Source of the DNA: Haloarchaeobius amylolyticus
GTDB taxonomy: Archaea > Halobacteriota > Halobacteria > Halobacteriales > Natrialbaceae
Assembly: GCF_026616195.1 (NCBI RefSeq)
Contig: NZ_JANHDH010000001.1
Location: 2,232,001 to 2,296,000 of the forward strand
Reading direction: 5' to 3'
Length of the DNA: 64,000 nt
Under the pieces are notes generated by a model. It made no database searches and was not told where the DNA came from. It saw nothing but the letters and a program-made list of their open reading frames with translations. A program made the translations under genes and the position numbers. Positions 1 through 64,000 of the stretch are shown here, piece by piece (position 1 is the stretch's first letter; every line of letters starts with the position of its first letter).

Positions 1-1357
1 GGTCCCGGCCGTCGGCCAGCAACTCGGTGACGCGGGTCGCGCTGTCGGCCTCGGCGTAGACCCGCATCTTCGGTTCGGTCCCGCTCGGGCGGACGAGCAC
101 CCACGAGCCGTCTTCGAGCAGGAGTTTGAAGCCGTCTTTCGTGACCACGTCGGCGACCGCCGCGCCGGCGACGGACTCGGGAATCTCGTCGCTCAGGTCG
201 TCGACCACCCGCGCCTTCTCGCTGTCGGGGCAGTCCACGCTCACCTTGTTCTGGTGGATCTCGCCGTGTTCGGCCAGCAGGTCGTCCACGCGCTCGTCGT
301 AGGGCTTCTCGTGGGCGACCGCGGCGGCGAGCAGGGCCATGAACACGCCGTCCTTCTCGGGGATGTGGCCGCGGACGGTGAACCCGCCCGATTCCTCGCC
401 GGCCATCAGGGCGTCGTGCTCCTGCATGGCCTGGGCGACCCACTTGAAGCCGACCGGGGTCTCGACGACGTCTTGCCCATGGGCCTCGGCGATGCGGTCG
501 AGCAGGAACGTGGTCGAGACGGTCCGGACCACGGGGCCCGAGTCCGATTCGAGCAGGTAGTCGTAGGTCGCGGCGAAGAAGAGGTTCTCGTCGAGGAAGC
601 CGCGCTCGGGCGTGACGACCGCGAGGCGGTCGGCGTCGCCGTCGTTGGCGATGCCGAGGTCGGCGTCGGTCTCGCGCACGGTCTCGACCAGCTCTTCGAG
701 GTTCTCGGCGCTCGGTTCCGGCGGGGTGCCGCCGAACTCGGGGTCGGTCGCACACCGGATGCGCTCGACGGTCGCGCCAGCCTCCTCCAGCAGGCGGTCG
801 GTGGTGTCGCGGCCGGAGCCGTGCATCGCGTCGTAGACGACGGTCAGGCCGGAGAGGTCGTCCGGGACGAGGTCGCGCGCGTGGTCGAAGTGTGGGGGGA
901 CGAAGTCGACCTCCTTGACGGTGCCGTGGTCCTCCTCCGGGAGTGGGTCGGGTTCCGCGAGGCGCGCCTCGATGGCGTCGGTGACCTCGGGGAGGGCGGG
1001 GGCGGCGTCGTCGGGGATGAACTTCACGCCGTTGTACTCCGGCGGGTTGTGACTCGCGGTGAGCATCAGGGCGCCCGCGAGGTCGCGGTGGCGGATCTGC
1101 CACGCCGTCAGGGGTGTCGGGCGGTCGCGGTCGGGCAGGACCACGTCGAACCCGTTCGCACAGAGCACCCGGGCCAGTTCCTCGGCGAACCCGGGCGAGG
1201 ACTCGCGGGCGTCGTAGCCGACCGCGACCGTCTCGCCGCCGCGACCCTCGTCGCGGAGGTAGGTGGCGACCGCCTGTCCGACCATCCGGACGCGAGGGGC
1301 GGTGAACTCGTCGAGCGTCGCTCGCCAGCCGTCGGTCCCGAAGGAGATGGCGTCCAT
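1..1357 (-). CDS. Phosphoglucomutase/phosphomannomutase family protein (3' end outside window)
   Basis: Interconverts hexose-1- and hexose-6-phosphates in the cytoplasm, feeding nucleotide-sugar, glycan or glycolytic pools. The protein opens MDAISFGTDGWRA, has the phospho-serine loop TASHNPPEYNG, the metal loop NDGDADR, the sugar-binding GEESGG and the C-terminal phosphate-binding RPSGTEPKMRVY, so all four alpha-D-phosphohexomutase domains are represented. The reading frame is still open at base 1, so only the last few residues are missing. The ATG at 1357 was chosen because the next upstream CAT (1366-1368) is out of frame. Substrate (glucose, mannose or glucosamine) cannot be told from sequence alone. 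The gene is divergent from the OsmC gene across a 0.5-kb gap. Confidence 0.93.
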   Translation of the reverse strand, partial: MDAISFGTDGWRATLDEFTAPRVRMVGQAVATYLRDEGRGGETVAVGYDARESSPGFAEELARVLCANGFDVVLPDRDRPTPLTAWQIRHRDLAGALMLTASHNPPEYNGVKFIPDDAAPALPEVTDAIEARLAEPDPLPEEDHGTVKEVDFVPPHFDHARDLVPDDLSGLTVVYDAMHGSGRDTTDRLLEEAGATVERIRCATDPEFGGTPPEPSAENLEELVETVRETDADLGIANDGDADRLAVVTPERGFLDENLFFAATYDYLLESDSGPVVRTVSTTFLLDRIAEAHGQDVVETPVGFKWVAQAMQEHDALMAGEESGGFTVRGHIPEKDGVFMALLAAAVAHEKPYDERVDDLLAEHGEIHQNKVSVDCPDSEKARVVDDLSDEIPESVAGAAVADVVTKDGFKLLLEDGSWVLVRPSGTEPKMRVYAEADSATRVTELLADGRD

Positions 1358-1864
1358 GTGGGGTCCATCACCTGCCCGGGCGATAAATCCCACCGACGGC
1401 GTTCACTTTCACTCCGGTACGAACAGGACTTTAACCCGCCCGTTCGATATTACCATTAGCGCCCTAGAGCGGCGCGAGTCCCGTCTCGGGGCGACGACGC
1501 ACACCGCTCTGCGTCGTGAAACAACGAATCGGCGGAGGTGAGTGAGAATCGGAAAGGGCCTCCGCGTAACACTCGCATCGGGCGGTGTCACCCTGCTGGC
1601 ACAGGGTCTGGAATCCGGTTGGATTCTGATCGCCGTTGCGGTGTTCGCATCGTCTGACGAGCAGTCCGAGTGACACCGGCGATCGCTGGCACGATCGTCG
1701 GCCCTTCTTCTTGCTTCGGTTTCGCACAGACTACCCGTCTCTGTATCCTACACGTGTCGATTGCGCGCACACGCTCAAATAACTTTACTTCCACCGAGAC
1801 TCTCCAGCCCCCCGCGAGACGGCTTATCGGCTCACGAGGCCTACCTACCGGCACGGAACCCATC
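1358..1864. other. 507-nt intergenic region between divergent genes
   Basis: Holds the two divergent promoters: an AT-richer stretch with TTTAAC near 1430 for the mutase and CTTATC near 1825, about 38 nt before the OsmC start. Apart from the doubtful 43-codon ORF at 1542-1673, I see no RNA gene, repeat or other coding signal. The long ORFs that cross it on both strands are extensions of the flanking genes or shadows. Confidence 0.5.
1542..1673 (+). CDS. Possible 43-residue hydrophobic micro-protein (GTG start)
   Basis: A short frame starting at GTG (1542) reads RIGKGLRVTL, then a hydrophobic run (LESGWILIAVAVFAS) and an acidic tail DEQSE before TGA. It would make one membrane-spanning helix. 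For it: haloarchaea encode many such small single-helix proteins, and composition fits. Against it: the Shine-Dalgarno-like GGAGGTGA at 1534-1541 abuts the start with no spacing, an in-frame stop lies directly upstream, and I know no homologue. Could be chance. Confidence 0.3.
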   Translation: MRIGKGLRVTLASGGVTLLAQGLESGWILIAVAVFASSDEQSE

Positions 1865-2461
1865 ATGCCAGTCGAGAAGACACAGCGAGTACAGGGTATC
1901 GACCGCGCGGCCCACGACACGTTCGTCGACTGGGTCGCGGAGAACCCGGCCGCGGCCACCATCGAGTTCAGTGCCACGGGCACGACCGAGGACGTGGCGG
2001 TCCACACCAAGTCGACCATCGGCGAGTTCGTCATGGGCGAGGAGGCCCGCGGCCACGATCGCGAGTACACCATCGACGTCGGCCTGCCGGCCGAGATGGA
2101 GGACGCGATGGGGTACGTCGACCCCGTGGACCGGTGCGAGGCCATCGAACTCGCGCTCGCCGGCCTCACGGCCTGCATCAACGGGACGGTCCAGCTCAAC
2201 GCCATGCGGGAGGGCATCGCCGTCGAGGACGTGACGACGACCGTCTCGGTCCCGTTCGACCCCCGCGTCCTGCTCGGCATCCACGACGAGGACCGCGCCG
2301 CCGAGATGCTCGGCGACCTCGACGTCGAGGTGCAGGTGACCGGCGCGGACCTGAGCGAGGCCGACATCGACCGCATCAAGTCGTTCCCGCGGCGCTCGCC
2401 GGTGTTCAACCTGCTCACCCGGGCGCACCCGACCGAGCCGACGGTCCACGTCGCGACGTGA
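1865..2461 (+). CDS. OsmC-like family protein
   Basis: OsmC/Ohr-fold proteins are cytoplasmic dimers, some of which are thiol peroxidases using paired cysteines. Here the family core is the helix CEAIELALAGLTACING, about residues 89-104, preceded by a beta-rich N-terminal half; the two cysteines flank the central helix. The protein is 198 residues, somewhat longer than classical OsmC (about 140), and resembles the OsmC-like (YhfA-type) branch. ATG at 1865 was chosen because a TATA-like CTTATC lies about 38 nt upstream; the frame is open further upstream, to 1670, but without a convincing start. The next gene is a flavin reductase, which suggests a shared redox theme but not proven function. 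Confidence 0.85.
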   Translation: MPVEKTQRVQGIDRAAHDTFVDWVAENPAAATIEFSATGTTEDVAVHTKSTIGEFVMGEEARGHDREYTIDVGLPAEMEDAMGYVDPVDRCEAIELALAGLTACINGTVQLNAMREGIAVEDVTTTVSVPFDPRVLLGIHDEDRAAEMLGDLDVEVQVTGADLSEADIDRIKSFPRRSPVFNLLTRAHPTEPTVHVAT

Positions 2462-2509
2462 GCACTCCCCGACCGCACACCCTGCCACGTTCCTGTCGAC
2501 GCGAGTGAA

Positions 2510-2522
2510 TTACCATCGGTAA
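2510..2522. promoter_or_regulatory. Perfect dyad TTACC-N3-GGTAA upstream of the FMN reductase
   Basis: The 13-mer TTACCATCGGTAA is a perfect 5-bp inverted repeat around a 3-bp spacer, located about 11 nt upstream of the TATA-like CTTTTAC (2533-2539). The position just upstream of the TATA/BRE is typical of an archaeal regulator site. The regulator is unknown. Confidence 0.5.
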
Positions 2523-2532
2523 AACTGACGAG

Positions 2533-2539
2533 CTTTTAC
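2533..2539 (+). promoter_or_regulatory. TATA-like box of the FMN reductase gene
   Basis: CTTTTAC is centred 27 nt before the ATG at 2563. This predicts a leaderless transcript starting at or next to the ATG and favours that start over the upstream GTG at 2542. Confidence 0.5.
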
Positions 2540-2562
2540 CTGTGCACCCCCGAGAACCGCCG

Positions 2563-3156
2563 ATGAGTGGAGCACCGACCGTCCTGGCGGTCAGTGGCAG
2601 TCTACGAGAGGAGAGCTACACGCGAACCGCACTGGTGCACGCCCTGGCCGCCGCTGCGGCCGCGGGTGCCGAGACCGACCTGCTCGACCTGCGCGAGGCC
2701 GACGTCCCCATGTTCGACCCCGACGAGGACGACCAGGGCGTCACAGAGCACGTCCGGCGGGTCCGGGAGGCCGACGCCGTCATCCTCGGGTCGCCGGTCT
2801 ACCACGGCTCGTACTCGGGTGCGCTGAAGAACTTCCACGACTTCTGCAGTTTCGACGAGTACGAGGACACCGTCGTCGGCCTGCTCGCGACCGCCGGTGG
2901 CGGCTCCTACGGCCCGACGCTGGAGCACATGCGAAGCACGGTCCGGGGCGTCCACGGCCACGTCGTCCCCGAGCAGGTCGGCATCCGGGGCGCCTACGAC
3001 AAGTTCGAGGCGGCCCCCGACGCCCCCGGCGGCCGGGTGTTCACCGACGAGGACATCGAAGAGCGCGTCGCCGCCCTCGGCGAGGCCGTCGTCGCGGCGG
3101 CCCGCCGGTTCGACGCGCGCTGCCAGGACGACGGGCACGCCGTCGCCGACGACTGA
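2563..3156 (+). CDS. NADPH-dependent FMN reductase family flavoprotein
   Basis: Flavodoxin-fold enzyme reducing FMN or quinone-like acceptors with NAD(P)H in the cytoplasm. The FMN-phosphate loop is VLAVSGSLREESYTRT at the N-terminus, and ILGSPVYHGSYSGALKNFHD carries the family SPxYxGxxSGxLKN signature around residues 73-92. At 197 residues it has the normal length. The TATA box at 2533-2539 places the transcript start at the chosen ATG. A perfect dyad at 2510-2522 suggests specific, possibly redox-linked, control. It sits 101 nt downstream of the OsmC gene on the same strand. The true electron acceptor is unknown. Confidence 0.9.
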   Translation: MSGAPTVLAVSGSLREESYTRTALVHALAAAAAAGAETDLLDLREADVPMFDPDEDDQGVTEHVRRVREADAVILGSPVYHGSYSGALKNFHDFCSFDEYEDTVVGLLATAGGGSYGPTLEHMRSTVRGVHGHVVPEQVGIRGAYDKFEAAPDAPGGRVFTDEDIEERVAALGEAVVAAARRFDARCQDDGHAVADD

Positions 3157-3190
3157 GGACCTTTTGTCGCGTCCGCGCGTACGTCGTCGC

Positions 3191-3913
3191 ATGGCCGACG
3201 AGTCACGGGTTGGCATCCTCTGTGCCCCCGACCACACGGTCTTCGCCGCGGTCGCCGACACCCTTCGCGAGCGCGGCGTCGTGGTCACGTTCTACGACCC
3301 CGAGGCACCACTGGACCGGACGACGGTCGCCGACCTCGACGCCATCGTGGCCAAGAAGACCCGGCCGGCGACGTTCACGACGCTCCGGCTGGCGGCCGAC
3401 TGCGGCGTCCCCGCCTGGAACGACTTCGTCGCGTACTGTATCTTCGCGTTCCGCCTCGTCGGGCTCCACGCGCTGGAGACGGTCGGGTTCCGGACGCCGC
3501 CCGTCTCGTTCACGCCGCCCGAGGGCGAGTACGTCGCGAAGACGCTCCGGAGCTGGGAGGGCGTCCCGGTCCGCAACGGCGAGGGCGACTTCTACCAGCC
3601 GCTGCTGCCGGCGGACCCGGTCGACCACAAGTACTACTGCGTCGACGACGGCGAGCAGTACCACGTCCGGGTGTTAGAGGCCGCCTCGAAGCTCGGCGGG
3701 GAGAAGCGCGTCCTCGGGCGGCGCGACCCCGACCCCGACCTCGCGGCGAAGGTGCGCGAGCTGGCGCGCCGGACGGGGGCCCACGGGGTCGGCGTCGACG
3801 TGATATCGGTCGATGGCGAGCCCTACGCCGTGGACGTGAACCCGGCGCCGAGCTTCCGGGAGACCGGGCTCGAAGCCCCCATCGCCGACTCTATCCGGAG
3901 TCTCCTTCGATGA
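3191..3913 (+). CDS. ATP-grasp (RimK-like) ligase
   Basis: ATP-grasp enzymes join a carboxylate, activated as acylphosphate, to an amine or thiol. This 240-residue protein has an N-terminal pre-ATP-grasp alpha/beta region, then [11 protein letters not shown] and [16 protein letters not shown], which match the nucleotide-binding strands, and a C-terminal [21 protein letters not shown] with the acidic-Asn metal-binding motif (DVNP). It resembles the short haloarchaeal RimK-like proteins rather than true RimK or CofF. Its 3' end overlaps the convergent GIY-YIG gene by 23 nt. It starts 34 nt after the FMN reductase and could be in its transcript. Substrates are unknown. Confidence 0.8.
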
Positions 3914-4145
3914 GCGCCTCCTTCTGGCGGCGCGAGAGCTGCTTGATCTCGTACTCGCGGGCCATCGCGGCCGACTTCGAGTCGAACGACTCCCGGTAGC
4001 GGAGTTCGACCGGGGTCCGCCCGCGGGTGTACTTCGCACCCTCGCCCGCGTCGTGTTCCGCCACGCGGCGCTCGACGTCCGTGGTGTAGCCCGTGTACAG
4101 GGTCCCGTCGGCACACTCGAGGACGTAGACGTAGTGGTCACTCAC
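3891..4145 (-). CDS. GIY-YIG nuclease superfamily protein (UPF0213/YhbQ-like)
   Basis: An 84-residue single-domain GIY-YIG protein. [18 protein letters not shown] contains the paired tyrosine motif (here VYVL...YTG), followed by the catalytic-region arginines ([10 protein letters not shown]), the K-Y pair [10 protein letters not shown], and E ([12 protein letters not shown]). All elements expected in the stand-alone YhbQ/SLX1-like proteins are present. Such proteins are probable DNA structure-specific endonucleases, but the cellular role in archaea is not known. The gene converges on the ATP-grasp gene with a 23-nt overlap. Confidence 0.88.
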
Positions 4146-4208
4146 TGGTCGTGGTGTGGCCGGCCGGGTACAGAAAGGCTTCGCGTGGTGGTTGCGGCCG
4201 TCGCGTCG

Positions 4209-4358
4209 TCACGTCGTCCGCGCGCGTCGCCGAGCTTCTTCCGCGATACCTGCGTTCGCCGAGCAGCTCACACAGGCGAGGATCCGTCCGTGTTCGTCGG
4301 CGAAGACGCGGGCGAACTGTTCAGAGACGTGCGCACCGCAATTATCACACGTTGGCAT
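4209..4358 (-). CDS. Small CxxC zinc-ribbon protein (haloarchaeal DUF7563 type)
   Basis: A 49-residue protein beginning MPTCDNCGAHVSEQFARVF and ending in a basic tail REARRRARTT-like. It has two CxxC pairs (TCDNCG and ACVSCS), giving one four-cysteine zinc site. The family is widespread and short in haloarchaea; function is unknown. ATG at 4358 was chosen because the upstream in-frame extension to 4460 (LLSLSRIWVRIW...) is not acidic and is out of character with the organism. Probably a nucleic-acid- or protein-binding adaptor. Confidence 0.8.
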   Translation of the reverse strand: MPTCDNCGAHVSEQFARVFADEHGRILACVSCSANAGIAEEARRRARTT

Positions 4359-4497
4359 GGTAGTCTCCGGCGGTGGGGTGCCGGTAGCGCATGCTTGGCA
4401 ACACATCACCAAATACCTGTTCCAGATTCTCACCCAAATTCGGGAAAGAGAAAGCAACATTTTCCTCTACTCGATGGAGTTCGCGATGACTCTCGCG

Positions 4498-4520
4498 TTT
4501 GTTTCTGAAACCGAAACAAA
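4498..4520. promoter_or_regulatory. Inverted repeat TTTGTTTC-N7-GAAACAAA
   Basis: Perfect 8-bp arms around the spacer TGAAACC, with a nested GTTTC-T-GAAAC. It sits about 140 nt upstream of the leftward zinc-protein start and 350 nt upstream of the rightward gene. Form fits a regulator site; nothing identifies the regulator. Confidence 0.35.
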
Positions 4521-4836
4521 ACTTCCCGATAGTCGAACCCGGTGGGCTGGCGTGTCGCTCGGCTATCACGTCCCGTCACGGACGGGGCGGCCTGCGCGCG
4601 AGGCGTCAGCTGGGCGCGCGCGAGCCGTCGAGTGCGCGCCAGAACCCGCAGTCGGGGCGGAGACGCCCCCGAGATTCGCCATCGGGCATTTCTGTTGGTT
4701 ATCTATGTGGCCATCGAGAATCCGTCATAACCCGGCGCTGTCTTGCGATTTTCTCCTGAACATTCCGCTTCCTCGAGATGAAAGGGACCCCCGCTACACG
4801 CCGGTCTCACGGCCTGTCACCGCAACATACAGCAAG

Positions 4837-4845
4837 TATTATAAA
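4837..4845 (+). promoter_or_regulatory. Strong TATA box of the histone-fold-like gene
   Basis: TATTATAAA is centred 29 nt before the ATG at 4870, one of the best TATA matches in the window. It predicts a strong, leaderless or nearly leaderless transcript. Confidence 0.6.
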
Positions 4846-4869
4846 GGGGGCGTGGGAACCACCGCCCGT

Positions 4870-5037
4870 ATGGCAGACCTCATCGTCAAGGCAGCCGTTA
4901 AGGAAGCGCTCAAGGACAAGAACGTCGCATCGGACTTCTACGACGCACTCGACGAGGAAGTCGCCGAGCTCCTCGAGGACGCCGCCCGACGCGCCGAGGC
5001 GAACGACCGGAAGACGGTCCAGCCGCGCGACCTGTAA
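4870..5037 (+). CDS. 55-residue histone-fold-like protein (DUF1931 type)
   Basis: The protein opens MADLIVKAAVKEAL and ends ANDRKTVQPRDL. The second half (EVAELLEDAARRAEANDRKTVQPRDL, read as two parts) matches the end of the histone alpha-2 helix, loop L2 (RKTV) and the start of alpha-3, so it looks like a shortened histone fold. Haloarchaea carry this short form of the DUF1931 family. A strong TATA box predicts high expression. DNA binding is plausible but the charge is mixed, so a structural or protein-binding role is also possible. Start fixed by the ATG 29 nt after the TATA box. Confidence 0.8.
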   Translation: MADLIVKAAVKEALKDKNVASDFYDALDEEVAELLEDAARRAEANDRKTVQPRDL

Positions 5038-5095
5038 ACTCGGTCGCTTTCACTTCTAACCACTTTTCACCCGGATAGCGCCCGCGCTGACCTGC

Positions 5096-5782
5096 TCAGC
5101 GCGTGCGTCGTTCGACGCCGTCGTCCAGCCCCACGTGTACCTCGTCGGCCATGTCGACGAACAGCCCGTGCTCCACCACGCCCGGGAGTGCCGACAGGGC
5201 GGTGGCGAGTTCGGCCGGGTCCGCGACGGTCCCGAAGTCGCAGTCGAGGACGACGTTCCCGTTGTCGGTGACGACCGGGCCGTCCTTGCGTTCGGCCTGC
5301 CGGAGCGTCGGGTCGCCCCCGTGGTCGACGACGGCGTCGGCGACGGTGGTCCGGGCGTCCGGCAGGACCTCGACGGGGACCGGGTAGTCCAGCCCCTCGA
5401 CGACCTTCGAGGGGTCGGCGACGACGACGAACCGGTCCGCGGCCGCGTCGACGATCTTCTCGCGGGCGTGGGCCGCCCCACCGCCCTTGACCAGCGTGAA
5501 CCCCGCGACCTGGTCGGCCCCGTCGATGGCGAGGTCGACGGTCTCGACCGCGTCCAGCGTGGTCAGGGGGATGCCGTGGTCCAGGGCGAGCTGGCGCGAC
5601 TGGAACGAGGTCGGGATGCCCGCGATGTCGAGGCCGCTGTCGACCGCCTGTCCGAGGGCCTCGATGGCGTGGGCGGCCGTCGAGCCGGTGCCGAGTCCGA
5701 CGACCATCCCGTCCGCCACGAGGTCGGCCGCGCTCTCCCCGGCGCGGCGCTTCTGTTCGGTGGTGCCGCTCGTGTTCTTCAT
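5096..5782 (-). CDS. rpiA: Ribose-5-phosphate isomerase A
   Basis: Interconverts ribose-5-phosphate and ribulose-5-phosphate in the pentose pathway, cytoplasmic. The 228-residue protein has [15 protein letters not shown] (phosphate-binding loop), the catalytic AIDGADQV and [13 protein letters not shown] segments with the conserved Asp, Glu/His region and Lys, and the C-terminal [14 protein letters not shown]. Length is normal for RpiA. ATG at 5782 ([12 protein letters not shown]) was preferred to the in-frame ATG at 5848 because family proteins start close to the [11 protein letters not shown] helix. Haloarchaea lack a standard oxidative pentose pathway, so it supplies ribose for nucleotides. 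Confidence 0.95.
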
Positions 5783-5905
5783 GGTGGCGGATGCAGGGCG
5801 AACCGAGTAATCAGTTTCGTCGTCCAGTTCGTTGCGAAACAGAGGCATACGGAGTTCCTTTCCCCCTGCGAAGTGCTTTTCTCAGTCCCGCGTGTTCCAA
5901 CAAGT

Positions 5906-6619
5906 ATGGATTCTACCACGACGGAGGGACCTGCCGTCCGTCTCACCGACGTGCGAAAGACCTACCAGGTCGGCGAGCCCGTCCACGCCCTCGACGGGGT
6001 GACCCTCGACATCGACCGCGGCTCCTACACCGCCGTGATGGGCCCCAGCGGCTCCGGGAAGTCCACGCTGATGAACGTCATCGGCTGTCTGGACACCCCG
6101 ACCGAGGGGCAGGTGTACGTCAACGGCGAGGAGGTGACCGCGATGGGGGACCGCGAGCGGACCCGCATCCGCGGCCAGGAGGTCGGCTTCGTCTTCCAGA
6201 CGTTCAACCTCATGCCCCGCATGACCGCCGTCGAGAACGTCGCCCTCCCGCTGGTCTTCCGCGGCGTCGGCGCGAGCGAGCGCCGCGAACAGGCCGCCGA
6301 CATCCTCGAGCGCGTCGGGCTGGGTGACCGGCTCGACCACGTGCCGAACGAACTCTCTGGTGGCCAGCGCCAGCGCGTCGCCATCGCCCGGGCCCTCGTG
6401 TCGGACCCGGCCATCATCCTCGCCGACGAGCCGACCGGGAACCTCGACACGAAGACCGGCGAGCAGATCATGGCCCTGTTCGAGGAGCTCCACGCCGAGG
6501 GGAACACGGTCATGATGGTCACCCACGAGCGCCACATCGCCGAACACGCCGAGCGCGTCGTCAACATCGTCGACGGGCAGATCGAGTCCGTCGAGGAACT
6601 CGCGGAGGTGCAACGGTGA
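5906..6619 (+). CDS. ABC transporter ATP-binding protein, MacB/LolD type
   Basis: The 237-residue ATPase powers the FtsX-type permease encoded next. It shows Walker [11 protein letters not shown]-loop [17 protein letters not shown], signature [15 protein letters not shown], Walker [13 protein letters not shown] and H-loop MMVTHE. The phrase TGNLD with the LMPRMTAxENV Q-loop region is typical of the MacB/LolD/SalX group rather than importers. The downstream permease overlaps by 4 nt (GTGA), so the two are translationally coupled. Neither a periplasmic adaptor nor a substrate gene is nearby, so the exported substrate (lipoprotein, peptide or drug) is unknown. Confidence 0.93.
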
Positions 6620-7857
6620 ACCCCTTCACCGGACTGCGGATGTCCTGGCGGGCCATCCGCTCGCACAAGCTCCGGTCGACCCTGACCACGCTCGGCGTCA
6701 TCATCGGGGTCGCCGCCGTCATCACCTTCGTCACGCTCGGCGCGTCGCTGCAGGCCGGCATCATCGGCGAGGTCAGCCCCGACGACCAGCGCAACGTCTA
6801 CACCTGGGCCGCCCCCGAGAACAACTCCAACCAGGGGCCGCTCTCGGGTGCACAACCGGTGTTCACGCAGCGCGACACCGACGAACTCGCGAAGTTAGAG
6901 GCCGTCGACGCGGCCTACGGCTACACGCCCTTACCGGCCCAGACCGTGAACTTCGAGAACCAGCGCATCCCCAGGCAGGACGGGGTGGTCGCCACCGGCC
7001 CCGAGTACGTGGACGCGGACGAGATAGCCGAGGGCAGGCAGTTCGAGATGGGTGCCCGCGAGGCCGTCCTCAACCCCGCGATGGCCAACGCGTTCGACCA
7101 GAACGTCACCGTCGGGGACAACATCACGGTCACGCTGCTGGGGGGCCAGCAGATAGAGGCGACCGTCGTCGGCATCACCGAGACCTCGGACTCGCGCTCG
7201 CCCTTCGAGGGGTTCAACCCGTCGCCGCGGGTGTACCTGCCGCTGAACCCGTACTACACCGAACTCGTCTCGCAGGCCACCGAGACGCCGCGGTTCGCCG
7301 CGGTCGTGGTCGAGGCCACGAGCCAGGGACAGGTCGAGGCCGCCAAGGAGCAGGCCCGGGGCTACCTCGACAGTGACCGATCCGACGCCGAGGAACTGGC
7401 GGGCGACGACCTCGTCTACGAACTCCAGACCAGCACGGAACTGCTCGGCCAGCTCGAGGCCGTCCTCGAACAGCTCCAGGCGTTCGTCATCGGTATCGCG
7501 GCGCTCTCCCTGCTGGTCGGCAGCATCGGCATCGCCAACATCATGCTCGTCTCGGTGACCGAGCGCACCCGCGAGATCGGCATCATGAAGGCCGTCGGCG
7601 CACAGAAGCGCGACATCATCGGCCTGTTCATCACCGAGGCGGTCATCATCGGCATCATCGGTTCCATCCTGGGCACCCTGCTCGGCCTCGCCGCCGGCTA
7701 CCTCGGCGCCCAGTACATCGACATCCCGCTCACGTACCCCGTCGAGTGGTTCGGCATCGCGGTCGCGGTCGGCATCCTCGTCGGGGTGCTGGCCGGGCTC
7801 TACCCGGCGTGGAGTGCGGCCCGGACCGACCCCATCGACGCGCTGCGGTACGAGTGA
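6616..7857 (+). CDS. MacB-like/FtsX-family ABC transporter permease
   Basis: The 413-residue protein has the MacB plan: one N-terminal membrane helix (about residues 18-42, [20 protein letters not shown]), a 230-residue extracytoplasmic MacB-PCD domain, then three C-terminal helices forming the FtsX domain (about 290-400) with the family hallmark [17 protein letters not shown]. It ends [14 protein letters not shown], the usual MacB tail. Starts at GTG (6616) overlapping the ATPase gene. MacB-type pumps transduce ATP hydrolysis into extracellular movement rather than moving substrate across the membrane. Partner and substrate unknown. Confidence 0.93.
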
Positions 7858-7959
7858 GCGCGGACCACTGACCGCTTTCTCTCGGTTCGTCCCTCCACCA
7901 GCAACGCCGACCGCCTCCCCGACACCTAACCCGTTCCGCCGGCAATCATATGCCAACAC

Positions 7960-8661
7960 ATGACACGAACTGCCGTCATCGCCGGTGTCGGCCCCGGCCT
8001 CGGCGCGTCGCTCGCCCGGACGTTCGCCGACGAGGGCTGTGCAGTCGGCCTGTTCGCCCGGTCCGAGGACTACATGGCGGACCTCGCGGCCGACCTCCGC
8101 GAGGAGACCGCCGGCGACGCCCTCGCCGTCCCGACCGACCTCACCGACCCCGACCAGATTCACGAGGGTTTCGCGGCCGTCAGGGACGAGTTCGGGCCGG
8201 TCGATATCCTCGTCAACCACGCCAGCGCCGCGCCGTGGAAGGGGCTCTCCGCAGTCTCGCACGACGAGTTCCAGCAGGCGCTCGACGTGGGCGTGACGGG
8301 CGCGCTCCACTGCTCGCAGGAGGCCGTCGCGGACATGCGCGAGGGCGACGGCGGGACCGTCATCTTCACCGGCGCGACCACCTCGGTCCGCGGCCGCAAG
8401 GGGTCGGTCGCCTTCTCCGCGGCGAAGTTCGGGGCCCGCGGCCTCGCGGAGTCGATGGCCCGCGAACTCGGTCCCGAGGGAATCCACGTCGCCCACGTCG
8501 TCATCGACGGGGGCATCCTCCACCCCGAGCGCGAGGTCCAGAACGAGCACGAGTACCTCGACCCCGACGCCATCGCGGAGAGCTACTGGCACCTCGTCGA
8601 GCAGGACCGGTCGGCGTGGACGCTCGAACTCGACCTGCGCCCGCACGTCGAGGCGTTCTGA
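7960..8661 (+). CDS. Short-chain dehydrogenase/reductase with Phe at the catalytic Tyr position
   Basis: Rossmann-fold protein of 233 residues. The nucleotide loop is AGVGPGLGASLA (residues 8-19), and NHAS (86-89) replaces the usual NNAG. The active-site motif YxxxK appears as FSAAK with Phe152 and Lys156, so the catalytic tyrosine is absent; a subfamily with (A)FxxAKF at this site is known to me from bacteria. The C-terminal part (DGGILHPE) follows the SDR plan. It may be a reductase using another acid, or a non-catalytic or substrate-binding member. It is preceded by a 102-nt gap and lies alone before the intergenic repeat. Confidence 0.87.
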   Translation: MTRTAVIAGVGPGLGASLARTFADEGCAVGLFARSEDYMADLAADLREETAGDALAVPTDLTDPDQIHEGFAAVRDEFGPVDILVNHASAAPWKGLSAVSHDEFQQALDVGVTGALHCSQEAVADMREGDGGTVIFTGATTSVRGRKGSVAFSAAKFGARGLAESMARELGPEGIHVAHVVIDGGILHPEREVQNEHEYLDPDAIAESYWHLVEQDRSAWTLELDLRPHVEAF

Positions 8662-8740
8662 GACGGGCGGCTGTACTCGACTCCACCCCGGCGCGTGCGG
8701 GGCGACCCCCGAACGCCAGTGAGGCTGGTCGCTCGACGCC

Positions 8741-8971
8741 GCGCGAGGGATGCGCACTGGACTGGAGTGAAGCGCCAGCGAAACGGAAGGAAGCGCGCAA
8801 TCGGCTGGGGAGGGTGTGGTGCGGTCGCGGTGCTGTGCTGGGGTGTGCTGTCCTGTGCGGGGCGGTGGTGGGCTGTCCTGTGCGGGGCGGTGGTAGGCTG
8901 TCCTGTGCGGGGCGGTGGTGGGCTGGGCGGGGCGGGTGCGGTCGTTCACTGCCATCGGCGCGAGCGAACTG
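8741..8971 (+). repeat. Dispersed intergenic repeat, copy A
   Basis: Begins GCGCGAGGGATG, contains an A/G-rich middle with GGAGTGAAGCG, then the core TCGGCTGGGGAGGGTGTGG (8801-8819), and ends CACTGCCATCGGCGCGAGCG (8948-8967). The same ordered blocks recur at 37171-37300 in the same orientation and at 36921-37060 inverted. Copy A is longer because the 25-bp tandem repeat sits between the core and the end block. Confidence 0.65.
8848..8922 (+). repeat. 25-bp tandem repeat, three copies
   Basis: Unit CTGTCCTGTGCGGGGCGGTG plus GTGGG, at 8848-8872, 8873-8897 and 8898-8922; copy two differs by one base (GTAGG). It lies within dispersed repeat copy A and is rich in G-runs on the plus strand. No coding role seen. 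Confidence 0.85.
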
Positions 8972-9050
8972 GAGCCGGCCCTCCCGGCACCCGGCGAACA
9001 GCCAGAACCACACCGCCGCAGGGAACAGCAGACCGAACCCGGCACCGACC

Positions 9051-9782
9051 CTATCCGAACGTCAACAGCAGGTACAGCAGCGAGATCTGGACCGCGTTGA
9101 ACAGCCCGTGGACCAGCGCGACGACGGTCAGGCTCTCGGTCTTCGCGTAGGCCGCACCGAACACGAGCGAGCCGACGAAGATGGTCAGCAGCGACAGCCC
9201 GAGTGCACCGAGGTTCGTCGTCCAGAACGCGGGGATGTGGACCAGCGCGAAGATGACGCTGGTGACGACGTTGGCGCCGCGGCGGGAGAAGACGCGGTAG
9301 AGCGACTTCTGGATGACGTTGCGGAAGAGGAACTCCTCGGCGGGGCCGTTGACCAGCAGGGCGACGAGGACGAGCAGGAGCAGGTAGTCGGTGTTGCCCG
9401 CCAGCCCGGGCGCGAGGTTGACGTTCTCGCTGGTCTCCAGGCTCGTGACCGTCGTGAGCACGCCGACCACGAGGACGAAGGCGACCGCGAGCGCGGTGTA
9501 GCCCGCGATGGCCTTCAGGCTCTCGCGGTCGAGCGGTTTCAGGTCGACGAATCCCCAGCCGCGGCCCGTCAGGGTCAGGTAGGCGACCCCGACCAGCGTC
9601 AGCCCGGTGTACCCGACGACGAACAGCAGCGCGTAGACGGGCAGCGTCAGGTCGCCCGCGTCGAGGGCGAGCAGTGCGACGACGGGAATCGTCGCCAGCG
9701 CCGAGGCGAGGACGCCCGCGACCGCGACCCCCGCGCCGGCGATGGTCGCCCCAACCTGCCGACGTGTCCGGACGGTATCCAT
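9051..9782 (-). CDS. CPBP family intramembrane glutamic endopeptidase
   Basis: A 243-residue membrane protein with about seven or eight helices. It has the three CPBP/Rce1 motifs: EEFLFRNVIQ (motif 1, EExxxR), FALVHIP (motif 2, FxxxH) and HGLFNAVQ (motif 3, HxxxN), near residues 149, 180 and 228. Members cleave within or beside the membrane, for example CaaX proteins in eukaryotes and bacteriocin-related substrates in bacteria; archaeal substrates are unknown. Start is MDTVRTRRQ at 9782, with the conserved hydrophobic region following directly. The gene converges with the SDR gene over the repeat region. Confidence 0.93.
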   Translation of the reverse strand: MDTVRTRRQVGATIAGAGVAVAGVLASALATIPVVALLALDAGDLTLPVYALLFVVGYTGLTLVGVAYLTLTGRGWGFVDLKPLDRESLKAIAGYTALAVAFVLVVGVLTTVTSLETSENVNLAPGLAGNTDYLLLLVLVALLVNGPAEEFLFRNVIQKSLYRVFSRRGANVVTSVIFALVHIPAFWTTNLGALGLSLLTIFVGSLVFGAAYAKTESLTVVALVHGLFNAVQISLLYLLLTFG

Positions 9783-9845
9783 ACCGAAACTACGTCTGCA
9801 TCAGCGAAAAGGGGACGCAGCCCTCACCCCGGCGAGGAATCGCCG

Positions 9846-10976
9846 CTACAGCCGGTCGAGGACGGCGTCGGCGTCGTAGGCGAGGTTGAGTTCGCGCGAG
9901 CGCCCGCGGCCCTCGACGTCGGCGTACTCGGTGTCGATGATGCCGAGGTCGTCGAGCTTGTTGACGATCTCGGAGTACCGGGTGTAGCCCAGCCCGGAGC
10001 GTTCGTGGAAGGTCTCGTAGACGGTCCCGGCCTGCTCGCCCTCCAGCTCGGCGATGACCTCGACGAGGGTGCGCTCGGAGTCACTCAGGCCGTCGAGCGA
10101 CCTGGAGAGGTGGACGAACTTGGACTTCTCGTAGGCCTTCTCGACGTCCTCCAGTTCGACGGTCTTCGAGGCGCGCATCTCGGCGTTCAGGCCGGCCCGG
10201 CGGAGCAGGTCGATACCGACCCGGAGGTCGCCGCTCTCGGCGGTCTTGGCGGCCACGTCGTCGAGGACGGTCGTGGAGACGACGCCGTCCTGGAAGCCGC
10301 GCTCGATGCGTTCGCGCAGGATGTCGACGATCTCGCGCTGGTCGTACGGTGGGAAGTAGATGTCCTCGGGGCGGAACACCGACTGGACGCGGGTGTCGAG
10401 TTCGTCCATCACGTCGAGGTTCGGGTCCGAGGAGACGACGATGACGCCGATGCGGGCCCCGGAGTGCTCCTCGTGGGCACGCAACAGCGAGTAGAGCGTA
10501 TCGGAGGCCTCGCCCTCGTAGAACAGGTAGTTCACGTCGTCGAGCGCGACCACGAGCACCTCCTCCTGCTCGACCAGTTTCTCGGTGACCTGCCCGAACA
10601 GTTTCTTGAACGAGATGCCCGACGCCGGGGGTTCGTAGTCGAACATCCCCTCGAACAGCCGCGAGAAGACGGAGTACCGCGTCGCGTTCATCTGACAGTT
10701 CACGCGGACGGTACGCACGTCGTTGGTCTCGGCTTTCAGCTCGGAGAAGAGCTTCTGGACGGCGGTGGTCTTCCCGGTGCCGGGTGGGCCCCGGACGACG
10801 GCGTTGAGCGGGCGCGACCCGCGGACGGCCGGACGCAGCACGTACTGCAGGCTCTGCATCTGGCTATCCCGGTGTTCGAACGCCTCGGGGACGTAGTCGA
10901 TCTCGAAGACCCGTTCGTTGCGGAAGACGGATTCGTCCCACGACAACATCCCCTCGTCCGGAGGGTCCCCAGCCAT
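9846..10976 (-). CDS. Orc1/Cdc6 family replication initiator
   Basis: AAA+ ATPase with C-terminal winged helix. Walker A RGPPGTGKTT (near residue 64), Walker B VVALDDVNYLF, sensor 1 VIVVSSDPN, sensor 2 region GDLRVGIDLLRRAG, and a wHTH over the last 90 residues (YSEIVNKLDDLGIID). At 376 residues it is shorter than origin-linked haloarchaeal Orc1 proteins. ATG at 10976 (MAGDPPDEG) was chosen; an in-frame ATG at 10985 is the alternative. I looked for origin-recognition boxes in the flanks and saw none, so this is probably one of the several dispersed cdc6 paralogues and not an origin marker. Confidence 0.92.
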   Translation of the reverse strand: MAGDPPDEGMLSWDESVFRNERVFEIDYVPEAFEHRDSQMQSLQYVLRPAVRGSRPLNAVVRGPPGTGKTTAVQKLFSELKAETNDVRTVRVNCQMNATRYSVFSRLFEGMFDYEPPASGISFKKLFGQVTEKLVEQEEVLVVALDDVNYLFYEGEASDTLYSLLRAHEEHSGARIGVIVVSSDPNLDVMDELDTRVQSVFRPEDIYFPPYDQREIVDILRERIERGFQDGVVSTTVLDDVAAKTAESGDLRVGIDLLRRAGLNAEMRASKTVELEDVEKAYEKSKFVHLSRSLDGLSDSERTLVEVIAELEGEQAGTVYETFHERSGLGYTRYSEIVNKLDDLGIIDTEYADVEGRGRSRELNLAYDADAVLDRL

Positions 10977-11122
10977 TACTTTCACCCAGCCTCGCGGACT
11001 ACTTAGGTCTTCGGCAGACGAAGGTCAGACGCCCGCAGGACTGCAAAAAGGTGGGTCTGGCGCGGTCGCCGACGGCTGACGACGTGGATTCCGGGCCCGT
11101 CAGCCGATCTATCAGGAACCGC

Positions 11123-11287
11123 TCAGGACTGGAGTTTCTTGATGTTGCTCTTGATCTGGCCGGCGTTCATGCTCATGCCGTGGACGTCCTGTGCGTGCTT
11201 GCGGACCATCGAGACGATCTCGTCGTCGTTGTCGGAGTGGATGGTGAAGTGACAGTCCTCGACGCTACAGCTGAACTCGTGTACCAT
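11123..11287 (-). CDS. DUF1059 family small protein, copy 1
   Basis: A 54-residue protein: MVHEFSCSVEDCHFTI followed by HSDNDDEIVSMVRKHAQD and VHGMSMNAGQI. The N-terminal C-x(4)-C and the later H-x(4)-H residues suggest a small metal site, as in DUF1059 proteins. Function unknown. ATG at 11287 was chosen because paralogue copy 2 starts at the equivalent place and the upstream extension is not conserved between them. Ends in KSNIKKLQS, a basic tail missing in copy 2. Confidence 0.82.
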   Translation of the reverse strand: MVHEFSCSVEDCHFTIHSDNDDEIVSMVRKHAQDVHGMSMNAGQIKSNIKKLQS

Positions 11288-11395
11288 GGTAGATGATGAC
11301 GCACCGCACGATATAATCGATTGTGCCACTAGCGAAGGGAGTCCACGCTGGCGACCGGGTTGCGAGGACGATACGCCGGGGGCGCCCGGCGCTCC

Positions 11396-11554
11396 TCAGA
11401 CCACGTCCAGCGTGTCCTCGACGACCCCGCGGTCGATGGCCATCCCGTGGGCCTCGGCCGTGTGTCGTGTGGCGATGGCGAGAATCTCCTCGTCGTCTGC
11501 GCGGCGGACGACGAACGGGCACCCGTACTTCTGGCAGCGGAACTCGTATGGCAT
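11396..11554 (-). CDS. DUF1059 family small protein, copy 2
   Basis: A 52-residue protein, MPYEFRCQKYGCPFVVR then RADDEEILAIATRHTAEAHG. It aligns along its length with the 54-residue protein at 11123-11287: the same xYEF/HEFxC start, C-x(4)-C, DDEE/DDEI, and H-x(4)-H spacing. The two genes are 108 nt apart on the same strand, which fits a tandem duplication that has since diverged. It lacks the basic C-terminal tail of copy 1, ending TLDVV. Function unknown. Confidence 0.8.
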   Translation of the reverse strand: MPYEFRCQKYGCPFVVRRADDEEILAIATRHTAEAHGMAIDRGVVEDTLDVV

Positions 11555-11643
11555 GGGACGAACACCTCAAATACGCCGAGTACCCGCCAAACCAGCATAA
11601 GTAACGCGTGCTTACTGACGCGGCGCTTTCAGGTCTCGCGGGC

Positions 11644-13614
11644 TCAGAACTTCTCCAGCAGCCGGTCGTAGAACCCCGTCTCGGCCTCGCCCGCGAGCTT
11701 CTCCACGATGAGTTCCGGGGTCGACCGCGCCAGGTGGTCCTTCACCGGCGACCGGTTCACGACGAGTTCGCCGTCCTCCAGTCCGACCGCCTCGATGCCG
11801 TCGATGGTCACCGGGTAGTCGGCCATCTCGCGTATCTCGCCGGCGAGGTGGGAGACGAACACCGCGGTCGCACCGTTCTCGTGCAGCGCCTCGAGGATGC
11901 CGGCGATGATCTTCGCGGACGCCCCGGGCTCCGTGATGGACTCGAGTTCGTCCACCAGCACCAGGGAGTCCGCGCCGCCGTCGGCCAGCCCGGCGAACTC
12001 CCGGACCGTGGACTCGAACGCGCCCGCGTCGAGGGTCCCCTGGGTCTTCGCGTGGTAGTGCAGGTCTGCGAACCGCTGCAGTCGGACCGAGTCGGCCGGG
12101 ACGGGCAGGCCCATGTGCGCGAGGACGACCACGGCCGCCACGAGGTCCAGCGTCGAGGTCTTCCCCCCGGAGTTCACGCCGGAGAGCAGCGCGACGCCCT
12201 CGACGTCGTAGTCCACGGGGTCGACCGCGTCGATGGGCACGTCGAGCAGGGGCGACCGGCCCGCCTCGATGGCGAACCCCTCGCCGCCGAACTCGGGCAT
12301 CGTGCAGTCGAAGTCGCGGGCGAACCGGGCGATGGCGAGTTCCACGTCGAGTTCCAGTGCGTCCCGGACCAGCGCCTCGGCGTCCGCGCGCTGGTCGGCG
12401 AGGTCGGCCGCGAGCTCGCGCTTCAGCCGGGTCTCGCGGCGCTCCTTCGCCGCCTTCAGCTCCTCGCGCAGCCGCGAGATGGCCTGCTCCTCGTGCTCGA
12501 CCGGGTAGGTCGGTTCGTCGCCGAAGGCCCGCCGGGCGATCTCGGCCTCGCCCGTGTCCAGGTCGAGGGCGTCGACGAGGTGGCCGCGGGCCGCGTCGAC
12601 CGCCGCCGCGTACTCGTCGGCGAGTTCGCGCGACAGCAGCGAGTCCACGCCCGCGCCGCGTTCGACCAGCGAGAGCAGGTCCGCGCCCTCGATGGTCACG
12701 TCCTTCTCCTGGATGGCCTCGCGTAACTGGTCGTTGGCGACGTTCTCGGACATCGAGACGGCCGAGTCGAGGTCGTCGATGGCGCTCGCGAGCCGGTCGA
12801 CCTCGGCGTCGCCCGCGATGCCGCCGGCGTCGTCCAGCCGGTCCAGCGCCGATTCGAGCGTCGCGAGGTCGGCTGCGGGCTCCAGCGTCGACTCCCGGGT
12901 CACCTCGACCGCGGCCCGGAGCCGGTCGCGGTTCGTCGCGAAGAACGCCAGCACGCGCTCGGGGACGATCTCGCTCGGGTTCTCCAGCGCGTCGGGCTCG
13001 ACCCGCACGTCGCCCTCCACGTCGATGCCGGCGAACGCCTCGTCCAGCGCGATGACCGTCGAGTACCCCCGCGCGAGTTCGGCGAGGCCGCGGGCGTCCT
13101 CGACCACCTCGACCGGGAGTTCGGGGATCGCGTCCCGTGCCTTCGAGTAGCGCTCGGCGTCGGTCGTGGCCAGACAGCGGTCCCGGACCTGCACGTCCCG
13201 CGGCGGGTCCAGCGGTTCCACGCCGGCGAGCGCGTCGAGGACCGCCTCGTCCGGCTCGCGCGCCATCGCCTCCGCGGTGAACGCCTGTACCTCCTCGATG
13301 CGTGACTCGGCCGCGCTCGGGTAGAACGTCGCGACCCGCTTGCCCGCGTAGTCGGTGACGGTCCGCTCGCGCAGCCGGTCCAGCATCGCCTCGTACACCT
13401 CGCGCGCCCGGCCGGTCGCGAGGAACCCGCCGGGGTCGTCGTGTTCCGTGCGGATGGCCGCCCGGGCGATACGGGCGGCACGACCCTCCGAGATGCCCGG
13501 TGCCCGCGCCAGCGTCGCGACGTCGCCCGTCTGCAGCGCCGTCTCGGGGTCGTCGAGCTGCGCCAGCGCGTCCGCCGTCTTCTCGCCTACGCCGGGGATC
13601 GCCGAGAGTTCCAT
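11644..13614 (-). CDS. MutS2-like ATPase with N-terminal helix-hairpin-helix
   Basis: A 656-residue protein. Residues 1-50 form helix-hairpin-helix repeats (AIPGVGEKTADAL and RAPGISEGRAARI). The middle is helical with coiled-coil content (REELKAAKERRETRLKREL). The C-terminal MutS ATPase has Walker A SGVNSGGKTS near 480, Walker B LVLVDELESITEPG and FVSHL. It has no mismatch-recognition domain I and no Smr nuclease. The arrangement fits the archaeal MutS5/MutS2-related group thought to act on recombination intermediates rather than mismatches; the HhH would supply DNA binding. Divergent from the small membrane protein gene at 13695. Confidence 0.9.
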   Translation of the reverse strand: MELSAIPGVGEKTADALAQLDDPETALQTGDVATLARAPGISEGRAARIARAAIRTEHDDPGGFLATGRAREVYEAMLDRLRERTVTDYAGKRVATFYPSAAESRIEEVQAFTAEAMAREPDEAVLDALAGVEPLDPPRDVQVRDRCLATTDAERYSKARDAIPELPVEVVEDARGLAELARGYSTVIALDEAFAGIDVEGDVRVEPDALENPSEIVPERVLAFFATNRDRLRAAVEVTRESTLEPAADLATLESALDRLDDAGGIAGDAEVDRLASAIDDLDSAVSMSENVANDQLREAIQEKDVTIEGADLLSLVERGAGVDSLLSRELADEYAAAVDAARGHLVDALDLDTGEAEIARRAFGDEPTYPVEHEEQAISRLREELKAAKERRETRLKRELAADLADQRADAEALVRDALELDVELAIARFARDFDCTMPEFGGEGFAIEAGRSPLLDVPIDAVDPVDYDVEGVALLSGVNSGGKTSTLDLVAAVVVLAHMGLPVPADSVRLQRFADLHYHAKTQGTLDAGAFESTVREFAGLADGGADSLVLVDELESITEPGASAKIIAGILEALHENGATAVFVSHLAGEIREMADYPVTIDGIEAVGLEDGELVVNRSPVKDHLARSTPELIVEKLAGEAETGFYDRLLEKF

Positions 13615-13694
13615 CGGCCGTCTCTATTTCCGGGGCCAGCAAAAAGTTCCCGCCCGTGAGGGAGCTTTATCCATCAGGGCGGCGTAGTTCGTCC

Positions 13695-13811
13695 ATGAAC
13701 CGGCGACGCTACGGGCCACTGGTCAGGCTGGTCGGCCTGGGGCTCTTCCTGCTCGCGCTGGCCGTCGTCTTCGGCGTCGCCATCGACAGCGCGTTGCTCG
13801 TCGCAATCTGA
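13695..13811 (+). CDS. 38-residue single-helix membrane protein
   Basis: MNRRRYGPLVRLVGLG followed by one long hydrophobic helix and a short C-terminus (SALLVAI). Positive residues before the helix predict the N-terminus inside. A TATA-like CTTTATCC lies at about 13667-13674, 25 nt before the ATG, so a leaderless message is likely. The gene fits tightly between the divergent MutS2-like gene and the convergent histidine phosphatase gene, 5 nt from its end. Small proteins of this form are common in haloarchaea; function unknown. Confidence 0.6.
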   Translation: MNRRRYGPLVRLVGLGLFLLALAVVFGVAIDSALLVAI

Positions 13812-13816
13812 GTCTC

Positions 13817-14449
13817 TTACGCTTCCCGGTACCCCACGTCGCCCTCCCGGACGACCGTCGGGTCCCCGCCGTCGACCCGAACCTCCGTGACGGCGCAGTT
13901 GTCCTGGCTGTGCTCGGTGAGGGCGGTCACGAGGTCACGGTCCTGGAGGTATCCGAGCAGCACGTACAGTGGTCCGCCGTGGGTCACCACGACGACCGTC
14001 TCGTCCGGCGAGAGCGAGTCCACGACCGCCTGCCAGCCGGTGAGGACGCGGTCGCGCGCCTCGAGCAGCGTCTCGCCGCCCTCGGGTTCGGTCTCGGCGG
14101 CCGCGATGCCCGTCTCGCCGACCGCGAACTCCGGGTAGCCCTCGAACAGCGCCTCGTAGCCCATGCCCTGGTAGACGCCGAAGTCGCGCTCGCGCCAGTC
14201 CCGGCTGAAGGTCACGTCCACGTCGAGGGCGTGGTTCACCAGCCGCGCCGTCTCCTTCGTCCGTCGGAGGTCGGAGGCGACCAGCCGGGTCACGTCGTAC
14301 GTCTCGGCGAGGTGGGCGCCGAGGGCCCGGGCCTGCTCGCGACCCGTCTCGTCCAGCGGCGCGGGTGCCCACCCCTGGATGCGGCGCTCGTGGTTCCACA
14401 CCGTCCGGCCGTGGCGCGCGAGGACCACCGTCGCAGCGTCGCTCGTCAT
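13817..14449 (-). CDS. Histidine phosphatase (phosphoglycerate mutase-like) family protein
   Basis: Cytoplasmic phosphatase of 210 residues using a phospho-histidine intermediate. VVLARHGRTVWN holds the RHG catalytic motif, ASDLRRTKETA the second arginine, WRERDFGVYQGM the conserved glutamate loop, and VVVTHGG the second catalytic histidine. This pattern matches the CobC/PhoE-like branch of the family; substrate could be a phosphoglycerate, cobalamin precursor or nucleotide phosphate. The start is MTSDAATVVLARHG. No neighbouring cobalamin genes are present to support CobC. Confidence 0.9.
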   Translation of the reverse strand: MTSDAATVVLARHGRTVWNHERRIQGWAPAPLDETGREQARALGAHLAETYDVTRLVASDLRRTKETARLVNHALDVDVTFSRDWRERDFGVYQGMGYEALFEGYPEFAVGETGIAAAETEPEGGETLLEARDRVLTGWQAVVDSLSPDETVVVVTHGGPLYVLLGYLQDRDLVTALTEHSQDNCAVTEVRVDGGDPTVVREGDVGYREA

Positions 14450-14515
14450 GGGGGCGACTCGGGTCGGGCGCGAGAAGTGTCTACCGGGTCGCGGAGACGG
14501 AAGACGGGAGCCGGG

Positions 14516-16294
14516 TCAGGCCCGGCGCTTCGCCAGGAACAGCGACGCCTCGAACAGCACCACGAGGCCGACCGTGAGCGCGATGGCCTCGGTCTGGGGC
14601 AGCGCCGCCTCGGTCATGACCCGCGCGAGCAGCGAGTTCTGCGTGCCCAGGTAGCCCGCCAGGATGGCGGTGATCCAGACCAGCGGGCGGCCCTTCCGGA
14701 GGGCGCGCCAGAGCTTCACGCTGCCGTAGTAGTTCTTGTTCGTGTAGGCCACCAGCTCGTAGACGAGCACCGCGGCCGCGCTGAACAGGAACGGCGTCGC
14801 GTTCCCGAAGCCGAGCGTGGCCAGGTTCTCGGTCACGACGGGCGGCAGCTCCTGGTAGTAGCCGCTCGGGACCGGTGCCGCGCTGGCGGCGTAGCCGGTG
14901 ATACCGATGAGCAGGTAGATGTACGGCCGGCGCTCGCCCATCTCCTCGGCCGTCGGGATGGGCGAGGAACTGTCGGTCCAGCGCAACAGCAGGAGCGTCC
15001 CCTCGAAGAGGACGACCATCGACAGCGCGATGATGATGGGCGCCATCCCGGTCGGGTCCGGCGCGAAGACGAACGCGATGGCGACGAACGCACCCCAGAA
15101 GAGGATGCGCTTGGACTCCAGCCAGCGCCGGCTCGTCACGCCCATCATGATGGCGAGCATGATGAACAGCGGAATCTGGAAGACGATGGCCTGGAACGCC
15201 ATCAGCGTGATGATGAGGTTGAACGTGTCCGAGAGCGCGAACGCGATCTCCGCGGAGCCCTCGGTGTAGTAGAGGAAGTACTCGAACAGCGCGGGCAGCA
15301 CGAGGAAGTACGCGAAGGCCATCCCCGCAACCGCGAGGACGAGACTGGTCGGGACCGATGCGAGGTAGTATCGGCGCTCCTTGGGGTAGAGGCCGGGCCG
15401 CATGAAGAGGTACGATTCGTAGACGAACAGGGGGAGCGCGACGACGATACCGGCCAGGCTCGCGACCTTGATCTTCGTCAGGATGAACTCCAGCGGGGAG
15501 TAGACGCGGGGGCGTGTCAGTTCGCCCGCCGAAGGCAGGAGGTCGAACCACATCGTCGTGATGATCGCCTCCGAGGCGAAGATCGAGAGCGCGGTCGCGG
15601 CGGCCGCCGCGATGAGGACGATGCCGAGGCGACGGACCATCTCCTCGATGTGGACCGCCAGCGGCATCTCCTCGTCGTCGGGCGGGCGCTGGTACTCCTC
15701 CTCGGCCTCGTCGTAGTCGAAACTCGGTTCGGTGAACGAGTCGTCGTCGACGGTCGACTCGGCCGCCGGGCGGGCGGCGCCCGCGGCGTGGCCGACGGGC
15801 ACGTCCTCGCCGCCGTCGGCGTCGGCCTGCGGGGCCCCGGTGTCGGCGTGGCGACCCTCGACGTCGCCGTAGGGCGCGTCGTCGTCTGCGTCCGGGTCGC
15901 CGGTGTCGATGTCCCGCGGGTCGGTGACGCCGTACTGGACGTCCTCGTCCTCGGCGTCGGCCGGCGGGGCGTCGCCGGAGTCGACCTTCTGGAGCCCGCT
16001 GGTCGCGTCGTCGGCCGCGTCGTCGTCACCGGCCGGCTCGTCGTCGTCGTCGACGTACTCGAAGGGGTCCACGGGGACGCCGTCCTCGTCTTCGTCCCGG
16101 AACTTCTCCGGGACCTCGGGCTCCCCGCCGATGGGCCCGTCCTTCTCGGGTCCATCGTCCTCGGGCGCGTCGGCGTCGTCGCCCGCGGGCGGCGCGCTCT
16201 CGTCGTGCTCCGCCGGCTCGGTCTCGGGCCGCTCCGGTCGCGACTCCTCGTCGTCGACATCGGATAGCCCGGACTCTTCAGACTCGTCCGCCAT
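14516..16294 (-). CDS. tatC: Twin-arginine translocase subunit TatC (TatCo type) with long acidic N-terminus
   Basis: Membrane core of the Tat system, which exports folded proteins and is heavily used in haloarchaea. The 592-residue protein has about 190 acidic, disordered N-terminal residues (rich in DD, EE and P), then the TatC core from MPLAVHIEEMVRRLG, with six helices including KIKVASLAGIVVALPLFVYE and FVFAPDPTG. Two further helices follow (VTENLATLGFGNATPFLF and later), beyond the usual TatC. It is divergent from the double-TatC gene with a 132-nt shared promoter region, an arrangement known for haloarchaeal TatCo/TatCt. Tat-type signals occur in at least four lipoproteins in this window. 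Confidence 0.9.
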   Translation of the reverse strand: MADESEESGLSDVDDEESRPERPETEPAEHDESAPPAGDDADAPEDDGPEKDGPIGGEPEVPEKFRDEDEDGVPVDPFEYVDDDDEPAGDDDAADDATSGLQKVDSGDAPPADAEDEDVQYGVTDPRDIDTGDPDADDDAPYGDVEGRHADTGAPQADADGGEDVPVGHAAGAARPAAESTVDDDSFTEPSFDYDEAEEEYQRPPDDEEMPLAVHIEEMVRRLGIVLIAAAAATALSIFASEAIITTMWFDLLPSAGELTRPRVYSPLEFILTKIKVASLAGIVVALPLFVYESYLFMRPGLYPKERRYYLASVPTSLVLAVAGMAFAYFLVLPALFEYFLYYTEGSAEIAFALSDTFNLIITLMAFQAIVFQIPLFIMLAIMMGVTSRRWLESKRILFWGAFVAIAFVFAPDPTGMAPIIIALSMVVLFEGTLLLLRWTDSSSPIPTAEEMGERRPYIYLLIGITGYAASAAPVPSGYYQELPPVVTENLATLGFGNATPFLFSAAAVLVYELVAYTNKNYYGSVKLWRALRKGRPLVWITAILAGYLGTQNSLLARVMTEAALPQTEAIALTVGLVVLFEASLFLAKRRA

Positions 16295-16426
16295 CTACCG
16301 GAGATAGTCGGCCCGCGCGTTATAGACCTTTTTCTTACCGGGGCGTCGTCCCCGTAGTTTCGTTCCCTCGTGGTGACCCCGTAGAAGAAGATTGATGTTC
16401 GCGAGGTTGGTACCTCTCGGCATCCA

Positions 16427-18877
16427 ATGAGCTCCGTGGTCGGAGAGGACACTGCGCGCACCATCAACCAGGGGCGTGAGAGCCTCGGCGTGTTGTTGCG
16501 CACCGCGCAGAAGCACCTCCAGAAGGTATTCATCGTCTTCCTGATCGGGTTGCTCGGCACCATCTACGCGTTGCGGCTGTTCATCTGGGACTTCCTGCGC
16601 GCGAACACCCAGCAGCGCATGTCGGCGAACGTCGCCGAGCAGGTCGACGTCATCGCCAGGACACCGTTCGACGTCATCCTGTTGCAGGTGAAGATCGGTC
16701 TCGTCGTCGGCATCGTCATGGCGCTCCCCGTGCTGTTGTACTACGCCCGCGACTCGCTGGCACAGCGCGGCGTCAAGCCGAGGGTGCCACTCTCGCGCTT
16801 CCAGATCGGCGGGTTCATCTCGCTCGGTATCTTCCTCTTCACGCTCGGTGTCATCTACGCGTACGCGGTCTTCTTCCCGTTCATGTTCCAGTTCCTGGCG
16901 ACCAACGCCGTGAACGCGTCCATCAAACCCAGCTACGACATCACGATGTGGACGCAGTTCATCGTCCTCCTGACCTTCTCGTTCGGGCTGGCCGCCCAGT
17001 TGCCCCTCGCGATGTCGGCGCTCTCGTACGCCGAGATCGTCCCCTACGAGCAGTGGCGCGACAAGTGGCGGTACGCCTTCGTCGCTATCTTCGTCTTCGG
17101 GGCCGTCTTCTCCCCGCCGGACCCCTTCACCCAGATCATGTGGGCGCTCCCGCTGATCTCGCTGTACGTCCTGAGCCTCGGGTTCTCGAAGGTCGTCACC
17201 AACCTCCACCGCGCCGGCGAGAACTCGCCCTCCGGCGGCAGCAACCTGCTGCGCACCCGCATCTACCAGCTGCTCGCCATCGTCGGCCTGACCAGCATCG
17301 CGACGTTCGTCGCGGTCGAGGCCGGCGGCCTGGAGACGGTCAACCGGCAGGTCGTCTCGCAGTTCCCCGGCTGGGTGCCAATCGGCCCGCTGTCGGTCGA
17401 GGGCCTCACCCCGTTCACCGGACTCGCCGGACAGGTGCTCGTCGCCATCGAGGCCGGCCTCATCGTCGGGACGCTCATCCTCGTCGCCTACACGGTCGTC
17501 GTGCTCCGGCAGCCGACGGTGCCCCGCGGCGGCACGCGGATGGGCGACCCGACGAGCATCGACCTCGACACCCTCGACGCGGCCGGCGTGCGGGCGGCGC
17601 CGATGGAGGTCTTCATGGAGCTCTCCGAGGACAAGGCGCTCAAGCACGCCCGCGCGGCGATGGACGAGGACGACTCCGAGAAGGCACAGGCCATCCTCGA
17701 CCGCTTCGACGACGCCCAGGAGGTCAAGGAGATGCAGGAGGCCGCCGAGTCGGGCGACCAGCCGCAGTCGCTGGCCGACCCGTCCTCGATGGGCGACGGC
17801 GTGGCCCCCGAACAGGCCGAGGAGGAGGGTAACGTCCTCTCGCGGACCGCGGCCGGCGTCCTCAACCCCTTCACGGAGGAGGAGACGACCGAGGAGGACA
17901 TCGGCGGCTACTACTACGACTTCGCGTTCATCCTGCAGTCGCTCACCTCGAAGTTCTTCCGCATCATCGCGCTGTTCATGATCGTGCTGGTCGGCTCGTT
18001 CGGCTGGCTCTACGGCGGCGGCCTCGGCGAGATCAAGCGGAACTTCATCTCGCGGGTCCCGCCGGCCATCCGTGGCGACCCCGCCGCGGTCGGCTTCGAG
18101 GAGTTCTTCGTCGCGGGCCAGCCCCTCACCGACGCCATGACGGTCATGCCCGGCGTCCCCGAGGCGGCCGGCACCGGCCCGACGAACCCTGGCGCGGTCG
18201 TGGGCGCACACCCCTACGAGCAGATCGTCACCGCGATGGGTGGCCCGAGCGAGGTCGGCCTCATCGTCGCGCTCCACCCCGTCGAGGCGCTCATCTTCGA
18301 GGTGAAGGTGAGTACCCTGCTGGCGGCCGTGACGGTGCTCCCGCTGGTGCTGTACTACGCGTGGCCCGCGATGAAAGAGCGCGGCCTCGTCAAGAGCGGG
18401 AACAACAACACGTTCCTCGTCTGGGGCGTCGCCCTGTTCGTCGGCTTCGTCATCGGGAGCATCCTCGGGTTCTTCGTGGTCGCCCCGACCATCATCTCCT
18501 ACCTCGTCTCCGACGCCATCCAGGCCGACATCATCATCTCCTACCGCCTGCAGAGCTTCTTCTGGCTCATCTTCTTCACCACGGCGGGCATCGGCATCTT
18601 CATCGACATCCCCATCACGATGCTGCTGTTCCACCGCGGCCGCATCGTCCGGTACGAGCAGATGCGGGAGTACTGGCGGCCGGTCATCCTCGGTATCTTC
18701 GCCCTCGCGGCGGTCTTCACGCCCTCCGGTGTGCTGACGATGCTCATCCTCGCCATCCCCATCGCGCTCGCCTACGGGCTGGGCCTCCTGTTGCTCGGCC
18801 TGCTGACGTTCCCGTGGCGGGCCCGGGGCGGTGGCGGCGGCTCGAAGCCCGAGGAACCGGAGCCAGAATCGGTGTAG
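16427..18877 (+). CDS. tatC: Double-domain twin-arginine translocase TatCt
   Basis: An 816-residue protein with two TatC domains in tandem. The first (about residues 1-270) has LQVKIGLVVGIVMALPVLLYY and the loop FSPPDPFTQ. A linker with two extra helices and an acidic region (EEEGNVLS, TEEETTEEDIGG) follows, then a second TatC domain (about 490-800) with FEVKVSTLLAAVTVLPLVLYY and FTPSGVLTM. Each carries the proline-rich loop and conserved Glu/Lys of TatC. This fusion is specific to haloarchaea, where it is the essential TatC. Start ATG at 16427 follows a TATA-poor shared divergent promoter. It ends in a short Gly-rich, acidic tail. Confidence 0.95.
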   Translation: MSSVVGEDTARTINQGRESLGVLLRTAQKHLQKVFIVFLIGLLGTIYALRLFIWDFLRANTQQRMSANVAEQVDVIARTPFDVILLQVKIGLVVGIVMALPVLLYYARDSLAQRGVKPRVPLSRFQIGGFISLGIFLFTLGVIYAYAVFFPFMFQFLATNAVNASIKPSYDITMWTQFIVLLTFSFGLAAQLPLAMSALSYAEIVPYEQWRDKWRYAFVAIFVFGAVFSPPDPFTQIMWALPLISLYVLSLGFSKVVTNLHRAGENSPSGGSNLLRTRIYQLLAIVGLTSIATFVAVEAGGLETVNRQVVSQFPGWVPIGPLSVEGLTPFTGLAGQVLVAIEAGLIVGTLILVAYTVVVLRQPTVPRGGTRMGDPTSIDLDTLDAAGVRAAPMEVFMELSEDKALKHARAAMDEDDSEKAQAILDRFDDAQEVKEMQEAAESGDQPQSLADPSSMGDGVAPEQAEEEGNVLSRTAAGVLNPFTEEETTEEDIGGYYYDFAFILQSLTSKFFRIIALFMIVLVGSFGWLYGGGLGEIKRNFISRVPPAIRGDPAAVGFEEFFVAGQPLTDAMTVMPGVPEAAGTGPTNPGAVVGAHPYEQIVTAMGGPSEVGLIVALHPVEALIFEVKVSTLLAAVTVLPLVLYYAWPAMKERGLVKSGNNNTFLVWGVALFVGFVIGSILGFFVVAPTIISYLVSDAIQADIIISYRLQSFFWLIFFTTAGIGIFIDIPITMLLFHRGRIVRYEQMREYWRPVILGIFALAAVFTPSGVLTMLILAIPIALAYGLGLLLLGLLTFPWRARGGGGGSKPEEPEPESV

Positions 18878-18916
18878 GCCGGGCGGTACCGGCCCGTCGC
18901 TTTCTGCTGGCGGCGC

Positions 18917-19402
18917 TCAGTCGAGGAGCGCCTGCAGCGACTCGTCGTCGTAGTTGACGAGCAGGCGTGACTCCTGTTTGACCGTCCGGAGGACGACGTT
19001 CGTCGAGGAGTCGACGACGCCGTCCATGTCGATGATGCGGTCGATGAGTTGCTGGAGGTCGTCGTGACCGCGGACCTGCGAGATGACCAGGAACGAGACC
19101 TCGCCGAGCATCTGGTACACCTGCTGGACGCCGGAGATGTCCGCGAGTCGCTCGCCGACGTCGCCGTACTCCTGGCCGTACTCGCTCTGGATGCGCGTGA
19201 TGGCGGTCAGCTCGAACCCGAGTTCCTGGGGGTCGAGTTCTGCGACCCGGCCCTCGAACAGGCCGTTCTCGCGGTAGGTCTCGATGCGGTAGTACACCGT
19301 CGACGTGCTGATGCCGAGGGTCTCGGCGAGTTCGGTCGCGTCTACCTCTCCGTGTTCGTCGAGCTGGGTGAGAATCTCGATGTCGGTTTCGTCAAGCTCC
19401 AT
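18917..19402 (-). CDS. Lrp/AsnC family transcriptional regulator
   Basis: A 161-residue DNA-binding protein. Residues 5-52 form the winged HTH (ILTQLDEHGEVDATELAETLG, then ISTSTVYYRIETYRENG) and residues 65-145 the RAM ligand-binding domain (VQQVYQMLGEVSFLVIS). It matches the Lrp family in length. It lies 45 nt downstream of potA on the same strand, so it may be made from the potA transcript and respond to an amino acid or polyamine. A GTGCC-TCT-GGCAC dyad in the potA/potD promoter region is a candidate target. The effector is not identifiable. Confidence 0.92.
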   Translation of the reverse strand: MELDETDIEILTQLDEHGEVDATELAETLGISTSTVYYRIETYRENGLFEGRVAELDPQELGFELTAITRIQSEYGQEYGDVGERLADISGVQQVYQMLGEVSFLVISQVRGHDDLQQLIDRIIDMDGVVDSSTNVVLRTVKQESRLLVNYDDESLQALLD

Positions 19403-19447
19403 GGTCTCGTCTGTGGCTGGTCACGCCGGGTTGTGTTGCTATGCGGT

Positions 19448-20518
19448 TCACTCGAACACCACCGGACCGTCGTCGACCAGTTCGAAGTGGGCGGTGTCAC
19501 CGCGCTCGACCGGCGTCTCTCGACCCTGCATGACCACGCGAACCTCCGAGAGGCCGGCTGATTCAGGGTCGACCACGTAGTTCGTCTGGTCGCCCTGGAA
19601 GTACCGCTCGACGATCTCCCCGGTGAACGCGCTACCGTCAGGGTCGCCCAAGGAAATATCCTCCGGCCTGATGGAGACCGTCACCTCGCCGTCGACCTCC
19701 TCGTCGGTGTGGAAACTGAAACTGCCACCCTCGCCGACGGAGACCATCGAGCCGTCGCCGTTCGACCGTGCGTGGCCGTCGAGGAGGTTGGTGTCACCGA
19801 TGAAGTCCGCGACGAACGGGGAGGCGGGGTCGCGGTAGATCTCCTCGGGTCGACCGACCTGTTCGATCTGCCCCTCGTTCAGGACGGCGATACGGTCGGA
19901 GAGGGTCATCGCGACCTCCTGGTCGTGGGTCACGTAGAAGAACGCGCCCTGGGTCTTCTCGTGGAGCTTTCGCAACTCGACCTGCATCTGTTTGCGCAGT
20001 TTGCGGTCGAGACTCGACAGTGGCTCGTCGAGCAGGAGGACCGCGGGTTCGTTGACCAGCGCACGCGCGAGCGCGACACGCTGTTGTTGGCCGCCGGAGA
20101 GTTCGCCGGGGTCGCGGTCTGCGAACCCTTCGAGGTCGACGAGTTCGAGGTACTCCTGGGCCTTCTGCATCCGGTCTTGCTTCTCGACGCCCGCCTTCTT
20201 CAGCCCGTAGGCGACGTTCTCGCCGACGGTCATGTGGGGGAACAACGAGAGGTGCTGGAACACCAGGTTCGAGTCGCGTTCCTCCGGAGGGATGCTCCGC
20301 ATGTCCATCCCGTTGAGCCGGAGGCTGCCTGCGGTCGGTGTCTCGAAGCCACTTATCATGCGCAGGGTGGTCGTCTTGCCACACCCCGATGGGCCGACCA
20401 GCGAGAAGAACTCGCCCTGTCGGATGGTGAGGTCGATGCCGTCGACGGCGGTGACCGACCCGTACTCCTTGCGGATGTCGGAGAGTTCGACGAGCGCCTG
20501 TTCGTCACTCGGTGACAT
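19448..20518 (-). CDS. potA: Spermidine/putrescine-type ABC transporter ATP-binding protein
   Basis: The 356-residue importer ATPase. Walker A GPSGCGKTT, Q-loop VFQHLSLFPHMTVGENV, signature LSGGQQQRVALARAL, Walker B VLLLDEPLSSLD, H-loop FYVTHDQ, followed by a C-terminal TOBE/OB regulatory domain (about residues 240-356; VSIRPEDISLG). This length and domain order are those of PotA and other MOI-type ATPases. It is transcribed away from potD; a TATA-like GATTTATTAG on the minus strand (20541-20550) lies 23-32 nt before the ATG. Its partners potD, potB and potC are on the opposite strand across a 145-nt shared regulatory region. Confidence 0.92.
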   Translation of the reverse strand: MSPSDEQALVELSDIRKEYGSVTAVDGIDLTIRQGEFFSLVGPSGCGKTTTLRMISGFETPTAGSLRLNGMDMRSIPPEERDSNLVFQHLSLFPHMTVGENVAYGLKKAGVEKQDRMQKAQEYLELVDLEGFADRDPGELSGGQQQRVALARALVNEPAVLLLDEPLSSLDRKLRKQMQVELRKLHEKTQGAFFYVTHDQEVAMTLSDRIAVLNEGQIEQVGRPEEIYRDPASPFVADFIGDTNLLDGHARSNGDGSMVSVGEGGSFSFHTDEEVDGEVTVSIRPEDISLGDPDGSAFTGEIVERYFQGDQTNYVVDPESAGLSEVRVVMQGRETPVERGDTAHFELVDDGPVVFE

Positions 20519-20540
20519 ACCGCTCGATTTGCTCTGGCTA

Positions 20541-20550
20541 CTAATAAATC
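20541..20550 (-). promoter_or_regulatory. TATA-like box of potA
   Basis: GATTTATTAG on the minus strand, centred about 27 nt before the potA ATG at 20518; predicts a leaderless message. Confidence 0.5.
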
Positions 20551-20591
20551 ACCGGGATTATTTGGAGACTAACCTGCTCCATACTCGGTTT

Positions 20592-20604
20592 GTGCCTCTG
20601 GCAC
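20592..20604. promoter_or_regulatory. Perfect dyad GTGCC-TCT-GGCAC between potA and potD
   Basis: A 13-bp perfect inverted repeat midway between the divergent potA and potD promoters, about 29 nt upstream of the potD TATA box and 42 nt upstream of the potA one. Its form suits an Lrp-family or other dimeric regulator controlling both transcripts. The neighbouring Lrp gene is the natural candidate, by inference only. Confidence 0.5.
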
Positions 20605-20632
20605 CTGAAATAAACTGATTTAGTTGGTCAAG

Positions 20633-20640
20633 TTTTAATA
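20633..20640 (+). promoter_or_regulatory. TATA box of potD
   Basis: TTTTAATA, centred 27 nt before the ATG at 20664, predicting a leaderless transcript. Confidence 0.55.
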
Positions 20641-20663
20641 TCTTCCAGACTGACGGCTGATAC

Positions 20664-21806
20664 ATGCCAAACGGTACCAATGGCCATCGCGAGGATGCGG
20701 TGGAGACGAAACCGACCAAGCGGCGTACGTTCCTGAAAAGTGCGGGTGCAGCGAGCGCAGCGTCGATGCTCGGACTCGCAGGCTGTGTCGGTGGGCTGAC
20801 CGGTGGGAGTGGGACGACGACGATCAACATCTACACCTGGGAGGAGTACAAGGACTTCAAGGAGCAGATCGAGAGCAAACTCGACGTCACGGTGAAGTAC
20901 ACCATCGGGACGTCCTCGGCGAAGATGTTCTCGGCGTTCAACTCCGGCCAGGACTCCCAGTACGACGTCGTCATCCCGAACAACAACTACATCCCCAAGC
21001 TCCAGCAGGCGGGACTGCTCGCCCCGCTCCAGAAGGACCAGGTCCCGAACTTCGAGAACCTGTACGGGAAGTTCAAGGAGTTCGCCAACACCCAGTTCGC
21101 CGACGGTGGGGACATCTACGGCGTCCCCATCCGCTTCGGCTGGTACGGCGTCTCCTACGACAGCCGCAAGGTCGACGACCCCGAGAAGTCCTACTCCGAG
21201 CTGTTCAGCGAGGACCACAAGGGGAGCATCATCATGTACGACAACCACTTCAAGTCGATGAGCGCGACGGCGCTCTCGCTCGGGTACACGGACGCCTTCG
21301 AGGGCGCGAAGGTGAGCCTCTCGGACAAGCAGATAGAGAAGGTCAAAGAGAAGCTCATCGAACAGAAGCCCCTGCTCCAGGGGTACATCGCGGCGGACCC
21401 GACGTACATCAAGTCCTTCCGGCAGGGCAACCACACCATCGGGCTCTCCGGCCGGAACGAGATCGTGGAGATGTGGGCCAACGGCGACGACTGGGTCGAC
21501 CTCTACGTCCCCAAGGAGGGGTCGCTCGCGTGGTTCGAGGGCGCCGGCGTCTCCGCGAAGTCCGACAACAAGGAGATGGCCTGGAAGGTCGTCAACGAGT
21601 ACATCGGCGCGAAGACCGGTGCCGAACTCGCGAAGGTCGGCTACTCGCCGAGCTGTAACCCGAACACCCAGGAGAACCTCTCCGGCGAGCAGAACGAGAT
21701 GTTCGGCAAGGTCGACCCGAGCCGCCTGGAGGGCTTCATCCCGTTCAAGGCCGTCGAGAACGAGGAGAAGTGGATCACCGCCTGGGAGGACGTGAAGACG
21801 GCCTGA
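20664..21806 (+). CDS. potD: Polyamine-type ABC transporter substrate-binding lipoprotein
   Basis: Captures a polyamine-like ligand outside the cell for the PotBC permease. The 380-residue precursor has a Tat signal KRRTFLKSAG (residues 19-28) and lipobox GLAGC with Cys41, so it is exported folded and lipid-anchored. The mature part starts TTTINIYTWEEYKDF, matching the PotD/PotF start (Y/W pair), and has the two-lobe type II binding fold with VVIPNNNYI and SPSCNPNTQE. Specific ligand (spermidine, putrescine or other) cannot be fixed from sequence. First gene of potDBC; 20 nt separate it from potB. Confidence 0.9.
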   Translation: MPNGTNGHREDAVETKPTKRRTFLKSAGAASAASMLGLAGCVGGLTGGSGTTTINIYTWEEYKDFKEQIESKLDVTVKYTIGTSSAKMFSAFNSGQDSQYDVVIPNNNYIPKLQQAGLLAPLQKDQVPNFENLYGKFKEFANTQFADGGDIYGVPIRFGWYGVSYDSRKVDDPEKSYSELFSEDHKGSIIMYDNHFKSMSATALSLGYTDAFEGAKVSLSDKQIEKVKEKLIEQKPLLQGYIAADPTYIKSFRQGNHTIGLSGRNEIVEMWANGDDWVDLYVPKEGSLAWFEGAGVSAKSDNKEMAWKVVNEYIGAKTGAELAKVGYSPSCNPNTQENLSGEQNEMFGKVDPSRLEGFIPFKAVENEEKWITAWEDVKTA

Positions 21807-21826
21807 ACACCCCGTATTCCACATCA

Positions 21827-22744
21827 ATGTCCACAGAGCAATCGACGCGTAAGCGACTGGTGGCGGCGTTCAGCGAGCCGAAACGCCGGCTCGGGCTCGT
21901 CATCGGGCCGAGCGGCCTCTGGCTCCTGTTGCTGTTGCTGGCGCCCATCACCTTCATGGTGACCGTGAGCTTCCTGCAGGTGAACGACGCCTACCAGATC
22001 GTCTGGGAGCCGACGCTCGCGAACTACGGGGAGCTGTTCAGCGGGAGCGGGCCGTTCTGGGAGACCTCGTTCTACGAGTCGCTCGTCCTGTCGTACCAGA
22101 TCGCGTTCGTGACGACCATCCTGTGTCTGGTGCTCGCGTTCCCGCTCGCGTACTACCTGGCACGGGCCGACGGTCGGACGTTCAAGATCGTCATCTACCT
22201 CGTGTTGCTCCCGTTCTTCACGATGTACCTCGTCCGGGCGTACTCGTGGTTCCTGATGTTCGGCCCCAACGGCGTCATCAACGCCACCCTGACGACCATC
22301 GGCATCGTCGACGAACCGCTCGGGATATTCAACTTCGGGAAGGTGGCCATCATCATCGGCCTGGTCCACGCGTACTTCCCGTACATGCTGCTGTCGCTGT
22401 ACGCCAGCCTGGACGGTATCGACTTCAGCCTCATCGAGGCGGCGCGGGACCTCGGCGCGAGCCGGGTCGCCGTCGTCAGGGACGTCATCATCCCGCTCAC
22501 CCTGCCCGGCATCATCAGTGGGAGCCTGTTCGTGTTCGTGCCCTCGCTGGGCGCGTTCATCACGCCGCGGTTCCTTGGCCAGGGGAAGGTGCTCATGATC
22601 GGACAGCTCATCGAGGAACGCATCAACTCGCTGTACGCTATCGACTACGGCAGCGCGGCGTCGATGTTCATCGTCATCTCCATCGTCATCGCGTTCGCCG
22701 TGGCGTTCCGGTACGTCAGCATCGAGGACATCGGAGGTGTCTGA
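21827..22744 (+). CDS. potB: Polyamine-type ABC transporter permease PotB
   Basis: A 305-residue inner-membrane permease with six helices. The cytoplasmic EAA loop that docks to PotA reads EAARDLGASRVAVVRDVIIP, close to the consensus EAAxxLGAS. The first helix is WLLLLLLAPITFMVTVSF and the start MSTEQSTRKRL precedes it. ATG at 21827 was chosen over an in-frame ATG at 21770, which lies inside potD. The permease pairs with the next gene, potC, whose ATG is 1 nt after its stop, so the two are probably translated together. Confidence 0.92.
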   Translation: MSTEQSTRKRLVAAFSEPKRRLGLVIGPSGLWLLLLLLAPITFMVTVSFLQVNDAYQIVWEPTLANYGELFSGSGPFWETSFYESLVLSYQIAFVTTILCLVLAFPLAYYLARADGRTFKIVIYLVLLPFFTMYLVRAYSWFLMFGPNGVINATLTTIGIVDEPLGIFNFGKVAIIIGLVHAYFPYMLLSLYASLDGIDFSLIEAARDLGASRVAVVRDVIIPLTLPGIISGSLFVFVPSLGAFITPRFLGQGKVLMIGQLIEERINSLYAIDYGSAASMFIVISIVIAFAVAFRYVSIEDIGGV

Positions 22745-22745
22745 G

Positions 22746-23618
22746 ATGGCGACAGAGACCCAGACCGACACCGGTACCGAGGGGTTCTCGGGCGTGTTCG
22801 ACCACGAGGTGCGCGAGCGCCTGCTGAGCGTGGGGTTCCGGCTCCTCACGGTGGCGCTGCTCGTGTTCCTGTGGATCCCCCTCGCGGTGATGGTCATCCT
22901 CTCGTTCATGCAGAACTCGAGTACGTTCTTCCCGTTCCAGGGGGTCACCCTGCAACACTACACCGCGACCTTCGCCGACGAGGCGCTGATGGGGTCGCTG
23001 TTCACGAGCGTCCAGATCGCGACGATCTCGGCGGTCATCGCGACCGTCCTCGGCGTGCTCGCGAGCTTCGGGCTCGCGCGCTACGACTTCCCGTACAAGG
23101 AGGCCTACCGGACCATCGGTATCCTGCCGATGGTCATCCCGGGCGTCGTCCTCGGCATCGCCCTGCTCATCTACTTCCAGACGTTGCTCGGGCTGTCGCC
23201 CGGGTTCCTCACGCTGGTGTTGACCCACTCGGTGTACGGCTTCCCGTTCGTCCTGCTCATCGTCACGTCGCGGATGTACACCTTCGACGAGTCCCTGGAG
23301 GAGGCGGCCCGGGACCTCGGGGCGGACCCGCTGACGGTGTTCAAGGACGTGACCTTCCCGGTCATCGCGCCGGCCATCGGCGCCGGGTTCCTGTTCGCGT
23401 GGATCCGGTCGTTCGAGGACTTCATCCGTGCCCACTTCGTCAAGGGCGTGATGGACGTGCTGACCACGGCGATGTTCGGGATGATCAAGTTCGGGGCGGC
23501 CCCGAAGATGAACGCCATCTCGTCGTTCATCGTCTTCGTCATCGCGGTCGTCCTCGCGGTCGCGATGAACGTCGGGAACGTCACCGGGTACGTCGCCGGG
23601 ACCGAGGAGGAGGAGTAG
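22746..23618 (+). CDS. potC: Polyamine-type ABC transporter permease PotC
   Basis: The 290-residue second permease of the importer, six helices. EAA loop EEAARDLGADPLTVFKDV is clear, and the order of helices follows PotC (FLWIPLAVMVILSF first, then an extracytoplasmic loop with NSSTFFPFQGVTLQHY). ATG at 22746 was chosen; a GTG at 22737 would overlap potB by 8 nt. A hairpin with a T-run 55 nt downstream is a likely terminator for potDBC. The tail TEEEE is acidic as is usual in this organism. Confidence 0.92.
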   Translation: MATETQTDTGTEGFSGVFDHEVRERLLSVGFRLLTVALLVFLWIPLAVMVILSFMQNSSTFFPFQGVTLQHYTATFADEALMGSLFTSVQIATISAVIATVLGVLASFGLARYDFPYKEAYRTIGILPMVIPGVVLGIALLIYFQTLLGLSPGFLTLVLTHSVYGFPFVLLIVTSRMYTFDESLEEAARDLGADPLTVFKDVTFPVIAPAIGAGFLFAWIRSFEDFIRAHFVKGVMDVLTTAMFGMIKFGAAPKMNAISSFIVFVIAVVLAVAMNVGNVTGYVAGTEEEE

Positions 23619-23673
23619 CCCGCCACCACAGTACTTTGTAATCTCTCCAATCTGGATGCTCTATAAAAGATAA

Positions 23674-23698
23674 GGACTTAGAAAGAGTCCAACTTTTT
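23674..23698 (+). terminator. Possible terminator after potDBC
   Basis: GGACT (23674-23678), loop TAGAAAG, AGTCC (23686-23690), then AACTTTTTC at 23691-23699. A 5-bp stem followed by a T-run fits an intrinsic-type stop; the stem is weak, and it may instead be an operator for the next gene. Confidence 0.4.
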
Positions 23699-23749
23699 CT
23701 AATCTACACTACTCTTTAGTCTATTCTTTGTAGTATATACAATACAAGG

Positions 23750-24550
23750 ATGTCTTCCATCGAGTCGCTGCAGACCACACCCGTCTCCTACGAGTACGAC
23801 AGCGAGGCCGACGTGGCACGCGTCACGCTGTCGCGCCCCGACAGCCTCAACGCCGTCACGCGACCACTGTACGACGGTATCCGGGCGGGACTCGACGCCG
23901 CCGCAGACGACGACGCCCGGGTCGTCGTCCTCCAGGGCGAGGGCCGCGCCTTCTGCGTCGGCGCGGACATGAAGGGCCACGACGAGGCCGAGCGCACGCC
24001 CGCCGAGAAGCGCGAGTACGTCGAGACCGCCCAGGCGACCTGCCGGGCGGTCCAGACTCACCCCGCGCCAGTCGTCGCGAAGGTACAGGGGTACGCCATC
24101 GGCGCCGGGGCGGAGCTGGCCCTGAGTGCCGACTGCATCGTGATGGCCGAAGACGCCGAGATGCGCTTCCCCGAGGTGTCCATCGGGACCTACGTCGGCG
24201 GCGGCGTCACGTACACCCTCCCCGAGCGCGTCGGCCGGGCGAAGGCGCGTGAACTCGTCCTGACCGCGGCGACCGTCGAGGGGACCGAGGCCGGCGACAT
24301 GGGCCTCGCGACCGAGGCCGTCCCACCCGAGGACCTCGACGAGGCGGTCGCCGACCTCGCGGACACCCTCGCGGGTCACGCGCCCGTCCCGATGCAGTAC
24401 GCGAAAGAACAGTTCCGACGCGAACCCGACCGCGACCACCTGCTGACCGCGGAGGCCGACGCCCTGCTGGCCTGCATGGAGACCGACGACTGGCAGGAGG
24501 GCGTCGACGCGTTCGCCGAGGACCGCGAGCCGCAGTTCCGGGGTGAGTGA
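23750..24550 (+). CDS. Enoyl-CoA hydratase/isomerase family protein (first of operon)
   Basis: Crotonase-fold enzyme acting on acyl-CoA intermediates. The 266-residue protein has RVTLSRPDSLNAVT and the oxyanion-hole segments GEGRAFCVGADMKGH and GYAIGAGAELALSADC, plus FPEVSIGTYVGGGVTYTLP. The acid position expected in hydratases (Glu-Val region near residue 145, FPEV) is kept; whether it hydrates, isomerises or thioesterifies is not fixed by this. The frame runs 8 nt into the next gene. Its upstream region is unusually AT-rich with CTATAAAAGA at 23661 and TATATAC at 23734. Confidence 0.9.
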   Translation: MSSIESLQTTPVSYEYDSEADVARVTLSRPDSLNAVTRPLYDGIRAGLDAAADDDARVVVLQGEGRAFCVGADMKGHDEAERTPAEKREYVETAQATCRAVQTHPAPVVAKVQGYAIGAGAELALSADCIVMAEDAEMRFPEVSIGTYVGGGVTYTLPERVGRAKARELVLTAATVEGTEAGDMGLATEAVPPEDLDEAVADLADTLAGHAPVPMQYAKEQFRREPDRDHLLTAEADALLACMETDDWQEGVDAFAEDREPQFRGE

Positions 24551-26735
24551 CGTGCGCGACGACCAGCGCCAGCGCATCCTCGACCCCGACTCCGTCGCGG
24601 TCGTCGGTGCCTCCACGGACCCGCAGAAGCGCGGCCACCAGGCCATCGTCACCCTCGAGGAGGGCGGCTACGAGGGCGACATCTACCCCGTCAACCCGGG
24701 GGCCGAGGAGATCCGCGGGCGCACCGTCTACGACAGCGTCTCGGCCATCCCCGGCCCCGTCGACCTCGCGCTCGTCGTGGTGCCCGCACCCGTCGTCCCG
24801 GGCGTCCTGGAGGACTGCGCCGACACCGACCTCGCGGGGGCGGTCGTCGTCGCGGTCGGCTTCGGCGAGACCGGCGAGGAGGGCGAGGCACTCGAACGAC
24901 GCATCGTCGACCTCGCCCGCGAGCACGACGTCCGGCTCATCGGCCCGAACACGTCGGGGATGATCAACGTCCACGAGGGCCTGAACCTCGTGGGCGCGGA
25001 GAACGTCCCGGCGGGCGACATCGCGTTGCTCTGCCAGAGCGGGAACCTCGCCATCGCGCTGTTCATGGAGGCGATGGGTGTCCCGGGCCGTGGCTTCAGC
25101 CACTACGTCGGCGTCGGCAACGAGTCCGACCTCCGGTTCGACGAGTACCTGCCCTTCTACGCCGCGGACGACGGGACGAACGCCATCACGCTCTACGTCG
25201 AGGGGATGAGCGACGGCCGGGCGTTCCTCCAGCGCGCCCGCGAGGTCACCCCGGACACGCCCATCGTCGCGCTGAAGGGCGGGCGCTCCGCGGTCGGCAA
25301 GGAGTCGACCAGTTCCCACACCGGCTCGATGGCCGGCGACGCCGCGGTCGCGGACGCCGTCTTCGAACAGGCCGGCGTCGTCAGCGTCGAGCGCTCCGAC
25401 GAACTGCTGCCGACGGCCCGGGCGCTCGGGTCGCTGCCGGCGGCCGACGGGGAGAACGTCGCCATCCTCGCGGACGGGGGCGGACACGCGACCCTCGCCG
25501 CCGACGCGCTCGCCGAGCAGGGCCTCTCGGTGCCCGACCTCACCGCCGAGACCCAGGAGCGACTGCGCGAGGTCCTGCCCGATGCGGCGAGCGTCGTCAA
25601 CCCGGTCGACGTGGCCGGCGGTACCGACGACGACCCGAGCGTCTTCTACGACTGCGCGGCCGCCATCGCGGCCGACCCGAACGTCGACGCCCTGCTGTTG
25701 TCGGGACTGTTCGGTGGGTACGGCATCCGGTTCTCGGCGTCGCTGGCCGACCCGGAACTCGACGCGGCCCACGACATCGCCGGCCTCGCCGCCGAGCACG
25801 ACCTGCCGGTGGTCGTCCAGAGCGCCTACGAGAGCGCCGAGCCGGAGGCCCACGCGGTCCTGCGCGAGCAGGGCATCCCCGTGCTGGAGTCGCTGGAGGT
25901 CGCCACCCGGAGCCTCGGCGCGCTCGCCACCTACGGCGACCACTGCGCCCGGGCCGACCGCAAGTCGGACTTCCGGCTCGAGCCCGGCGCCGCGGACGAC
26001 ACGACCCTCGACGAGGTCGTCGACGGCGACGGCGACCTCTCGGAGCACGCCGCCCGCGAGGCGCTCTCACGCCACGACGTCCCCCTGTCGCCGTCGGAAC
26101 TGGCGACCAGCGCGGACGAGGCTACCACAGCAGCCGACCGATTCGAGGGTCCGGTGGCGATGAAGGTCGTCTCGCCGGACATCGTCCACAAGTCCGACGT
26201 GGGCGGGGTCGCCCTCGACGTGACCGACGACCCCGCGGGGACCTACCGCGACCTCGTCGCGGCCGCCCACGACCACGACCCGGACGCGACGGTCGAGGGC
26301 GTCCTCGTCTCGCCGATGCGGGAGACGGGTGTCGAACTCGTCGTCGGGGTCGTCGAGGACGAGCAGTTCGGCCACGTCGCCATGGTCGGCGTCGGCGGCG
26401 TGTTCGTGGAGGTGCTGGAGGACGTGGCCTTCCGGGCACTCCCGCTGACGCGGGCCGACGCCCGTGACATGCTCGCCGACCTCGACGCGCAGGAACTGCT
26501 CGACGGGGCGCGAGGGACGGAGCCGGTCGACCGCGAGGCGCTGGTCGACCTGCTCGTGGCTGTCTCGGGGTTCGTCGAGGCGAACCCGCGCGTCACCGAA
26601 CTCGACCTCAACCCGGCCCGCGCCAGCGGGAGCGACGTGGAGGCGCTCGACGCCGCCATGACGGTCCGGCCGGCGGGGCGGGAGGAGTCCGGAGACCCAG
26701 CCGAGCAGGTCAGCGAGGAGTCCGCCGATGACTGA
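24543..26735 (+). CDS. ADP-forming acyl/acetyl-CoA synthetase (fused alpha-beta)
   Basis: Converts an acyl-CoA, ADP and phosphate to acid, CoA and ATP (or the reverse). The 730-residue single chain contains, in order: CoA-binding Rossmann domain (SVAVVGASTDPQKRGHQA), a succinyl-CoA-ligase-like flavodoxin domain with the phospho-His loop (KESTSSHTGSMAGD), a second flavodoxin-like domain and a C-terminal ATP-grasp domain (PVAMKVVSPDIVHKSDVGGV). GTG start at 24543 overlaps the previous gene by 8 nt and the next gene by 8 nt, so the three are probably translationally coupled. Acyl substrate is not apparent. Confidence 0.92.
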   Translation: MSDVRDDQRQRILDPDSVAVVGASTDPQKRGHQAIVTLEEGGYEGDIYPVNPGAEEIRGRTVYDSVSAIPGPVDLALVVVPAPVVPGVLEDCADTDLAGAVVVAVGFGETGEEGEALERRIVDLAREHDVRLIGPNTSGMINVHEGLNLVGAENVPAGDIALLCQSGNLAIALFMEAMGVPGRGFSHYVGVGNESDLRFDEYLPFYAADDGTNAITLYVEGMSDGRAFLQRAREVTPDTPIVALKGGRSAVGKESTSSHTGSMAGDAAVADAVFEQAGVVSVERSDELLPTARALGSLPAADGENVAILADGGGHATLAADALAEQGLSVPDLTAETQERLREVLPDAASVVNPVDVAGGTDDDPSVFYDCAAAIAADPNVDALLLSGLFGGYGIRFSASLADPELDAAHDIAGLAAEHDLPVVVQSAYESAEPEAHAVLREQGIPVLESLEVATRSLGALATYGDHCARADRKSDFRLEPGAADDTTLDEVVDGDGDLSEHAAREALSRHDVPLSPSELATSADEATTAADRFEGPVAMKVVSPDIVHKSDVGGVALDVTDDPAGTYRDLVAAAHDHDPDATVEGVLVSPMRETGVELVVGVVEDEQFGHVAMVGVGGVFVEVLEDVAFRALPLTRADARDMLADLDAQELLDGARGTEPVDREALVDLLVAVSGFVEANPRVTELDLNPARASGSDVEALDAAMTVRPAGREESGDPAEQVSEESADD

Positions 26736-27516
26736 CGTCGTCCAGGTCGAGCGACCGACCGAGCACGTCGCGACCCTGCTCCTCGACCGGCCCGACGCGA
26801 TGAACGCGTACAACGAGCCGTTGCTGACCGACCTCGTGGCGGAACTCGAATCGCTCGAGGACGACGACGCGGTCCGCGCCGTGGTCCTGACCGGGGCCGG
26901 CGAGGCGTTCTGTGCAGGCGTCGACCTGACGGACATGCCCCTGACCCCGGAGATGGACTTCGCCGACTACGAGCGTGGCCTCGGCCTGTTCCAGGACGTG
27001 GTCCGGACCATCCGGTCGCTGTCGGTGCCGGTCGTCGCCGCCGTGAACGGTTACGCCCTCGGGGCCGGCTGCGACACGGCGCTCGCGTGTGACTTCCGGA
27101 TGGCCTCGACCGAGGCCACGATGGGCGAGACGTTCATCGACGTCGGGTTCGTCCCCGGCGACGGCGGGGCGTACCTGCTCCCTCGGCTGGTCGGCGAGGA
27201 GCGCGCGAAGGAACTCATCTTCACGGGCAAGAAGCTCACCGGCGAGGAGCTCGTCGAGTGGGGGCTGGCTCGCTCGTGCGAGCCGGCGGGTGACCTGCGC
27301 GAGGCCGCGGTGTCGTTCGCCACGGAACTCACCGAACAGCCCCCCGTCGCGCTCGCCCAGAGCAAACGGCTGGTCAACGAGAGCCACGAGGTGGACCTGG
27401 AGACGGCCTTCGCCCACGCCACCCGGGCCCAGCGCATCTGCTCGCAGACCCGCGACCACGAGGAGGCGGTGGCGGCGTTCGCCGAGGACCGCGAGCCGGA
27501 GTTCGAGGGGCGCTAG
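26728..27516 (+). CDS. Enoyl-CoA hydratase/isomerase family protein (second of operon)
   Basis: Crotonase-fold protein of 262 residues, paralogous to that at 23750 (shared FAEDREPxFxG ending). It has TLLLDRPDAMNAYN, oxyanion segments GAGEAFCAGVDLTDM and GYALGAGCDTALACDF, and the acid-position region GETFIDVGFVPGDGGAYLLPR. The phrase GDGGAYLL with D in the catalytic region is common among CoA isomerases and hydratases. Together with the CoA synthetase it forms a three-gene unit: two CoA-dependent transformations plus thioester release or conservation as ATP. Substrate unknown. Confidence 0.9.
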   Translation: MTDVVQVERPTEHVATLLLDRPDAMNAYNEPLLTDLVAELESLEDDDAVRAVVLTGAGEAFCAGVDLTDMPLTPEMDFADYERGLGLFQDVVRTIRSLSVPVVAAVNGYALGAGCDTALACDFRMASTEATMGETFIDVGFVPGDGGAYLLPRLVGEERAKELIFTGKKLTGEELVEWGLARSCEPAGDLREAAVSFATELTEQPPVALAQSKRLVNESHEVDLETAFAHATRAQRICSQTRDHEEAVAAFAEDREPEFEGR

Positions 27517-28268
27517 TCGTCCAGTCTGGCCGCCAGCCCCTCCCGCGCCAGCGAGCAGTCGCCGCCGAGCAGGAAGAACCGGAAGCCCTGCGCCTCGCGT
27601 TCGGCTCGTGTCTCGCCGTCGCGGGCGGCGACCCCGGCGTGGACGCCGGCCTCGCTGGCGGCACGGCGCACCGCCTCGACACCGTCCTGGACCGGCTCAC
27701 GCGTTTTCTCGCCGGGCGTCCCGAGCGACGCCGACAGGTCGTTCTCGCCGACGAAGGCCACGTCGACGCCCGGCACCGAGACGATATCGTCGGCGTGTTC
27801 GATACCCGCCGCGGTCTCCAGCTGGACGACGACCAGCCTCTCGTCGTCCGCCGTCGCGACGTGCTCGTCGAAGCCCTCACCGAACCCGTTCGCCCGGACG
27901 CTCCCGGCGACGCCCCGGTCGCCGTCGGGCGGGAACGTGGCGGCCTCGACCACGGCCTCGGCGTCGGCCGCGGACTCGACGCGCGGCACGATGACCCCAC
28001 CGGCCCCGGCGTCGAGGGCGAGCTTGCAGCCCCTCGCCACGGCGTACTCCACGGACGGGAGGCGCACGATGGGGGTCGCATCCGGGTGGATGGCGCGGAC
28101 GAGTGACTCGACCTCGCCCGGGCCGACCGGGGTGTGTTCCATGTCGATACCGAGCCAGTCGAGGCGGGTGGCCGCGAGCGCCTCGGCCAGCCGCGGGCTC
28201 GCAGACTCGACCCAGGCACCGAGCACCGACTCGCCGGCCGCCAGCCCCGCTGCCGTCTCGTTCGTCAT
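27513..28268 (-). CDS. HpcH/HpaI aldolase family protein
   Basis: Class II pyruvate-type aldolase, 251 residues, TIM barrel. Family signs are LGAWVESASPRLAEALA, WLGIDMEHTPVG (catalytic/acid region), VARGCKLALDAGAGGVIVPRVE (metal and substrate Glu region), and VAFVGENDLSASLG, which matches the family GxxDLSxSLG. The known activities are retro-aldol cleavage of 4-hydroxy-2-oxo acids, or citryl/malyl-CoA lysis. ATG at 28268 (MTNETAAGL) was chosen over 28295 because it starts close to the conserved region. It converges on the crotonase operon with a 4-nt overlap, so the link is positional only. Confidence 0.88.
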   Translation of the reverse strand: MTNETAAGLAAGESVLGAWVESASPRLAEALAATRLDWLGIDMEHTPVGPGEVESLVRAIHPDATPIVRLPSVEYAVARGCKLALDAGAGGVIVPRVESAADAEAVVEAATFPPDGDRGVAGSVRANGFGEGFDEHVATADDERLVVVQLETAAGIEHADDIVSVPGVDVAFVGENDLSASLGTPGEKTREPVQDGVEAVRRAASEAGVHAGVAARDGETRAEREAQGFRFFLLGGDCSLAREGLAARLDD

Positions 28269-28331
28269 GGGACAGCTATCGGTCGGCACCGGCAAAACGC
28301 TCGGGGGTGCCGACGGCCGGCAGGCACATCT

Positions 28332-28339
28332 CTTAAGCT
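28332..28339 (+). promoter_or_regulatory. TATA-like box of the ribbon-helix-helix gene
   Basis: CTTAAGCT, centred 27 nt before the ATG at 28362; predicts a leaderless message. Confidence 0.4.
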
Positions 28340-28361
28340 ACTCTACGGGTATTCTCCTGGT

Positions 28362-28538
28362 ATGCCCAAGATAAGCGTCGAGATCCCGCAGGAACTCCTC
28401 GACGACCTCGACGACCACGTCGGTGAGGACGGGAAGTTCGTCAACCGGAGCGACGCCATCCGGTCGTCCATCCGGAAGAACCTCGACATCCTCGACGAGA
28501 TCGACGCCCGGCACGACCGCCTGGACGACGACGAGTGA
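28362..28538 (+). CDS. Ribbon-helix-helix (CopG/Arc/MetJ) regulator
   Basis: A 58-residue DNA-binding protein. MPKISVEIPQELLDDLDDHV forms the beta-strand and first helix, and RSDAIRSSIRKNLDIL the second helix; this is the CopG ribbon-helix-helix plan. The tail DARHDRLDDDE is charged. No toxin gene follows, so it is not obviously an antitoxin. It ends 9 nt before the convergent histidine-kinase gene. Typically such proteins repress their own gene; nothing here shows the operator. Confidence 0.88.
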   Translation: MPKISVEIPQELLDDLDDHVGEDGKFVNRSDAIRSSIRKNLDILDEIDARHDRLDDDE

Positions 28539-28547
28539 GGTCCGCGG

Positions 28548-30122
28548 TCAGGGCCGGTCGACGCCGGTGAACTCGAAGCGGGCGCCGCCGCTCTCGCTCT
28601 CGGTGACCGTGACCGACCAGCCGTGGCCCGCCGCGACCGACTCGACGATGGCGAGCCCGAGGCCGGTCCCGTCGGCGCTCGAGTACCCCGATTCGAGCAC
28701 CTGCTCGCGCTCCTTCTCGGGGATGCCCGCGCCGTCGTCGGCGACGTAGAAGCCGTCCTTCCAGCGCCCGACCGTGACGGTCACGTCGTCGCCGCCGTGC
28801 TCGCCCGGGTCTCCGGCCTCGCCGGAGGCTCGTGGGACACCATGTTCCACACTGTTCCGGAACAGGTTCTCGAGCAACTGCGCGAGCCGGGACTCGTCGG
28901 CGAGCAGGTAGCCGCAGTCGTCCCCGACCCGGAGGGTCGCGTCGGCGGTCTCGACGCTGCTCCAGGCCCGGTCGACGGCGGCGCCGAGGTCCACGACGGC
29001 CGTCTCGTAGGCGTCGCGGCCCTCCCGGGCCAGCTGGAGCACGTCGGCGACGAGTTCCTCCATCCGGTCGAGGGACTCGTCGATGGCCTCGACGGCGTCG
29101 TCGTCGACCGCGTCCGCCTCGGCGCCGAGTTCGCCGAGGTACGCCTGGGCGACCCCGAGGGGGTTGCGCAGGTCGTGGCTGACGATGCTGGCGAAGGTGT
29201 CGAGGCGCTCGTTCTGCCGGCGCAGGGCGGTACGCGTCTCGGTCGCGTTGATGGCGTAGGCGATGGTGTCCCCCAGCTCCGCGAGGACGGTCCGTTCGGT
29301 CTCGTCCACCCCGTCGGCGGCGGTCGAGCCGAGGACGACCACCCCGTAGGTCGTCTCCTGGTAGGTGATGGGGACCGCGGCGACCGCCTGCGGGGTCTCG
29401 GGGGTCAGCACGGTCCAGTCGTCGCAGGCCGCGAGACCGCTCGCGACGGTGACCTCGTCGCTCTCCAGTGCGGCCGGGACCGGCGTGGTTTCGGCCGGTA
29501 TCGCCTCGACCCCGTCGCCGGCACAGACCACGGCGGCGGTCGAGAGCCGGTCACCGCCGGGGGTGCCCCACCAGGCGAAACTGTAGCCGCGGTCGCCGGC
29601 GAGCTGGTCACAGACCATCGTCTCGATCTCGCTCCGGTCGGCCGCCCGGACGAGCGACTGGTTCACGTCGCGGATGACCTCGTTGATGCGGGCCTGCCGT
29701 TCGGCGCGCCGGTCCGCGCGCCGGTACTCGACGGCGCGCTCGACCCGACCGATGAGTCGCCGGTAGGAGTGTTCGGTCGCGGTCCGTGGCACGTACTCGG
29801 TGACGCCGCGGGCGATGGCCGTCTCGGCGATGGCCTCGTTGCCGACGTCGGTGAACAGCACGAAGGGGAGGTCGGGGTCGACCTCGCGGACGGTACGCAG
29901 GAGTTCGAACGCGCCGACGAACTCGATGCCGTCCGGACGGGGTATCTCGAAGTTGCTCACGACGCAGTCGACGTCGTCCGCCTCGACGACCCGTCGCGCG
30001 TCGGAAACGTCGCTGGAGAGCTGGAGCCGCATCTCGTCCGTGCGGTCCTCGAGGTGCCGGACGGTCTCGGCTGCGGATTCCAGTCGGTCGACCACCAGCA
30101 CGTCGATGGCGTCCGACCTCAT
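28548..30122 (-). CDS. Histidine kinase with degenerate receiver and GAF domain
   Basis: A 524-residue soluble sensor kinase. Order: receiver-like domain (residues 1-125), GAF sensor (about 148-295), HisKA with H-box IVSHDLRNPLG and His316, and HATPase (about 410-520; NLFRNSVEHG, DDGAGIPEKE, GTGLGLAIVE). The receiver has Asn57 (VVSNFEIP) where Asp normally accepts phosphate, Arg113 (VPRTATE) where Lys is expected, and VDR instead of an acidic pair at residue 11, so it is probably not phosphorylated. ATG at 30122 follows the receiver start MRSDAIDVLVVD. The cognate output is not adjacent. Confidence 0.92.
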   Translation of the reverse strand: MRSDAIDVLVVDRLESAAETVRHLEDRTDEMRLQLSSDVSDARRVVEADDVDCVVSNFEIPRPDGIEFVGAFELLRTVREVDPDLPFVLFTDVGNEAIAETAIARGVTEYVPRTATEHSYRRLIGRVERAVEYRRADRRAERQARINEVIRDVNQSLVRAADRSEIETMVCDQLAGDRGYSFAWWGTPGGDRLSTAAVVCAGDGVEAIPAETTPVPAALESDEVTVASGLAACDDWTVLTPETPQAVAAVPITYQETTYGVVVLGSTAADGVDETERTVLAELGDTIAYAINATETRTALRRQNERLDTFASIVSHDLRNPLGVAQAYLGELGAEADAVDDDAVEAIDESLDRMEELVADVLQLAREGRDAYETAVVDLGAAVDRAWSSVETADATLRVGDDCGYLLADESRLAQLLENLFRNSVEHGVPRASGEAGDPGEHGGDDVTVTVGRWKDGFYVADDGAGIPEKEREQVLESGYSSADGTGLGLAIVESVAAGHGWSVTVTESESGGARFEFTGVDRP

Positions 30123-30223
30123 TACCCCCTCCGATGTGAGGGGTCGGCAAAAGGCTTCGGCCCGACGATGCAGGGCCGGCGGGCGGCCCACGCGTTTAAT
30201 CCGTCCGCCCGTCTCTCCGGGGT

Positions 30224-30964
30224 ATGGAGGAGATGGTCACCGTCGAACACGGGCGGGCGGCGGCACTCGACAGGCTCGCCGACCACGTCGCGGCAGCCCA
30301 ACAGGAGGTCGTCCTGCTGGCGTCGGCCGCGGTCGTCGAGCACCTCGCGGACGAGCTGGCGGCCGCCCGCGACCGGGGCGTCCTCGTCGCGGTCCTGTTC
30401 GGCGATTCGGACCAGCTCTCGGCGGTCGAGCTGGAGCAGAGCACGAGCGTCGCCCGCCGCTGGGACATCGCCGAGAGCGGGCTGAGCATCGCGGCGTTCG
30501 ACGGGGAGATGGCGATGGTCGCCGGCCCCGGCGCGCTCACGGCCGACCGCGGGTTGCGGACCGTCTTCCTCGCCGACCAGTACTTCGAGGACCTCGCGTT
30601 CAGCACCTACTTCGGGAACTTCTGGCCGGTCGCCGAGGAGCTGTACACCGCGGACCCGGAACCGCTCCCCCGGACGTTCGGGAGCGTCCGGCACGCCGCC
30701 TGCACGGCGGCGCTCCACCTCCGGGCGGGCCGGGCGCTCACGGCGACCGTCGAGGCCCACGACACCACGACCGGCGAACAGCGAACGCTCTCCGGGCAGG
30801 TCATCAACGCGAGACAGAGCATCGTCACGCCCATCACGGCGTCGTTCCCGCTGGAGAACACCCTCATCCTCTCCTCGCCGGTCGGCCGGGTCAGCGTCGG
30901 CGGCGAGGGCGCGTTCGTGGAGGACTACGGCGCGACCGAGGTCAAGCTCACCCGCCGGGAGTGA
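30224..30964 (+). CDS. TrmB-like protein lacking the HTH domain
   Basis: A 246-residue protein that corresponds to the C-terminal part of TrmB-type regulators. The first 120 residues have a phospholipase-D-like half (AAQQEVVLLASAAVVEHLADEL) and the rest is a beta-rich sugar-binding-like domain (LSGQVINARQSIVTPITASF, TASFPLENTLILSS). TrmB proteins have a winged HTH at the N-terminus; here the protein starts MEEMVTVEHGRAAALD with no room for one, and the upstream 100 nt encode none. It may be a ligand-binding partner of a full-length TrmB or a non-DNA-binding sensor. Divergent from the histidine-kinase gene. Confidence 0.75.
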   Translation: MEEMVTVEHGRAAALDRLADHVAAAQQEVVLLASAAVVEHLADELAAARDRGVLVAVLFGDSDQLSAVELEQSTSVARRWDIAESGLSIAAFDGEMAMVAGPGALTADRGLRTVFLADQYFEDLAFSTYFGNFWPVAEELYTADPEPLPRTFGSVRHAACTAALHLRAGRALTATVEAHDTTTGEQRTLSGQVINARQSIVTPITASFPLENTLILSSPVGRVSVGGEGAFVEDYGATEVKLTRRE

Positions 30965-30979
30965 GCTCCCCCGGTTCCG

Positions 30980-31762
30980 TCACGATTCTTCGGCCGGCTT
31001 CGCGAAGCCGAAGCGCGGCTTCAGCCCGGTCACCTCGATGTCGAGGGTCTGGCCCTGCTCGACGCCGTCGACGAACAGCGTGTAGCCCTCGACCTTCGCG
31101 ATGCCGTCGCCCTCGCTGCCGATGTCCTCGATGGTCACCTCCAGCACGTCGCCCTCGCGGACCGGTGCGGTCAGGCGGTGCTTGGCGATGAGGTAGGTCT
31201 CGGAGGACTCGTCGCGGGAGGCCTTCGGCGTCGTGGTGCGGACGTACTGGAACTCCTCTTCCATGTCCGTGCGGAGGTCGTCCACGTCGGGGCCCTGGAA
31301 CACCTTCACGGCGAAGTCACCGCCGGTGTCGAGCACGTCGAGCGCCGTCTCGAACGCCTGCCGGGCGAGGTAGACCGACCGGGCGTGGTCGAGGTTGTAC
31401 TCGCCGGTCATGTTCGGTGCCATGTCCGAGAGCACCACGTCGACCTCGCCGCCGGCGGCCTCCCTGACGCGTTCTTTCGTCTTCTCCTCGGTCATGTCGC
31501 CCTTGATGGTCTCGATCTCGGCCTCGTACTCGTCGCCGAAGCCCTTGATGCGCTGGAAGTCCACGCCGATGACCTTCCCCTCGGCACCGACCTCCTCTGC
31601 GGCGACCTGGATCCAGCCGCCGGGGGCCGCACCCAGGTCGACGACCGTGTTCCCGGGGCCGAACAGCCCCTCTCGCTGGTCGAGCTGTTTGAGCTTGAAG
31701 GACGCTCGCGTCCGGTAGCCCTGCTGTTTCGCCCTGTTGTACCATTGGTCCTTGCGCGCCAT
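30980..31762 (-). CDS. rlmE: 23S rRNA 2'-O-methyltransferase RlmE (FtsJ-like) with TRAM domain
   Basis: SAM-dependent 2'-O-methylation of rRNA uridine. The 260-residue protein starts MARKDQWYNRAKQQGYRTRA, with the RrmJ-type SxxKL (ASFKLKQLD), the SAM loop VVDLGAAPGGWIQVA, DMTEEKTKERV, the catalytic DMAPNMTG and KVFQGPDV. A TRAM domain follows at about 200-258 (VLEVTIEDIGSEGDGIAKVEG). The C-terminal TRAM fusion is characteristic of haloarchaeal RlmE. Convergent with the TrmB-like gene; 15 nt apart. Confidence 0.93.
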   Translation of the reverse strand: MARKDQWYNRAKQQGYRTRASFKLKQLDQREGLFGPGNTVVDLGAAPGGWIQVAAEEVGAEGKVIGVDFQRIKGFGDEYEAEIETIKGDMTEEKTKERVREAAGGEVDVVLSDMAPNMTGEYNLDHARSVYLARQAFETALDVLDTGGDFAVKVFQGPDVDDLRTDMEEEFQYVRTTTPKASRDESSETYLIAKHRLTAPVREGDVLEVTIEDIGSEGDGIAKVEGYTLFVDGVEQGQTLDIEVTGLKPRFGFAKPAEES

Positions 31763-31845
31763 GGTCGATTGTAGAGGGATATCCGGCGGAGTCGGTTAGG
31801 GGTGTCGCATCGTGGTCGAGCCACGACGGGTCGGGTGCTCCCGGC

Positions 31846-32673
31846 TCACACGTCCGCGAGGAACTCCCGAAGCACCCCGGTGAACGTCTCCGGTTGCTCC
31901 AGCATGAGGCTGTGGCCGGCGTTCGATATCTCCCGGACCCGGACGTCCGTCGGGGCCCGTGCCAGCCGGTCGGCCTTCCCGGCGATGACCTCGCCGGTCA
32001 GCTCCCCGTAGGTGTAGAGCACGGGCACGTCGAAGTCGGTCGGACTGGCACCGACGTACGCCCGGCCGGCGCGGACGAGCGCGCCCTCGGCGTCTCGCGA
32101 GAACGACTCCGTGACCTCGTCCGTGTACTCGGACCGTGTCATCCCGAGTTCGGGAACCGGCTCGTCGGGACCTTGCTCCATGTCCGTGATGTGCTCGCCG
32201 ACGAACTCCATCAGTCGCTGGACCCGGTCACGGCCGACGACCGTTTCGAGCCGGTGGAAGACCGGCTGGAGGCGGAACACCGCCCGTTCGACCGTGCTCT
32301 CGCCGAGGGTGGTCCGTGCGTCGGCGAAGACGATACCGGCCACCTCGTCGGGGTACTGGATGGCGTACTCGGCCGCGATGAGCCCGCCGTAGGAGTGCGC
32401 ACAGAGTACCGGGTCGGCCAGGTCGAGTTCGGTCACCAGTTCCCGGAGGTCGTCGGCGAGCAGGGAGACGGTGTACGCGTCCGTGTCGCCGGTCTCGCTG
32501 TCGCCGTGGCCGCGGTAGTCGTAGGCGACCAGCTCGTACTCCTCTTCGAGGGCGGCCATCTGCGGCCACCACGACCGGTGGTCCCAGCCCAGGCCGTGGA
32601 TGAACACGACCGGTCGCCCGTCCCCCCGGCGTTCGTAGTACGTCGCCACCCCGTTCGTGCGAACCCGTGGCAT
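31846..32673 (-). CDS. Alpha/beta hydrolase
   Basis: A 275-residue esterase/lipase-fold protein. VFIHGLGWDHRSWWPQ carries the oxyanion HG motif, LCAHSYGGLIAAEYA the nucleophile elbow with Ser (HSYGG), and the C-terminal ISNAGHSLMLEQPETF the catalytic His. The Asp lies in DVPVLYTYGE. It resembles haloalkane dehalogenase/3-oxoadipate-enol-lactonase-like hydrolases, but the substrate is not determined. ATG at 32673 (MPRVRTNGVATYYE) was chosen because the homologous start is close to the first strand; the upstream in-frame region to 32787 is non-acidic. Confidence 0.88.
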   Translation of the reverse strand: MPRVRTNGVATYYERRGDGRPVVFIHGLGWDHRSWWPQMAALEEEYELVAYDYRGHGDSETGDTDAYTVSLLADDLRELVTELDLADPVLCAHSYGGLIAAEYAIQYPDEVAGIVFADARTTLGESTVERAVFRLQPVFHRLETVVGRDRVQRLMEFVGEHITDMEQGPDEPVPELGMTRSEYTDEVTESFSRDAEGALVRAGRAYVGASPTDFDVPVLYTYGELTGEVIAGKADRLARAPTDVRVREISNAGHSLMLEQPETFTGVLREFLADV

Positions 32674-32803
32674 CGTTCGCACGGTTGACAGGACGTGGGA
32701 AAACAGTACTGGCTGGGCGGCGGTGTTCGACCGGAAACGAAGGGGTAGGGGGGAGGCGCGAATAGACCTCCCACACGCCGCGCACACGCGAGTGAAAGGG
32801 TGT

Positions 32804-32810
32804 CTTTTTA
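32804..32810 (+). promoter_or_regulatory. TATA-like box of pcn
   Basis: CTTTTTA, centred 31 nt before the pcn ATG at 32838; this would give a leader of only a few bases. Confidence 0.45.
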
Positions 32811-32837
32811 GGGCCCGATTTCGTACCCTGACTCAAC

Positions 32838-33581
32838 ATGTTCAAGGCCATCGTGAGCGCGGAGACGCTCAAGACGACGCTCGATTCCGTGAGCGTCCTG
32901 GTGGACGAGTGCAAGATCCACCTGAACGACGACGGGCTGGAGATTCGTGCCGTGGACCCGGCGAACGTCGGGATGGTCGACCTGCGCCTCTCTGCCAGCG
33001 CCTTCGAGTCCTACGAGGCGGACGGCGGCATCATCGGCGTGAACCTCTCCCGACTCGAGGACATCGCCGGGATGGCGGACTCGGGCCAGCTCGTCGAACT
33101 GGAACTGGACGAGGAGACGCGCAAGCTCCACATCCAGATCGACGGGCTCGAGTACACGCTCGCGCTCATCGACCCCGACTCCATCCGCAAGGAGCCGGAC
33201 ATCCCGGACCTGGACCTCCCGGCCGAGGTCAAGATCGAGGGCAAGGACATCAACCGCGCCGTCAAGGCGGCGGACATGGTCTCCGACCACATCGCGCTGG
33301 GCGTCGATTCGGACGCCGGCCAGTTCTACGTCGACGCCGAGGGCGACACCGACGACGTCCACCTCGAACTGGACAAAAGCGACCTCATCGACCTGCAGAC
33401 GGGCGAGGCCCACTCCCTGTTCAGCCTCGACTACCTGAAGGACATGAACAAGGCCATCCCGAAGGACGCCGAGGTCACGCTCGAACTCGGCGAGGAGTTC
33501 CCGGTCAAGCTCTCGTTCGACATCGCGGAGGGCCAGGGGACGGTCCTGTTCGTGCTCGCGCCGCGCATCCAGAGCGACTGA
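32838..33581 (+). CDS. pcn: DNA polymerase sliding clamp (PCNA)
   Basis: Ring-shaped processivity factor for replicative polymerases, FEN1, ligase and others. The 247-residue protein starts [19 protein letters not shown] and keeps the clamp features: [19 protein letters not shown], the interdomain connector region ([23 protein letters not shown]), and the C-terminal [11 protein letters not shown]. It is very acidic, as seen in haloarchaeal PCNA. Two-domain clamp repeats are evident. It starts 164 nt from the divergent hydrolase gene; a protein resembling a primase C-terminal region lies downstream. Confidence 0.97.
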
Positions 33582-33590
33582 CTCTCTCTC

Positions 33591-33965
33591 TCAGTTCTCA
33601 CTCGTTTCCCACGCCGCGTAGCCGAGCGCGGCGGCGACCGGACACACCAGCGTCCCGACCGCGAGCAACAGCACCGGCGAGAGCGACGGGAGCGAGAGGA
33701 TGGCGACGCCGCCGACGATGGCTGCGGCGGCCGCGCCGCTCAACAGTGCGATCTCGGTGTCGCCGCCGCCGAGGGCGATCCCGGCGACGAAGGCGTGGAC
33801 CGCGGCGAACAGGGTCGCCGCGACCGCGAAGAGGACTGCCCAGTTTCCGATCGCGACGTAGTAGGCGAGGAGGGGAAAGACGGCCGCGAGAATCGTCCAG
33901 CCGTACCGGCGGACGTTGGCGACGACGGGGGCGTACCGGTCGGCGACGGACTCGGTCGGCGGCAT
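33591..33965 (-). CDS. Four-helix small membrane protein
   Basis: A 124-residue protein that starts MPPTESVADRYAPVVANVRRYG and then has four hydrophobic helices (TILAAVFPLLAYYVA, WAVLFAVAATLFAAVHAF, ALLSGAAAAAIVGGVAIL, SPVLLLAVGTLVCPVAAA). No catalytic or transport motif is visible. It ends AWETSEN, 9 nt from the convergent pcn gene, and starts 7 nt beyond the neighbouring 33973 gene's end, so the two share a transcript. Conserved-hypothetical type of haloarchaea; function unknown. Confidence 0.7.
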   Translation of the reverse strand: MPPTESVADRYAPVVANVRRYGWTILAAVFPLLAYYVAIGNWAVLFAVAATLFAAVHAFVAGIALGGGDTEIALLSGAAAAAIVGGVAILSLPSLSPVLLLAVGTLVCPVAAALGYAAWETSEN

Positions 33966-33972
33966 GCGCGGG

Positions 33973-34569
33973 TCAGAGGCTCCGGTCGATGACGGCCTTG
34001 GCCTCGCGGGCGGCCTGCTTCCAGCCGTAGCCGGCCTCGAAGACGTGTCGTTTCGAGTCGACCAGCTCCTCGGGGGTGTCCTCGGCGAAGCCGCCGCGGG
34101 CCCAGGTGCCGGACTCGTCGAGCCACTCCAGGACCTGCTCGCGGGTCTCCTCCCACGTCAGGCCGACCATCTCGTAGTAGGCGACCATCGCGAAGACGCT
34201 GTTGTCGTGACAGCCGGGCACCGAGCCCTTCTCGTAGATGGTCTGGAGTGGCTCGTACTGCGGCCTGGTGAGTCGGTCCCGGTACTCGTCGGGGTCCAGC
34301 AGTTCGAGGCGGTCGCGGCGCTCCTCGACGCGCTGGACGTTGCGCAGGTACCGCAGGGCGCCGTGGTGGAGCCGGTCCCAGTCGGCGAACTCGTCGACCG
34401 CCTCGCGGAGTTCGTCCTCGCCGGTGACACCGCTCGAGAGGACCGCCAGCAGGTCGGCGTAGGCCTTCTCGACGTCGTGCCACTCGACGCCGGCGAACTC
34501 GCAGTCCGGGTCGTGGAGGTCGTTCGTGCTCCGGCAGTCCGGACAGGGATACTCGAAGTGTCGCGCCAC
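33973..34569 (-). CDS. Zinc-motif protein with primase-C-terminal-like region
   Basis: A 198-residue protein. It begins MARHFEYPCPDCRSTNDLHD with a CxxC and a further C-x(n)-C (DPDCEF) that could bind zinc. The C-terminal half (VPGCHDNSVFAMVAYYEMVG, then LTWEETREQVLEWL, GWKQAAREAKAVID) resembles the PriCT-type domain that follows the catalytic part of many phage and plasmid primases: an N/H-D pair, helices and a W. No primase catalytic domain is present. GTG at 34569 was preferred to the in-frame TTG at 34596. Location beside pcn suggests a replication link; this is inference. Confidence 0.65.
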   Translation of the reverse strand: MARHFEYPCPDCRSTNDLHDPDCEFAGVEWHDVEKAYADLLAVLSSGVTGEDELREAVDEFADWDRLHHGALRYLRNVQRVEERRDRLELLDPDEYRDRLTRPQYEPLQTIYEKGSVPGCHDNSVFAMVAYYEMVGLTWEETREQVLEWLDESGTWARGGFAEDTPEELVDSKRHVFEAGYGWKQAAREAKAVIDRSL

Positions 34570-34618
34570 TGGTCGCAAGAGCGGGAGGCGAAACAAAGAG
34601 CCTACTGGTTCGTCGATG

Positions 34619-34626
34619 GGTTTATT
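34619..34626 (+). promoter_or_regulatory. TATA-like box for the 34655 gene
   Basis: GTTTATTT is centred 33 nt before the ATG at 34655 on the plus strand. Read on the minus strand it is AAATAAAC, about 53 nt before the GTG at 34569, so the same AT-rich block could serve both divergent genes. Confidence 0.35.
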
Positions 34627-34654
34627 TCCCGAGCGAAGTTGACAGCTAGAACAG

Positions 34655-35032
34655 ATGCACGTCCGGTACTTCCGCTACCTCGGCGCCCTCCTCGTGCTGG
34701 TCCCCGTCGCCTACCTCGCCATGTTCGGGCTGGCATCGCTCGCGGCCCCGACGAACCTCGTCTGGATCGGCTGTACCCTCCTGGCAGGCGTCGGGTTCGT
34801 CGTGGCAGGCCTCGACCGATACGCAGCCTCCGCCCGGCTGTTGCTCGCCGGGTCGTACCTGCTCGCGGCCGTCGCGACGGTGGCCAACGGCTTCGCGCCG
34901 GTCGTCTCGGGCGGGTGGGCGGCCGCCGAACCGTTCGCGCTCTTCACGGTGTTCATGGGGCTGTGCTTCGCGTACTTCGCGTACGCCATCGGCACCGACA
35001 ACGGCGCGTTCGAGGTCGAGTTCGGGAGCTGA
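34655..35032 (+). CDS. Four-helix membrane protein
   Basis: A 125-residue protein starting MHVRYFRYLGALLVLVPVAY. Helices are at about 8-27, 33-52, 59-83 and 90-112, with short loops. It ends in an acidic tail (NGAFEVEFGS). No motif identifies function; paired on the same strand with another small membrane protein of similar layout at 35112. Start fixed by the first ATG after a TATA-like box. Confidence 0.7.
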   Translation: MHVRYFRYLGALLVLVPVAYLAMFGLASLAAPTNLVWIGCTLLAGVGFVVAGLDRYAASARLLLAGSYLLAAVATVANGFAPVVSGGWAAAEPFALFTVFMGLCFAYFAYAIGTDNGAFEVEFGS

Positions 35033-35111
35033 CCACCCGCCCCGGTCCGTCCCCAGAACGTGTCAAATAGACTAGCACGTTACTTATATTCGGTTCCGGT
35101 GTTCCGGACGT

Positions 35112-35483
35112 ATGCGCCGACGCGTGTTCCTCCCCCTCGGGAGCGCCGTGCTCCTGGCACCGCTCTGGCTCACTCTCGCGTTCGGGACCGACTGGCAGGC
35201 CCACCCCGCGGTCGGGGTGCCGGCCGCCCTGCTGGTCGTCGCCGCGGTCGCACTCGGGCTCATCGGGGCCGGGTCGTCGCGGTACGACCCGACCGCGCTC
35301 CTGTTCCTCGCGCTGGTGAGCGCCGGCACCGCGCTGGTGACGAACCCGTTCCTCGCGGCCGTGACCCGGACGCCCGCGGACCTGTTCGGGCCGGACGCGG
35401 CGCTGCTGGTCGGGGCGCTCGCGCTCTACATGGCGGCGTTCTCGGTCGCGTCGGAACCGAGCAGTGTCGGCCTCGGGGCCTGA
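35112..35483 (+). CDS. Four-helix membrane protein
   Basis: A 123-residue protein. MRRRVFLPLGSAVLLAPLWL gives a basic start with the N-terminus inside, followed by helices at about 8-24, 34-52, 62-79 and 98-113 (LVGALALYMAAFSVA). It is 79 nt downstream of the 34655 gene but may have its own promoter (GTTACTTATATTC near 35078-35090, about 28 nt upstream). It ends VGLGA and converges on the MFS gene. Function unknown. Confidence 0.7.
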   Translation: MRRRVFLPLGSAVLLAPLWLTLAFGTDWQAHPAVGVPAALLVVAAVALGLIGAGSSRYDPTALLFLALVSAGTALVTNPFLAAVTRTPADLFGPDAALLVGALALYMAAFSVASEPSSVGLGA

Positions 35484-35504
35484 ATCGGTCGAGGCTCTCT
35501 CCGC

Positions 35505-36794
35505 TTACTCGCGCACGAACGCCAGCAACAGCCCCAGCACCGGCACCAGCAAGAGCCCGCCGACGACGAAGGGTACCCAGTGGAACGCGAAGGCGTAGAG
35601 CCCGGCCATCGCCGGCGGGCCGACCGTCCGCCCGAGGCTCCCGGCGCCCTGGGTGACCCCGAAGGCGCTGCCCTGGGTCTCCGCGCTCGCCGACTTCGAC
35701 ACCAGCGCGCCGAGGGCCGCGTTCAACAGCCCGTTGCCGAACGAGAGCAGCGGGAGGACGAGCACCACCGCCAGCGCACCGGCGGGGAGCGGCCCGAGGC
35801 TCGGCAGGAGCCGGCCCAGCGTCGGCGCGAAGGGGATGAGCGTCACCGCGACCGCCAGTGCGGCCCCGCCGAGGACGGCCATGCGTTCGTCGCCGAGGCG
35901 CTTCGACACCGTGCCGACGAGGCCGGCCTGTACGACCACGCCGAGGACGCCCACGTAGGTCATGAACAGCGCGGCCTGCTCGGACTCGTAGCCGAAGGTG
36001 TCCGCGAGCCACGGGATGAACGCGATGGTGACGCCCGAGAACGCGACCGAGACGAGGAAGAACGAGAGCACCAGCCCCCGCAGGTCGGGGTCGGCCAGCG
36101 CGTTGCGGAACTGCCCGACGAGGGTCTCGCGCTCGCCCGCGGTGCGCAACCGGTCGGGTTCGGGCAGGAACGCCAGCGCGACCACCACGCCCAGCAGGGA
36201 CATCCCCGCCGCGGCGAAGCTCGGGATGGAGAACTGGGTCACCGGGACCGCCGCCGGGAGCACGTCCCGCGCCACGGCCAGCACCGGGTCGCTGGCGAAG
36301 AACCCGCCGAGTGCGGGGCCGAAGATGAACCCCAGCGCGAACGACGCGCCGAGGATGCCGAGCGCCTTCGCGCGCTCCGCCGGCGGCGTCACGTCGGCGA
36401 CGTAGGCCTGTGCAGTGGCGATGTTGCCGCCCATCGCCCCGGCGAGCATCCGCGCGAGGAACAGCACCCAGAGCGCCCCCGCCAGCCCGAAGACGATCCA
36501 CGCCGCGACGCTGCCCAGCAGCGAGAGCACGAGCACCGGCCGCCGGCCGCGCTGGTCCGACAGCCGCCCGAGCCACGGGGCCGCGAGGAACTGCATGATG
36601 GAGTACGAGGCCGCCAGCAACCCGATGAAGACGTCGCTGACCGCGAAGGAGCGGACGTAGAACGGCAGGATGGGGATGACGATGCCGAACCCCACGAGGT
36701 CGAGGAAGACGACGAGGACGACCACCGCCATGGCGCGCTTTCGCGGGACCTCGGCGGGGCCCGGGACCTCGTTCTGGGCGTGGGTCGCGGCCAT
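35505..36794 (-). CDS. MFS transporter (DHA1-like)
   Basis: A 429-residue secondary transporter with 12 predicted helices in two halves. The loop 2-3 motif GRLSDQRGRRPVLVLSLLG matches the MFS motif A (GxLxDrxGRRxxL), and the protein shows the early DLVGFGIVIPILPFYV seen in DHA1 drug and sugar exporters such as the TetA/MdtG group. The central cytoplasmic loop (RLRTAGERETLVGQFRNAL) is long and acidic-basic mixed. Substrate unknown, likely an exported hydrophobic compound. Start MAATHAQNEVPGPAEVPRK. A 578-nt repeat-containing gap separates it from the KASIII gene. Confidence 0.92.
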   Translation of the reverse strand: MAATHAQNEVPGPAEVPRKRAMAVVVLVVFLDLVGFGIVIPILPFYVRSFAVSDVFIGLLAASYSIMQFLAAPWLGRLSDQRGRRPVLVLSLLGSVAAWIVFGLAGALWVLFLARMLAGAMGGNIATAQAYVADVTPPAERAKALGILGASFALGFIFGPALGGFFASDPVLAVARDVLPAAVPVTQFSIPSFAAAGMSLLGVVVALAFLPEPDRLRTAGERETLVGQFRNALADPDLRGLVLSFFLVSVAFSGVTIAFIPWLADTFGYESEQAALFMTYVGVLGVVVQAGLVGTVSKRLGDERMAVLGGAALAVAVTLIPFAPTLGRLLPSLGPLPAGALAVVLVLPLLSFGNGLLNAALGALVSKSASAETQGSAFGVTQGAGSLGRTVGPPAMAGLYAFAFHWVPFVVGGLLLVPVLGLLLAFVRE

Positions 36795-36920
36795 CTGGTA
36801 GGGCGTCGCAGGGTGGGGGGTTAGGTGTTGGGTTGCTGCTGTGCGCCGACTGGTCGGCTCTCGGTATCGTTCCAGCGGCTGGTCGATGGGTGACGTGTCG
36901 GACCCGGTCGATGGGTGTCG

Positions 36921-37060
36921 GTGGCGACACGCGGTTCACTCGCGCTGGCGGCATGGAGACCGCACCACAGCCTCCCCAGCCGACTGCGCTCCTCGCTTCG
37001 TTTCACTTCGCTGTGGTGCTCGTCCCTCGCGCGTCGCCATCGACACGGTTCGCTGGCGCT
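36921..37060 (-). repeat. Dispersed intergenic repeat, copy B (inverted)
   Basis: On the minus strand reads CGCGCGAGGGACGAGCACCAC near 37033, then GTGAAACGAAGCG, then the core GTCGGCTGGGGAGGCTGTGG (36965-36984), and ends near GCGCGAGTGAACC (36931-36945). Blocks, order and spacing match copies A and C, so this is a third, inverted copy. Confidence 0.6.
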
Positions 37061-37170
37061 CACCGGTCTCGGCCACGCGCGCCACCGCCAGCAGACTTGG
37101 GGGACTCGACCCCCGGACAGCCGGGTGGCGCGCGCTGGTGAGTGTGCCGAGCGAAGCGAGGCCACGAGGC

Positions 37171-37300
37171 AGTGCCGTGCGAGGGACGACCGGAATGGAG
37201 TGCAACGGAATGGAGGGAGTCGGCTGGGGAGGGCGAGGTGTGGTGCGGGGCGGGGCGGTGGCGGTCTCCACTGCCATCGGCGCGAGCACACTGCTCGGCG
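37171..37300 (+). repeat. Dispersed intergenic repeat, copy C
   Basis: Begins GTGCGAGGGACGAC (37177), then GGAATGGAGTGCAACG, core AGTCGGCTGGGGAGGGCGAG (37218-37237), GTGGTGCGGGGCGGGG, and ends CTGCCATCGGCGCGAGCAC (37271-37289). Near-identical in the core and end blocks to copy A. Confidence 0.6.
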
Positions 37301-37372
37301 GCACGAGTCACGGCGACGATTCCAGAACGACAAACGCGGCCGACAGAAACCAGAGACCGGGCCGTGAACGAC

Positions 37373-38410
37373 TCAGTCGACCCAGGTCAGGCAGGTCGCG
37401 GCCCAGGTGTAGCCCGTGCCGGCCGCGAGGAACAGCACCGAGTCGCCCGACTCGACCAGCCCGCTCTCGAGCCCTTCCGCCACCGCGAGAATCTGGTCGG
37501 CGGACTGGACGTGGCCGTAGTCGTCGAGGTAGTAGGCGTCGGTCGCGGGGTCACAGCCGAGGTCTGCACACAGCAACTCGTGGAACGAGCGCTTCATGTG
37601 GGTCAACGCGACGAAGTCGACCGTCTCGACGCCGGAGCGCTCCATCGCCGTCTCGGCGACCGCCCGGAAGTTCGGGAGGCTGACCTCGGCGAGGCGCTCC
37701 TTCATGCCCTGCTGGTCGGGCACGTCCAGCGTGTGCAGGCCGTGCTCGACCGTCTCGACGCTGGGCGGGCGTGCCGAGCCGCCGGCGGGCATCACCACGT
37801 CTCGGGAGAACGACCCGTCGGTTCGGGCCGCGCTCTCGTGGACGCGGGCGCGAACGCGGTCTTCGGCAGCACCCGACTCCAGCACCATCGCGCTGGCACC
37901 CGAGCCGAAGTTGAACATGAACGAGGCGCGCTCGTTCTCGTAGTCGACGAGGTCCTCCTCGCGACTCGCGGTCACCAGCAGGGCGGTGTCGACGTGGTCT
38001 GCGAGCAGTTGGGCCTTCACCTGCCGGATGGCGATGGGGGCGCCGGCACAGAGCGTGTAGCTCTCGGTGGCGAACGCCTCGGTACAGCCCAGGCGCTCGG
38101 CGATGTCGGCCGCGGCTGACCAGACGACGTGGTCCTTGTACTCGCTGCCGTGGTAGAGCACGAGGTCCACGTCCTCGGGGGCCACGTCGGCGTCGGCCAG
38201 GGCCTCGCGCCCGGCCGCGACGCTCATGTCGCTGCAATGGTCCGCGTCGGCCGGACAGACGTGCTTCTGGCGCAGGCCCATCTTCTCGGTGACCACGTCC
38301 TCGGGGATACCACTCTGCTCGGCGATGGCCTCGCCGGAGACGGTCTCGTCGGGGACGTGGGTCCCGAACCCGGTGAGCGCGACCGACCTCGAACGGTCGT
38401 CCCGGCTCAC
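37373..38410 (-). CDS. KASIII-like (thiolase-fold) protein in the liv operon
   Basis: A 345-residue thiolase-fold protein of the 3-ketoacyl-ACP-synthase III/HMG-CoA-synthase group. The nucleophile elbow is YTLCAGAP with Cys121; the first catalytic His is His271 (ALTHMKR). The Asn usually found in YGNTSA is His300 here (DDYGHVQSAD), so the C-H-N triad is altered to C-H-H. Family members with such changes include acyltransferases. It probably condenses or transfers an acyl-CoA supplied through the transporter. It is the last gene of the liv operon, overlapping livM by 4 nt, which ties it to uptake. Substrate not known. Confidence 0.85.
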   Translation of the reverse strand: MSRDDRSRSVALTGFGTHVPDETVSGEAIAEQSGIPEDVVTEKMGLRQKHVCPADADHCSDMSVAAGREALADADVAPEDVDLVLYHGSEYKDHVVWSAAADIAERLGCTEAFATESYTLCAGAPIAIRQVKAQLLADHVDTALLVTASREEDLVDYENERASFMFNFGSGASAMVLESGAAEDRVRARVHESAARTDGSFSRDVVMPAGGSARPPSVETVEHGLHTLDVPDQQGMKERLAEVSLPNFRAVAETAMERSGVETVDFVALTHMKRSFHELLCADLGCDPATDAYYLDDYGHVQSADQILAVAEGLESGLVESGDSVLFLAAGTGYTWAATCLTWVD

Positions 38411-39798
38411 TTCAGGTACCTCTCGACGTGCGCCGGCAGCCGTTTCGCGACCGTCCCACCGAGGCGTGCCCGGAGCGTCCCGAGCAGACCGTGGGGCACG
38501 TAGAGGACGAACACGACGAACAACAGACCGATGTAGAGGCCGGCCCGGCCGTTCAGGAACACCTCGATGCCCTCGCCGATGGTGAAGCCGTTCAAGAGCA
38601 CCGTGTCGAGGGTGCCCTGACCGAGGCTCTCGCGGAGGTACGGCAGCAGGCCGCCGCCCTCCTTCGAGAGGAACTCGTGCAGCCCCTCGTGGAACAGCCG
38701 ACCGAACAGCGGGCCGGCGAGGCTGCCGAACCCGCCGATGATGGCGGCCAACAGGGCGTCACCCGCCGCGAGGAAGTAGAAGGAATTCTCGGGGGCGACC
38801 GAGCCCTTGAACCCGGCGAGCAGGCCGCCGCCGACGGCTCCGAAGAACCCGGAGATGGCGAACGCGCCCATCTTCACGCGGAAGGTGTCGTAGCCGACGG
38901 CACGGGCGCGCTCCTCGTTCTCGCGGATGGCGACCATCGCGCGGCCGAACGGCGAGTGGAGGATGCGCTGCATGGCGAAGTAGGACACCACGACCACGAT
39001 GCCGACCATGTAGTACGACACCTCGGTCGGCCCGAGGGCGATGGTGTGGCTGATGGGTTCGAGGAAGCCCAGCCCGGTCAGCTGGACGAAGTCCATCCCC
39101 CAGACGAACTGGTCGCCGAGCAGGCGCCCGATGCGCATGTTCAGCGCGTCGACGTAGGGGATGCCGATGGCGAAGCCCTCCTGGATGGACGCCGAGACGC
39201 CGTCGGCGGGGTTCTCCGAGACGAAGTCCCAGTTCGAGAACAGGACGTAGAGGATCTGGGAGAACCCGAGGGTGATCATCGCGAAGTACACCCCGGAGAG
39301 CCGGAACGACACCGCCCCGACGAGCAGGGCGAGCAGCGCCGCGAGGATGCCCGCGACGACCAGACTCACCATGAACGGGGTGTTCGCGCCCAGAACCGGT
39401 ATCTTCCCGTTGGCCACGAGGATGACGAAGTACGCGCCGAGGCCGTAGAAGGCCGAGTGGCCGAACGAGAGGTAGCCGGTGTAGCCGCTGATGAAGTCGA
39501 AGGACATGGCGAACAGCCCGAAGTAGAACACCGTGACCATGGTGTCCACGCGGGGCAGGAACATCGCCATCTCGGCGGCGACCGGCGACTCCAGCAGGAA
39601 GGTGTAGACGAACGGGTAGAGCCCGAACAGCACGATGACGGCGAGGTGGACCGACTGCTCGCGGGCGTACTGGACGAGGTAGTGCTCGTCGGTCACGCCG
39701 GCCGTGGCCGTGGACTCCGGGGCCGCGTCGGCGGTCGCCTCCGGGGCGCCGCCGTCGGTTCGTGCGTCGGGGGACGAGCCAGAGTCGCTAATGGCCAC
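38407..39798 (-). CDS. livM: Branched-chain amino-acid-type ABC permease LivM
   Basis: A 463-residue permease with a long hydrophilic N-terminus (about 40 residues rich in Ala, Thr and acid) and then about ten helices. The LivM signature around GYLSFGHSAFYGLGAYF and the conserved ATP-coupling loop FSRAMVAIRENEERARAVG-like (GRAMVAIRENEERARAVGYD) are present. It pairs with LivH and is driven by LivG and LivF. Starts at GTG (39798), overlapping livH by 11 nt. The LIV-family ligand here need not be an amino acid; many members carry aromatic or dicarboxylic acids, or urea. Confidence 0.9.
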   Translation of the reverse strand: MAISDSGSSPDARTDGGAPEATADAAPESTATAGVTDEHYLVQYAREQSVHLAVIVLFGLYPFVYTFLLESPVAAEMAMFLPRVDTMVTVFYFGLFAMSFDFISGYTGYLSFGHSAFYGLGAYFVILVANGKIPVLGANTPFMVSLVVAGILAALLALLVGAVSFRLSGVYFAMITLGFSQILYVLFSNWDFVSENPADGVSASIQEGFAIGIPYVDALNMRIGRLLGDQFVWGMDFVQLTGLGFLEPISHTIALGPTEVSYYMVGIVVVVSYFAMQRILHSPFGRAMVAIRENEERARAVGYDTFRVKMGAFAISGFFGAVGGGLLAGFKGSVAPENSFYFLAAGDALLAAIIGGFGSLAGPLFGRLFHEGLHEFLSKEGGGLLPYLRESLGQGTLDTVLLNGFTIGEGIEVFLNGRAGLYIGLLFVVFVLYVPHGLLGTLRARLGGTVAKRLPAHVERYLK

Positions 39799-40801
39799 CC
39801 ACCTCCTCGACGCCGTAGAGGCCCTGCGGTTTGACGACCAGCATCACCACGAGGATGAGGAAGATTATCAGCTCCGGCAGGGCGGTGAAACTGACGATGT
39901 TGCTGGTGAACAGTTCGGTCGTGAACGCGTCGACGAAGCCGACGAGGACGCCCGCGACGACCGTGCCGCGGAACGTCCCGAGGCCGCCGACGATGACGAC
40001 GACGAACGCGGGCAGCAACACCTCGGCCCCGAGGCTGATGCTGGCGGCCCACGCCACGTCCCACATCAGCAGCGTCCCGGCGATACCGGTGACGCCGACG
40101 CCGATGCCGAAGACGACGGTGAACGCCTGCCGGACGTTGATGCCGAGCGCCTCGGCCATCTCGGTGTCCTCGCTCCCGGCGCGGATGTAGAGCCCGTACC
40201 GGGTCTGCGTGAGGAACGCCCAGAGCGCCGCGACGACGACCGCGCCGAAGACGATCTCGAACAGCTCCAGCCCCTCGACGCGGGCGCCGAGGACCATGAA
40301 GCTCGTCTCCGGCGACAGCAGCGCCGGCTTCGTGCCCAGGGCCTCCTGCCACTTGGTCGAGGGCTGGACGCCGTAGAACAGCAGTATCATCCGGAGGAGC
40401 TCCTCCAGCACCAGCGTCACCCCGAAGGTGAGCAGTATCTGGTACAGCGGCGGCCGGTCGTACAGCGGCCGGATGAGCTTGACCTCCAGCAGGCTGCCGA
40501 AGCCGGTCAGGAGCGCGAACACGACCACGACCGCGACGAAGAAGATGGCGAGGCGGGCGACGTCGCCGCTGGCCTGCGAGACCAGCGTCACCATCAGCAG
40601 GCCGCCGAGGTACGCGCCGATGGTCGTCAGCGAGCCGTGGGCGAAGTTGAGCACGCCCATCAGGCCGAAGATGAGCGTCAGCCCGGCCGCGATCATGATG
40701 TACAGCGACGCCTTCGCCAGGCCGTCGAGGACGATGCCGACGAGCACGCCGAGGTCGGCGAAGTGCAGGATGGCGTCGACGAGGGAGACTAACGGAATCA
40801 C
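39788..40801 (-). CDS. livH: Branched-chain amino-acid-type ABC permease LivH
   Basis: A 337-residue permease with about eight helices. The GLMGVLNFAHGSLTTIGAYL segment and the ATP-coupling EAA-like loop with RYGLYIRAGSEDTEMAEALG identify LivH. GTG start at 40801 overlaps livF by 4 nt and the gene overlaps livM by 11 nt. Works with LivM as the heterodimeric channel of the importer. The ligand is not known. Confidence 0.9.
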   Translation of the reverse strand: MIPLVSLVDAILHFADLGVLVGIVLDGLAKASLYIMIAAGLTLIFGLMGVLNFAHGSLTTIGAYLGGLLMVTLVSQASGDVARLAIFFVAVVVVFALLTGFGSLLEVKLIRPLYDRPPLYQILLTFGVTLVLEELLRMILLFYGVQPSTKWQEALGTKPALLSPETSFMVLGARVEGLELFEIVFGAVVVAALWAFLTQTRYGLYIRAGSEDTEMAEALGINVRQAFTVVFGIGVGVTGIAGTLLMWDVAWAASISLGAEVLLPAFVVVIVGGLGTFRGTVVAGVLVGFVDAFTTELFTSNIVSFTALPELIIFLILVVMLVVKPQGLYGVEEVGGH

Positions 40802-41511
40802 GTCAGGTACCTCCGTATCTCCTCGTCGTCAGCGCTGACGCCCTCCGTGGTATCGGAGTGGACGACCTGGCCGTTGTCCATCAGGTAGAACCGGTCGGCG
40901 AGGTCCATCGCCAGCGGGAAGTTCTGCTCGACGAGCAGGAGCGACGCCTCGTCCGAGACCGACCGGAGCGCCTGCGCGACGTTCTCGACTATCTGCGGGG
41001 CGAGGCCCTCGCTGGGTTCGTCGACGAGCAGGAGGTCGTTCTCGCCCACGAGCCCGCGGGCGATGGCGACCATCTGCTGCTGGCCGCCCGAGAGGTTGCC
41101 GGCCTTCTTCTCGCGGAACTCGTCGAGGTCGGGGAACGCCGAGAACGCGGTGTCGAGGTGGGCCTCGACGTTCTCGCCGTCCTTGACCGCGACCTGGATG
41201 TTCTCCTCGACGGTGAGTTGCGAGAACATCCGGCGGTCCTCGGGAATCCAGCCCATCCCCGCACGAGCGACCTCGTGGGTCGCCGTGCCGGTCACGTCCT
41301 CGCCGCGGAGGTGGACCGTCCCCTCGCGGGGCGGCGTGAGCTGGAGCGCGGTCCGGAGCGTCGTCGTCTTGCCGACGCCGTTTCGCCCCACGAGCGCGAC
41401 CGTCTCGCCGGGGTCGACGTGCAGCGAGACGCCCTCTAAGATGTGGCTCTCGCCGTAGTAGGTGTGGACGTCCGAGAGTTCGAGGAGGTGGCCGGCGGCG
41501 TCGCCACTCAT
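40798..41511 (-). CDS. livF: ABC transporter ATP-binding protein LivF
   Basis: A 237-residue ATPase with Walker A VGRNGVGKTT, signature NLSGGQQQMVAIARGL, Walker B LLLVDEPSEGLAP and H-loop LLVEQNF. The Walker B phrase DEPSEGLAP is the usual LivF mark, opposed to DEPAAG in LivG. ATG overlap of 4 nt with livG and with livH; fully coupled operon. Confidence 0.93.
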   Translation of the reverse strand: MSGDAAGHLLELSDVHTYYGESHILEGVSLHVDPGETVALVGRNGVGKTTTLRTALQLTPPREGTVHLRGEDVTGTATHEVARAGMGWIPEDRRMFSQLTVEENIQVAVKDGENVEAHLDTAFSAFPDLDEFREKKAGNLSGGQQQMVAIARGLVGENDLLLVDEPSEGLAPQIVENVAQALRSVSDEASLLLVEQNFPLAMDLADRFYLMDNGQVVHSDTTEGVSADDEEIRRYLT

Positions 41512-42353
41512 GCGGCACCACCCTCGCTGTCGCTCCCGGCGTCGCTACCGCCGCCGGTGCTGGCCTCCGCGCCGGCGACGTGTTCGGCGTCGGCGTCGTA
41601 GCCGCCGAGGTACGCCTCCTGGACCGCCTCGTCCTCGCGGACGGCCTCGGGCTCGCCGTCGGCGATGAGGCTGCCGCGATGCAACACGGCGATGCGGTCG
41701 GCGAGGTCCATCACCACGTCCATGTTGTGCTCGACGAGCAGCACCGAGTGGTCGCCCGCGATGTCCCGGATGAGGTCGACGATGTCGTCGACGCTCTCGG
41801 AGGAGACGCCGGCGGCCGGCTCGTCCAGCAGGAGCACGTCGGGGTCGCCCGCGAGGGCGATACCGAGCTCCAGCTGGCGCTTCTCGCCGTGGCTGAGGTT
41901 CTGTGCGACCGTCTCCGTCTTCCCGCCGAGGCCGACCCGGTCGAGGATGGCCTCGGCCTCCGCGACGAACTCGGGGAACGCGTCCACGTTGCGCCAGAAG
42001 CGCGCCGTGGCGTCGCTGTCGGCCTGGGCGGCCACGCGGACGTTCTCTAAGACCGTCGCGGTCGGGAAGACGTTCGTTATCTGGTACGAGCGGTGGAGCC
42101 CGACAGACGCGGTCTGGTGGGGCTCGAAGTCCGTGATGTCTCGCCAGTCGCCGTCGACGCGGAACTCGACGCGCCCCTCGGTGGGCGCGAGCGCCCCCGT
42201 GAGCAGGTTGAAGAACGTCGTCTTGCCGGCCCCGTTGGGACCGATGAGCGCACAGCACTCGTCGTCCGCGAGGCCGAAGTCCACGTCGTCGACCGCCGTC
42301 ACACCACCGAACCGTTTCGTCAGGCCGCTCGTCCTGAGCAGCTGTGCGGCCAT
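41508..42353 (-). CDS. livG: ABC transporter ATP-binding protein LivG
   Basis: A 281-residue ATPase with Walker A GPNGAGKTTFFNLLTG, signature LSHGEKRQLELGIAL, Walker B LLLDEPAAGVS and H-loop LVEHNMDVVMDL. The LSHGEKR and DEPAAG elements are typical of LivG. The tail (residues 245-281) is acidic and Ser/Gly-rich (GGSDAGSDSEGG). Four nt after livK and overlapping livF by 4 nt. Confidence 0.93.
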   Translation of the reverse strand: MAAQLLRTSGLTKRFGGVTAVDDVDFGLADDECCALIGPNGAGKTTFFNLLTGALAPTEGRVEFRVDGDWRDITDFEPHQTASVGLHRSYQITNVFPTATVLENVRVAAQADSDATARFWRNVDAFPEFVAEAEAILDRVGLGGKTETVAQNLSHGEKRQLELGIALAGDPDVLLLDEPAAGVSSESVDDIVDLIRDIAGDHSVLLVEHNMDVVMDLADRIAVLHRGSLIADGEPEAVREDEAVQEAYLGGYDADAEHVAGAEASTGGGSDAGSDSEGGAA

Positions 42354-42357
42354 CGGC

Positions 42358-43788
42358 CTACAGCGAGCACCCCATCTGGTCCGAGTCCGCGGGGATGGTG
42401 ACGTCGTCCGCGCTGAGACGGGCGACCGGGTCGCCCGGCATGATGGCGGCGCCCCAGTTGGACTTCCACTCGTCGCTGGTCGGCACCGGGTACGCGACCG
42501 TCATCTCGGAGCGGGCCTGGCCGTTGTACTCCTGGTAGGTGTACCCGTCGGGGCCCTTCGGGGTGTCTGCGACGGTCATGCCCTCGAGGGCGCCCCGGAT
42601 GTCGACACCCTCCGTCGAGCCCGACGCCTGCACGGCCTGGTGCAGCGAGGAGGCCGCGGTGAAGGTCCCCGAGGTGAACAGGTCGGGCACCTTCCCGTAG
42701 GCGCTGGTGTACATGTCGACGAAGGCGTTGTTGATCTCGTTGTCGTACTGGTTCCAGTGGTAGCGGGTGGTGAACGGCCCGACCTCGGCGTCGCGAATCT
42801 TCTGTGCCGAGAGCGGCTTGCCGAGGATGTTCTGGAGCACCGAGCCGACGACGGAGTTCGTGATCTCGGTCGCGAACCCACCGAAGACGCGCACGTCGTA
42901 GTTCGCCGCCGTGGTCATGAAGTTCGGCAGCGTCGCGACGGTGAACCCGCCGACGACAGCGTCTGCGCCGGAGTCGACGGCCGCCTGGAACAGCCCGTCG
43001 AACTCGGAGTAGCCCTGCGGGACGAACCGTTCGCCCGTGATGGTGATGCCGTTCGCCTCGAGGACGTTCCGGTAGTTGTTGACGACGGCCTTCCCGAAGG
43101 AGTAGTCCGCCCCCATGAGGAACACCTTCTCGATGTCGGTCTCCGTGGCGACGTAGGTCCCACCCGACCGGGCGTCCATCGCCGTGTTCTCGTTCGCGCG
43201 GAACACCTGGTTCGAGCAGGTGTTCTCGTTCGCGGTGATGTCCGCCGAGGCGGCGGGCCCCGCGATGAACGGGATGTCGACCGCCGGCGTCTTCACGACC
43301 GTCTCGATGACCCGGGTCGCAGAGGACGAGGAGGTACAGCCGAACAGCACGTCGACCTGCTCGTTCTGGACGAAGTCCGTCGCGATGGTCTGGGCCTTGT
43401 CGGCCGAGAAGCCGGTGTCCTTGAAGTGCAACTCCCAGGTCACGTCGCCGTCCTCGACGGTGCGGGTGCCTGTCTTCACGTCGGTCAGCGGGTCGGTGTC
43501 GGTGCGGTAGGCCAGCCCCGAGAGGAAGCCCCAGATGGACTGCATCCCGTAGTACTGGAGGTCGCCCGACATCGGCTGCATGATGCCGACCTTGACGGTC
43601 CCCGACGCGGAGACGTCGGCCTGTGTCGTCGTCTTCGTCGTCCCGTTGCCGCCACCGCCACCGTCGGTGGCTGTCGTGGTTTCGGTGTCCGTTCCGTTAC
43701 CGCCACTCGTACACCCGGCGAGGCCGCCGACCCCGAGTGCACCCAACGTTCCCAGCATTCGTCTTCGTGAGATGTCCACGCGCGACAT
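42358..43788 (-). CDS. livK: LivK-type substrate-binding lipoprotein
   Basis: A 476-residue periplasmic-binding-type protein, first gene of the liv operon. Signal SRRRMLGTLGALG is Tat-like and the lipobox GLAGC puts the anchor at Cys26, followed by a Thr/Gly-rich linker (ETTTATDGGGGG). The mature part begins VKVGIMQPMSGDLQYYG, standard for type I LivK binding proteins (KVGxMxPxSG). It is longer than bacterial LivK. Ligand-contacting motifs do not identify the substrate. A 14-bp near-palindrome (43828-43841) lies just above its TATA-like AT tract. Confidence 0.9.
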   Translation of the reverse strand: MSRVDISRRRMLGTLGALGVGGLAGCTSGGNGTDTETTTATDGGGGGNGTTKTTTQADVSASGTVKVGIMQPMSGDLQYYGMQSIWGFLSGLAYRTDTDPLTDVKTGTRTVEDGDVTWELHFKDTGFSADKAQTIATDFVQNEQVDVLFGCTSSSSATRVIETVVKTPAVDIPFIAGPAASADITANENTCSNQVFRANENTAMDARSGGTYVATETDIEKVFLMGADYSFGKAVVNNYRNVLEANGITITGERFVPQGYSEFDGLFQAAVDSGADAVVGGFTVATLPNFMTTAANYDVRVFGGFATEITNSVVGSVLQNILGKPLSAQKIRDAEVGPFTTRYHWNQYDNEINNAFVDMYTSAYGKVPDLFTSGTFTAASSLHQAVQASGSTEGVDIRGALEGMTVADTPKGPDGYTYQEYNGQARSEMTVAYPVPTSDEWKSNWGAAIMPGDPVARLSADDVTIPADSDQMGCSL

Positions 43789-43827
43789 GTTAAGGTCTAT
43801 CGGGGAATATTAGGCAATAATTACAAG

Positions 43828-43841
43828 GTTAACATATCAAC
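43828..43841. promoter_or_regulatory. Near-palindrome GTTGATATGTTAAC (minus strand) before livK
   Basis: On the minus strand it reads GTTGATATGTTAAC, identical over 14 bp to the sequence at 48404-48417 upstream of maoC. In both it precedes the TATA-like tract by 4-5 nt (here CTTG then TAATTATT), the place for an activator binding site or BRE-linked operator. It is 40-53 nt upstream of the livK start. Confidence 0.65.
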
Positions 43842-43877
43842 CTCTGCCGGAACCAGGCCGCAGTCGCGGGGTCGTCG

Positions 43878-44582
43878 CTACTCGTCGAGTTCGGAGAGCG
43901 CCTCCACGACGCGGTCGACCATCTTCTGCTGGCCGCGCCGGAGGTTCTTCGAGACGGCCGGCTTCGAGACGCCGAACTCGTCGGCGAGGTCACCCAATGT
44001 GGTCTCGCGCGGGCTCTCGAAGTAGCCCTCGCTGGCGGCCGTCTCCAGGGTCTTGCGCTCCACGTCTGAGAGGTCGCGACAGCCGTCGATGAGCGACATC
44101 GCGGCACCCGCGTTCCGGACGATGTCGTTCATCGAGGGCAGCGTCGTCGACTCGCGTTCGAGGACCTCGAACTCGTTGTGTTTCTCCAGTTCGGAGAGCG
44201 TCCCGTTCGCCCGCCCCTCGTCGTCGAACCCCACGTGCCACATCTCGCTGCCGTCTTCGATGTAGAACGGGCCGGTGATGTAGCCGTCGTTGCGGCGGAT
44301 GGTCGCCATCGCGTCGGTCTGGCCCATGACCGTCCGCAGGTGCGCGACGTTCTCGCGCTTCGCCAGCAGGTCGATGTCGTGCATCTGGTCGTGGTCCTGC
44401 AGCGTGTGCAGGCCGTTGTCGAGCGCCCCCCTGTCCGCTCCTTCGACGACCATCCGACACTCCAGCTCCTCCGCGACCGGGTTGAACTCCCAGTGTGCGG
44501 CCGCGAAGGCGACGTCGTGGTCCGCGGTGGTGTCGATGAACGGGCAGTCGTACTGCTCCATGTCCATCGAGAGGTCTATCAT
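43878..44582 (-). CDS. HTH-10 (bacterio-opsin-activator-type) transcriptional regulator
   Basis: A 234-residue regulator of the haloarchaeal Bat-like family. The C-terminal HTH-10 domain (about 175-234) has TLGDLADEFGVSKPAVSKNL followed by RRGQQKMVDRVVEALSE. The N-terminal half (MIDLSMDMEQYDCPFIDTT and the IEDGSEMWHVGFDD region) is the sensory portion of the group, with unknown ligand. It is immediately upstream of the liv operon on the same strand (89 nt before livK), so it is the prime candidate for controlling livKGFHM. A partial palindrome (AGTGT...ACACT) at 44586-44606 lies between its start and its TATA-like box. The in-frame ATG at residue 6 is an alternative start. Confidence 0.87.
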   Translation of the reverse strand: MIDLSMDMEQYDCPFIDTTADHDVAFAAAHWEFNPVAEELECRMVVEGADRGALDNGLHTLQDHDQMHDIDLLAKRENVAHLRTVMGQTDAMATIRRNDGYITGPFYIEDGSEMWHVGFDDEGRANGTLSELEKHNEFEVLERESTTLPSMNDIVRNAGAAMSLIDGCRDLSDVERKTLETAASEGYFESPRETTLGDLADEFGVSKPAVSKNLRRGQQKMVDRVVEALSELDE

Positions 44583-44685
44583 GATAGTGTGTGACTAGTA
44601 TACACTCAACGGACCGGTCGTTCATAAGGATTGTCTTCTTGGTACCTCCAGCGGGCTTACTACTTGCTATGGCATGCCTGCGAGC

Positions 44686-44693
44686 GTTTTTAC
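44686..44693 (+). promoter_or_regulatory. TATA-like box of the DUF429 gene
   Basis: GTTTTTAC centred 27 nt before the ATG at 44716; this start gives a leaderless message and argues against the in-frame ATG at 44674. Confidence 0.45.
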
Positions 44694-44715
44694 CGACGGG
44701 GACCAACCACGAGAT

Positions 44716-45474
44716 ATGAATTCGAGGCGGCAGTTCGTCGGTGTCGACGGGACCCCGGACGGCTGGGTCGCGGTACAGTACGGCGAGGACGGGTTCGCGG
44801 ACGTGGTCCGATACGACGAGATGGCCGCCCTGTGGGACGACAACGCGGGCGCGGAGACGATTCTCGTGGACGTGCCCATCGGGCTGGCGGCGGCTGCGGC
44901 GGCGCGAGAGCCCGAGCAGGAAGCCCGTCGTGTTCTCGAAGGGCGCACCGGAAGCGTGTTCAACGTCCCGATTCGCGAGGTCGTGGACGAGGAGGACTAC
45001 CACGAGGCCAACCGCCGGCAGAAGGACCGGATCGGCAAGGGCCTCATGCAACAGACGTTCAACATCACGCCGAAGATACGGGCGGTGGACGACCTGCTGA
45101 ACGGGGGTTCCGACGCGACACAGGAGACCATCCGCGAATCCCATCCCGAGGTCTGCTTCTGGGCGTTCAACGACGCGGAACCGATGCAGTTCTCGAAGAC
45201 GGGCCAGCCCGCGGCCGCCTTCTGGGAGCGCGTCGCGGTCCTCGAGACCGTCGACGACGACTTCACCGACGCCCTCGCGGCCGCCGGGAAGACGATCGCG
45301 GGCTGGGACGACCCCGAACTCTCCAACGACGACCTGCTCGACGCGTTCGTGCTGGCGCTGACGGCGACGGTCGGGACCGAGACGGGATACGAGACGCTCC
45401 CGGCAGAGCCCGAGACCGACGAGGAAGGGCTCCGGATGGAGATGGTGTACGCCGAACCGCCCTCACAGAACTGA
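44716..45474 (+). CDS. DUF429 family protein
   Basis: A 252-residue member of a family of predicted RNase-H-like fold nucleases. It opens MNSRRQFVGVDGTPDGW, with the acidic start GVDG, then ETILVDVPIGLAAAAAA (second acid D), and the C-terminal acid-plus-helix DDLLDAFVLALTA (third acid D), which is the three-acid pattern of the family. Around residues 80-130 are RRQKDRIGKGLMQQTFNI. Catalytic activity is unproven. The ATG at 44716 sits 27 nt after a TATA-like box. It is divergent from the HTH-10 regulator and precedes a small membrane protein by 32 nt. Confidence 0.85.
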   Translation: MNSRRQFVGVDGTPDGWVAVQYGEDGFADVVRYDEMAALWDDNAGAETILVDVPIGLAAAAAAREPEQEARRVLEGRTGSVFNVPIREVVDEEDYHEANRRQKDRIGKGLMQQTFNITPKIRAVDDLLNGGSDATQETIRESHPEVCFWAFNDAEPMQFSKTGQPAAAFWERVAVLETVDDDFTDALAAAGKTIAGWDDPELSNDDLLDAFVLALTATVGTETGYETLPAEPETDEEGLRMEMVYAEPPSQN

Positions 45475-45506
45475 CCTTTTTCACGTCCGGCGTCGAACCG
45501 CCGGCC

Positions 45507-45863
45507 ATGCAGTCACGAGCCAGAGCCGGCTACGGCGCGGTCCTCCTCGCGCTCGCCGTCCTCATGGCCGTCTTCGTCCCGGAGGCGCGTGGGGAGCTGG
45601 TCTCGGCGCTCGCCATCGGCCTGTTCGGCCTCGGCGGCGCACTGTTCCTCACAAGCGGTGTCGGTCCGGCAGGAATCGACCCGCACCTCCTCGCGGGTAC
45701 GGGACAGGCGAGCCTCGCAGCAGGCATCTTCGGGCTGTTCGTCGTCCCGGAGGTCGGCACCAGCCCCGACCTCGTCTTCGTGATTCTCGGGTCGGTCGTC
45801 CTCGTCGCCGGCGTGTGGCGTGCCGTCAGGCTCGTCCGGCACGAGGCCGACCCCGGCTTCTGA
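45507..45863 (+). CDS. Small membrane protein
   Basis: A 118-residue protein starting MQSRARAGYGAVLLALAVLM. Four helices are predicted (about 8-25, 30-49, 60-80, 87-106) with short loops; the C-terminus HEADPGF is polar. It starts 32 nt after the DUF429 gene, so likely in the same message, and ends 1 nt before the convergent acyl-CoA ligase gene. Function unknown. Confidence 0.7.
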   Translation: MQSRARAGYGAVLLALAVLMAVFVPEARGELVSALAIGLFGLGGALFLTSGVGPAGIDPHLLAGTGQASLAAGIFGLFVVPEVGTSPDLVFVILGSVVLVAGVWRAVRLVRHEADPGF

Positions 45864-45864
45864 C

Positions 45865-47430
45865 CTACTCGCCGCCGAACCGCTCCTTGACCGCCTCTCT
45901 ATCTATCTTCGACGGCCCCGAGGTCGGCATCTCGTCGACGAACGCGAGGTGTCGCGGGCGCTTGAACCGGGCCAGTTTGCCCTCCAGGAACTCCGTCAGT
46001 TCCTCCAGCGTGAGGCTCGCGTCGCCCTGCACGACGGCCTTCCCGACCTGCCCCCACTGGTCGTCGGGGACCGGGATGACGACCACCTCGTCGACCTTCT
46101 GGTGCTTCGCCACCACGTCCTCGACCTCGGCGGGGTAGACGTTCTCGCCGCCGGAGACGTACATGTTCTTCTTGCGTCCCTCGATGTAGACGTAGCCGTC
46201 CTCGTCGCGGCGGGCGAGGTCGCCGGTGCTGACCCACCCCTCGCCAAAGGTCTCGGCGGTCTCCTCGGGGGCGTGCCAGTACTCGTGGGCAGCGTGGGGA
46301 CTCGAGATCTCCAGTTCGCCGATGTCGCCCTCGGGCACTTCCGTACCCTCGTCGTCGACGATTCGTACGTCCACGTGCATCGCGGGGACGCCGACGCTGT
46401 CGGCCTTCTCGTGGGGCCAGCCGTCGGGCATCGCGAAGTTGTTCGGGCCGCACTCGGTGAGGCCGTAGCCCTGCGAGAGGTCCACGCCGCGGGACCACCA
46501 TTCCTCCATGACGGCCTCGCGGCAGGGGCCGCCGCCGGACTTGGCGAACCGGAGCGTCGAGAGGTCGGCGGTCTCCCAGCCGTCGGCCTGGGTCATCATC
46601 CGCAGGACGGCGGGGACCGCCACGAGGACGGTCGCGTCGCGTTCGTCCACGATTCTGAGGACCTCTTCGGGGTCGAACTCGCGGGCGATGACGACCTCCG
46701 CGCCGAGGTGGAAGCAGGGGACGGTGAGGACGTTCCAGCCGCCGGTGTGGAACATCGGGAACACCATCGGGGTGACGTCCTCGGGCCGGAGCCCCCACGC
46801 CGTGATGGTGTTGACGGAGTTCCAGGCGATGCTCCCGTGGGTGATGACGGTCTCCTTCGGCGTGCCCGTCGAGCCGCCGGTGTGCAGGAACAGGTGCGGG
46901 TCGTCCATCGCGACGTCGGCGGTCTCGACCGGCGAGTCGTCGTCGGGCAGCGCGGCCAGGAAGCCCGGGTACGAGGACTCCCCGAGGCCGAGTACCGGGC
47001 CGTCGTACTCACAGGCCTCGTGGGCCAGCGCCTCCGCGAGCAGGTCGTCGAAGGGACCCTCGACCACGACGAGGTCGGGGGCCACGTCGGCCAGCAACTC
47101 GGCGAGTTCCCGGCACGCGAGGCGGTGCGAGAGCGGCGCGAGCACGCCACCGGTCTTCCCCGTCGCGAAGAACAGGTCCACGAGTTCCGGCCGGTTGCGC
47201 GAGAGCGTGACGACGCGGCCGCCGGCCTCCCCGGTCTGCGTCTCCGGGCCGCTGGCGACGCCGTGCTCGCGGAGCAGGCGGGCGGTCCGGTTCGCGCGCC
47301 GGTCCAGGTCGGCGTAGGTGTACGCCTCGCCGGTGGTCGCGTCCCGCAGGCCGACCGCGTCGGGCGAGAGGCTGGCGCGGCGCTCGGACCACGCGCCGAC
47401 CCACTCGTAGGGGCGCTGGCTATGCCGCAT
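45865..47430 (-). CDS. AMP-dependent acyl-CoA synthetase/ligase
   Basis: A 521-residue enzyme of the ANL superfamily activating a carboxylic acid as an acyl-adenylate then CoA thioester. The P-loop-like motif FLHTGGSTGTPKE (residues about 163-175), YGLTECG, SGGGPCREAV, and the A8-region STGDLARRDEDGYVYIEGRKK with the final catalytic Lys in SGPSKIDREAV are all present. The acid pocket is not diagnostic for chain length. It overlaps the upstream alpha/beta hydrolase gene by 11 nt; the pair may first hydrolyse an ester or lactone, then activate the acid. Downstream of one of the GTTGATATGTTAAC-like sites. Confidence 0.92.
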   Translation of the reverse strand: MRHSQRPYEWVGAWSERRASLSPDAVGLRDATTGEAYTYADLDRRANRTARLLREHGVASGPETQTGEAGGRVVTLSRNRPELVDLFFATGKTGGVLAPLSHRLACRELAELLADVAPDLVVVEGPFDDLLAEALAHEACEYDGPVLGLGESSYPGFLAALPDDDSPVETADVAMDDPHLFLHTGGSTGTPKETVITHGSIAWNSVNTITAWGLRPEDVTPMVFPMFHTGGWNVLTVPCFHLGAEVVIAREFDPEEVLRIVDERDATVLVAVPAVLRMMTQADGWETADLSTLRFAKSGGGPCREAVMEEWWSRGVDLSQGYGLTECGPNNFAMPDGWPHEKADSVGVPAMHVDVRIVDDEGTEVPEGDIGELEISSPHAAHEYWHAPEETAETFGEGWVSTGDLARRDEDGYVYIEGRKKNMYVSGGENVYPAEVEDVVAKHQKVDEVVVIPVPDDQWGQVGKAVVQGDASLTLEELTEFLEGKLARFKRPRHLAFVDEMPTSGPSKIDREAVKERFGGE

Positions 47431-48247
47431 GACTCTCCACGTGCTCGCGGATGTCCGCGGTCACGGCGTCGGCCGACTCGATGAAGAACAGGTGCGAGCC
47501 GTGCTCGTACAGCTCCAGCGTGCTCTCGGGCAGGCGCTCGTGGAGCCGTCTCCCGTTCTCGACCGGGAGTACCCGGTCGGCGGTCCCGTGCAGCACCTTC
47601 GCCGGGATGGTGAGGTCCTCCAGCCACGGGGTGCTGTCGAAGGCGGCGACCGCGCCGGCCTGAGCGAGGCGAGCCTCGGGTGGCGCGTCGGAGCTCAGCC
47701 GCCAGTCGATGATCTCCTCGACGAGGTCGTCGTTGTCCTCCCAGAAGTCGTCGGACATCGCGGGCTGCATCTTGTACCGGAGGGCCTCGCGCTCGTCGTA
47801 CTCCGGCGGGACCTCGAACATCCGCTCCTGGGTCGACTCCGGCGTCGGGACCGACTCCTCGCCCCCGTGGGAGGTACACAGCAGGGTGAGGGTCTCGGCG
47901 CGGTCGTAGTCGCGGGCGTACTGCTGGGCCGTCATCCCGCCCATGCTCGCGCCCACGACGTGGGCCGACTCGACCCCCTCGGCGTCCAGCACGGCCTCGA
48001 GGTCGCTGGCGAACAGCTCGATGCTGTACCGGGGGTCCTCGCCCTCGTCGGCCGGTTCGGGCACGTCGGAGTCGCCGGTGCCCCGGTTGTCGAAGACGAT
48101 GGTCCGGTAGTCCTCGAGCCGTCGTCGCTGGAAGCGCCACATCCAGCGCCCGTAGCCGAGCCCCTCGCAGAAGGCGATGACGGGGGCGTCCGCTGGCCCG
48201 TCGACCTCGTAGGCGATGCGGACCCCGTCGTTTACCACGTGTTCCAT
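47420..48247 (-). CDS. Alpha/beta hydrolase (3-oxoadipate-enol-lactonase-like)
   Basis: A 275-residue hydrolase. The nucleophile elbow VVGASMGGMTAQQYA has Ser, the oxyanion part IAFCEGLGYGRWMW replaces HGxG, the Asp lies in PAKVLHGTADRVLP and the His in YEHGSHLFFIES. The order is that of PcaD-like enol-lactonases and esterases; substrate undetermined. First gene of a two-gene unit with the acyl-CoA ligase. It is divergent from the MaoC gene with the related motif TTTCACATGTTAAC (48285-48298) in between. Confidence 0.88.
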   Translation of the reverse strand: MEHVVNDGVRIAYEVDGPADAPVIAFCEGLGYGRWMWRFQRRRLEDYRTIVFDNRGTGDSDVPEPADEGEDPRYSIELFASDLEAVLDAEGVESAHVVGASMGGMTAQQYARDYDRAETLTLLCTSHGGEESVPTPESTQERMFEVPPEYDEREALRYKMQPAMSDDFWEDNDDLVEEIIDWRLSSDAPPEARLAQAGAVAAFDSTPWLEDLTIPAKVLHGTADRVLPVENGRRLHERLPESTLELYEHGSHLFFIESADAVTADIREHVESHAA

Positions 48248-48284
48248 GCCGGGGCCAACGACCGAGACGATAGAAAAGACCCCG

Positions 48285-48298
48285 TTTCACATGTTAAC
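48285..48298. promoter_or_regulatory. Related motif TTTCACATGTTAAC before the hydrolase operon
   Basis: Shares CATGTTAAC/TATGTTAAC and the overall dyad with the two exact copies at 43828-43841 and 48404-48417 but differs in the left half. It lies 38-51 nt upstream of the minus-strand start at 48247, placed like the livK copy relative to its gene. Confidence 0.4.
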
Positions 48299-48403
48299 CT
48301 CCCACGTCCCCCTCGCCGGGGGCGGCGACCCGCCTTCCCACCCCTCGATATCGAAGGAAGGCGCTGCCTAAATCCCGAAACTGTGGGACGATTCCCGTCA
48401 GGG

Positions 48404-48417
48404 GTTGATATGTTAAC
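48404..48417. promoter_or_regulatory. Near-palindrome GTTGATATGTTAAC before the MaoC gene
   Basis: GTTGATATGTTAAC at 48404-48417, 3 nt upstream of the TATA tract TAACTTATAG (48421-48430), matching the livK arrangement. Half sites GTTGATA/GTTAACA are related by the dyad. It lies 37-50 nt before the ATG at 48454. Confidence 0.65.
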
Positions 48418-48420
48418 GCA

Positions 48421-48430
48421 TAACTTATAG
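48421..48430 (+). promoter_or_regulatory. TATA box of the MaoC gene
   Basis: TAACTTATAG is centred 28 nt before ATG 48454, supporting that start (leaderless); the upstream in-frame ATG at 48433 would be too close. Confidence 0.5.
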
Positions 48431-48453
48431 CCATGCAGGGTAAGGCCCCGTGT

Positions 48454-48897
48454 ATGGCAGTAGCTACGGTGGGTGACTTGGCAACTGCGACGATGACAGT
48501 AGAGATCGAAGATATCGAGGCCTACGCGGCGCTCGTCGGCGACGAGAACCCGATCCACATGGAGCAGGCGTATGCGGAGGAGACGATGTTCGACGGACGC
48601 ATCGCCCACGGCATGCTCTCGGCGGGCGTCGTCAGCGCCGCGCTCGCGGACCTCCCCGGCGACGTGGTCTACCTCTCACAGGACCTCCAGTTCCAGGCGC
48701 CGGTCCAACCCGGCGACCGGGTCGAGGCCGTGGCCGAGGTCGTCGAGCACGTCGGCGACGACCGACTCCGGGTCCAGACGACGGTCGAGGTCGGCGAGAC
48801 GACGGTGCTCGGCGGCGAGGCGGTCGTCCTCTCGCTCCCCCACGAGGCCCCGGAGGCGAGCGGCGCAGAGTCGGAAGCGGAAGCCGGCGCGGACTGA
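48454..48897 (+). CDS. MaoC-like (R)-specific enoyl-CoA hydratase
   Basis: A 147-residue hot-dog-fold hydratase adding water to 2-enoyl-CoA. The catalytic segment IEAYAALVGDENPIHMEQAY includes the hydratase-2 motif (D-x-N-P-x-H), followed by GRIAHGMLSAGVVSAALAD. The rest of the fold (LQFQAPVQPGDRVEAVAEVVE) is normal. ATG at 48454 was chosen because the TATA box lies 28 nt upstream. It is probably the hydration step in an acid-degradation route with the ligase and hydrolase. An identical 14-bp motif links it to the liv operon. Confidence 0.92.
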   Translation: MAVATVGDLATATMTVEIEDIEAYAALVGDENPIHMEQAYAEETMFDGRIAHGMLSAGVVSAALADLPGDVVYLSQDLQFQAPVQPGDRVEAVAEVVEHVGDDRLRVQTTVEVGETTVLGGEAVVLSLPHEAPEASGAESEAEAGAD

Positions 48898-49004
48898 CCC
48901 ACGATACGGCAGCTGATTCTCTCCCCCCGGCCGGTGCGGTCGCGCGACACGACCAGCACCGGCGACCGTCGCGTTTATCCGCCCGCACCCGGAACTGACC
49001 GTCG

Positions 49005-50033
49005 ATGGAGCGTCTTCACGCCCGGTATCCGTTCTTCGCGGCGGCCCGCGAGGCCGTCGACGAGGCGGCGGTCGACCTCGGCGAGCTGGTGGCCCGCGAG
49101 GACGACCCCGCGGTCGACCGGGCCATCGAGCGGGTCACGACCGCGCTGACCGAGCACACGACCGGCGAGATGCGACGCGACAACCGGACCGAACTCCTCT
49201 CGTACCCCGTCGCGCGCGTGCTCGTCTCGCTCGTCGACGACCCGGTCGTCACCCAGACCTACGCCAAGGCGGAGGCCGCGACCGCCGCCGAGCGCGTCCG
49301 CTCGGACCTCGACACCACCACGCAGTTGAAGTCCGCGAGCGGGAGCGACCTCACCGTCGCGCGCCTGCTCCGTGAGTTCGACCTCGCCGGGGACGTGACC
49401 GAGGCCGAGACCGGCTACCGGGTCGCGGTCGGCGCGTACCTGCGGCTGGCCGGCGACCGCGACGGCGACTCGTGGCGGCTGCCCCGGCGCAGCCTCGCCG
49501 ACGGGACCGTCCCCGTGAGCCGCGACGAACTCCTCACGCTGCTGCGCGGTGCCATCGAGGAGCGCGTCATGCTCGGCCTCCCGTTCCAGGTACCAGACGT
49601 CATCGCCGAACACCTCGAGGACGAGGTCGAACGCATCGAGGACGTGCTCTCGGACCCTGCCCTCCCGACCTCGTTCGGGCCGGTCGACGCCAACTCGTTC
49701 CCGCCGTGTGTCGACCACCTGCTCGAGCGCGCACAGGACGAGGAGGACGAGCTCGCGCCCCCGTCGTGGTTCACGCTCTGTGCGTTCTGTGCGACCGTCG
49801 GGATGGACCCCGAGGAGGTCGTCGCGGTGACCCGGGCGACCGGCGAGACCGCAGAGCGCATCCGCTACCAGATGGCCAAACTGGCGCGCGAGGACGGCAG
49901 CATCGAGTACCCGCCGGTGTCGTGTACGACCGTGCAGGCCTACGGCGACTGCGTGAACCAGGACGAGGTCTGTGCGGAGATATCGCACCCGCTCGCGTAC
50001 TACGAGACGAGAGTAGAGACTGCGGACGACTGA
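49005..50033 (+). CDS. priL: DNA primase large subunit PriL
   Basis: A 342-residue subunit that with PriS makes RNA primers; it carries a 4Fe-4S cluster domain at its C-terminus. The Cys positions are visible: FPPCVDHLL, the pair in LCAFCATVG, and SCTTVQAYGDC followed by CAEISHPLAYYE. The terminal ISHPLAYYE is characteristic of PriL. The N-terminal region (ERLHARYPFFAAAREAVDEA) is the usual helical start. It lies 107 nt after the MaoC gene. The other primase subunit gene is not in this window. Confidence 0.95.
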   Translation: MERLHARYPFFAAAREAVDEAAVDLGELVAREDDPAVDRAIERVTTALTEHTTGEMRRDNRTELLSYPVARVLVSLVDDPVVTQTYAKAEAATAAERVRSDLDTTTQLKSASGSDLTVARLLREFDLAGDVTEAETGYRVAVGAYLRLAGDRDGDSWRLPRRSLADGTVPVSRDELLTLLRGAIEERVMLGLPFQVPDVIAEHLEDEVERIEDVLSDPALPTSFGPVDANSFPPCVDHLLERAQDEEDELAPPSWFTLCAFCATVGMDPEEVVAVTRATGETAERIRYQMAKLAREDGSIEYPPVSCTTVQAYGDCVNQDEVCAEISHPLAYYETRVETADD

Positions 50034-50054
50034 CCCGGGCGCGGCGCCCGACCG

Positions 50055-50273
50055 TTACTCGTCTTCGAGGTCGAGCCAGTACTTTCGCGTGTACCCGATG
50101 ACCGCCATCAGGACCACGAAGAAGGCGATGGCGTACGCGAGCATCCGGCCACCGTCCATCGCGAGGACGCCCTTGTTGCCCCCGTAGGTCATGCCGATGT
50201 AGATCATGATCCCGATGATGGTCGCGACGGCCCCGGAGGAGACCACGACCTCTTTGAGTGTCTCCGAATCCAT
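50055..50273 (-). CDS. Two-helix small membrane protein (DUF7472 type)
   Basis: A 72-residue protein, MDSETLKEVVVSSGAVATI then IIGIMIYIGMTYGGNKG and MLAYAIAFFVVLMAVIGY, predicted with two helices and an acidic tail KYWLDLEDE. Start at 50273 (not at 50306) because the upstream extension is basic. It is 21 nt downstream of priL's stop (convergent), and 47 nt beyond the end of the P19-like gene on the same strand, so may belong to that cluster. Function unknown. Confidence 0.7.
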   Translation of the reverse strand: MDSETLKEVVVSSGAVATIIGIMIYIGMTYGGNKGVLAMDGGRMLAYAIAFFVVLMAVIGYTRKYWLDLEDE

Positions 50274-50319
50274 GTCGTTGGCACGCGCTTCCCGCGGCCC
50301 GGACAAAAGCGTGTCGTAG

Positions 50320-51372
50320 TTACGCTACCGTGAACGTCGTCTCGGCCATCTCGACGAAGGCCGTCTCGTAGCCCTCGTGTCTGGCGGCCTGCGGCGGGAT
50401 GGTGGGGGTGAGCGTCACCTCGTCGCCGGACTCGATGGACTCGACCGCCGCACCGTAGTGGTGGTGCAGTTCGGGGTCGAACGTCGGGGTCAGGTCGCCG
50501 TCGAAGACGGTCTCGCCGTCGCGAGCCACCGTCGCGCGCAGTGCCATCGAGGGGAGCACCATCCGGTTGTACGGCGACCGCGCCGACACCGCGAGGTACG
50601 TGCCGTCGCCGAACCGGTCGGCGTCGACGGCCTGCGTCGCGAGCACCGCGTCGCCCGATTTCGGGGCGCCGAGGGCGCGACCGGGGAGGTCGGCCTGTGC
50701 GGGCGCGACGCCGAGGGGCATCTTCGTTTCCATCGGTGGGACGGCCTCGAGCGCGCCGGCGCGGTCCTGGGTGTTCTCGTACATGATCTGCTCTTTCTCA
50801 CCCTCGCTGTAGCTGAGGTCGAGCGTCGCGGTGGTCGACTCCGCGAACCTCCCCTCGAACGCGCCGGTCGTCCGGACGCCCGAGAGGCCGCCGACGGACA
50901 CCTCGACCTGGTAGGTGGCGGTGCCCTCCAGCGGGAAGTTCGCGCCGTAGTGAAAGCCCATGGGCTGGGAGAGCATCGCGTAGATGGTCTCCTCGGTGAC
51001 GAGGTCGCCGTCTTTCGTCACCTCGAGGCTCACGCCGGCGTCGGGGAGGACGATTCCCGTCTCGGGGTCCCAGACCGCGACCATCAGGTGGACCGCGTCG
51101 TCGGGTTCGATGTCGACCAGCTCGGCCTCGGTGCCCGACACCGTCCAGAACCGATGGGGGTAGCTGTACATCAGCCCGAGTTTGTAGTCGCCACTCGTCG
51201 TCATCGACTCCATCTGCATCCCCTCGACGTGGGTGGGATAGTAGACCGCGTCCGGACGGTCGGAGAGGACCGGCGGGATGCCCGCCGTCTGTGTCTCCAG
51301 CAGCCCGGCACAGCCGGCGAGCCCTGTCGCGGCCGCGCCGGCACCGGCCGCGAGGAACGTGCGTCGTCTCAT
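50320..51372 (-). CDS. P19-like metal-binding lipoprotein (iron transporter-associated)
   Basis: A 350-residue lipoprotein. Tat-like start MRRRTFLAAGAGAAATGLAG with lipobox LAGC (Cys21). The mature part (VYYPTHVEGMQMESM, DYKLGLMYSYPHRFW, VSVWD-like DDAVHLMVAVWDPETG) resembles the P19/Tp34 family of periplasmic metal-binding proteins, and MGFHYG (138-143) together with MGFHYG's His141 is the likely metal ligand; Met-rich METKM (214-218) and HHH (303-305) add further potential ligands. P19 in bacteria works with FTR1-type iron permeases. Adjacent DyP-like lipoprotein suggests iron or copper handling. Second gene of the cluster. Confidence 0.8.
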   Translation of the reverse strand: MRRRTFLAAGAGAAATGLAGCAGLLETQTAGIPPVLSDRPDAVYYPTHVEGMQMESMTTSGDYKLGLMYSYPHRFWTVSGTEAELVDIEPDDAVHLMVAVWDPETGIVLPDAGVSLEVTKDGDLVTEETIYAMLSQPMGFHYGANFPLEGTATYQVEVSVGGLSGVRTTGAFEGRFAESTTATLDLSYSEGEKEQIMYENTQDRAGALEAVPPMETKMPLGVAPAQADLPGRALGAPKSGDAVLATQAVDADRFGDGTYLAVSARSPYNRMVLPSMALRATVARDGETVFDGDLTPTFDPELHHHYGAAVESIESGDEVTLTPTIPPQAARHEGYETAFVEMAETTFTVA

Positions 51373-51449
51373 GCTCGTGACTCGGCACTTCGGAGAAAAG
51401 CGGCTTCTGGTTCTTCCATCGAAACAGGGTGCTTCGCTGGTCGCACGCG

Positions 51450-52760
51450 CTACTGCGGGTTCGGGCCCGGCAGCGCGCGGTGTGCCCGCGGCGGGAGCAG
51501 GAAGTTCCCGCGGCGCTTGACGAACGTGTACTCGAGGATGCCGTTGTTGACGCGCTGGCGGATGGTCGGGTGCTTGGTCTGCTCGGTCCCGTTCATCGCC
51601 TCGCGGGTCGTCTCGAAGTCCTCGATGCGACGCTGGACGGCGAGGAAGTGCAGGCCGGCCTCGCCCCTGTCGGTGGAGTCGAAGTCGCGCCGGAGGATGA
51701 GCGGGCTGCCGTCCTCGCGGGCCGCCGCCGTCTTCTGGGTGTGGCCGATCCTCCCATGGGTCCGGGCGTCCTCGTCGATGGACTCGACACAGTCCGCCTC
51801 CTCCACGCCGGAGGAGTCGCCGAGGTTGTCCCCTGCACCCTCGACCTTCCCCTCCTCGGCGTGGGCCGGGCAGAACATCTTCGCGACGTTCTCCTCCCGG
51901 TCGTTCTCGGTGTACCAGTCGTCCAGACGCAGGCGGATGCGCGAGACGTGCTGGGTCGTCCCGCCGGCGAAGGGGCCCTCCTGGATGGTGACGAAGTCCT
52001 CGCTGGCCTGGTTCTTCTTGAAACCGGACTTGAACCCCATGTACAGCGGCGCGTCCTCGTCGATGTCGGCCTCCTCCGGGATGCCGTCCACGTCCTGGTT
52101 CTTCGCGGGGAGTCCATCGCCCACGAAGCCGGTTCGGCGGCCGGGGAACTCGCTCGGCAGGTCGAACACGTCGCCGAGGTGGGCCTCCATCTCGACGCCG
52201 TTTGCCTTCTCACGGCTGCCCTTCAGGGCCTCTTCGGCCTCGAGCAGGACCGAGCCGTGGTCGCTCGCGAGGTGGACGACGGCGTCGTTGGTGTCGAACT
52301 CGGGTTCCTCGAAGGGGGAGAGGGCCTTCGGCTCGGCCAGCCCGGCGGTCTCGGGCAGGGACTCGTCGAACCGGTCGAAGTACGCCGGGGAGTAGCCGAC
52401 CGTGAACAGCAGGCCCTCGTTCGACCACTCGAAGGCGCGTTCGAGGCTCCGGAAGGCGGTCTCGACGGTCTCGCGCTCGTCGCTGGTCGGCGTCCCGTCG
52501 CCCGCGTAGTCGAGGTAGAGGAGGAGGTGGTGGCGGGCCATGACGTCGTTGCCGTGGTCGTCCGTGGCGAGGAACCGGTTCCAGGTGTGCTGGCCGCTCG
52601 GGAGGCTCGTCGGGTCGTCGCGGCCGGTCGGGATGGAAGCGGCGTCGTCGCCGCCTCGCTCGCGGTCGAGGCAGGCAGCGAGGGCGGCCGTCCCGCCGAT
52701 GGCGACGGCGGATTTGACGAACTCGCGGCGGGGAATTCCGCGGCTGTCGCGTGCTGTCAT
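51450..52760 (-). CDS. DyP-type-peroxidase-like Tat lipoprotein
   Basis: A 436-residue protein with a Tat signal (RREFVKSAV, residues 11-19) and Cys30 in a lipobox-like AALAAC, so folded export is expected, in keeping with a cofactor protein. It has DyP-family parts: GFVGDGLPAK (211-220) matching the GxxDG motif, HVSRIRLRLDDW (271-282), MFCPAHAEE (295-303) and LILRRDFDS (354-362). The proximal His is either His300 or His335 (ARTHGRIGH); the strict arrangement is altered. DyP homologues such as EfeB help extract iron from heme or oxidise Fe(II). Neighbouring genes support a metal-acquisition role. Confidence 0.75.
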   Translation of the reverse strand: MTARDSRGIPRREFVKSAVAIGGTAALAACLDRERGGDDAASIPTGRDDPTSLPSGQHTWNRFLATDDHGNDVMARHHLLLYLDYAGDGTPTSDERETVETAFRSLERAFEWSNEGLLFTVGYSPAYFDRFDESLPETAGLAEPKALSPFEEPEFDTNDAVVHLASDHGSVLLEAEEALKGSREKANGVEMEAHLGDVFDLPSEFPGRRTGFVGDGLPAKNQDVDGIPEEADIDEDAPLYMGFKSGFKKNQASEDFVTIQEGPFAGGTTQHVSRIRLRLDDWYTENDREENVAKMFCPAHAEEGKVEGAGDNLGDSSGVEEADCVESIDEDARTHGRIGHTQKTAAAREDGSPLILRRDFDSTDRGEAGLHFLAVQRRIEDFETTREAMNGTEQTKHPTIRQRVNNGILEYTFVKRRGNFLLPPRAHRALPGPNPQ

Positions 52761-52949
52761 CGACGTTCGCTAGGGACTGGCCCGCAAAAAACGGCGTGGT
52801 GCGCGCGTCGAAAGGGCGAACAGGCGACACGTGGGCGTCGTGGCCGGTCTGGACGCCCGGGAGTCGCGTGGCGGCTGGTCGCACACCCGCTGCCCGCCAC
52901 GCGGTTGCTCGTCAGGACACGACGGGGCTGGCCGCGTCCTCGTATAAAA

Positions 52950-53462
52950 TCACTCGGCCAGCAGGTCGTCCACCAGGCGGGTGAACCGGTCCACGAGGCG
53001 TTCCGGCATCGTCGGCGTCACGTCGGCGAGGAGGTCGCCGGTCCGTTCGGGGTCGGCGAGCACCAGCGTCACGCGGTTGCGCGAGTCGCGTTCCTTCTCG
53101 ACCAGCCCGGCATCACAGAGGTTGTCGAGGTGGTGCTCCAGCGTCGAGCGCGCCACGCCCACCTCCTCGGCGACCGCGGCGGGGCGGGAGGGTCCCTGCT
53201 CGATGAGGGTGGCGAGGACGTCGCGGGTGGTCTCCCGGCGGACCAGCGCGATGGCCGCGCGCTCGAACTCGTCGTAGCCGGGCGGGAAGTAGTGGGTTCG
53301 GCCGAACAGTTCGTCCCGGCGGACCGCCTCCTCGTCGACCAGCGAGCGGACGTGGTACTGGACGTGGCCGGCCGCGAACGGGAGCGACCGGACGAGTTCG
53401 TTGAAGTGGACGCCGGGCTGTGCTGCGATCTCGTGCTCGATGCGGGTGCGTGCGTCGGTCAT
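52950..53462 (-). CDS. Two-domain winged-helix regulator
   Basis: A 170-residue protein with two winged HTH units. The first covers residues about 10-65 (ELVRSLPFAAGHVQYHVRSLV, then RRDELFGRTHYFP), the second residues about 75-150 (RPAAVAEEVGVARSTLEHHL, DNLCDAGLVEKERDS). Together they are the plan of haloarchaeal double-wHTH ArsR-like/DUF7347-type regulators. It overlaps the small membrane protein at 53459 by 4 nt. It probably controls the P19/DyP cluster; the target site is not apparent. Confidence 0.85.
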   Translation of the reverse strand: MTDARTRIEHEIAAQPGVHFNELVRSLPFAAGHVQYHVRSLVDEEAVRRDELFGRTHYFPPGYDEFERAAIALVRRETTRDVLATLIEQGPSRPAAVAEEVGVARSTLEHHLDNLCDAGLVEKERDSRNRVTLVLADPERTGDLLADVTPTMPERLVDRFTRLVDDLLAE

Positions 53463-53803
53463 GTGTCGTCGGTACCGCGGCCCTGCCGGATCTCGCGGGC
53501 GTACCACACCGCGCCGACCACGAGTGCGGTCATCACCACGTCGAGGCCGTGTTCGACGAGGTGGTGGTCGGCGTCGGTGAGCGGCCCCATCATCGCGAGC
53601 CAGGCGACCAGCGACCGCCCCGCGATGGTGGCGAGTGCCAGTGCGACCAGCAGGTACGGCCGCGAGCGCCGCCGGACGTAGGCCGCCAGCCCGAGCCCGA
53701 GCAACAGCGCGGACCCGAGGCCGGCGAGGGTGAGGACACCCAGCAGCAGCGGGCTGACCGTGGTGCTGGCGTGCAGTGGTGCGAGCCCCGGCAGGGGTTC
53801 CAT
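53459..53803 (-). CDS. Three- or four-helix small membrane protein (DUF7471 type)
   Basis: A 114-residue protein, MEPLPGLAPLHASTTVSP, with three or four hydrophobic helices (LLLGVLTLAGLGSALLLGLG, PYLLVALALATIAGRSLV, AWLAMMGPLTD, TALVVGAVWYA). Its stop codon overlaps the wHTH gene's start by 4 nt, so the two are coupled. Membrane-protein/regulator pairs of this sort are common in haloarchaea; the protein might signal to the regulator. Function unknown. Confidence 0.7.
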   Translation of the reverse strand: MEPLPGLAPLHASTTVSPLLLGVLTLAGLGSALLLGLGLAAYVRRRSRPYLLVALALATIAGRSLVAWLAMMGPLTDADHHLVEHGLDVVMTALVVGAVWYAREIRQGRGTDDT

Positions 53804-53969
53804 CGCGAACTGCTAGTCGGGCCAGCCACCTGAACCGTTCGATTGTGTGGTCTGCGCACGACCACGGGGCTGGCGGGGGCAGAATGCCGTCTTCGGGGGC
53901 GCAGACGGCCCGAAATCACCGGTCCGGGTGAAAGACTTACACCCACAGAACCCGTACTTCGACTCGAGC

Positions 53970-53998
53970 CCGGAACGCCGGCGTAGCCCGCGCTCCGG
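53970..53998 (+). other. Stem-loop in the SWIM-gene leader
   Basis: CCGGAACGC (53970-53978) pairs with GCGCTCCGG (53990-53998) apart from one mismatch zone, 10-40 nt before the ATG at 54011. A Shine-Dalgarno-like GGTGA (54000-54004) lies 7 nt from the start. The TATA-like GACTTAC near 53933-53939 implies a leader of about 50 nt. Structure and SD suggest post-transcriptional control. Confidence 0.35.
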
Positions 53999-54010
53999 CG
54001 GTGAAATCAC

Positions 54011-54649
54011 ATGACGCACACCAGAAGCACACCAGCGTCACAGAAGGCGAACCTGCCCGTGCCCAGCGGCGCCCACCTCGACGAGCGGTCGCGTCGCGCA
54101 CGCGAAGAACCCATGTCGGTCACGTCGTTCGGCGGCGACGTCTACGAGGTCGAGACCGAGTCGGGCAACCGCTACCTCGCGAACGTCGTCGCCGGCACCT
54201 GCACCTGCCCGGACCACGTGTTCCGGGAGGCGCGCTGTAAGCACCTCCGGCGCGTGGCCATCGAGATCACCGAGGGACGGGTCCCGCCGCCGGGGCACGT
54301 CGCGGTCCCCTGCTCGGTCTGTTCCGAGTCGGTGTTCGTGCCAACCGGGTCGGACGAGCCACACCTCTGCCCGCGCCACCGGTTCCAGCGCGGTGACGTG
54401 GCCCGGGACCGCGAGACCGGCGGACTGGTCCTCGTCGTGGCCACGTCGGACCGGCGCGCCGACGAGGTCCGGGTCCCGAGCCACGACTGCACGGTCGCCG
54501 AGTACGCCACCAACCGGGACTACCCGGCGGACGACCCGGTCGTGAGCGCGGTGTACCCGGCGGTCCGGGTGACCGACGACGGGCCCGAGCCCGGGTCGCT
54601 CCGGGTGTACACCTTCCCCGTCTCTCGCCTCGAGCGGCCGGACGTCTGA
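54011..54649 (+). CDS. SWIM zinc-finger protein
   Basis: A 212-residue protein. VAGTCTCPDHVFREARCKHL at residues 63-81 has the SWIM pattern CxCx(n)CxH, a zinc-binding DNA or protein interaction motif. The preceding YEVETESGNRYLANVV is the usual strand pair. A second zinc-like set (CSVCSESVFVP, HLCPRH) follows, and the C-terminal half (VLVVATSDRRADEVRVP) is beta-rich. It has a leader with a Shine-Dalgarno site and no partner genes. Haloarchaeal SWIM proteins are of unknown role; a DNA-repair link exists for eukaryotic ones only. Confidence 0.87.
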   Translation: MTHTRSTPASQKANLPVPSGAHLDERSRRAREEPMSVTSFGGDVYEVETESGNRYLANVVAGTCTCPDHVFREARCKHLRRVAIEITEGRVPPPGHVAVPCSVCSESVFVPTGSDEPHLCPRHRFQRGDVARDRETGGLVLVVATSDRRADEVRVPSHDCTVAEYATNRDYPADDPVVSAVYPAVRVTDDGPEPGSLRVYTFPVSRLERPDV

Positions 54650-54887
54650 TTCGGCTGTACGACCGATTCGCCCGGTTAGCGGGTTCGAGAACCCGAAGGT
54701 GCTCGGTCGCAGCGCCGACGGGAAGCTCGGACTCCATCCGCTCTGCCGTTCCCCACCCTTCTTATCCGAGAGCGCGGCCACCGCCGGTGTGCCCTGACGA
54801 GCCACCGTCTGTGTGCCAGCGGGTGTGCGGTGCCCACACAGGCGAGCGACAGCCACCGCCTGTTCGCCAGAAAACGTGCTCCAGTCG

Positions 54888-55322
54888 CTACTCGTCGTCG
54901 TCGTACTCCGTCAGGCTGCGCTTTCGCGGGCCGCCGACGAACTCCTCGAAGTCGGTCCCCTCGGCCAGCGCCGTCTCTTTCTTCACCCGGTAGTTCCCCC
55001 CGTCCGTGACGTAGAGGTCGGCCGGGTGGAAGAAGTACCAGTCCTCGCGGTCGAAGCGCACGCCGACGCGGGCCTTCGCCCCGAAGTTCTGTGCGAAGAA
55101 GAGCAGCGCCTCGATCTCCTCGCCGTCGAGATAGATGGGTCGGCCCGAGGAGGACTTCGCCTCGATCGCGTAGAACACGTCGCCGTTCCCGGCCAGCACG
55201 TCGGGGAGCTCGCGCTCGGTCGCGCTCCCGCTCGCCGGCGCGCGCATGACGGCGAAGCCCGCCTCGTCGAGCCGATTGACGAGCTCGCGCTCCCGTCGGT
55301 CTCCCTTGCGGTTCGAACTCAT
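54888..55322 (-). CDS. hjc: Holliday junction resolvase Hjc
   Basis: A 144-residue nuclease resolving four-way DNA junctions. Family marks are [20 protein letters not shown] (with the E/R in the first helix), [19 protein letters not shown] (the catalytic Ser/Glu/Asp segment), [16 protein letters not shown] (E-x-K motif) and [16 protein letters not shown]. All match archaeal Hjc. ATG at 55322 was selected because RKGDRRERE is the typical beginning; an in-frame extension to 55418 is not. The C-terminal tail LTEYDDDE is acidic. Confidence 0.93.
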
Positions 55323-55422
55323 GTTCCCCTCTCGGAGACGGTGGTTCTTAAGTCGGGCGACCGTGGTCGGTCCGGATAGGCCGGCCGTTTTTCCACGCCG
55401 CTGCCCTCGGACCTCCAACGGG

Positions 55423-56235
55423 ATGTCAGGAGAGCCTGCCGGCGGTCAGCCGCACGACTCCGACGAGCAGAAGCCGTCGACGACCATCCTCGCCGAGCAG
55501 ATCGAGGAGGGGATGAACCAGCTGACGCGGTCGGTCGACGGGCTCTTCCTCTCGGGGCTGTCGGCCGGGCTGGACATCGGCTTCGGCCCGTTGCTCATGG
55601 TGGTCCTGCTCACGCTCGTCGGCGACACCTGGGGCGAGCCGGCGACGAGAATCCTGCTGGCCAACGCCTACACCGTCGGGTTCGTCTTCGTCATCCTCGG
55701 CCGCTCGGAGCTGTTCACCGAGCACACGACGCTCGCCGTCCTCCCGGTCCTCGACCGGCGCGCCGCGCTCTCGGACCTCGGCCGGGTCTGGGGCGTCGTC
55801 TTCACCGCGAACGTGGTCGGCGGGGCGCTGTTCGCGGGGCTGGCCGTCGCGGCCGCACCCGCCTTCGGCATCGCCGAACTCTCCGCGTTCACCGAGATAG
55901 CGAAGCCGCTGGTCGACCACGGGTTCCTCGAACTGCTCGTCGGCGCCATCCTCGCCGGCTGGCTGATGGGGCTGCTCTCGTGGCTCGTGACCGCAGCCCA
56001 GGAGACGACCGGGCGGATGCTCGTCGTCTGGATCGTGACGGTCACCATCGGGCTGGCGCACCTGCCCCACTGCATCGCAGGCAACGTCGAGGTGCTCGCG
56101 GCCGTCTTCGCCGGCGGCATCGACCTGGCGCAGTACGCCCGGTTCATGACCGCCGCGACCATCGGGAACGTCCTCGGCGGCACGACGTTCGTCGCGCTGT
56201 TGAAGTACGGCCACGTCGTCCGCGGCGGCCAGTAG
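55423..56235 (+). CDS. Formate/nitrite transporter (FNT)-like channel
   Basis: A 270-residue integral membrane protein with six helices of FNT type. [18 protein letters not shown] and [20 protein letters not shown] are the pore-forming half-helices (Asn/Ser-containing), and [21 protein letters not shown] contains the central His region (HCIAGN) in the position of FocA His. The cytoplasmic N-terminus is acidic ([10 protein letters not shown]). It starts at 55423, downstream of hjc's upstream end. Substrate (formate, nitrite, hydrosulfide or other small anion) cannot be inferred. Confidence 0.85.
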
Positions 56236-56262
56236 GGCCGAGAAGAGGGTGACAGCGGGTGG

Positions 56263-58416
56263 TCAATCGTCGCTCGCTTCGACGGTCGCGGAGTCCTCGT
56301 CCGGCGAGTCGTCGTCGACGTCCGGGGCCGGTTCCTCCTCGTCCGCGCTCGCTTCCTCTTCGTCGGGAGCTTCGACCGGGTCGTCGTCTGCGGACGACTC
56401 GCTCTCGGCCCCTGCATCGGGAGCAACGGCGTCGTCGCCGTCGCCGATGCCGCTGGCCAGTCCGCCGGGCTGGAGGTACCACCAGCCGCCGAGGACGACC
56501 GCGCCGAGGACGAACGCGCTGAGCGCCAGCGACGCCGCCCCCGTCGCCGCGAGGACGAACGAGAGCAGGACGCCACCGGAGCCGAGCGCCAGCAACAGCA
56601 GCGCCCGCAGGCTGTTGTCCACGCGCTGGACGATGACGTCGTCCACGGTCCGCTCGGTGACGTACTCGTCCTCGAGCAGGTCGTGGAGCGCCTGTACGTC
56701 GTCGTCGGTCGACTCGCGGAGGTCGACCACGTCCGCTTCGAGGTCGGACTGGACCGCCTCGAGGTCCGCCTCCACGTCGTCCCGGAGGTCACCCGTCGCC
56801 GCTTCGCGCTCGCGCCGGACCGCCTCGAGGTCGTTCTCGAACTCACTGCGCGCGTCCGCGAGGTCCGCGGAGAGGTCCTCTCTCGCGTCCGCGATGGACG
56901 TTTCGAGGTCCTCCCGGAGTTCGGCTGTCGCGTCCTCGCGCTCCTCGCGGAGCGTCTCGAGGTCGTCGTCGAGGGCGTCGACGCGGTCCTCCAGCGCTGC
57001 CAGCGCCTCGGCCCGGGCCGCGATGTCGTCGAGGCGTGCGAGGTCGCGCTCGGCCTCGGCGAGCCCGCGGACCGTAGCGGAACGGTGGTCGAGTGCGTCG
57101 ACCTCGTCGGCGAGGTCCTCGAGTGCGTCCGCCCTGGCGGCCGCCTCGTCCAGGTCGTCCAGCCGGGCGACCACGTCGTCGACGCGCTCGTCGGTCGCGG
57201 CGTCTTCGACCAGCGTGTCGAGTCGCTCGGCCACGTCGTCGAGGCGGTCGGCCTCGGCCTTCGCGTCCTCCAGTGCCTCGACGGCCTCCGTGACCACCGC
57301 GAGGTCGGACTCGTCGGCCTTCTGCTCTGCGAGGGCGGAGAGGTCCGCCCGGGTCTGTTGCAGGTCCGCCGCGTCGGCCTTGAGGCCGTAGACCTCGGTG
57401 ATGCTGGATTCGAGGTCCTCGATGTCGCGTTCGAGCCGCTCGCGGCGCTGGTTCGCCCGGTCGCGGAGCCGGTCGAGGAACGCCGCCGTCGACTCGGAGA
57501 GCTCGAGGTTGAGCTCCTGTGCGATGGCGTCCCGGTCGTCCTCGTCGACGCTGTCGGTGCGGAACTCGCGGGCGAGGTCGGCCGCGACGCTGGCGCCGGC
57601 CTGGGTCCGGCCGACGTTCGCGTCGCTATCGCTGTCGCTATCGGCGCCGGGGGCGGCGCTGTCTGCGTCCGGTCCCTCGTCGAGCGAGAGGTCGCCGAGT
57701 GCCGGTTCGTCGTCGTCGATACCGAGGTCGTCCGCGCCGGAGAGGTCGAGGCCCGAGCCGAACGCGGCCGGCTCCTCCGGCTCCTCGGCCTGGTCATCCT
57801 CCGCCGGCGTGGCGGCCTCGGTGGCATCGGCCGGTGGCATCGGCTCGGCACCGGGGTCGCTATCGGGGTCGTCCAGGTCGAGCACCTCTGCGGCCGCCTC
57901 TTCGATGCTCTCGGCGTCCCCCTCGTCCATGGCGATGTCGCCCTCGTCGTCCACGTCGAGCGTCGGGACCGCCTCGGCGGTCTCCTCGACCGGCCCGGGG
58001 CCGTCCTCGTCCTCGGTGGTGACCGACAGCGTCGGCCGCTCGAGGAACGCCTCGCGGTCGTCGAGCGACGACCGTCGAACCCCGTACACCGTGGTCACCG
58101 ATTCGCCGGGGTCGAGCCGTCGTCGGTACGCGATCTCGTTCTCGTCGACGCGTCGCCAGTTCTCCGCCTCGAAGTCCTCGTGAAAGCCCACGTCCTCGCC
58201 CGAGAGGTCCTCTGGGGTCGTGTCACGGAGTTCGAGCGTGACTGGCTCGTCACGCATCGACGCGATGTCGTAGTTCACGACGGGTACGGCGGCGCCGCGT
58301 TCGGTAACCCACTTCCGAACACGGACGCCGCGGTCGGCGACGTTCACCGCGTCACCATCCGTCGGGGGCCAGTCCACCGCCTCCTCGTCAGTCGTTAGGT
58401 CGCTATCCTCCGTCAC
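56263..58416 (-). CDS. Long coiled-coil membrane-anchored protein
   Basis: A 717-residue protein of unknown function. Residues about 25-120 form a compact beta domain (VRKWVTERGAAVPVVNYDIA, then RRRLDPGESVTTVYGVRRSS), followed by an acidic linker, then more than 250 residues of continuous heptad-rich coiled coil (RDRANQRRERLERDIEDLES...RREREAATGDLRDDVE), a hinge (VTERTVDDVIVQRV), then two hydrophobic helices (LRALLLLALGSGGVLLSFVL, SLALSAFVLGAVVLGGWWYL), and a terminal acidic tail. Topology suggests a long cytoplasmic rod tethered to the membrane. No gas-vesicle, SMC or archaellum motif is visible. Confidence 0.65.
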   Translation of the reverse strand: MTEDSDLTTDEEAVDWPPTDGDAVNVADRGVRVRKWVTERGAAVPVVNYDIASMRDEPVTLELRDTTPEDLSGEDVGFHEDFEAENWRRVDENEIAYRRRLDPGESVTTVYGVRRSSLDDREAFLERPTLSVTTEDEDGPGPVEETAEAVPTLDVDDEGDIAMDEGDAESIEEAAAEVLDLDDPDSDPGAEPMPPADATEAATPAEDDQAEEPEEPAAFGSGLDLSGADDLGIDDDEPALGDLSLDEGPDADSAAPGADSDSDSDANVGRTQAGASVAADLAREFRTDSVDEDDRDAIAQELNLELSESTAAFLDRLRDRANQRRERLERDIEDLESSITEVYGLKADAADLQQTRADLSALAEQKADESDLAVVTEAVEALEDAKAEADRLDDVAERLDTLVEDAATDERVDDVVARLDDLDEAAARADALEDLADEVDALDHRSATVRGLAEAERDLARLDDIAARAEALAALEDRVDALDDDLETLREEREDATAELREDLETSIADAREDLSADLADARSEFENDLEAVRREREAATGDLRDDVEADLEAVQSDLEADVVDLRESTDDDVQALHDLLEDEYVTERTVDDVIVQRVDNSLRALLLLALGSGGVLLSFVLAATGAASLALSAFVLGAVVLGGWWYLQPGGLASGIGDGDDAVAPDAGAESESSADDDPVEAPDEEEASADEEEPAPDVDDDSPDEDSATVEASDD

Positions 58417-58578
58417 GCTGTCTGATGCTCATTCCCAATATCCTTCATGGTATCGGAAATTGTTGTAAAATTAAGGTTATCGGTGATTGAGGTGTGTCCC
58501 GGGTAGCATGAAAACGAGAGAATCGCAAGAAAGCGTCGTTCCTGTCGGCTGGCGAGGACGGGTGGGCTGGTGGGTGCG

Positions 58579-59862
58579 CTACGTCCCGTGCTCCCAGGAG
58601 CCCATGTACTCGCGCTGTTCGTCGGTCAGCGCGTCGAACTCGACGCCCTCGGCCGCGAGCTTGATCTCGGCGACCTCCTTGTCGAGTTCGTCGGGCACGT
58701 CGTGGACGCCCGCCTCGTACTCCTCGCCGTTCTCGACGAGTTCACGCACACAGACGGCCTGCACGCCGAAGGACTGGTCCATGACCTCGACCGGGTGGCC
58801 GAGCGCGAGGGGTGCCGCGAGGTTGACGAGGCGCCCCTCCGCGAGGACGTTCAGGCGGCGCCCGTCAGCCATCTCGTAGGCCTCGACGCCGTCGCGGGCC
58901 TCGTAGCGGTCGACGGCCATGTCGTCGAGCTGGTCGAGGTTGATCTCGATGTCGAAGTGGCCGGCGTTCGCCAGCAGGACGCCGTCCTGCATGCGCTCGA
59001 AGTGCTCGGCGGTGATGACGTCGCGGTTGCCCGTGGTGGTGATGAAGACGTCGCCGACCTCGGCGGCCTCCTCCATGGGCTTGACCTCGTAGCCCTCCAT
59101 GTGGGCTTCGAGGGCGCGGCGCGGCTCGACCTCGGTGACGATGACGTTCGCGTTCTGGCCCGCCGCCTTCTTCGCGACGCCCTTGCCACAGTAGCCGTAG
59201 CCGGCGACGACGACGTCCTTGCCGGCCCACGAGAGGTTCGTGGTCATGGCGATGGTCGCCAGCGAGGACTCGCCGGTGCCGTGGACGTTGTCGAACAGCG
59301 TCTTCATCGGGGTGTCGTTGACCGCGAAGACGGGGTACTTCAGGGCGCCGTCGTCGTCCATGGCGCGGAGGCGGTGGACACCGGTCGTGGTCTCCTCACA
59401 GCCGCCGACGATGGTGTCGATGAGTTCGGGGTAGTCCTCGTGGATGGCGGCGACCATGTCCATCCCGTCGTCGACCGTGATGGTCGGGTCGATGTCGATG
59501 ACGGCCTTGATGGCCTCGTAGTACTCGTCGTCGTCGACGCCGCGCTTGGCGTAGGACGTGATGTTCTCGTGTGTGTCCAGCGCCGCGCTCACGTCGTCGT
59601 GTGTCGAGAGCGGGTTGCAGCCGGTGATGGCGACCTCGGCGCCGCCGTCGGCGAGGAGTTCGACGAGGTTCGCCGTCTTCGCCTCGACGTGCATCGCCAT
59701 GCCGATGCGCTGGCCGGCGAAGGGCTGTTCGGCCTCGTACTCCTCGCGGAGCGCGTTCAGGATGGGCATGTGCTGGCGGGCCCAGTCCATCTTGCGTCGG
59801 CCCTCCTCCTGGGTCGGTTCGGGGTCGTCGAGTTGCTCCGTGATGGTCGGATACGTGCTCAT
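58579..59862 (-). CDS. ahcY: Adenosylhomocysteinase
   Basis: A 427-residue NAD-dependent enzyme splitting S-adenosylhomocysteine to adenosine and homocysteine, needed after every methylation. It has the start [20 protein letters not shown], catalytic parts ([46 protein letters not shown]), the NAD loop [18 protein letters not shown], and the C-terminal [20 protein letters not shown]. Archaeal SahH ends close to this (no C-terminal KHxxY extension). ATG at 59862 was chosen; 59874 is possible. Alone between the coiled-coil gene and the histidine-kinase gene. Confidence 0.95.
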
Positions 59863-60006
59863 GGCTGCGACCATGTGAAGCGGGAGGAAAACGGTACCGA
59901 AGTCGGCACACCGGTCTGGTCGGCGGGTTCGCCGCCGGATTCGCGGGGAGCTGCCCGAGGTGTGTAGGCGCCGCTCTTTTTAGGCTCCCACGGCCACCTC
60001 CCAGCA

Positions 60007-62397
60007 ATGCAGTTCTCGGACGAGCAGCGACGACTGGTGGGCGTCGCCAGCATCGTCAGCATCTGTGTCGTCGTTCTGGCCGCCCAGTTGCAGTCCGTCG
60101 TGGTCACCGTCACGGCTGGTGGGAACCCCTTCACGGCCGCCCTCGAGGTCGGCCCGACCGGGCTGTTGACGATCGGTGTCATCGCCGCCGCATTCTGGTT
60201 CTGGGTCGACGACTGGCCGGCGGACCGCGTCGTCCACATCGCCCGGTGGACCGTGGTCGCCGTCGTCATCGCGGTCGCCCTCGAATCGTGGGTCATCGGC
60301 GTCCACGTGTTCTTACAGGACCAGACCGCCTCCTACGTCACCGTCACCAACACGGTCCTGCTCGGGCTCGTCGCCGGGGGTGCCGCCGGGCTCTACAGCG
60401 CCCGCCAGCGCGAAGGCCAGCGAGAGCTGACGATGAGCGAGCAACGCTACCGGTCGCTGACCGAGGACGTCCTCGACAGCTCCGACGTGGGGCTGTTCAT
60501 CCTCGACGCGGAGTTCGACGTGGTCTGGATCAACGAGGCGACCGAGCAGTACTTCGACCTCGACCGGGACGAGGTCATCGGGTGCGACGCCCGGACGCTG
60601 GTCGAGGAGCGACTCAAACACCGCTTCGCCCAGCCCGACCGGTTCGCCGGTCAGGTGACCGCGGGGTACGACGACAACACGGGCGAGGCGGAGTTCGAGT
60701 GCCGCGTCGCCGACGGGGACGAGGACCGGTGGCTGGCACACTTCAGCCAGCCCATCGAGTCCGGGCTCTACCGGGGCGGCCGCATCGAGCACTACACCGA
60801 CATCACCGAGCGAAAGCGCACGAACGACCGGCTCGAGGCCCGCGAGCGGACCCTCCGCCGGCTCCACGACGTGCTGCTCGACCGGTCGACGCCCCTCGAC
60901 GACCGCATCGACGACCTCCTCGACATCGGACGGGAGATGCTCGACGTGGAGCACGCGGTGTTCACGCAGGTCGCGGGCGACGAGATGCTCGTCGAGGCGG
61001 TCCAGTCGGAGCTCGGGAGCGACGTCCAGGCGGGCTACGCCGTCGCTCTCGACGGGACGTACGCAGAGCGCATCGTCGAACAGGACGAACTCCAGTACGC
61101 GTCGAACGTCTCCGAGGAGTGGCCGGGGTTCACCGACTCGTGGTCCTACGAGGAGCTCGGCCTGGAGTACTACGTGGGCGTTCCCGTGCGGGTCGACGAC
61201 GACCTCCACGGCGTCCTCGCGTTCGGTGACCCCAGCCCGCGCGAGGAGACCGCCGGGTGGCAACTGGCCCTGCTCGACATCATGGCGAACTCGCTGGCGC
61301 ACGAACTCGAACACCGGCTCCACGACCGCCGCCGCGAGCAGCAACTCCAGGAGACCCGCGAGGAGTTCGAGTCGCTGGTCGAGGACGTCGAGGACTACGC
61401 CATCTTCCGGCTCAGCCCCGAGGGCCACGTCGAGAGCTGGAACCGCGGCGCCGAGGACATCAAGGGGTACACCGAGGAGGAGATCCTCGGCGAGCACGTG
61501 CGGTCGTTCCACACGACGGAGGACCGCGCGGCGGGCCGCCCCGAGACGCTGCTCAACCGGGCCGCCGAGGAGGGTCGGGCCGTCGACGAGGGCTGGCGGG
61601 TGCGCAAGGACGGCTCCCGGTTCTGGGCGAACGTGGTCGTCACGGCCCTCCGTGACGACGAGGACGACGACGTCCGCGGGTTCCTGAAGGTCACCCGCGA
61701 CATGACCGAGCGCCGCGAGCGCGAACAGAAGGTCGAACACGAGCGCGAGCGCCTCGAGTTCATGAACCGCATCATCCGGCACAACCTGCTCAACGGGATG
61801 AACGTGGTCGAGGCCCGCGCGGGCATGCTCGAGGGGCACGTCGACGACCAGATGGCCGGCCACCTCGACACCATCCAGACCCGCATCCGGGACATGATCG
61901 ACCTCATCGAGACGATGCGGGCGTTCATGCGGGCCATCGTCGAGGGGAAGGAACACGACCCCGAGCCGACCGACCTGGCGCCCATCCTCGAATCCGAGGT
62001 CGCCAAGGCGGTCGACGCCTACGACCACGCCCGGGTCGAGGCCGAGGACTTCCCCGACGTCGCGGTGCTGGCGGACGACCTGCTGCCGGAGGTGTTCGAG
62101 AACCTGCTGACGAACGCGGTCCAGCACAACGACAGGGAGACCCCGGTCGTCGAGGTGCGGACCGAGGTGACCGACGAGAGGGTCTCCGTGGTGGTCAGCG
62201 ACAACGGCCCCGGCATCGACGAGGAACTCCGGGACGCCGTCTTCGAGAAGGGACGCAAGGGCTTCGACAGCCCGGGGACCGGCTTCGGGCTCTACCTCGT
62301 CCGCGAGATCGTCGACTCCTACGGCGGGCGGGTCGACGCCGAGAACGGCCCCGACGGCGGCGCGGTGTTCACCGTCCACCTGCCGCGGGTGGACTGA
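60007..62397 (+). CDS. Membrane-bound multi-sensor histidine kinase (PAS-GAF-PAS)
   Basis: A 796-residue sensor. Four N-terminal helices (about residues 8-130) are followed by PAS (about 140-270; LDSSDVGLFILDAEFDVVWI), GAF (about 285-440), a second PAS/PAC (about 450-575; HVESWNRGAEDIKGYTEEE with WRVRKDGSRFWANVV), HisKA with H-box RIIRHNLLNGMNVV and the HATPase ending in SPGTGFGLYLVREIVDSYGG. The HNLLN box is the haloarchaeal version. The 3' end is followed by a G-rich stretch (62461-62560). Partner response regulator not adjacent. Confidence 0.93.
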   Translation: MQFSDEQRRLVGVASIVSICVVVLAAQLQSVVVTVTAGGNPFTAALEVGPTGLLTIGVIAAAFWFWVDDWPADRVVHIARWTVVAVVIAVALESWVIGVHVFLQDQTASYVTVTNTVLLGLVAGGAAGLYSARQREGQRELTMSEQRYRSLTEDVLDSSDVGLFILDAEFDVVWINEATEQYFDLDRDEVIGCDARTLVEERLKHRFAQPDRFAGQVTAGYDDNTGEAEFECRVADGDEDRWLAHFSQPIESGLYRGGRIEHYTDITERKRTNDRLEARERTLRRLHDVLLDRSTPLDDRIDDLLDIGREMLDVEHAVFTQVAGDEMLVEAVQSELGSDVQAGYAVALDGTYAERIVEQDELQYASNVSEEWPGFTDSWSYEELGLEYYVGVPVRVDDDLHGVLAFGDPSPREETAGWQLALLDIMANSLAHELEHRLHDRRREQQLQETREEFESLVEDVEDYAIFRLSPEGHVESWNRGAEDIKGYTEEEILGEHVRSFHTTEDRAAGRPETLLNRAAEEGRAVDEGWRVRKDGSRFWANVVVTALRDDEDDDVRGFLKVTRDMTERREREQKVEHERERLEFMNRIIRHNLLNGMNVVEARAGMLEGHVDDQMAGHLDTIQTRIRDMIDLIETMRAFMRAIVEGKEHDPEPTDLAPILESEVAKAVDAYDHARVEAEDFPDVAVLADDLLPEVFENLLTNAVQHNDRETPVVEVRTEVTDERVSVVVSDNGPGIDEELRDAVFEKGRKGFDSPGTGFGLYLVREIVDSYGGRVDAENGPDGGAVFTVHLPRVD

Positions 62398-62460
62398 CGG
62401 CTCGGGTAGGGTCACACGAGGCCGGCCCGGCGCTGCCGCTCCGGGGCCGTGGTGTCACAC

Positions 62461-62575
62461 AGGAAGATGATGGTGGAAGTGGGGAAGGGGGGTTCCCCGG
62501 TGGTGGAAGTGGTTTCCCAGTGGTGGGAGTGGGGAAGGGGGCGTGTGGTTGGTGTGGGAGACGGGTTCTACCAGT
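62461..62575 (+). repeat. G-rich imperfect repeats between convergent genes
   Basis: Repeats of GTGGAAGTGGGGAAGGGGGG type: TGGTGGAAGTGGGGAAGGGG at 62471-62490, TGGTGGAAGTGG at 62501-62512, TGGTGGGAGTGGGGAAGGGG at 62521-62540. G-runs of 3-6 bases occur at least four times on the plus strand, separated by short loops, so a G-quadruplex is possible. It lies between the 3' ends of the kinase gene and the sequon-rich gene and could act in termination or RNA stability. Confidence 0.5.
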
Positions 62576-63206
62576 CGAAGGGCAGGAACCCGAGGTCGGC
62601 GACGAGGCGCTTGTCCGGGCCGTTCCCGTTACCGTTGTTGCCCTTCTCCTCGTCGTCGTCACCGTCGTCGTTGCCGGGCGCGTCACTCGGCGGGCCGCCG
62701 GAGCTGTTGTTGCCGCCGGCCTTGCCGGGCTTGTCCTCGGGCGGCCCCTGCGTGCTGTTGTCGGACTTGCCGGGGGCGTCGGTCGGCGGACCCGCGTGGT
62801 CCGGCGCGTTACCCGGGTTGTGCGTCAGGACCCAGTTGGCGATGAGGCGGCCGGGCGCCTCGACGGAGGAGTTGTTGGTGACCTCCTGGACGTAGTCCGT
62901 GAGCTGACGCGAGAACTCGTTCATCGCGTCCTCGGAGCTCTGGTTGGTGGTGTTGGTGGTGTTCGTCGTGTTGTCACCGTCGGTCGTGTTCGTGACGTTG
63001 TCGCCGTCGGTGGTGTTGTTCGTGGCGTCCGTCGTGTTGTCGTCGGTCGTGTTGTTGTCAGCGACCAGGTCGCTGAGCGAGGCCGACGGACTGCTCGTCT
63101 GCACGGTCGTCTGTGGCGAGGCTGCCGCGGCTGCCGGGGCGACCGCCGCTGCGACCAGCAGCAGCGCGCCGAACACCGCGAGTGTCGTCTTTGAGCGCAT
63201 CATCAC
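62568..63206 (-). CDS. Secreted protein with dense N-glycosylation sequons
   Basis: A 212-residue protein with a Sec-type signal (TTLAVFGALLLVAAAVAPAAAA). Between residues about 50 and 92 lies a block of Asn-Thr-Asp repeats (NNTTDDNTTDATNNTTDG...) with 11 Asn-X-Ser/Thr sites, and five more follow in NNSS, DNST and GNNSS contexts. Haloarchaea glycosylate such sites on exported proteins. The tail (DDGDDDEEKGNNGNGNGPDK) is acidic and disordered. No fold motif is apparent, so a heavily glycosylated surface or exopolymer role is likely. Three consecutive Met codons at the start; the first is used. Confidence 0.7.
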   Translation of the reverse strand: MMMRSKTTLAVFGALLLVAAAVAPAAAAASPQTTVQTSSPSASLSDLVADNNTTDDNTTDATNNTTDGDNVTNTTDGDNTTNTTNTTNQSSEDAMNEFSRQLTDYVQEVTNNSSVEAPGRLIANWVLTHNPGNAPDHAGPPTDAPGKSDNSTQGPPEDKPGKAGGNNSSGGPPSDAPGNDDGDDDEEKGNNGNGNGPDKRLVADLGFLPFDW

Positions 63207-63418
63207 GACTCACCATCTGCACAGACATTGCATAAACCCGTACTGACGTTCAGCCTCGTTCACTCGGTTCACCGGCCTCGAACGACCCGGCTGGAATCGT
63301 TCATTCAGTTCAAAAACGATGCTCGCGGTTCGTTTCGGAATGGGAACCCAGGATACCAACCGTGCCGAGGATGTCATTCGTCCTAGTATTTATCCATCCT
63401 CGCCCCCTGTCTCGACCC

Positions 63419-64000
63419 ATGTTCGGGGAACGGGGGGCCACCTCACCGGTCGGGTTGCTCCTGATGGCGGCGCTCGCGGTGGTGATGGTCGGCGCGGCCG
63501 GGGTCGTCGTGTTCGACGCGGTCCCGGGGGTGCTGGCGGACCCGCCGGAGGCGTCGGTCGACGCGACCGTGGCGGCCAACGGCGCGAACGCCCAGACGCT
63601 GGTCGTCACCCACCGTGGCGGCGACGCGCTCCCCGTCGAGGAGTTCGTGGTCTTCGTCGACGACGGCGGGACCGTCTCGGAGACGCCCCTCTCGGCGTTC
63701 CTGCGTCGGTCGGCAGACAACGACGGGAAACTGCGTGCTGGCGAGGCTTTCGGCACGACGAACCTGCTGTCCAGTTCGCAGGTGACGGTCCGGGTGGTCC
63801 ACGAGCCGTCGAACACGGTCGTCGCGGAGGCGCGGCCGCCGGTTCCCGATTCCTCGCCGCAGGTCACCGACTTCGACCAGCAGGCACCGACGCAGACCTA
63901 CGCCGGGAGCCAGAACGGCGACGGCGAGACGACGGCCACCGACGGCGGCGCGACCGTCACGATGCGGGGCAACCAGTGGCGGTACATCGACCACTCCTAC
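63419..64000 (+). CDS. Type IV pilin/archaellin-like secreted protein (C-terminus outside window)
   Basis: First 194 residues of an open frame running off the end. MFGERGATSPVGLLLMAALA has the type IV pilin (DUF1628/class III) signal: basic GERGATSPV then a hydrophobic helix (LLLMAALAVVMVGAAGVVVF). In haloarchaea these are cut by PibD before the helix. The mature start (PGVLADPPEASVDATVAANG) begins a beta-rich domain with DDGGTVSETPLS. Acidic composition is normal. The 5' start is the ATG at 63419 after a TATA-like TATTTATC (63389-63396), about 27 nt upstream. The rest of the gene is needed for class. Confidence 0.75.
   Translation, partial: MFGERGATSPVGLLLMAALAVVMVGAAGVVVFDAVPGVLADPPEASVDATVAANGANAQTLVVTHRGGDALPVEEFVVFVDDGGTVSETPLSAFLRRSADNDGKLRAGEAFGTTNLLSSSQVTVRVVHEPSNTVVAEARPPVPDSSPQVTDFDQQAPTQTYAGSQNGDGETTATDGGATVTMRGNQWRYIDHSY

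Follow-up and report, generated by a model that had tools for sequence, protein, structure and literature searches.

A P19-like and DyP-like lipoprotein pair widespread in haloarchaea, a probable copper-supply module sharing a promoter element with cuproprotein assembly genes

Within 3.7 kb of the Haloarchaeobius amylolyticus genome a gene for a P19-like lipoprotein lies next to one for a DyP-like lipoprotein, members of two families with roles in bacterial iron uptake (PMC6083913, PMC9174327), and the question raised by this locus is which metal such a pair handles when no FTR1 permease is seen beside it. The window analysed here is a stretch of 64,000 nucleotides, in which five open reading frames, all on the minus strand and each belonging to a Pfam family, were found at 50055–53803, in agreement with a preliminary description made from the DNA letters. 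Together with two copies of a shared promoter element they are:

53459..53803, minus strand: DUF7471 small membrane protein, 114 aa (Pfam PF24283, 5.6e-34; hydropathy)
52950..53462, minus strand: double winged-helix regulator, 170 aa, with an HVO_0163-type N domain and a MarR/ArsR-type wHTH (Pfam PF24266 HTH_HVO_0163_N, 1.3e-32)
52780..52813, minus strand: shared promoter element of DUF7405, TTTCGACGCGCGCACCACGCCGTTTTTTGC..., 53 bp before the start (25.0 bits)
51450..52760, minus strand: DUF7405, DyP-like Tat lipoprotein (DUF7405 3.7e-164; Dyp_perox_C 8e-7)
51391..51424, minus strand: shared promoter element of P19, TTTCGATGGAAGAACCAGAAGCCGCTTTTC..., 52 bp before the start (30.9 bits; exact core match)
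50320..51372, minus strand: P19-like domain followed by DUF7350, Tat lipoprotein (Iron_transport/P19 1e-5; DUF7350 1.9e-58)
50055..50306, minus strand: DUF7472 two-TM protein (Pfam PF24284, 1.2e-13)

The smaller genes largely had the character first ascribed to them. DUF7472, described as a small two-helix protein, has two strong TM segments by hydropathy and is 83 aa long from the listed TTG start or 72 aa from the ATG at 50273, while DUF7471, likewise with two strong TM segments, is coupled to the regulator by a 4-bp overlap (ATGA) of its stop with the start of the HTH gene. The Pfam search also found the second, MarR/ArsR-type wHTH behind the HTH_HVO_0163_N domain of the regulator, as expected of a double-wHTH protein, together with a weak HTH_metalloreg match (2.5e-10) below cut-off. 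Both lipoproteins carry an RR motif and a lipobox Cys (C30 in DUF7405 and C21 in P19-DUF7350) that are conserved in the alignments.

The clustering of these genes is not due to chance, since 261 of 292 Halobacteria have DUF7405 and 254 have DUF7350, Haloferax volcanii having both, and the gene order of the locus is seen again in other genera. The two families occur together in 253 genomes, DUF7405 alone in 8, DUF7350 alone in 1 and neither in 30 (Fisher p 2e-32, ignoring phylogeny), and this conserved pairing bears out the idea of an undescribed haloarchaeal metal-handling unit. Linkage was studied in 59 loci, mostly one per genus and picked by DUF7405 alone, of which 40 have a P19 gene within 5 kb (same strand in 35, immediately downstream in 20) and 19 have none, the chance expectation being roughly 1% for about two copies in a 3.8 Mb genome. 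Synteny, on which the preliminary description had made its reading depend, holds in many genomes but not in all. In one genus most genomes with DUF7405 and no DUF7350 carry weaker-scoring, divergent DUF7405 copies, and the window's own genome, too, has on another contig (C3; L136:6981-8456) an additional DUF7405 of greater divergence (about 360 bits), which lacks a P19 gene in its vicinity. A Bacteroidetes match (L009), of 36% over 60 aa, was too weak to be used.

The FTR1 permease missing from the locus is missing elsewhere too. FTR1/EfeU (PF03239) was found in 0 of 292 Halobacteria, the own genome included, with four control bacteria positive, and the EfeO M75 protein (PF09375) likewise in 0 of 292, again with positive controls, which rules out an FTR1 or EfeO partner encoded elsewhere in the genome or the class.

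To identify the P19-like protein, sequence and structure searches were combined. Its N-terminal domain matches PF10634 (Iron_transport) with 26.2 bits, above the cut-off of 21, and although a PDB search with the single sequence gave no match, the family profile matched FtrA (5e-7) and also FetP and Tp34. The predicted structure (pLDDT 84.8, pTM 0.84) gave Foldseek matches of probability 1.00 in which the top 19, and 28 of the top 29, are P19, FetP, FtrA, Tp34 or HftA, the sole exception, at rank 20, being a designed protein cage. The P19 fold of this Tat lipoprotein, first read from motifs, is hence confirmed by sequence comparison and structure prediction alike. As the DUF7350 model (PF24041) matches the N-terminal P19 domain too, above its own cut-off, and the two halves of the protein align with each other by hhalign (E 8.5e-10), DUF7350 is, judged by these alignments, a second P19-related domain.

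When analysing the conserved residues of the P19 domain a candidate His/Met site appeared, formed by H95, M97, M133, M138 and H141 and also H73. Of these, H95, M133 and H141 are invariant in 45 sequences and correspond in the PDB-profile alignment to H42, M88 and H95 on the copper side of C. jejuni P19, residues taken to be copper ligands; the assignment to the haloarchaeal protein is made from the alignment and not from a metal-bound structure. The acidic iron site of C. jejuni P19 consists of Glu44, Asp46 and Asp92 (PMC9174327), and here Glu44 and Asp92 are replaced by M97 and M138, both invariant in the 45 sequences, while Asp46 corresponds to position 99, which is non-acidic and mostly S, T or V. 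These residues suggest copper, and not iron, as the metal of P19-DUF7350. The replaced acids, two of them by invariant Met, together with the absence of FTR1 and EfeO from all 292 genomes, count against an iron acquisition without FTR1, in which P19 and DUF7405, in the manner of P19/FetP and EfeB, would oxidise iron or extract it for another permease (ZIP-like or polytopic). Such an explanation has in its favour the bacterial roles of both families cited above, the fact that copper-binding P19 proteins still work in bacterial iron uptake, the NCBI name 'iron transporter' given to the P19 protein and, in plasmid-borne versions of the locus, multicopper oxidase and ZIP-like neighbours that recall Fet3-type systems.

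The DyP-like protein (publicly labelled 'Dyp-type peroxidase') matches Dyp_perox_C (PF20628) with 29.4 bits, above the cut-off of 20, and scores below the cut-off of TIGR01413; a PDB search with the single sequence gave no match. Over 325 columns it aligns colinearly, at 24% identity, with EfeB of E. coli, the hhalign score itself being weak, and in this alignment DSHIR of EfeB corresponds to GH340TQK and LMLRRG to LILR357R358, so placed that the proximal His (H340) and the distal Arg (R357/R358) are kept in 52 of 52 sequences. The GxxDG motif (GFKDG in EfeB) is GFKSG in DUF7405, the Asp being replaced by S245, and among the 52 sequences this position is S in 28, A in 22, T in 1 and V in 1, and never D. 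The AlphaFold model, whose alignment comprised the window and related-locus sequences, is poor (pLDDT 38.8), and given this and E values all >0.001 its Foldseek matches, the top 49 of which are described as DyP or DyP-like (probability 0.85-1.00), were counted as support only. The above-cut-off domain match, the colinearity with EfeB and the RR motif with lipobox Cys uphold the reading as a DyP-like Tat lipoprotein, and DyP ancestry is supported. Of the heme pocket looked for in this protein, the proximal His and distal Arg are retained but the GxxDG Asp is gone; because His and Arg are invariant, the Asp is never found and the model is poor, heme binding is plausible and canonical peroxidase chemistry doubtful.

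Alignment of the upstream regions of close relatives revealed a conserved block in front of both the DUF7405 and the P19 genes. A 34-bp model built from it (consensus.TTCGAcg..cG.ACCAGAAccc.tTTT) was found upstream of DUF7405 and P19 genes of many genera, in 69 of the 126 regions compared, against 0.16% of shuffles, and in most cases starts 51-54 bp (about 52) before the start codon, its T-run lying where the haloarchaeal TATA box is expected. In the window the P19 copy matches the core exactly and the DUF7405 copy is degenerate (ACCACGC). Exact matches to the core, TTCGA-N7-ACCAGAA, were present in 197 of the 292 genomes, with roughly one to two sites in each, while a reversed control gave ~14 matches in total.

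Since the model was trained on DUF7405 and P19 upstream regions, its independent test lies in the other genes that carry the element, which were classified with a coverage rule, signal-peptide similarity to P19 being otherwise misleading. At about -52 the element precedes genes for SCO1/SenC (L077, L014, L160, L100; in one genus beside DUF7405), NosL (L077, L108, L174), the heme A synthase CtaA/COX15 (L101), a CopC-CopD fusion (L163), DsbD_2 (L085), plastocyanin (L112) and a polytopic membrane family (L092, L111, L142, L143), and it is also found 68 bp before one DUF7471 gene. In the own genome it stands before SCO1 (G000:C2:1045900, L194; one mismatch, CKTVCP motif in the protein) and before a paralogous P19 gene (L185). 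SCO1, NosL, CtaA and CopC-CopD function in copper delivery or heme-copper oxidase assembly. By annotation the regulon defined by the element is not purely one of copper, as it also precedes genes without a copper link, namely one for a Ferritin_2 protein and those for an uncharacterised AHFP-type Tat protein (12 sequences).

This last protein belongs to no Pfam family, has a predicted mature end beginning HFP (AAAHFP) and was found with the element at L168:855-1466, L216:318-920, L159, L160, L167, L170, L173, L175 and L214. An element copy of its own also precedes a polytopic membrane protein with an AHxGxxHAGTPHW-like start (L083:7329-8429, L101:7091-8272, L236:3247-4455), divergently oriented to DUF7405/P19 and without a Pfam family above cut-off. 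Two back-to-back, opposite elements between divergent genes were seen in several genomes of one genus, g26 (L083:7246-7311; G067:C1:780301-780338), those at L083 serving DUF7405 and a membrane protein. On plasmids of several genera (L205, L221, L237) the paired cores TTCGATGACCCAACCAGAA and TTCGAAAGACAAACCAGAA recur together; as a start codon at the expected spacing is missing, these repeated sites were set aside and are perhaps the ends of mobile elements.

The sharing of the element with copper chaperone and oxidase assembly genes (SCO1, NosL, CtaA and CopC-CopD), together with the replaced acids of the P19 iron site, weakens the case for iron, the metal of the bacterial systems with which the preliminary description compared the locus; iron as the likely metal is not borne out, and we regard iron acquisition through this locus as unlikely. 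The same target genes bear on a respiratory or redox module, in which the element would answer a change of oxygen or electron acceptor and DUF7405 and P19 would protect or mature cuproproteins of the oxidase and of denitrification, with copper in a secondary role. The association with CtaA, cox and NosL fits such a module, as does the strong upregulation under denitrification of SCO and multicopper oxidase-transmembrane-plastocyanin operons in Haloferax mediterranei (PMC11218638), but the published denitrification motif CGAAYATDKTYG is unlike this element (PMC11218638) and P19 is a metal-binding fold, and the explanation appears rather improbable.

The gene neighbourhoods differ between chromosomal and plasmid-borne copies. 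Plasmid-borne versions add genes for a multicopper oxidase, a ZIP-like protein, plastocyanin and a heavy-metal (Cu) P-type ATPase, with a CDF transporter nearby, several of these copper neighbours being one recurrent plasmid island (L003, L005, L008, L086, L102) and not independent cases. Some chromosomal versions adjoin cox genes, and most, the window included, have no efflux gene nearby. In L003 (9284-10344) the first P19 gene of the plasmid-type cluster occupies two overlapping frames, which is probably the result of a frameshift. That plasmid-borne copies can have a P-type ATPase, a CDF transporter and a multicopper oxidase close by, and that CopC-CopD is named for resistance, would be in line with copper detoxification, i.e. 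a sequestering and oxidising surface system induced by excess copper and working with P-type ATPase and multicopper oxidase. Detoxification is nevertheless very unlikely, the main co-regulated genes (SCO1, NosL and CtaA) being assembly factors, the module near-universal in the class and not accessory, and efflux genes missing near most chromosomal copies.

The two small membrane proteins had been proposed as possible substitutes for FTR1, a role that is not likely for either of them. DUF7472 was rejected as permease since it is local, its presence at this place (7 of 69 loci) being confined to the window's genus and two near relatives, and DUF7471 since it is the partner of the regulator gene, the two being same-strand neighbours in 25 cases (30 HTH and 29 DUF7471 matches). 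The wHTH gene lies within 5 kb of DUF7405 in 21 of 59 loci, and the wHTH-DUF7471 pair is a candidate regulator. As candidate permease we propose instead a polytopic membrane protein with eight to nine TM segments that in many genomes is encoded next to P19 or DUF7405, and whose family also adjoins the paralogous P19 of the window's genome. PDB, Pfam and NCBIfam searches gave no family for it, the search for relatives covered the taxonomic family, and it may resemble 'fenitrothion hydrolase' (FedA-like). The paralogous locus (L121:4962-8552; G000:C1, about 615-618.5 kb) encodes a polytopic membrane protein, P19-DUF7350 with an element, and a DUF7282 protein whose predicted mature end after the signal peptide begins HGNH.

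Taken as a whole, the core of the locus is probably a so far undescribed module for extracytoplasmic copper supply, widespread among haloarchaea and regulated together with cytochrome oxidase and cuproprotein assembly genes. P19-DUF7350 and DUF7405 would be exported by the Tat pathway and lipid-anchored on the cell surface, where P19-DUF7350, going by its conserved ligands, would bind copper in the His/Met site, and where DUF7405, as a heme protein of DyP descent that lacks the canonical distal Asp, may most likely adjust or protect the redox state of the copper, a tentative step. Copper would then pass to the assembly factors SCO1 and NosL and to membrane carriers, namely CopC-CopD, the recurrent polytopic protein and, in some plasmid versions, the ZIP-like protein, with cytochrome oxidase, halocyanins and other cuproproteins as putative final users. 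Joint expression would be driven by the common TTCGA-N7-ACCAGAA element, which stands immediately before the TATA position, with the adjacent wHTH-DUF7471 pair as putative regulator. The comparisons above establish the protein families, the P19 fold, the co-occurrence and synteny of the genes, and the motif with the genes it precedes; the identity of the metal, heme binding, the redox role, the regulator and the direction of the response are parts of the model that we infer. A bolder version, to which we give somewhat less than even credence, is that nearly all haloarchaea acquire copper by a P19 rebuilt for this metal (Met for acids, a second domain fused) and a DyP-derived heme lipoprotein, as the core of an unrecognised TTCGA-N7-ACCAGAA copper regulon feeding cytochrome oxidase and halocyanins.

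Copper uptake and delivery in haloarchaea are little known, despite the use of the copper protein halocyanin, which there replaces cytochrome c (PMC8305020). A genome survey of Haloferax mediterranei records a single protein with a CopD domain, found no CopC, and leaves P19 and DyP proteins unmentioned (PMC9240420). In the open-licence literature searched, neither the names DUF7405, DUF7350, DUF7471 and DUF7472 nor a paper joining the P19 and DyP pair, assigning copper to it or reporting the element was found; the domain names 'iron transporter' and 'Dyp-type peroxidase' are already public. If the copper-supply proposal is true, the near-universal pair with these labels serves copper, two folds of bacterial iron uptake have been turned to the use of a different metal, and more copper genes can be listed from hundreds of genomes by means of a simple sequence signature.

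When comparing the locus with known systems, its proteins are members of Pfam DUF7405, DUF7350, DUF7471, DUF7472 and HTH_HVO_0163_N, for which Pfam gives no function. With EfeUOB (FTR1 permease EfeU, EfeO and the DyP deferrochelatase EfeB) it has in common that a DyP-like protein of heme type, exported by Tat, is encoded in a metal locus, whereas EfeU/FTR1 and EfeO are absent, the DyP-like protein is lipid-anchored, has lost the GxxDG Asp and has a P19 protein as partner, and the co-regulated genes are of copper type. The P19/FTR1, FetMP and FtrABCD systems have in common with it the P19 fold, the copper-side His/Met residues and the extracytoplasmic location, but in the haloarchaeal protein the iron-site acids are replaced and DUF7350 is fused, with no FTR1 and with a DyP-like partner. 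CopC-CopD/YcnJ import and SCO1/NosL delivery are linked to the locus by the same promoter element on genes of these families and by a presumed extracytoplasmic supply of cuproenzymes, although neither P19-DUF7350 nor DUF7405 is homologous to these chaperones.
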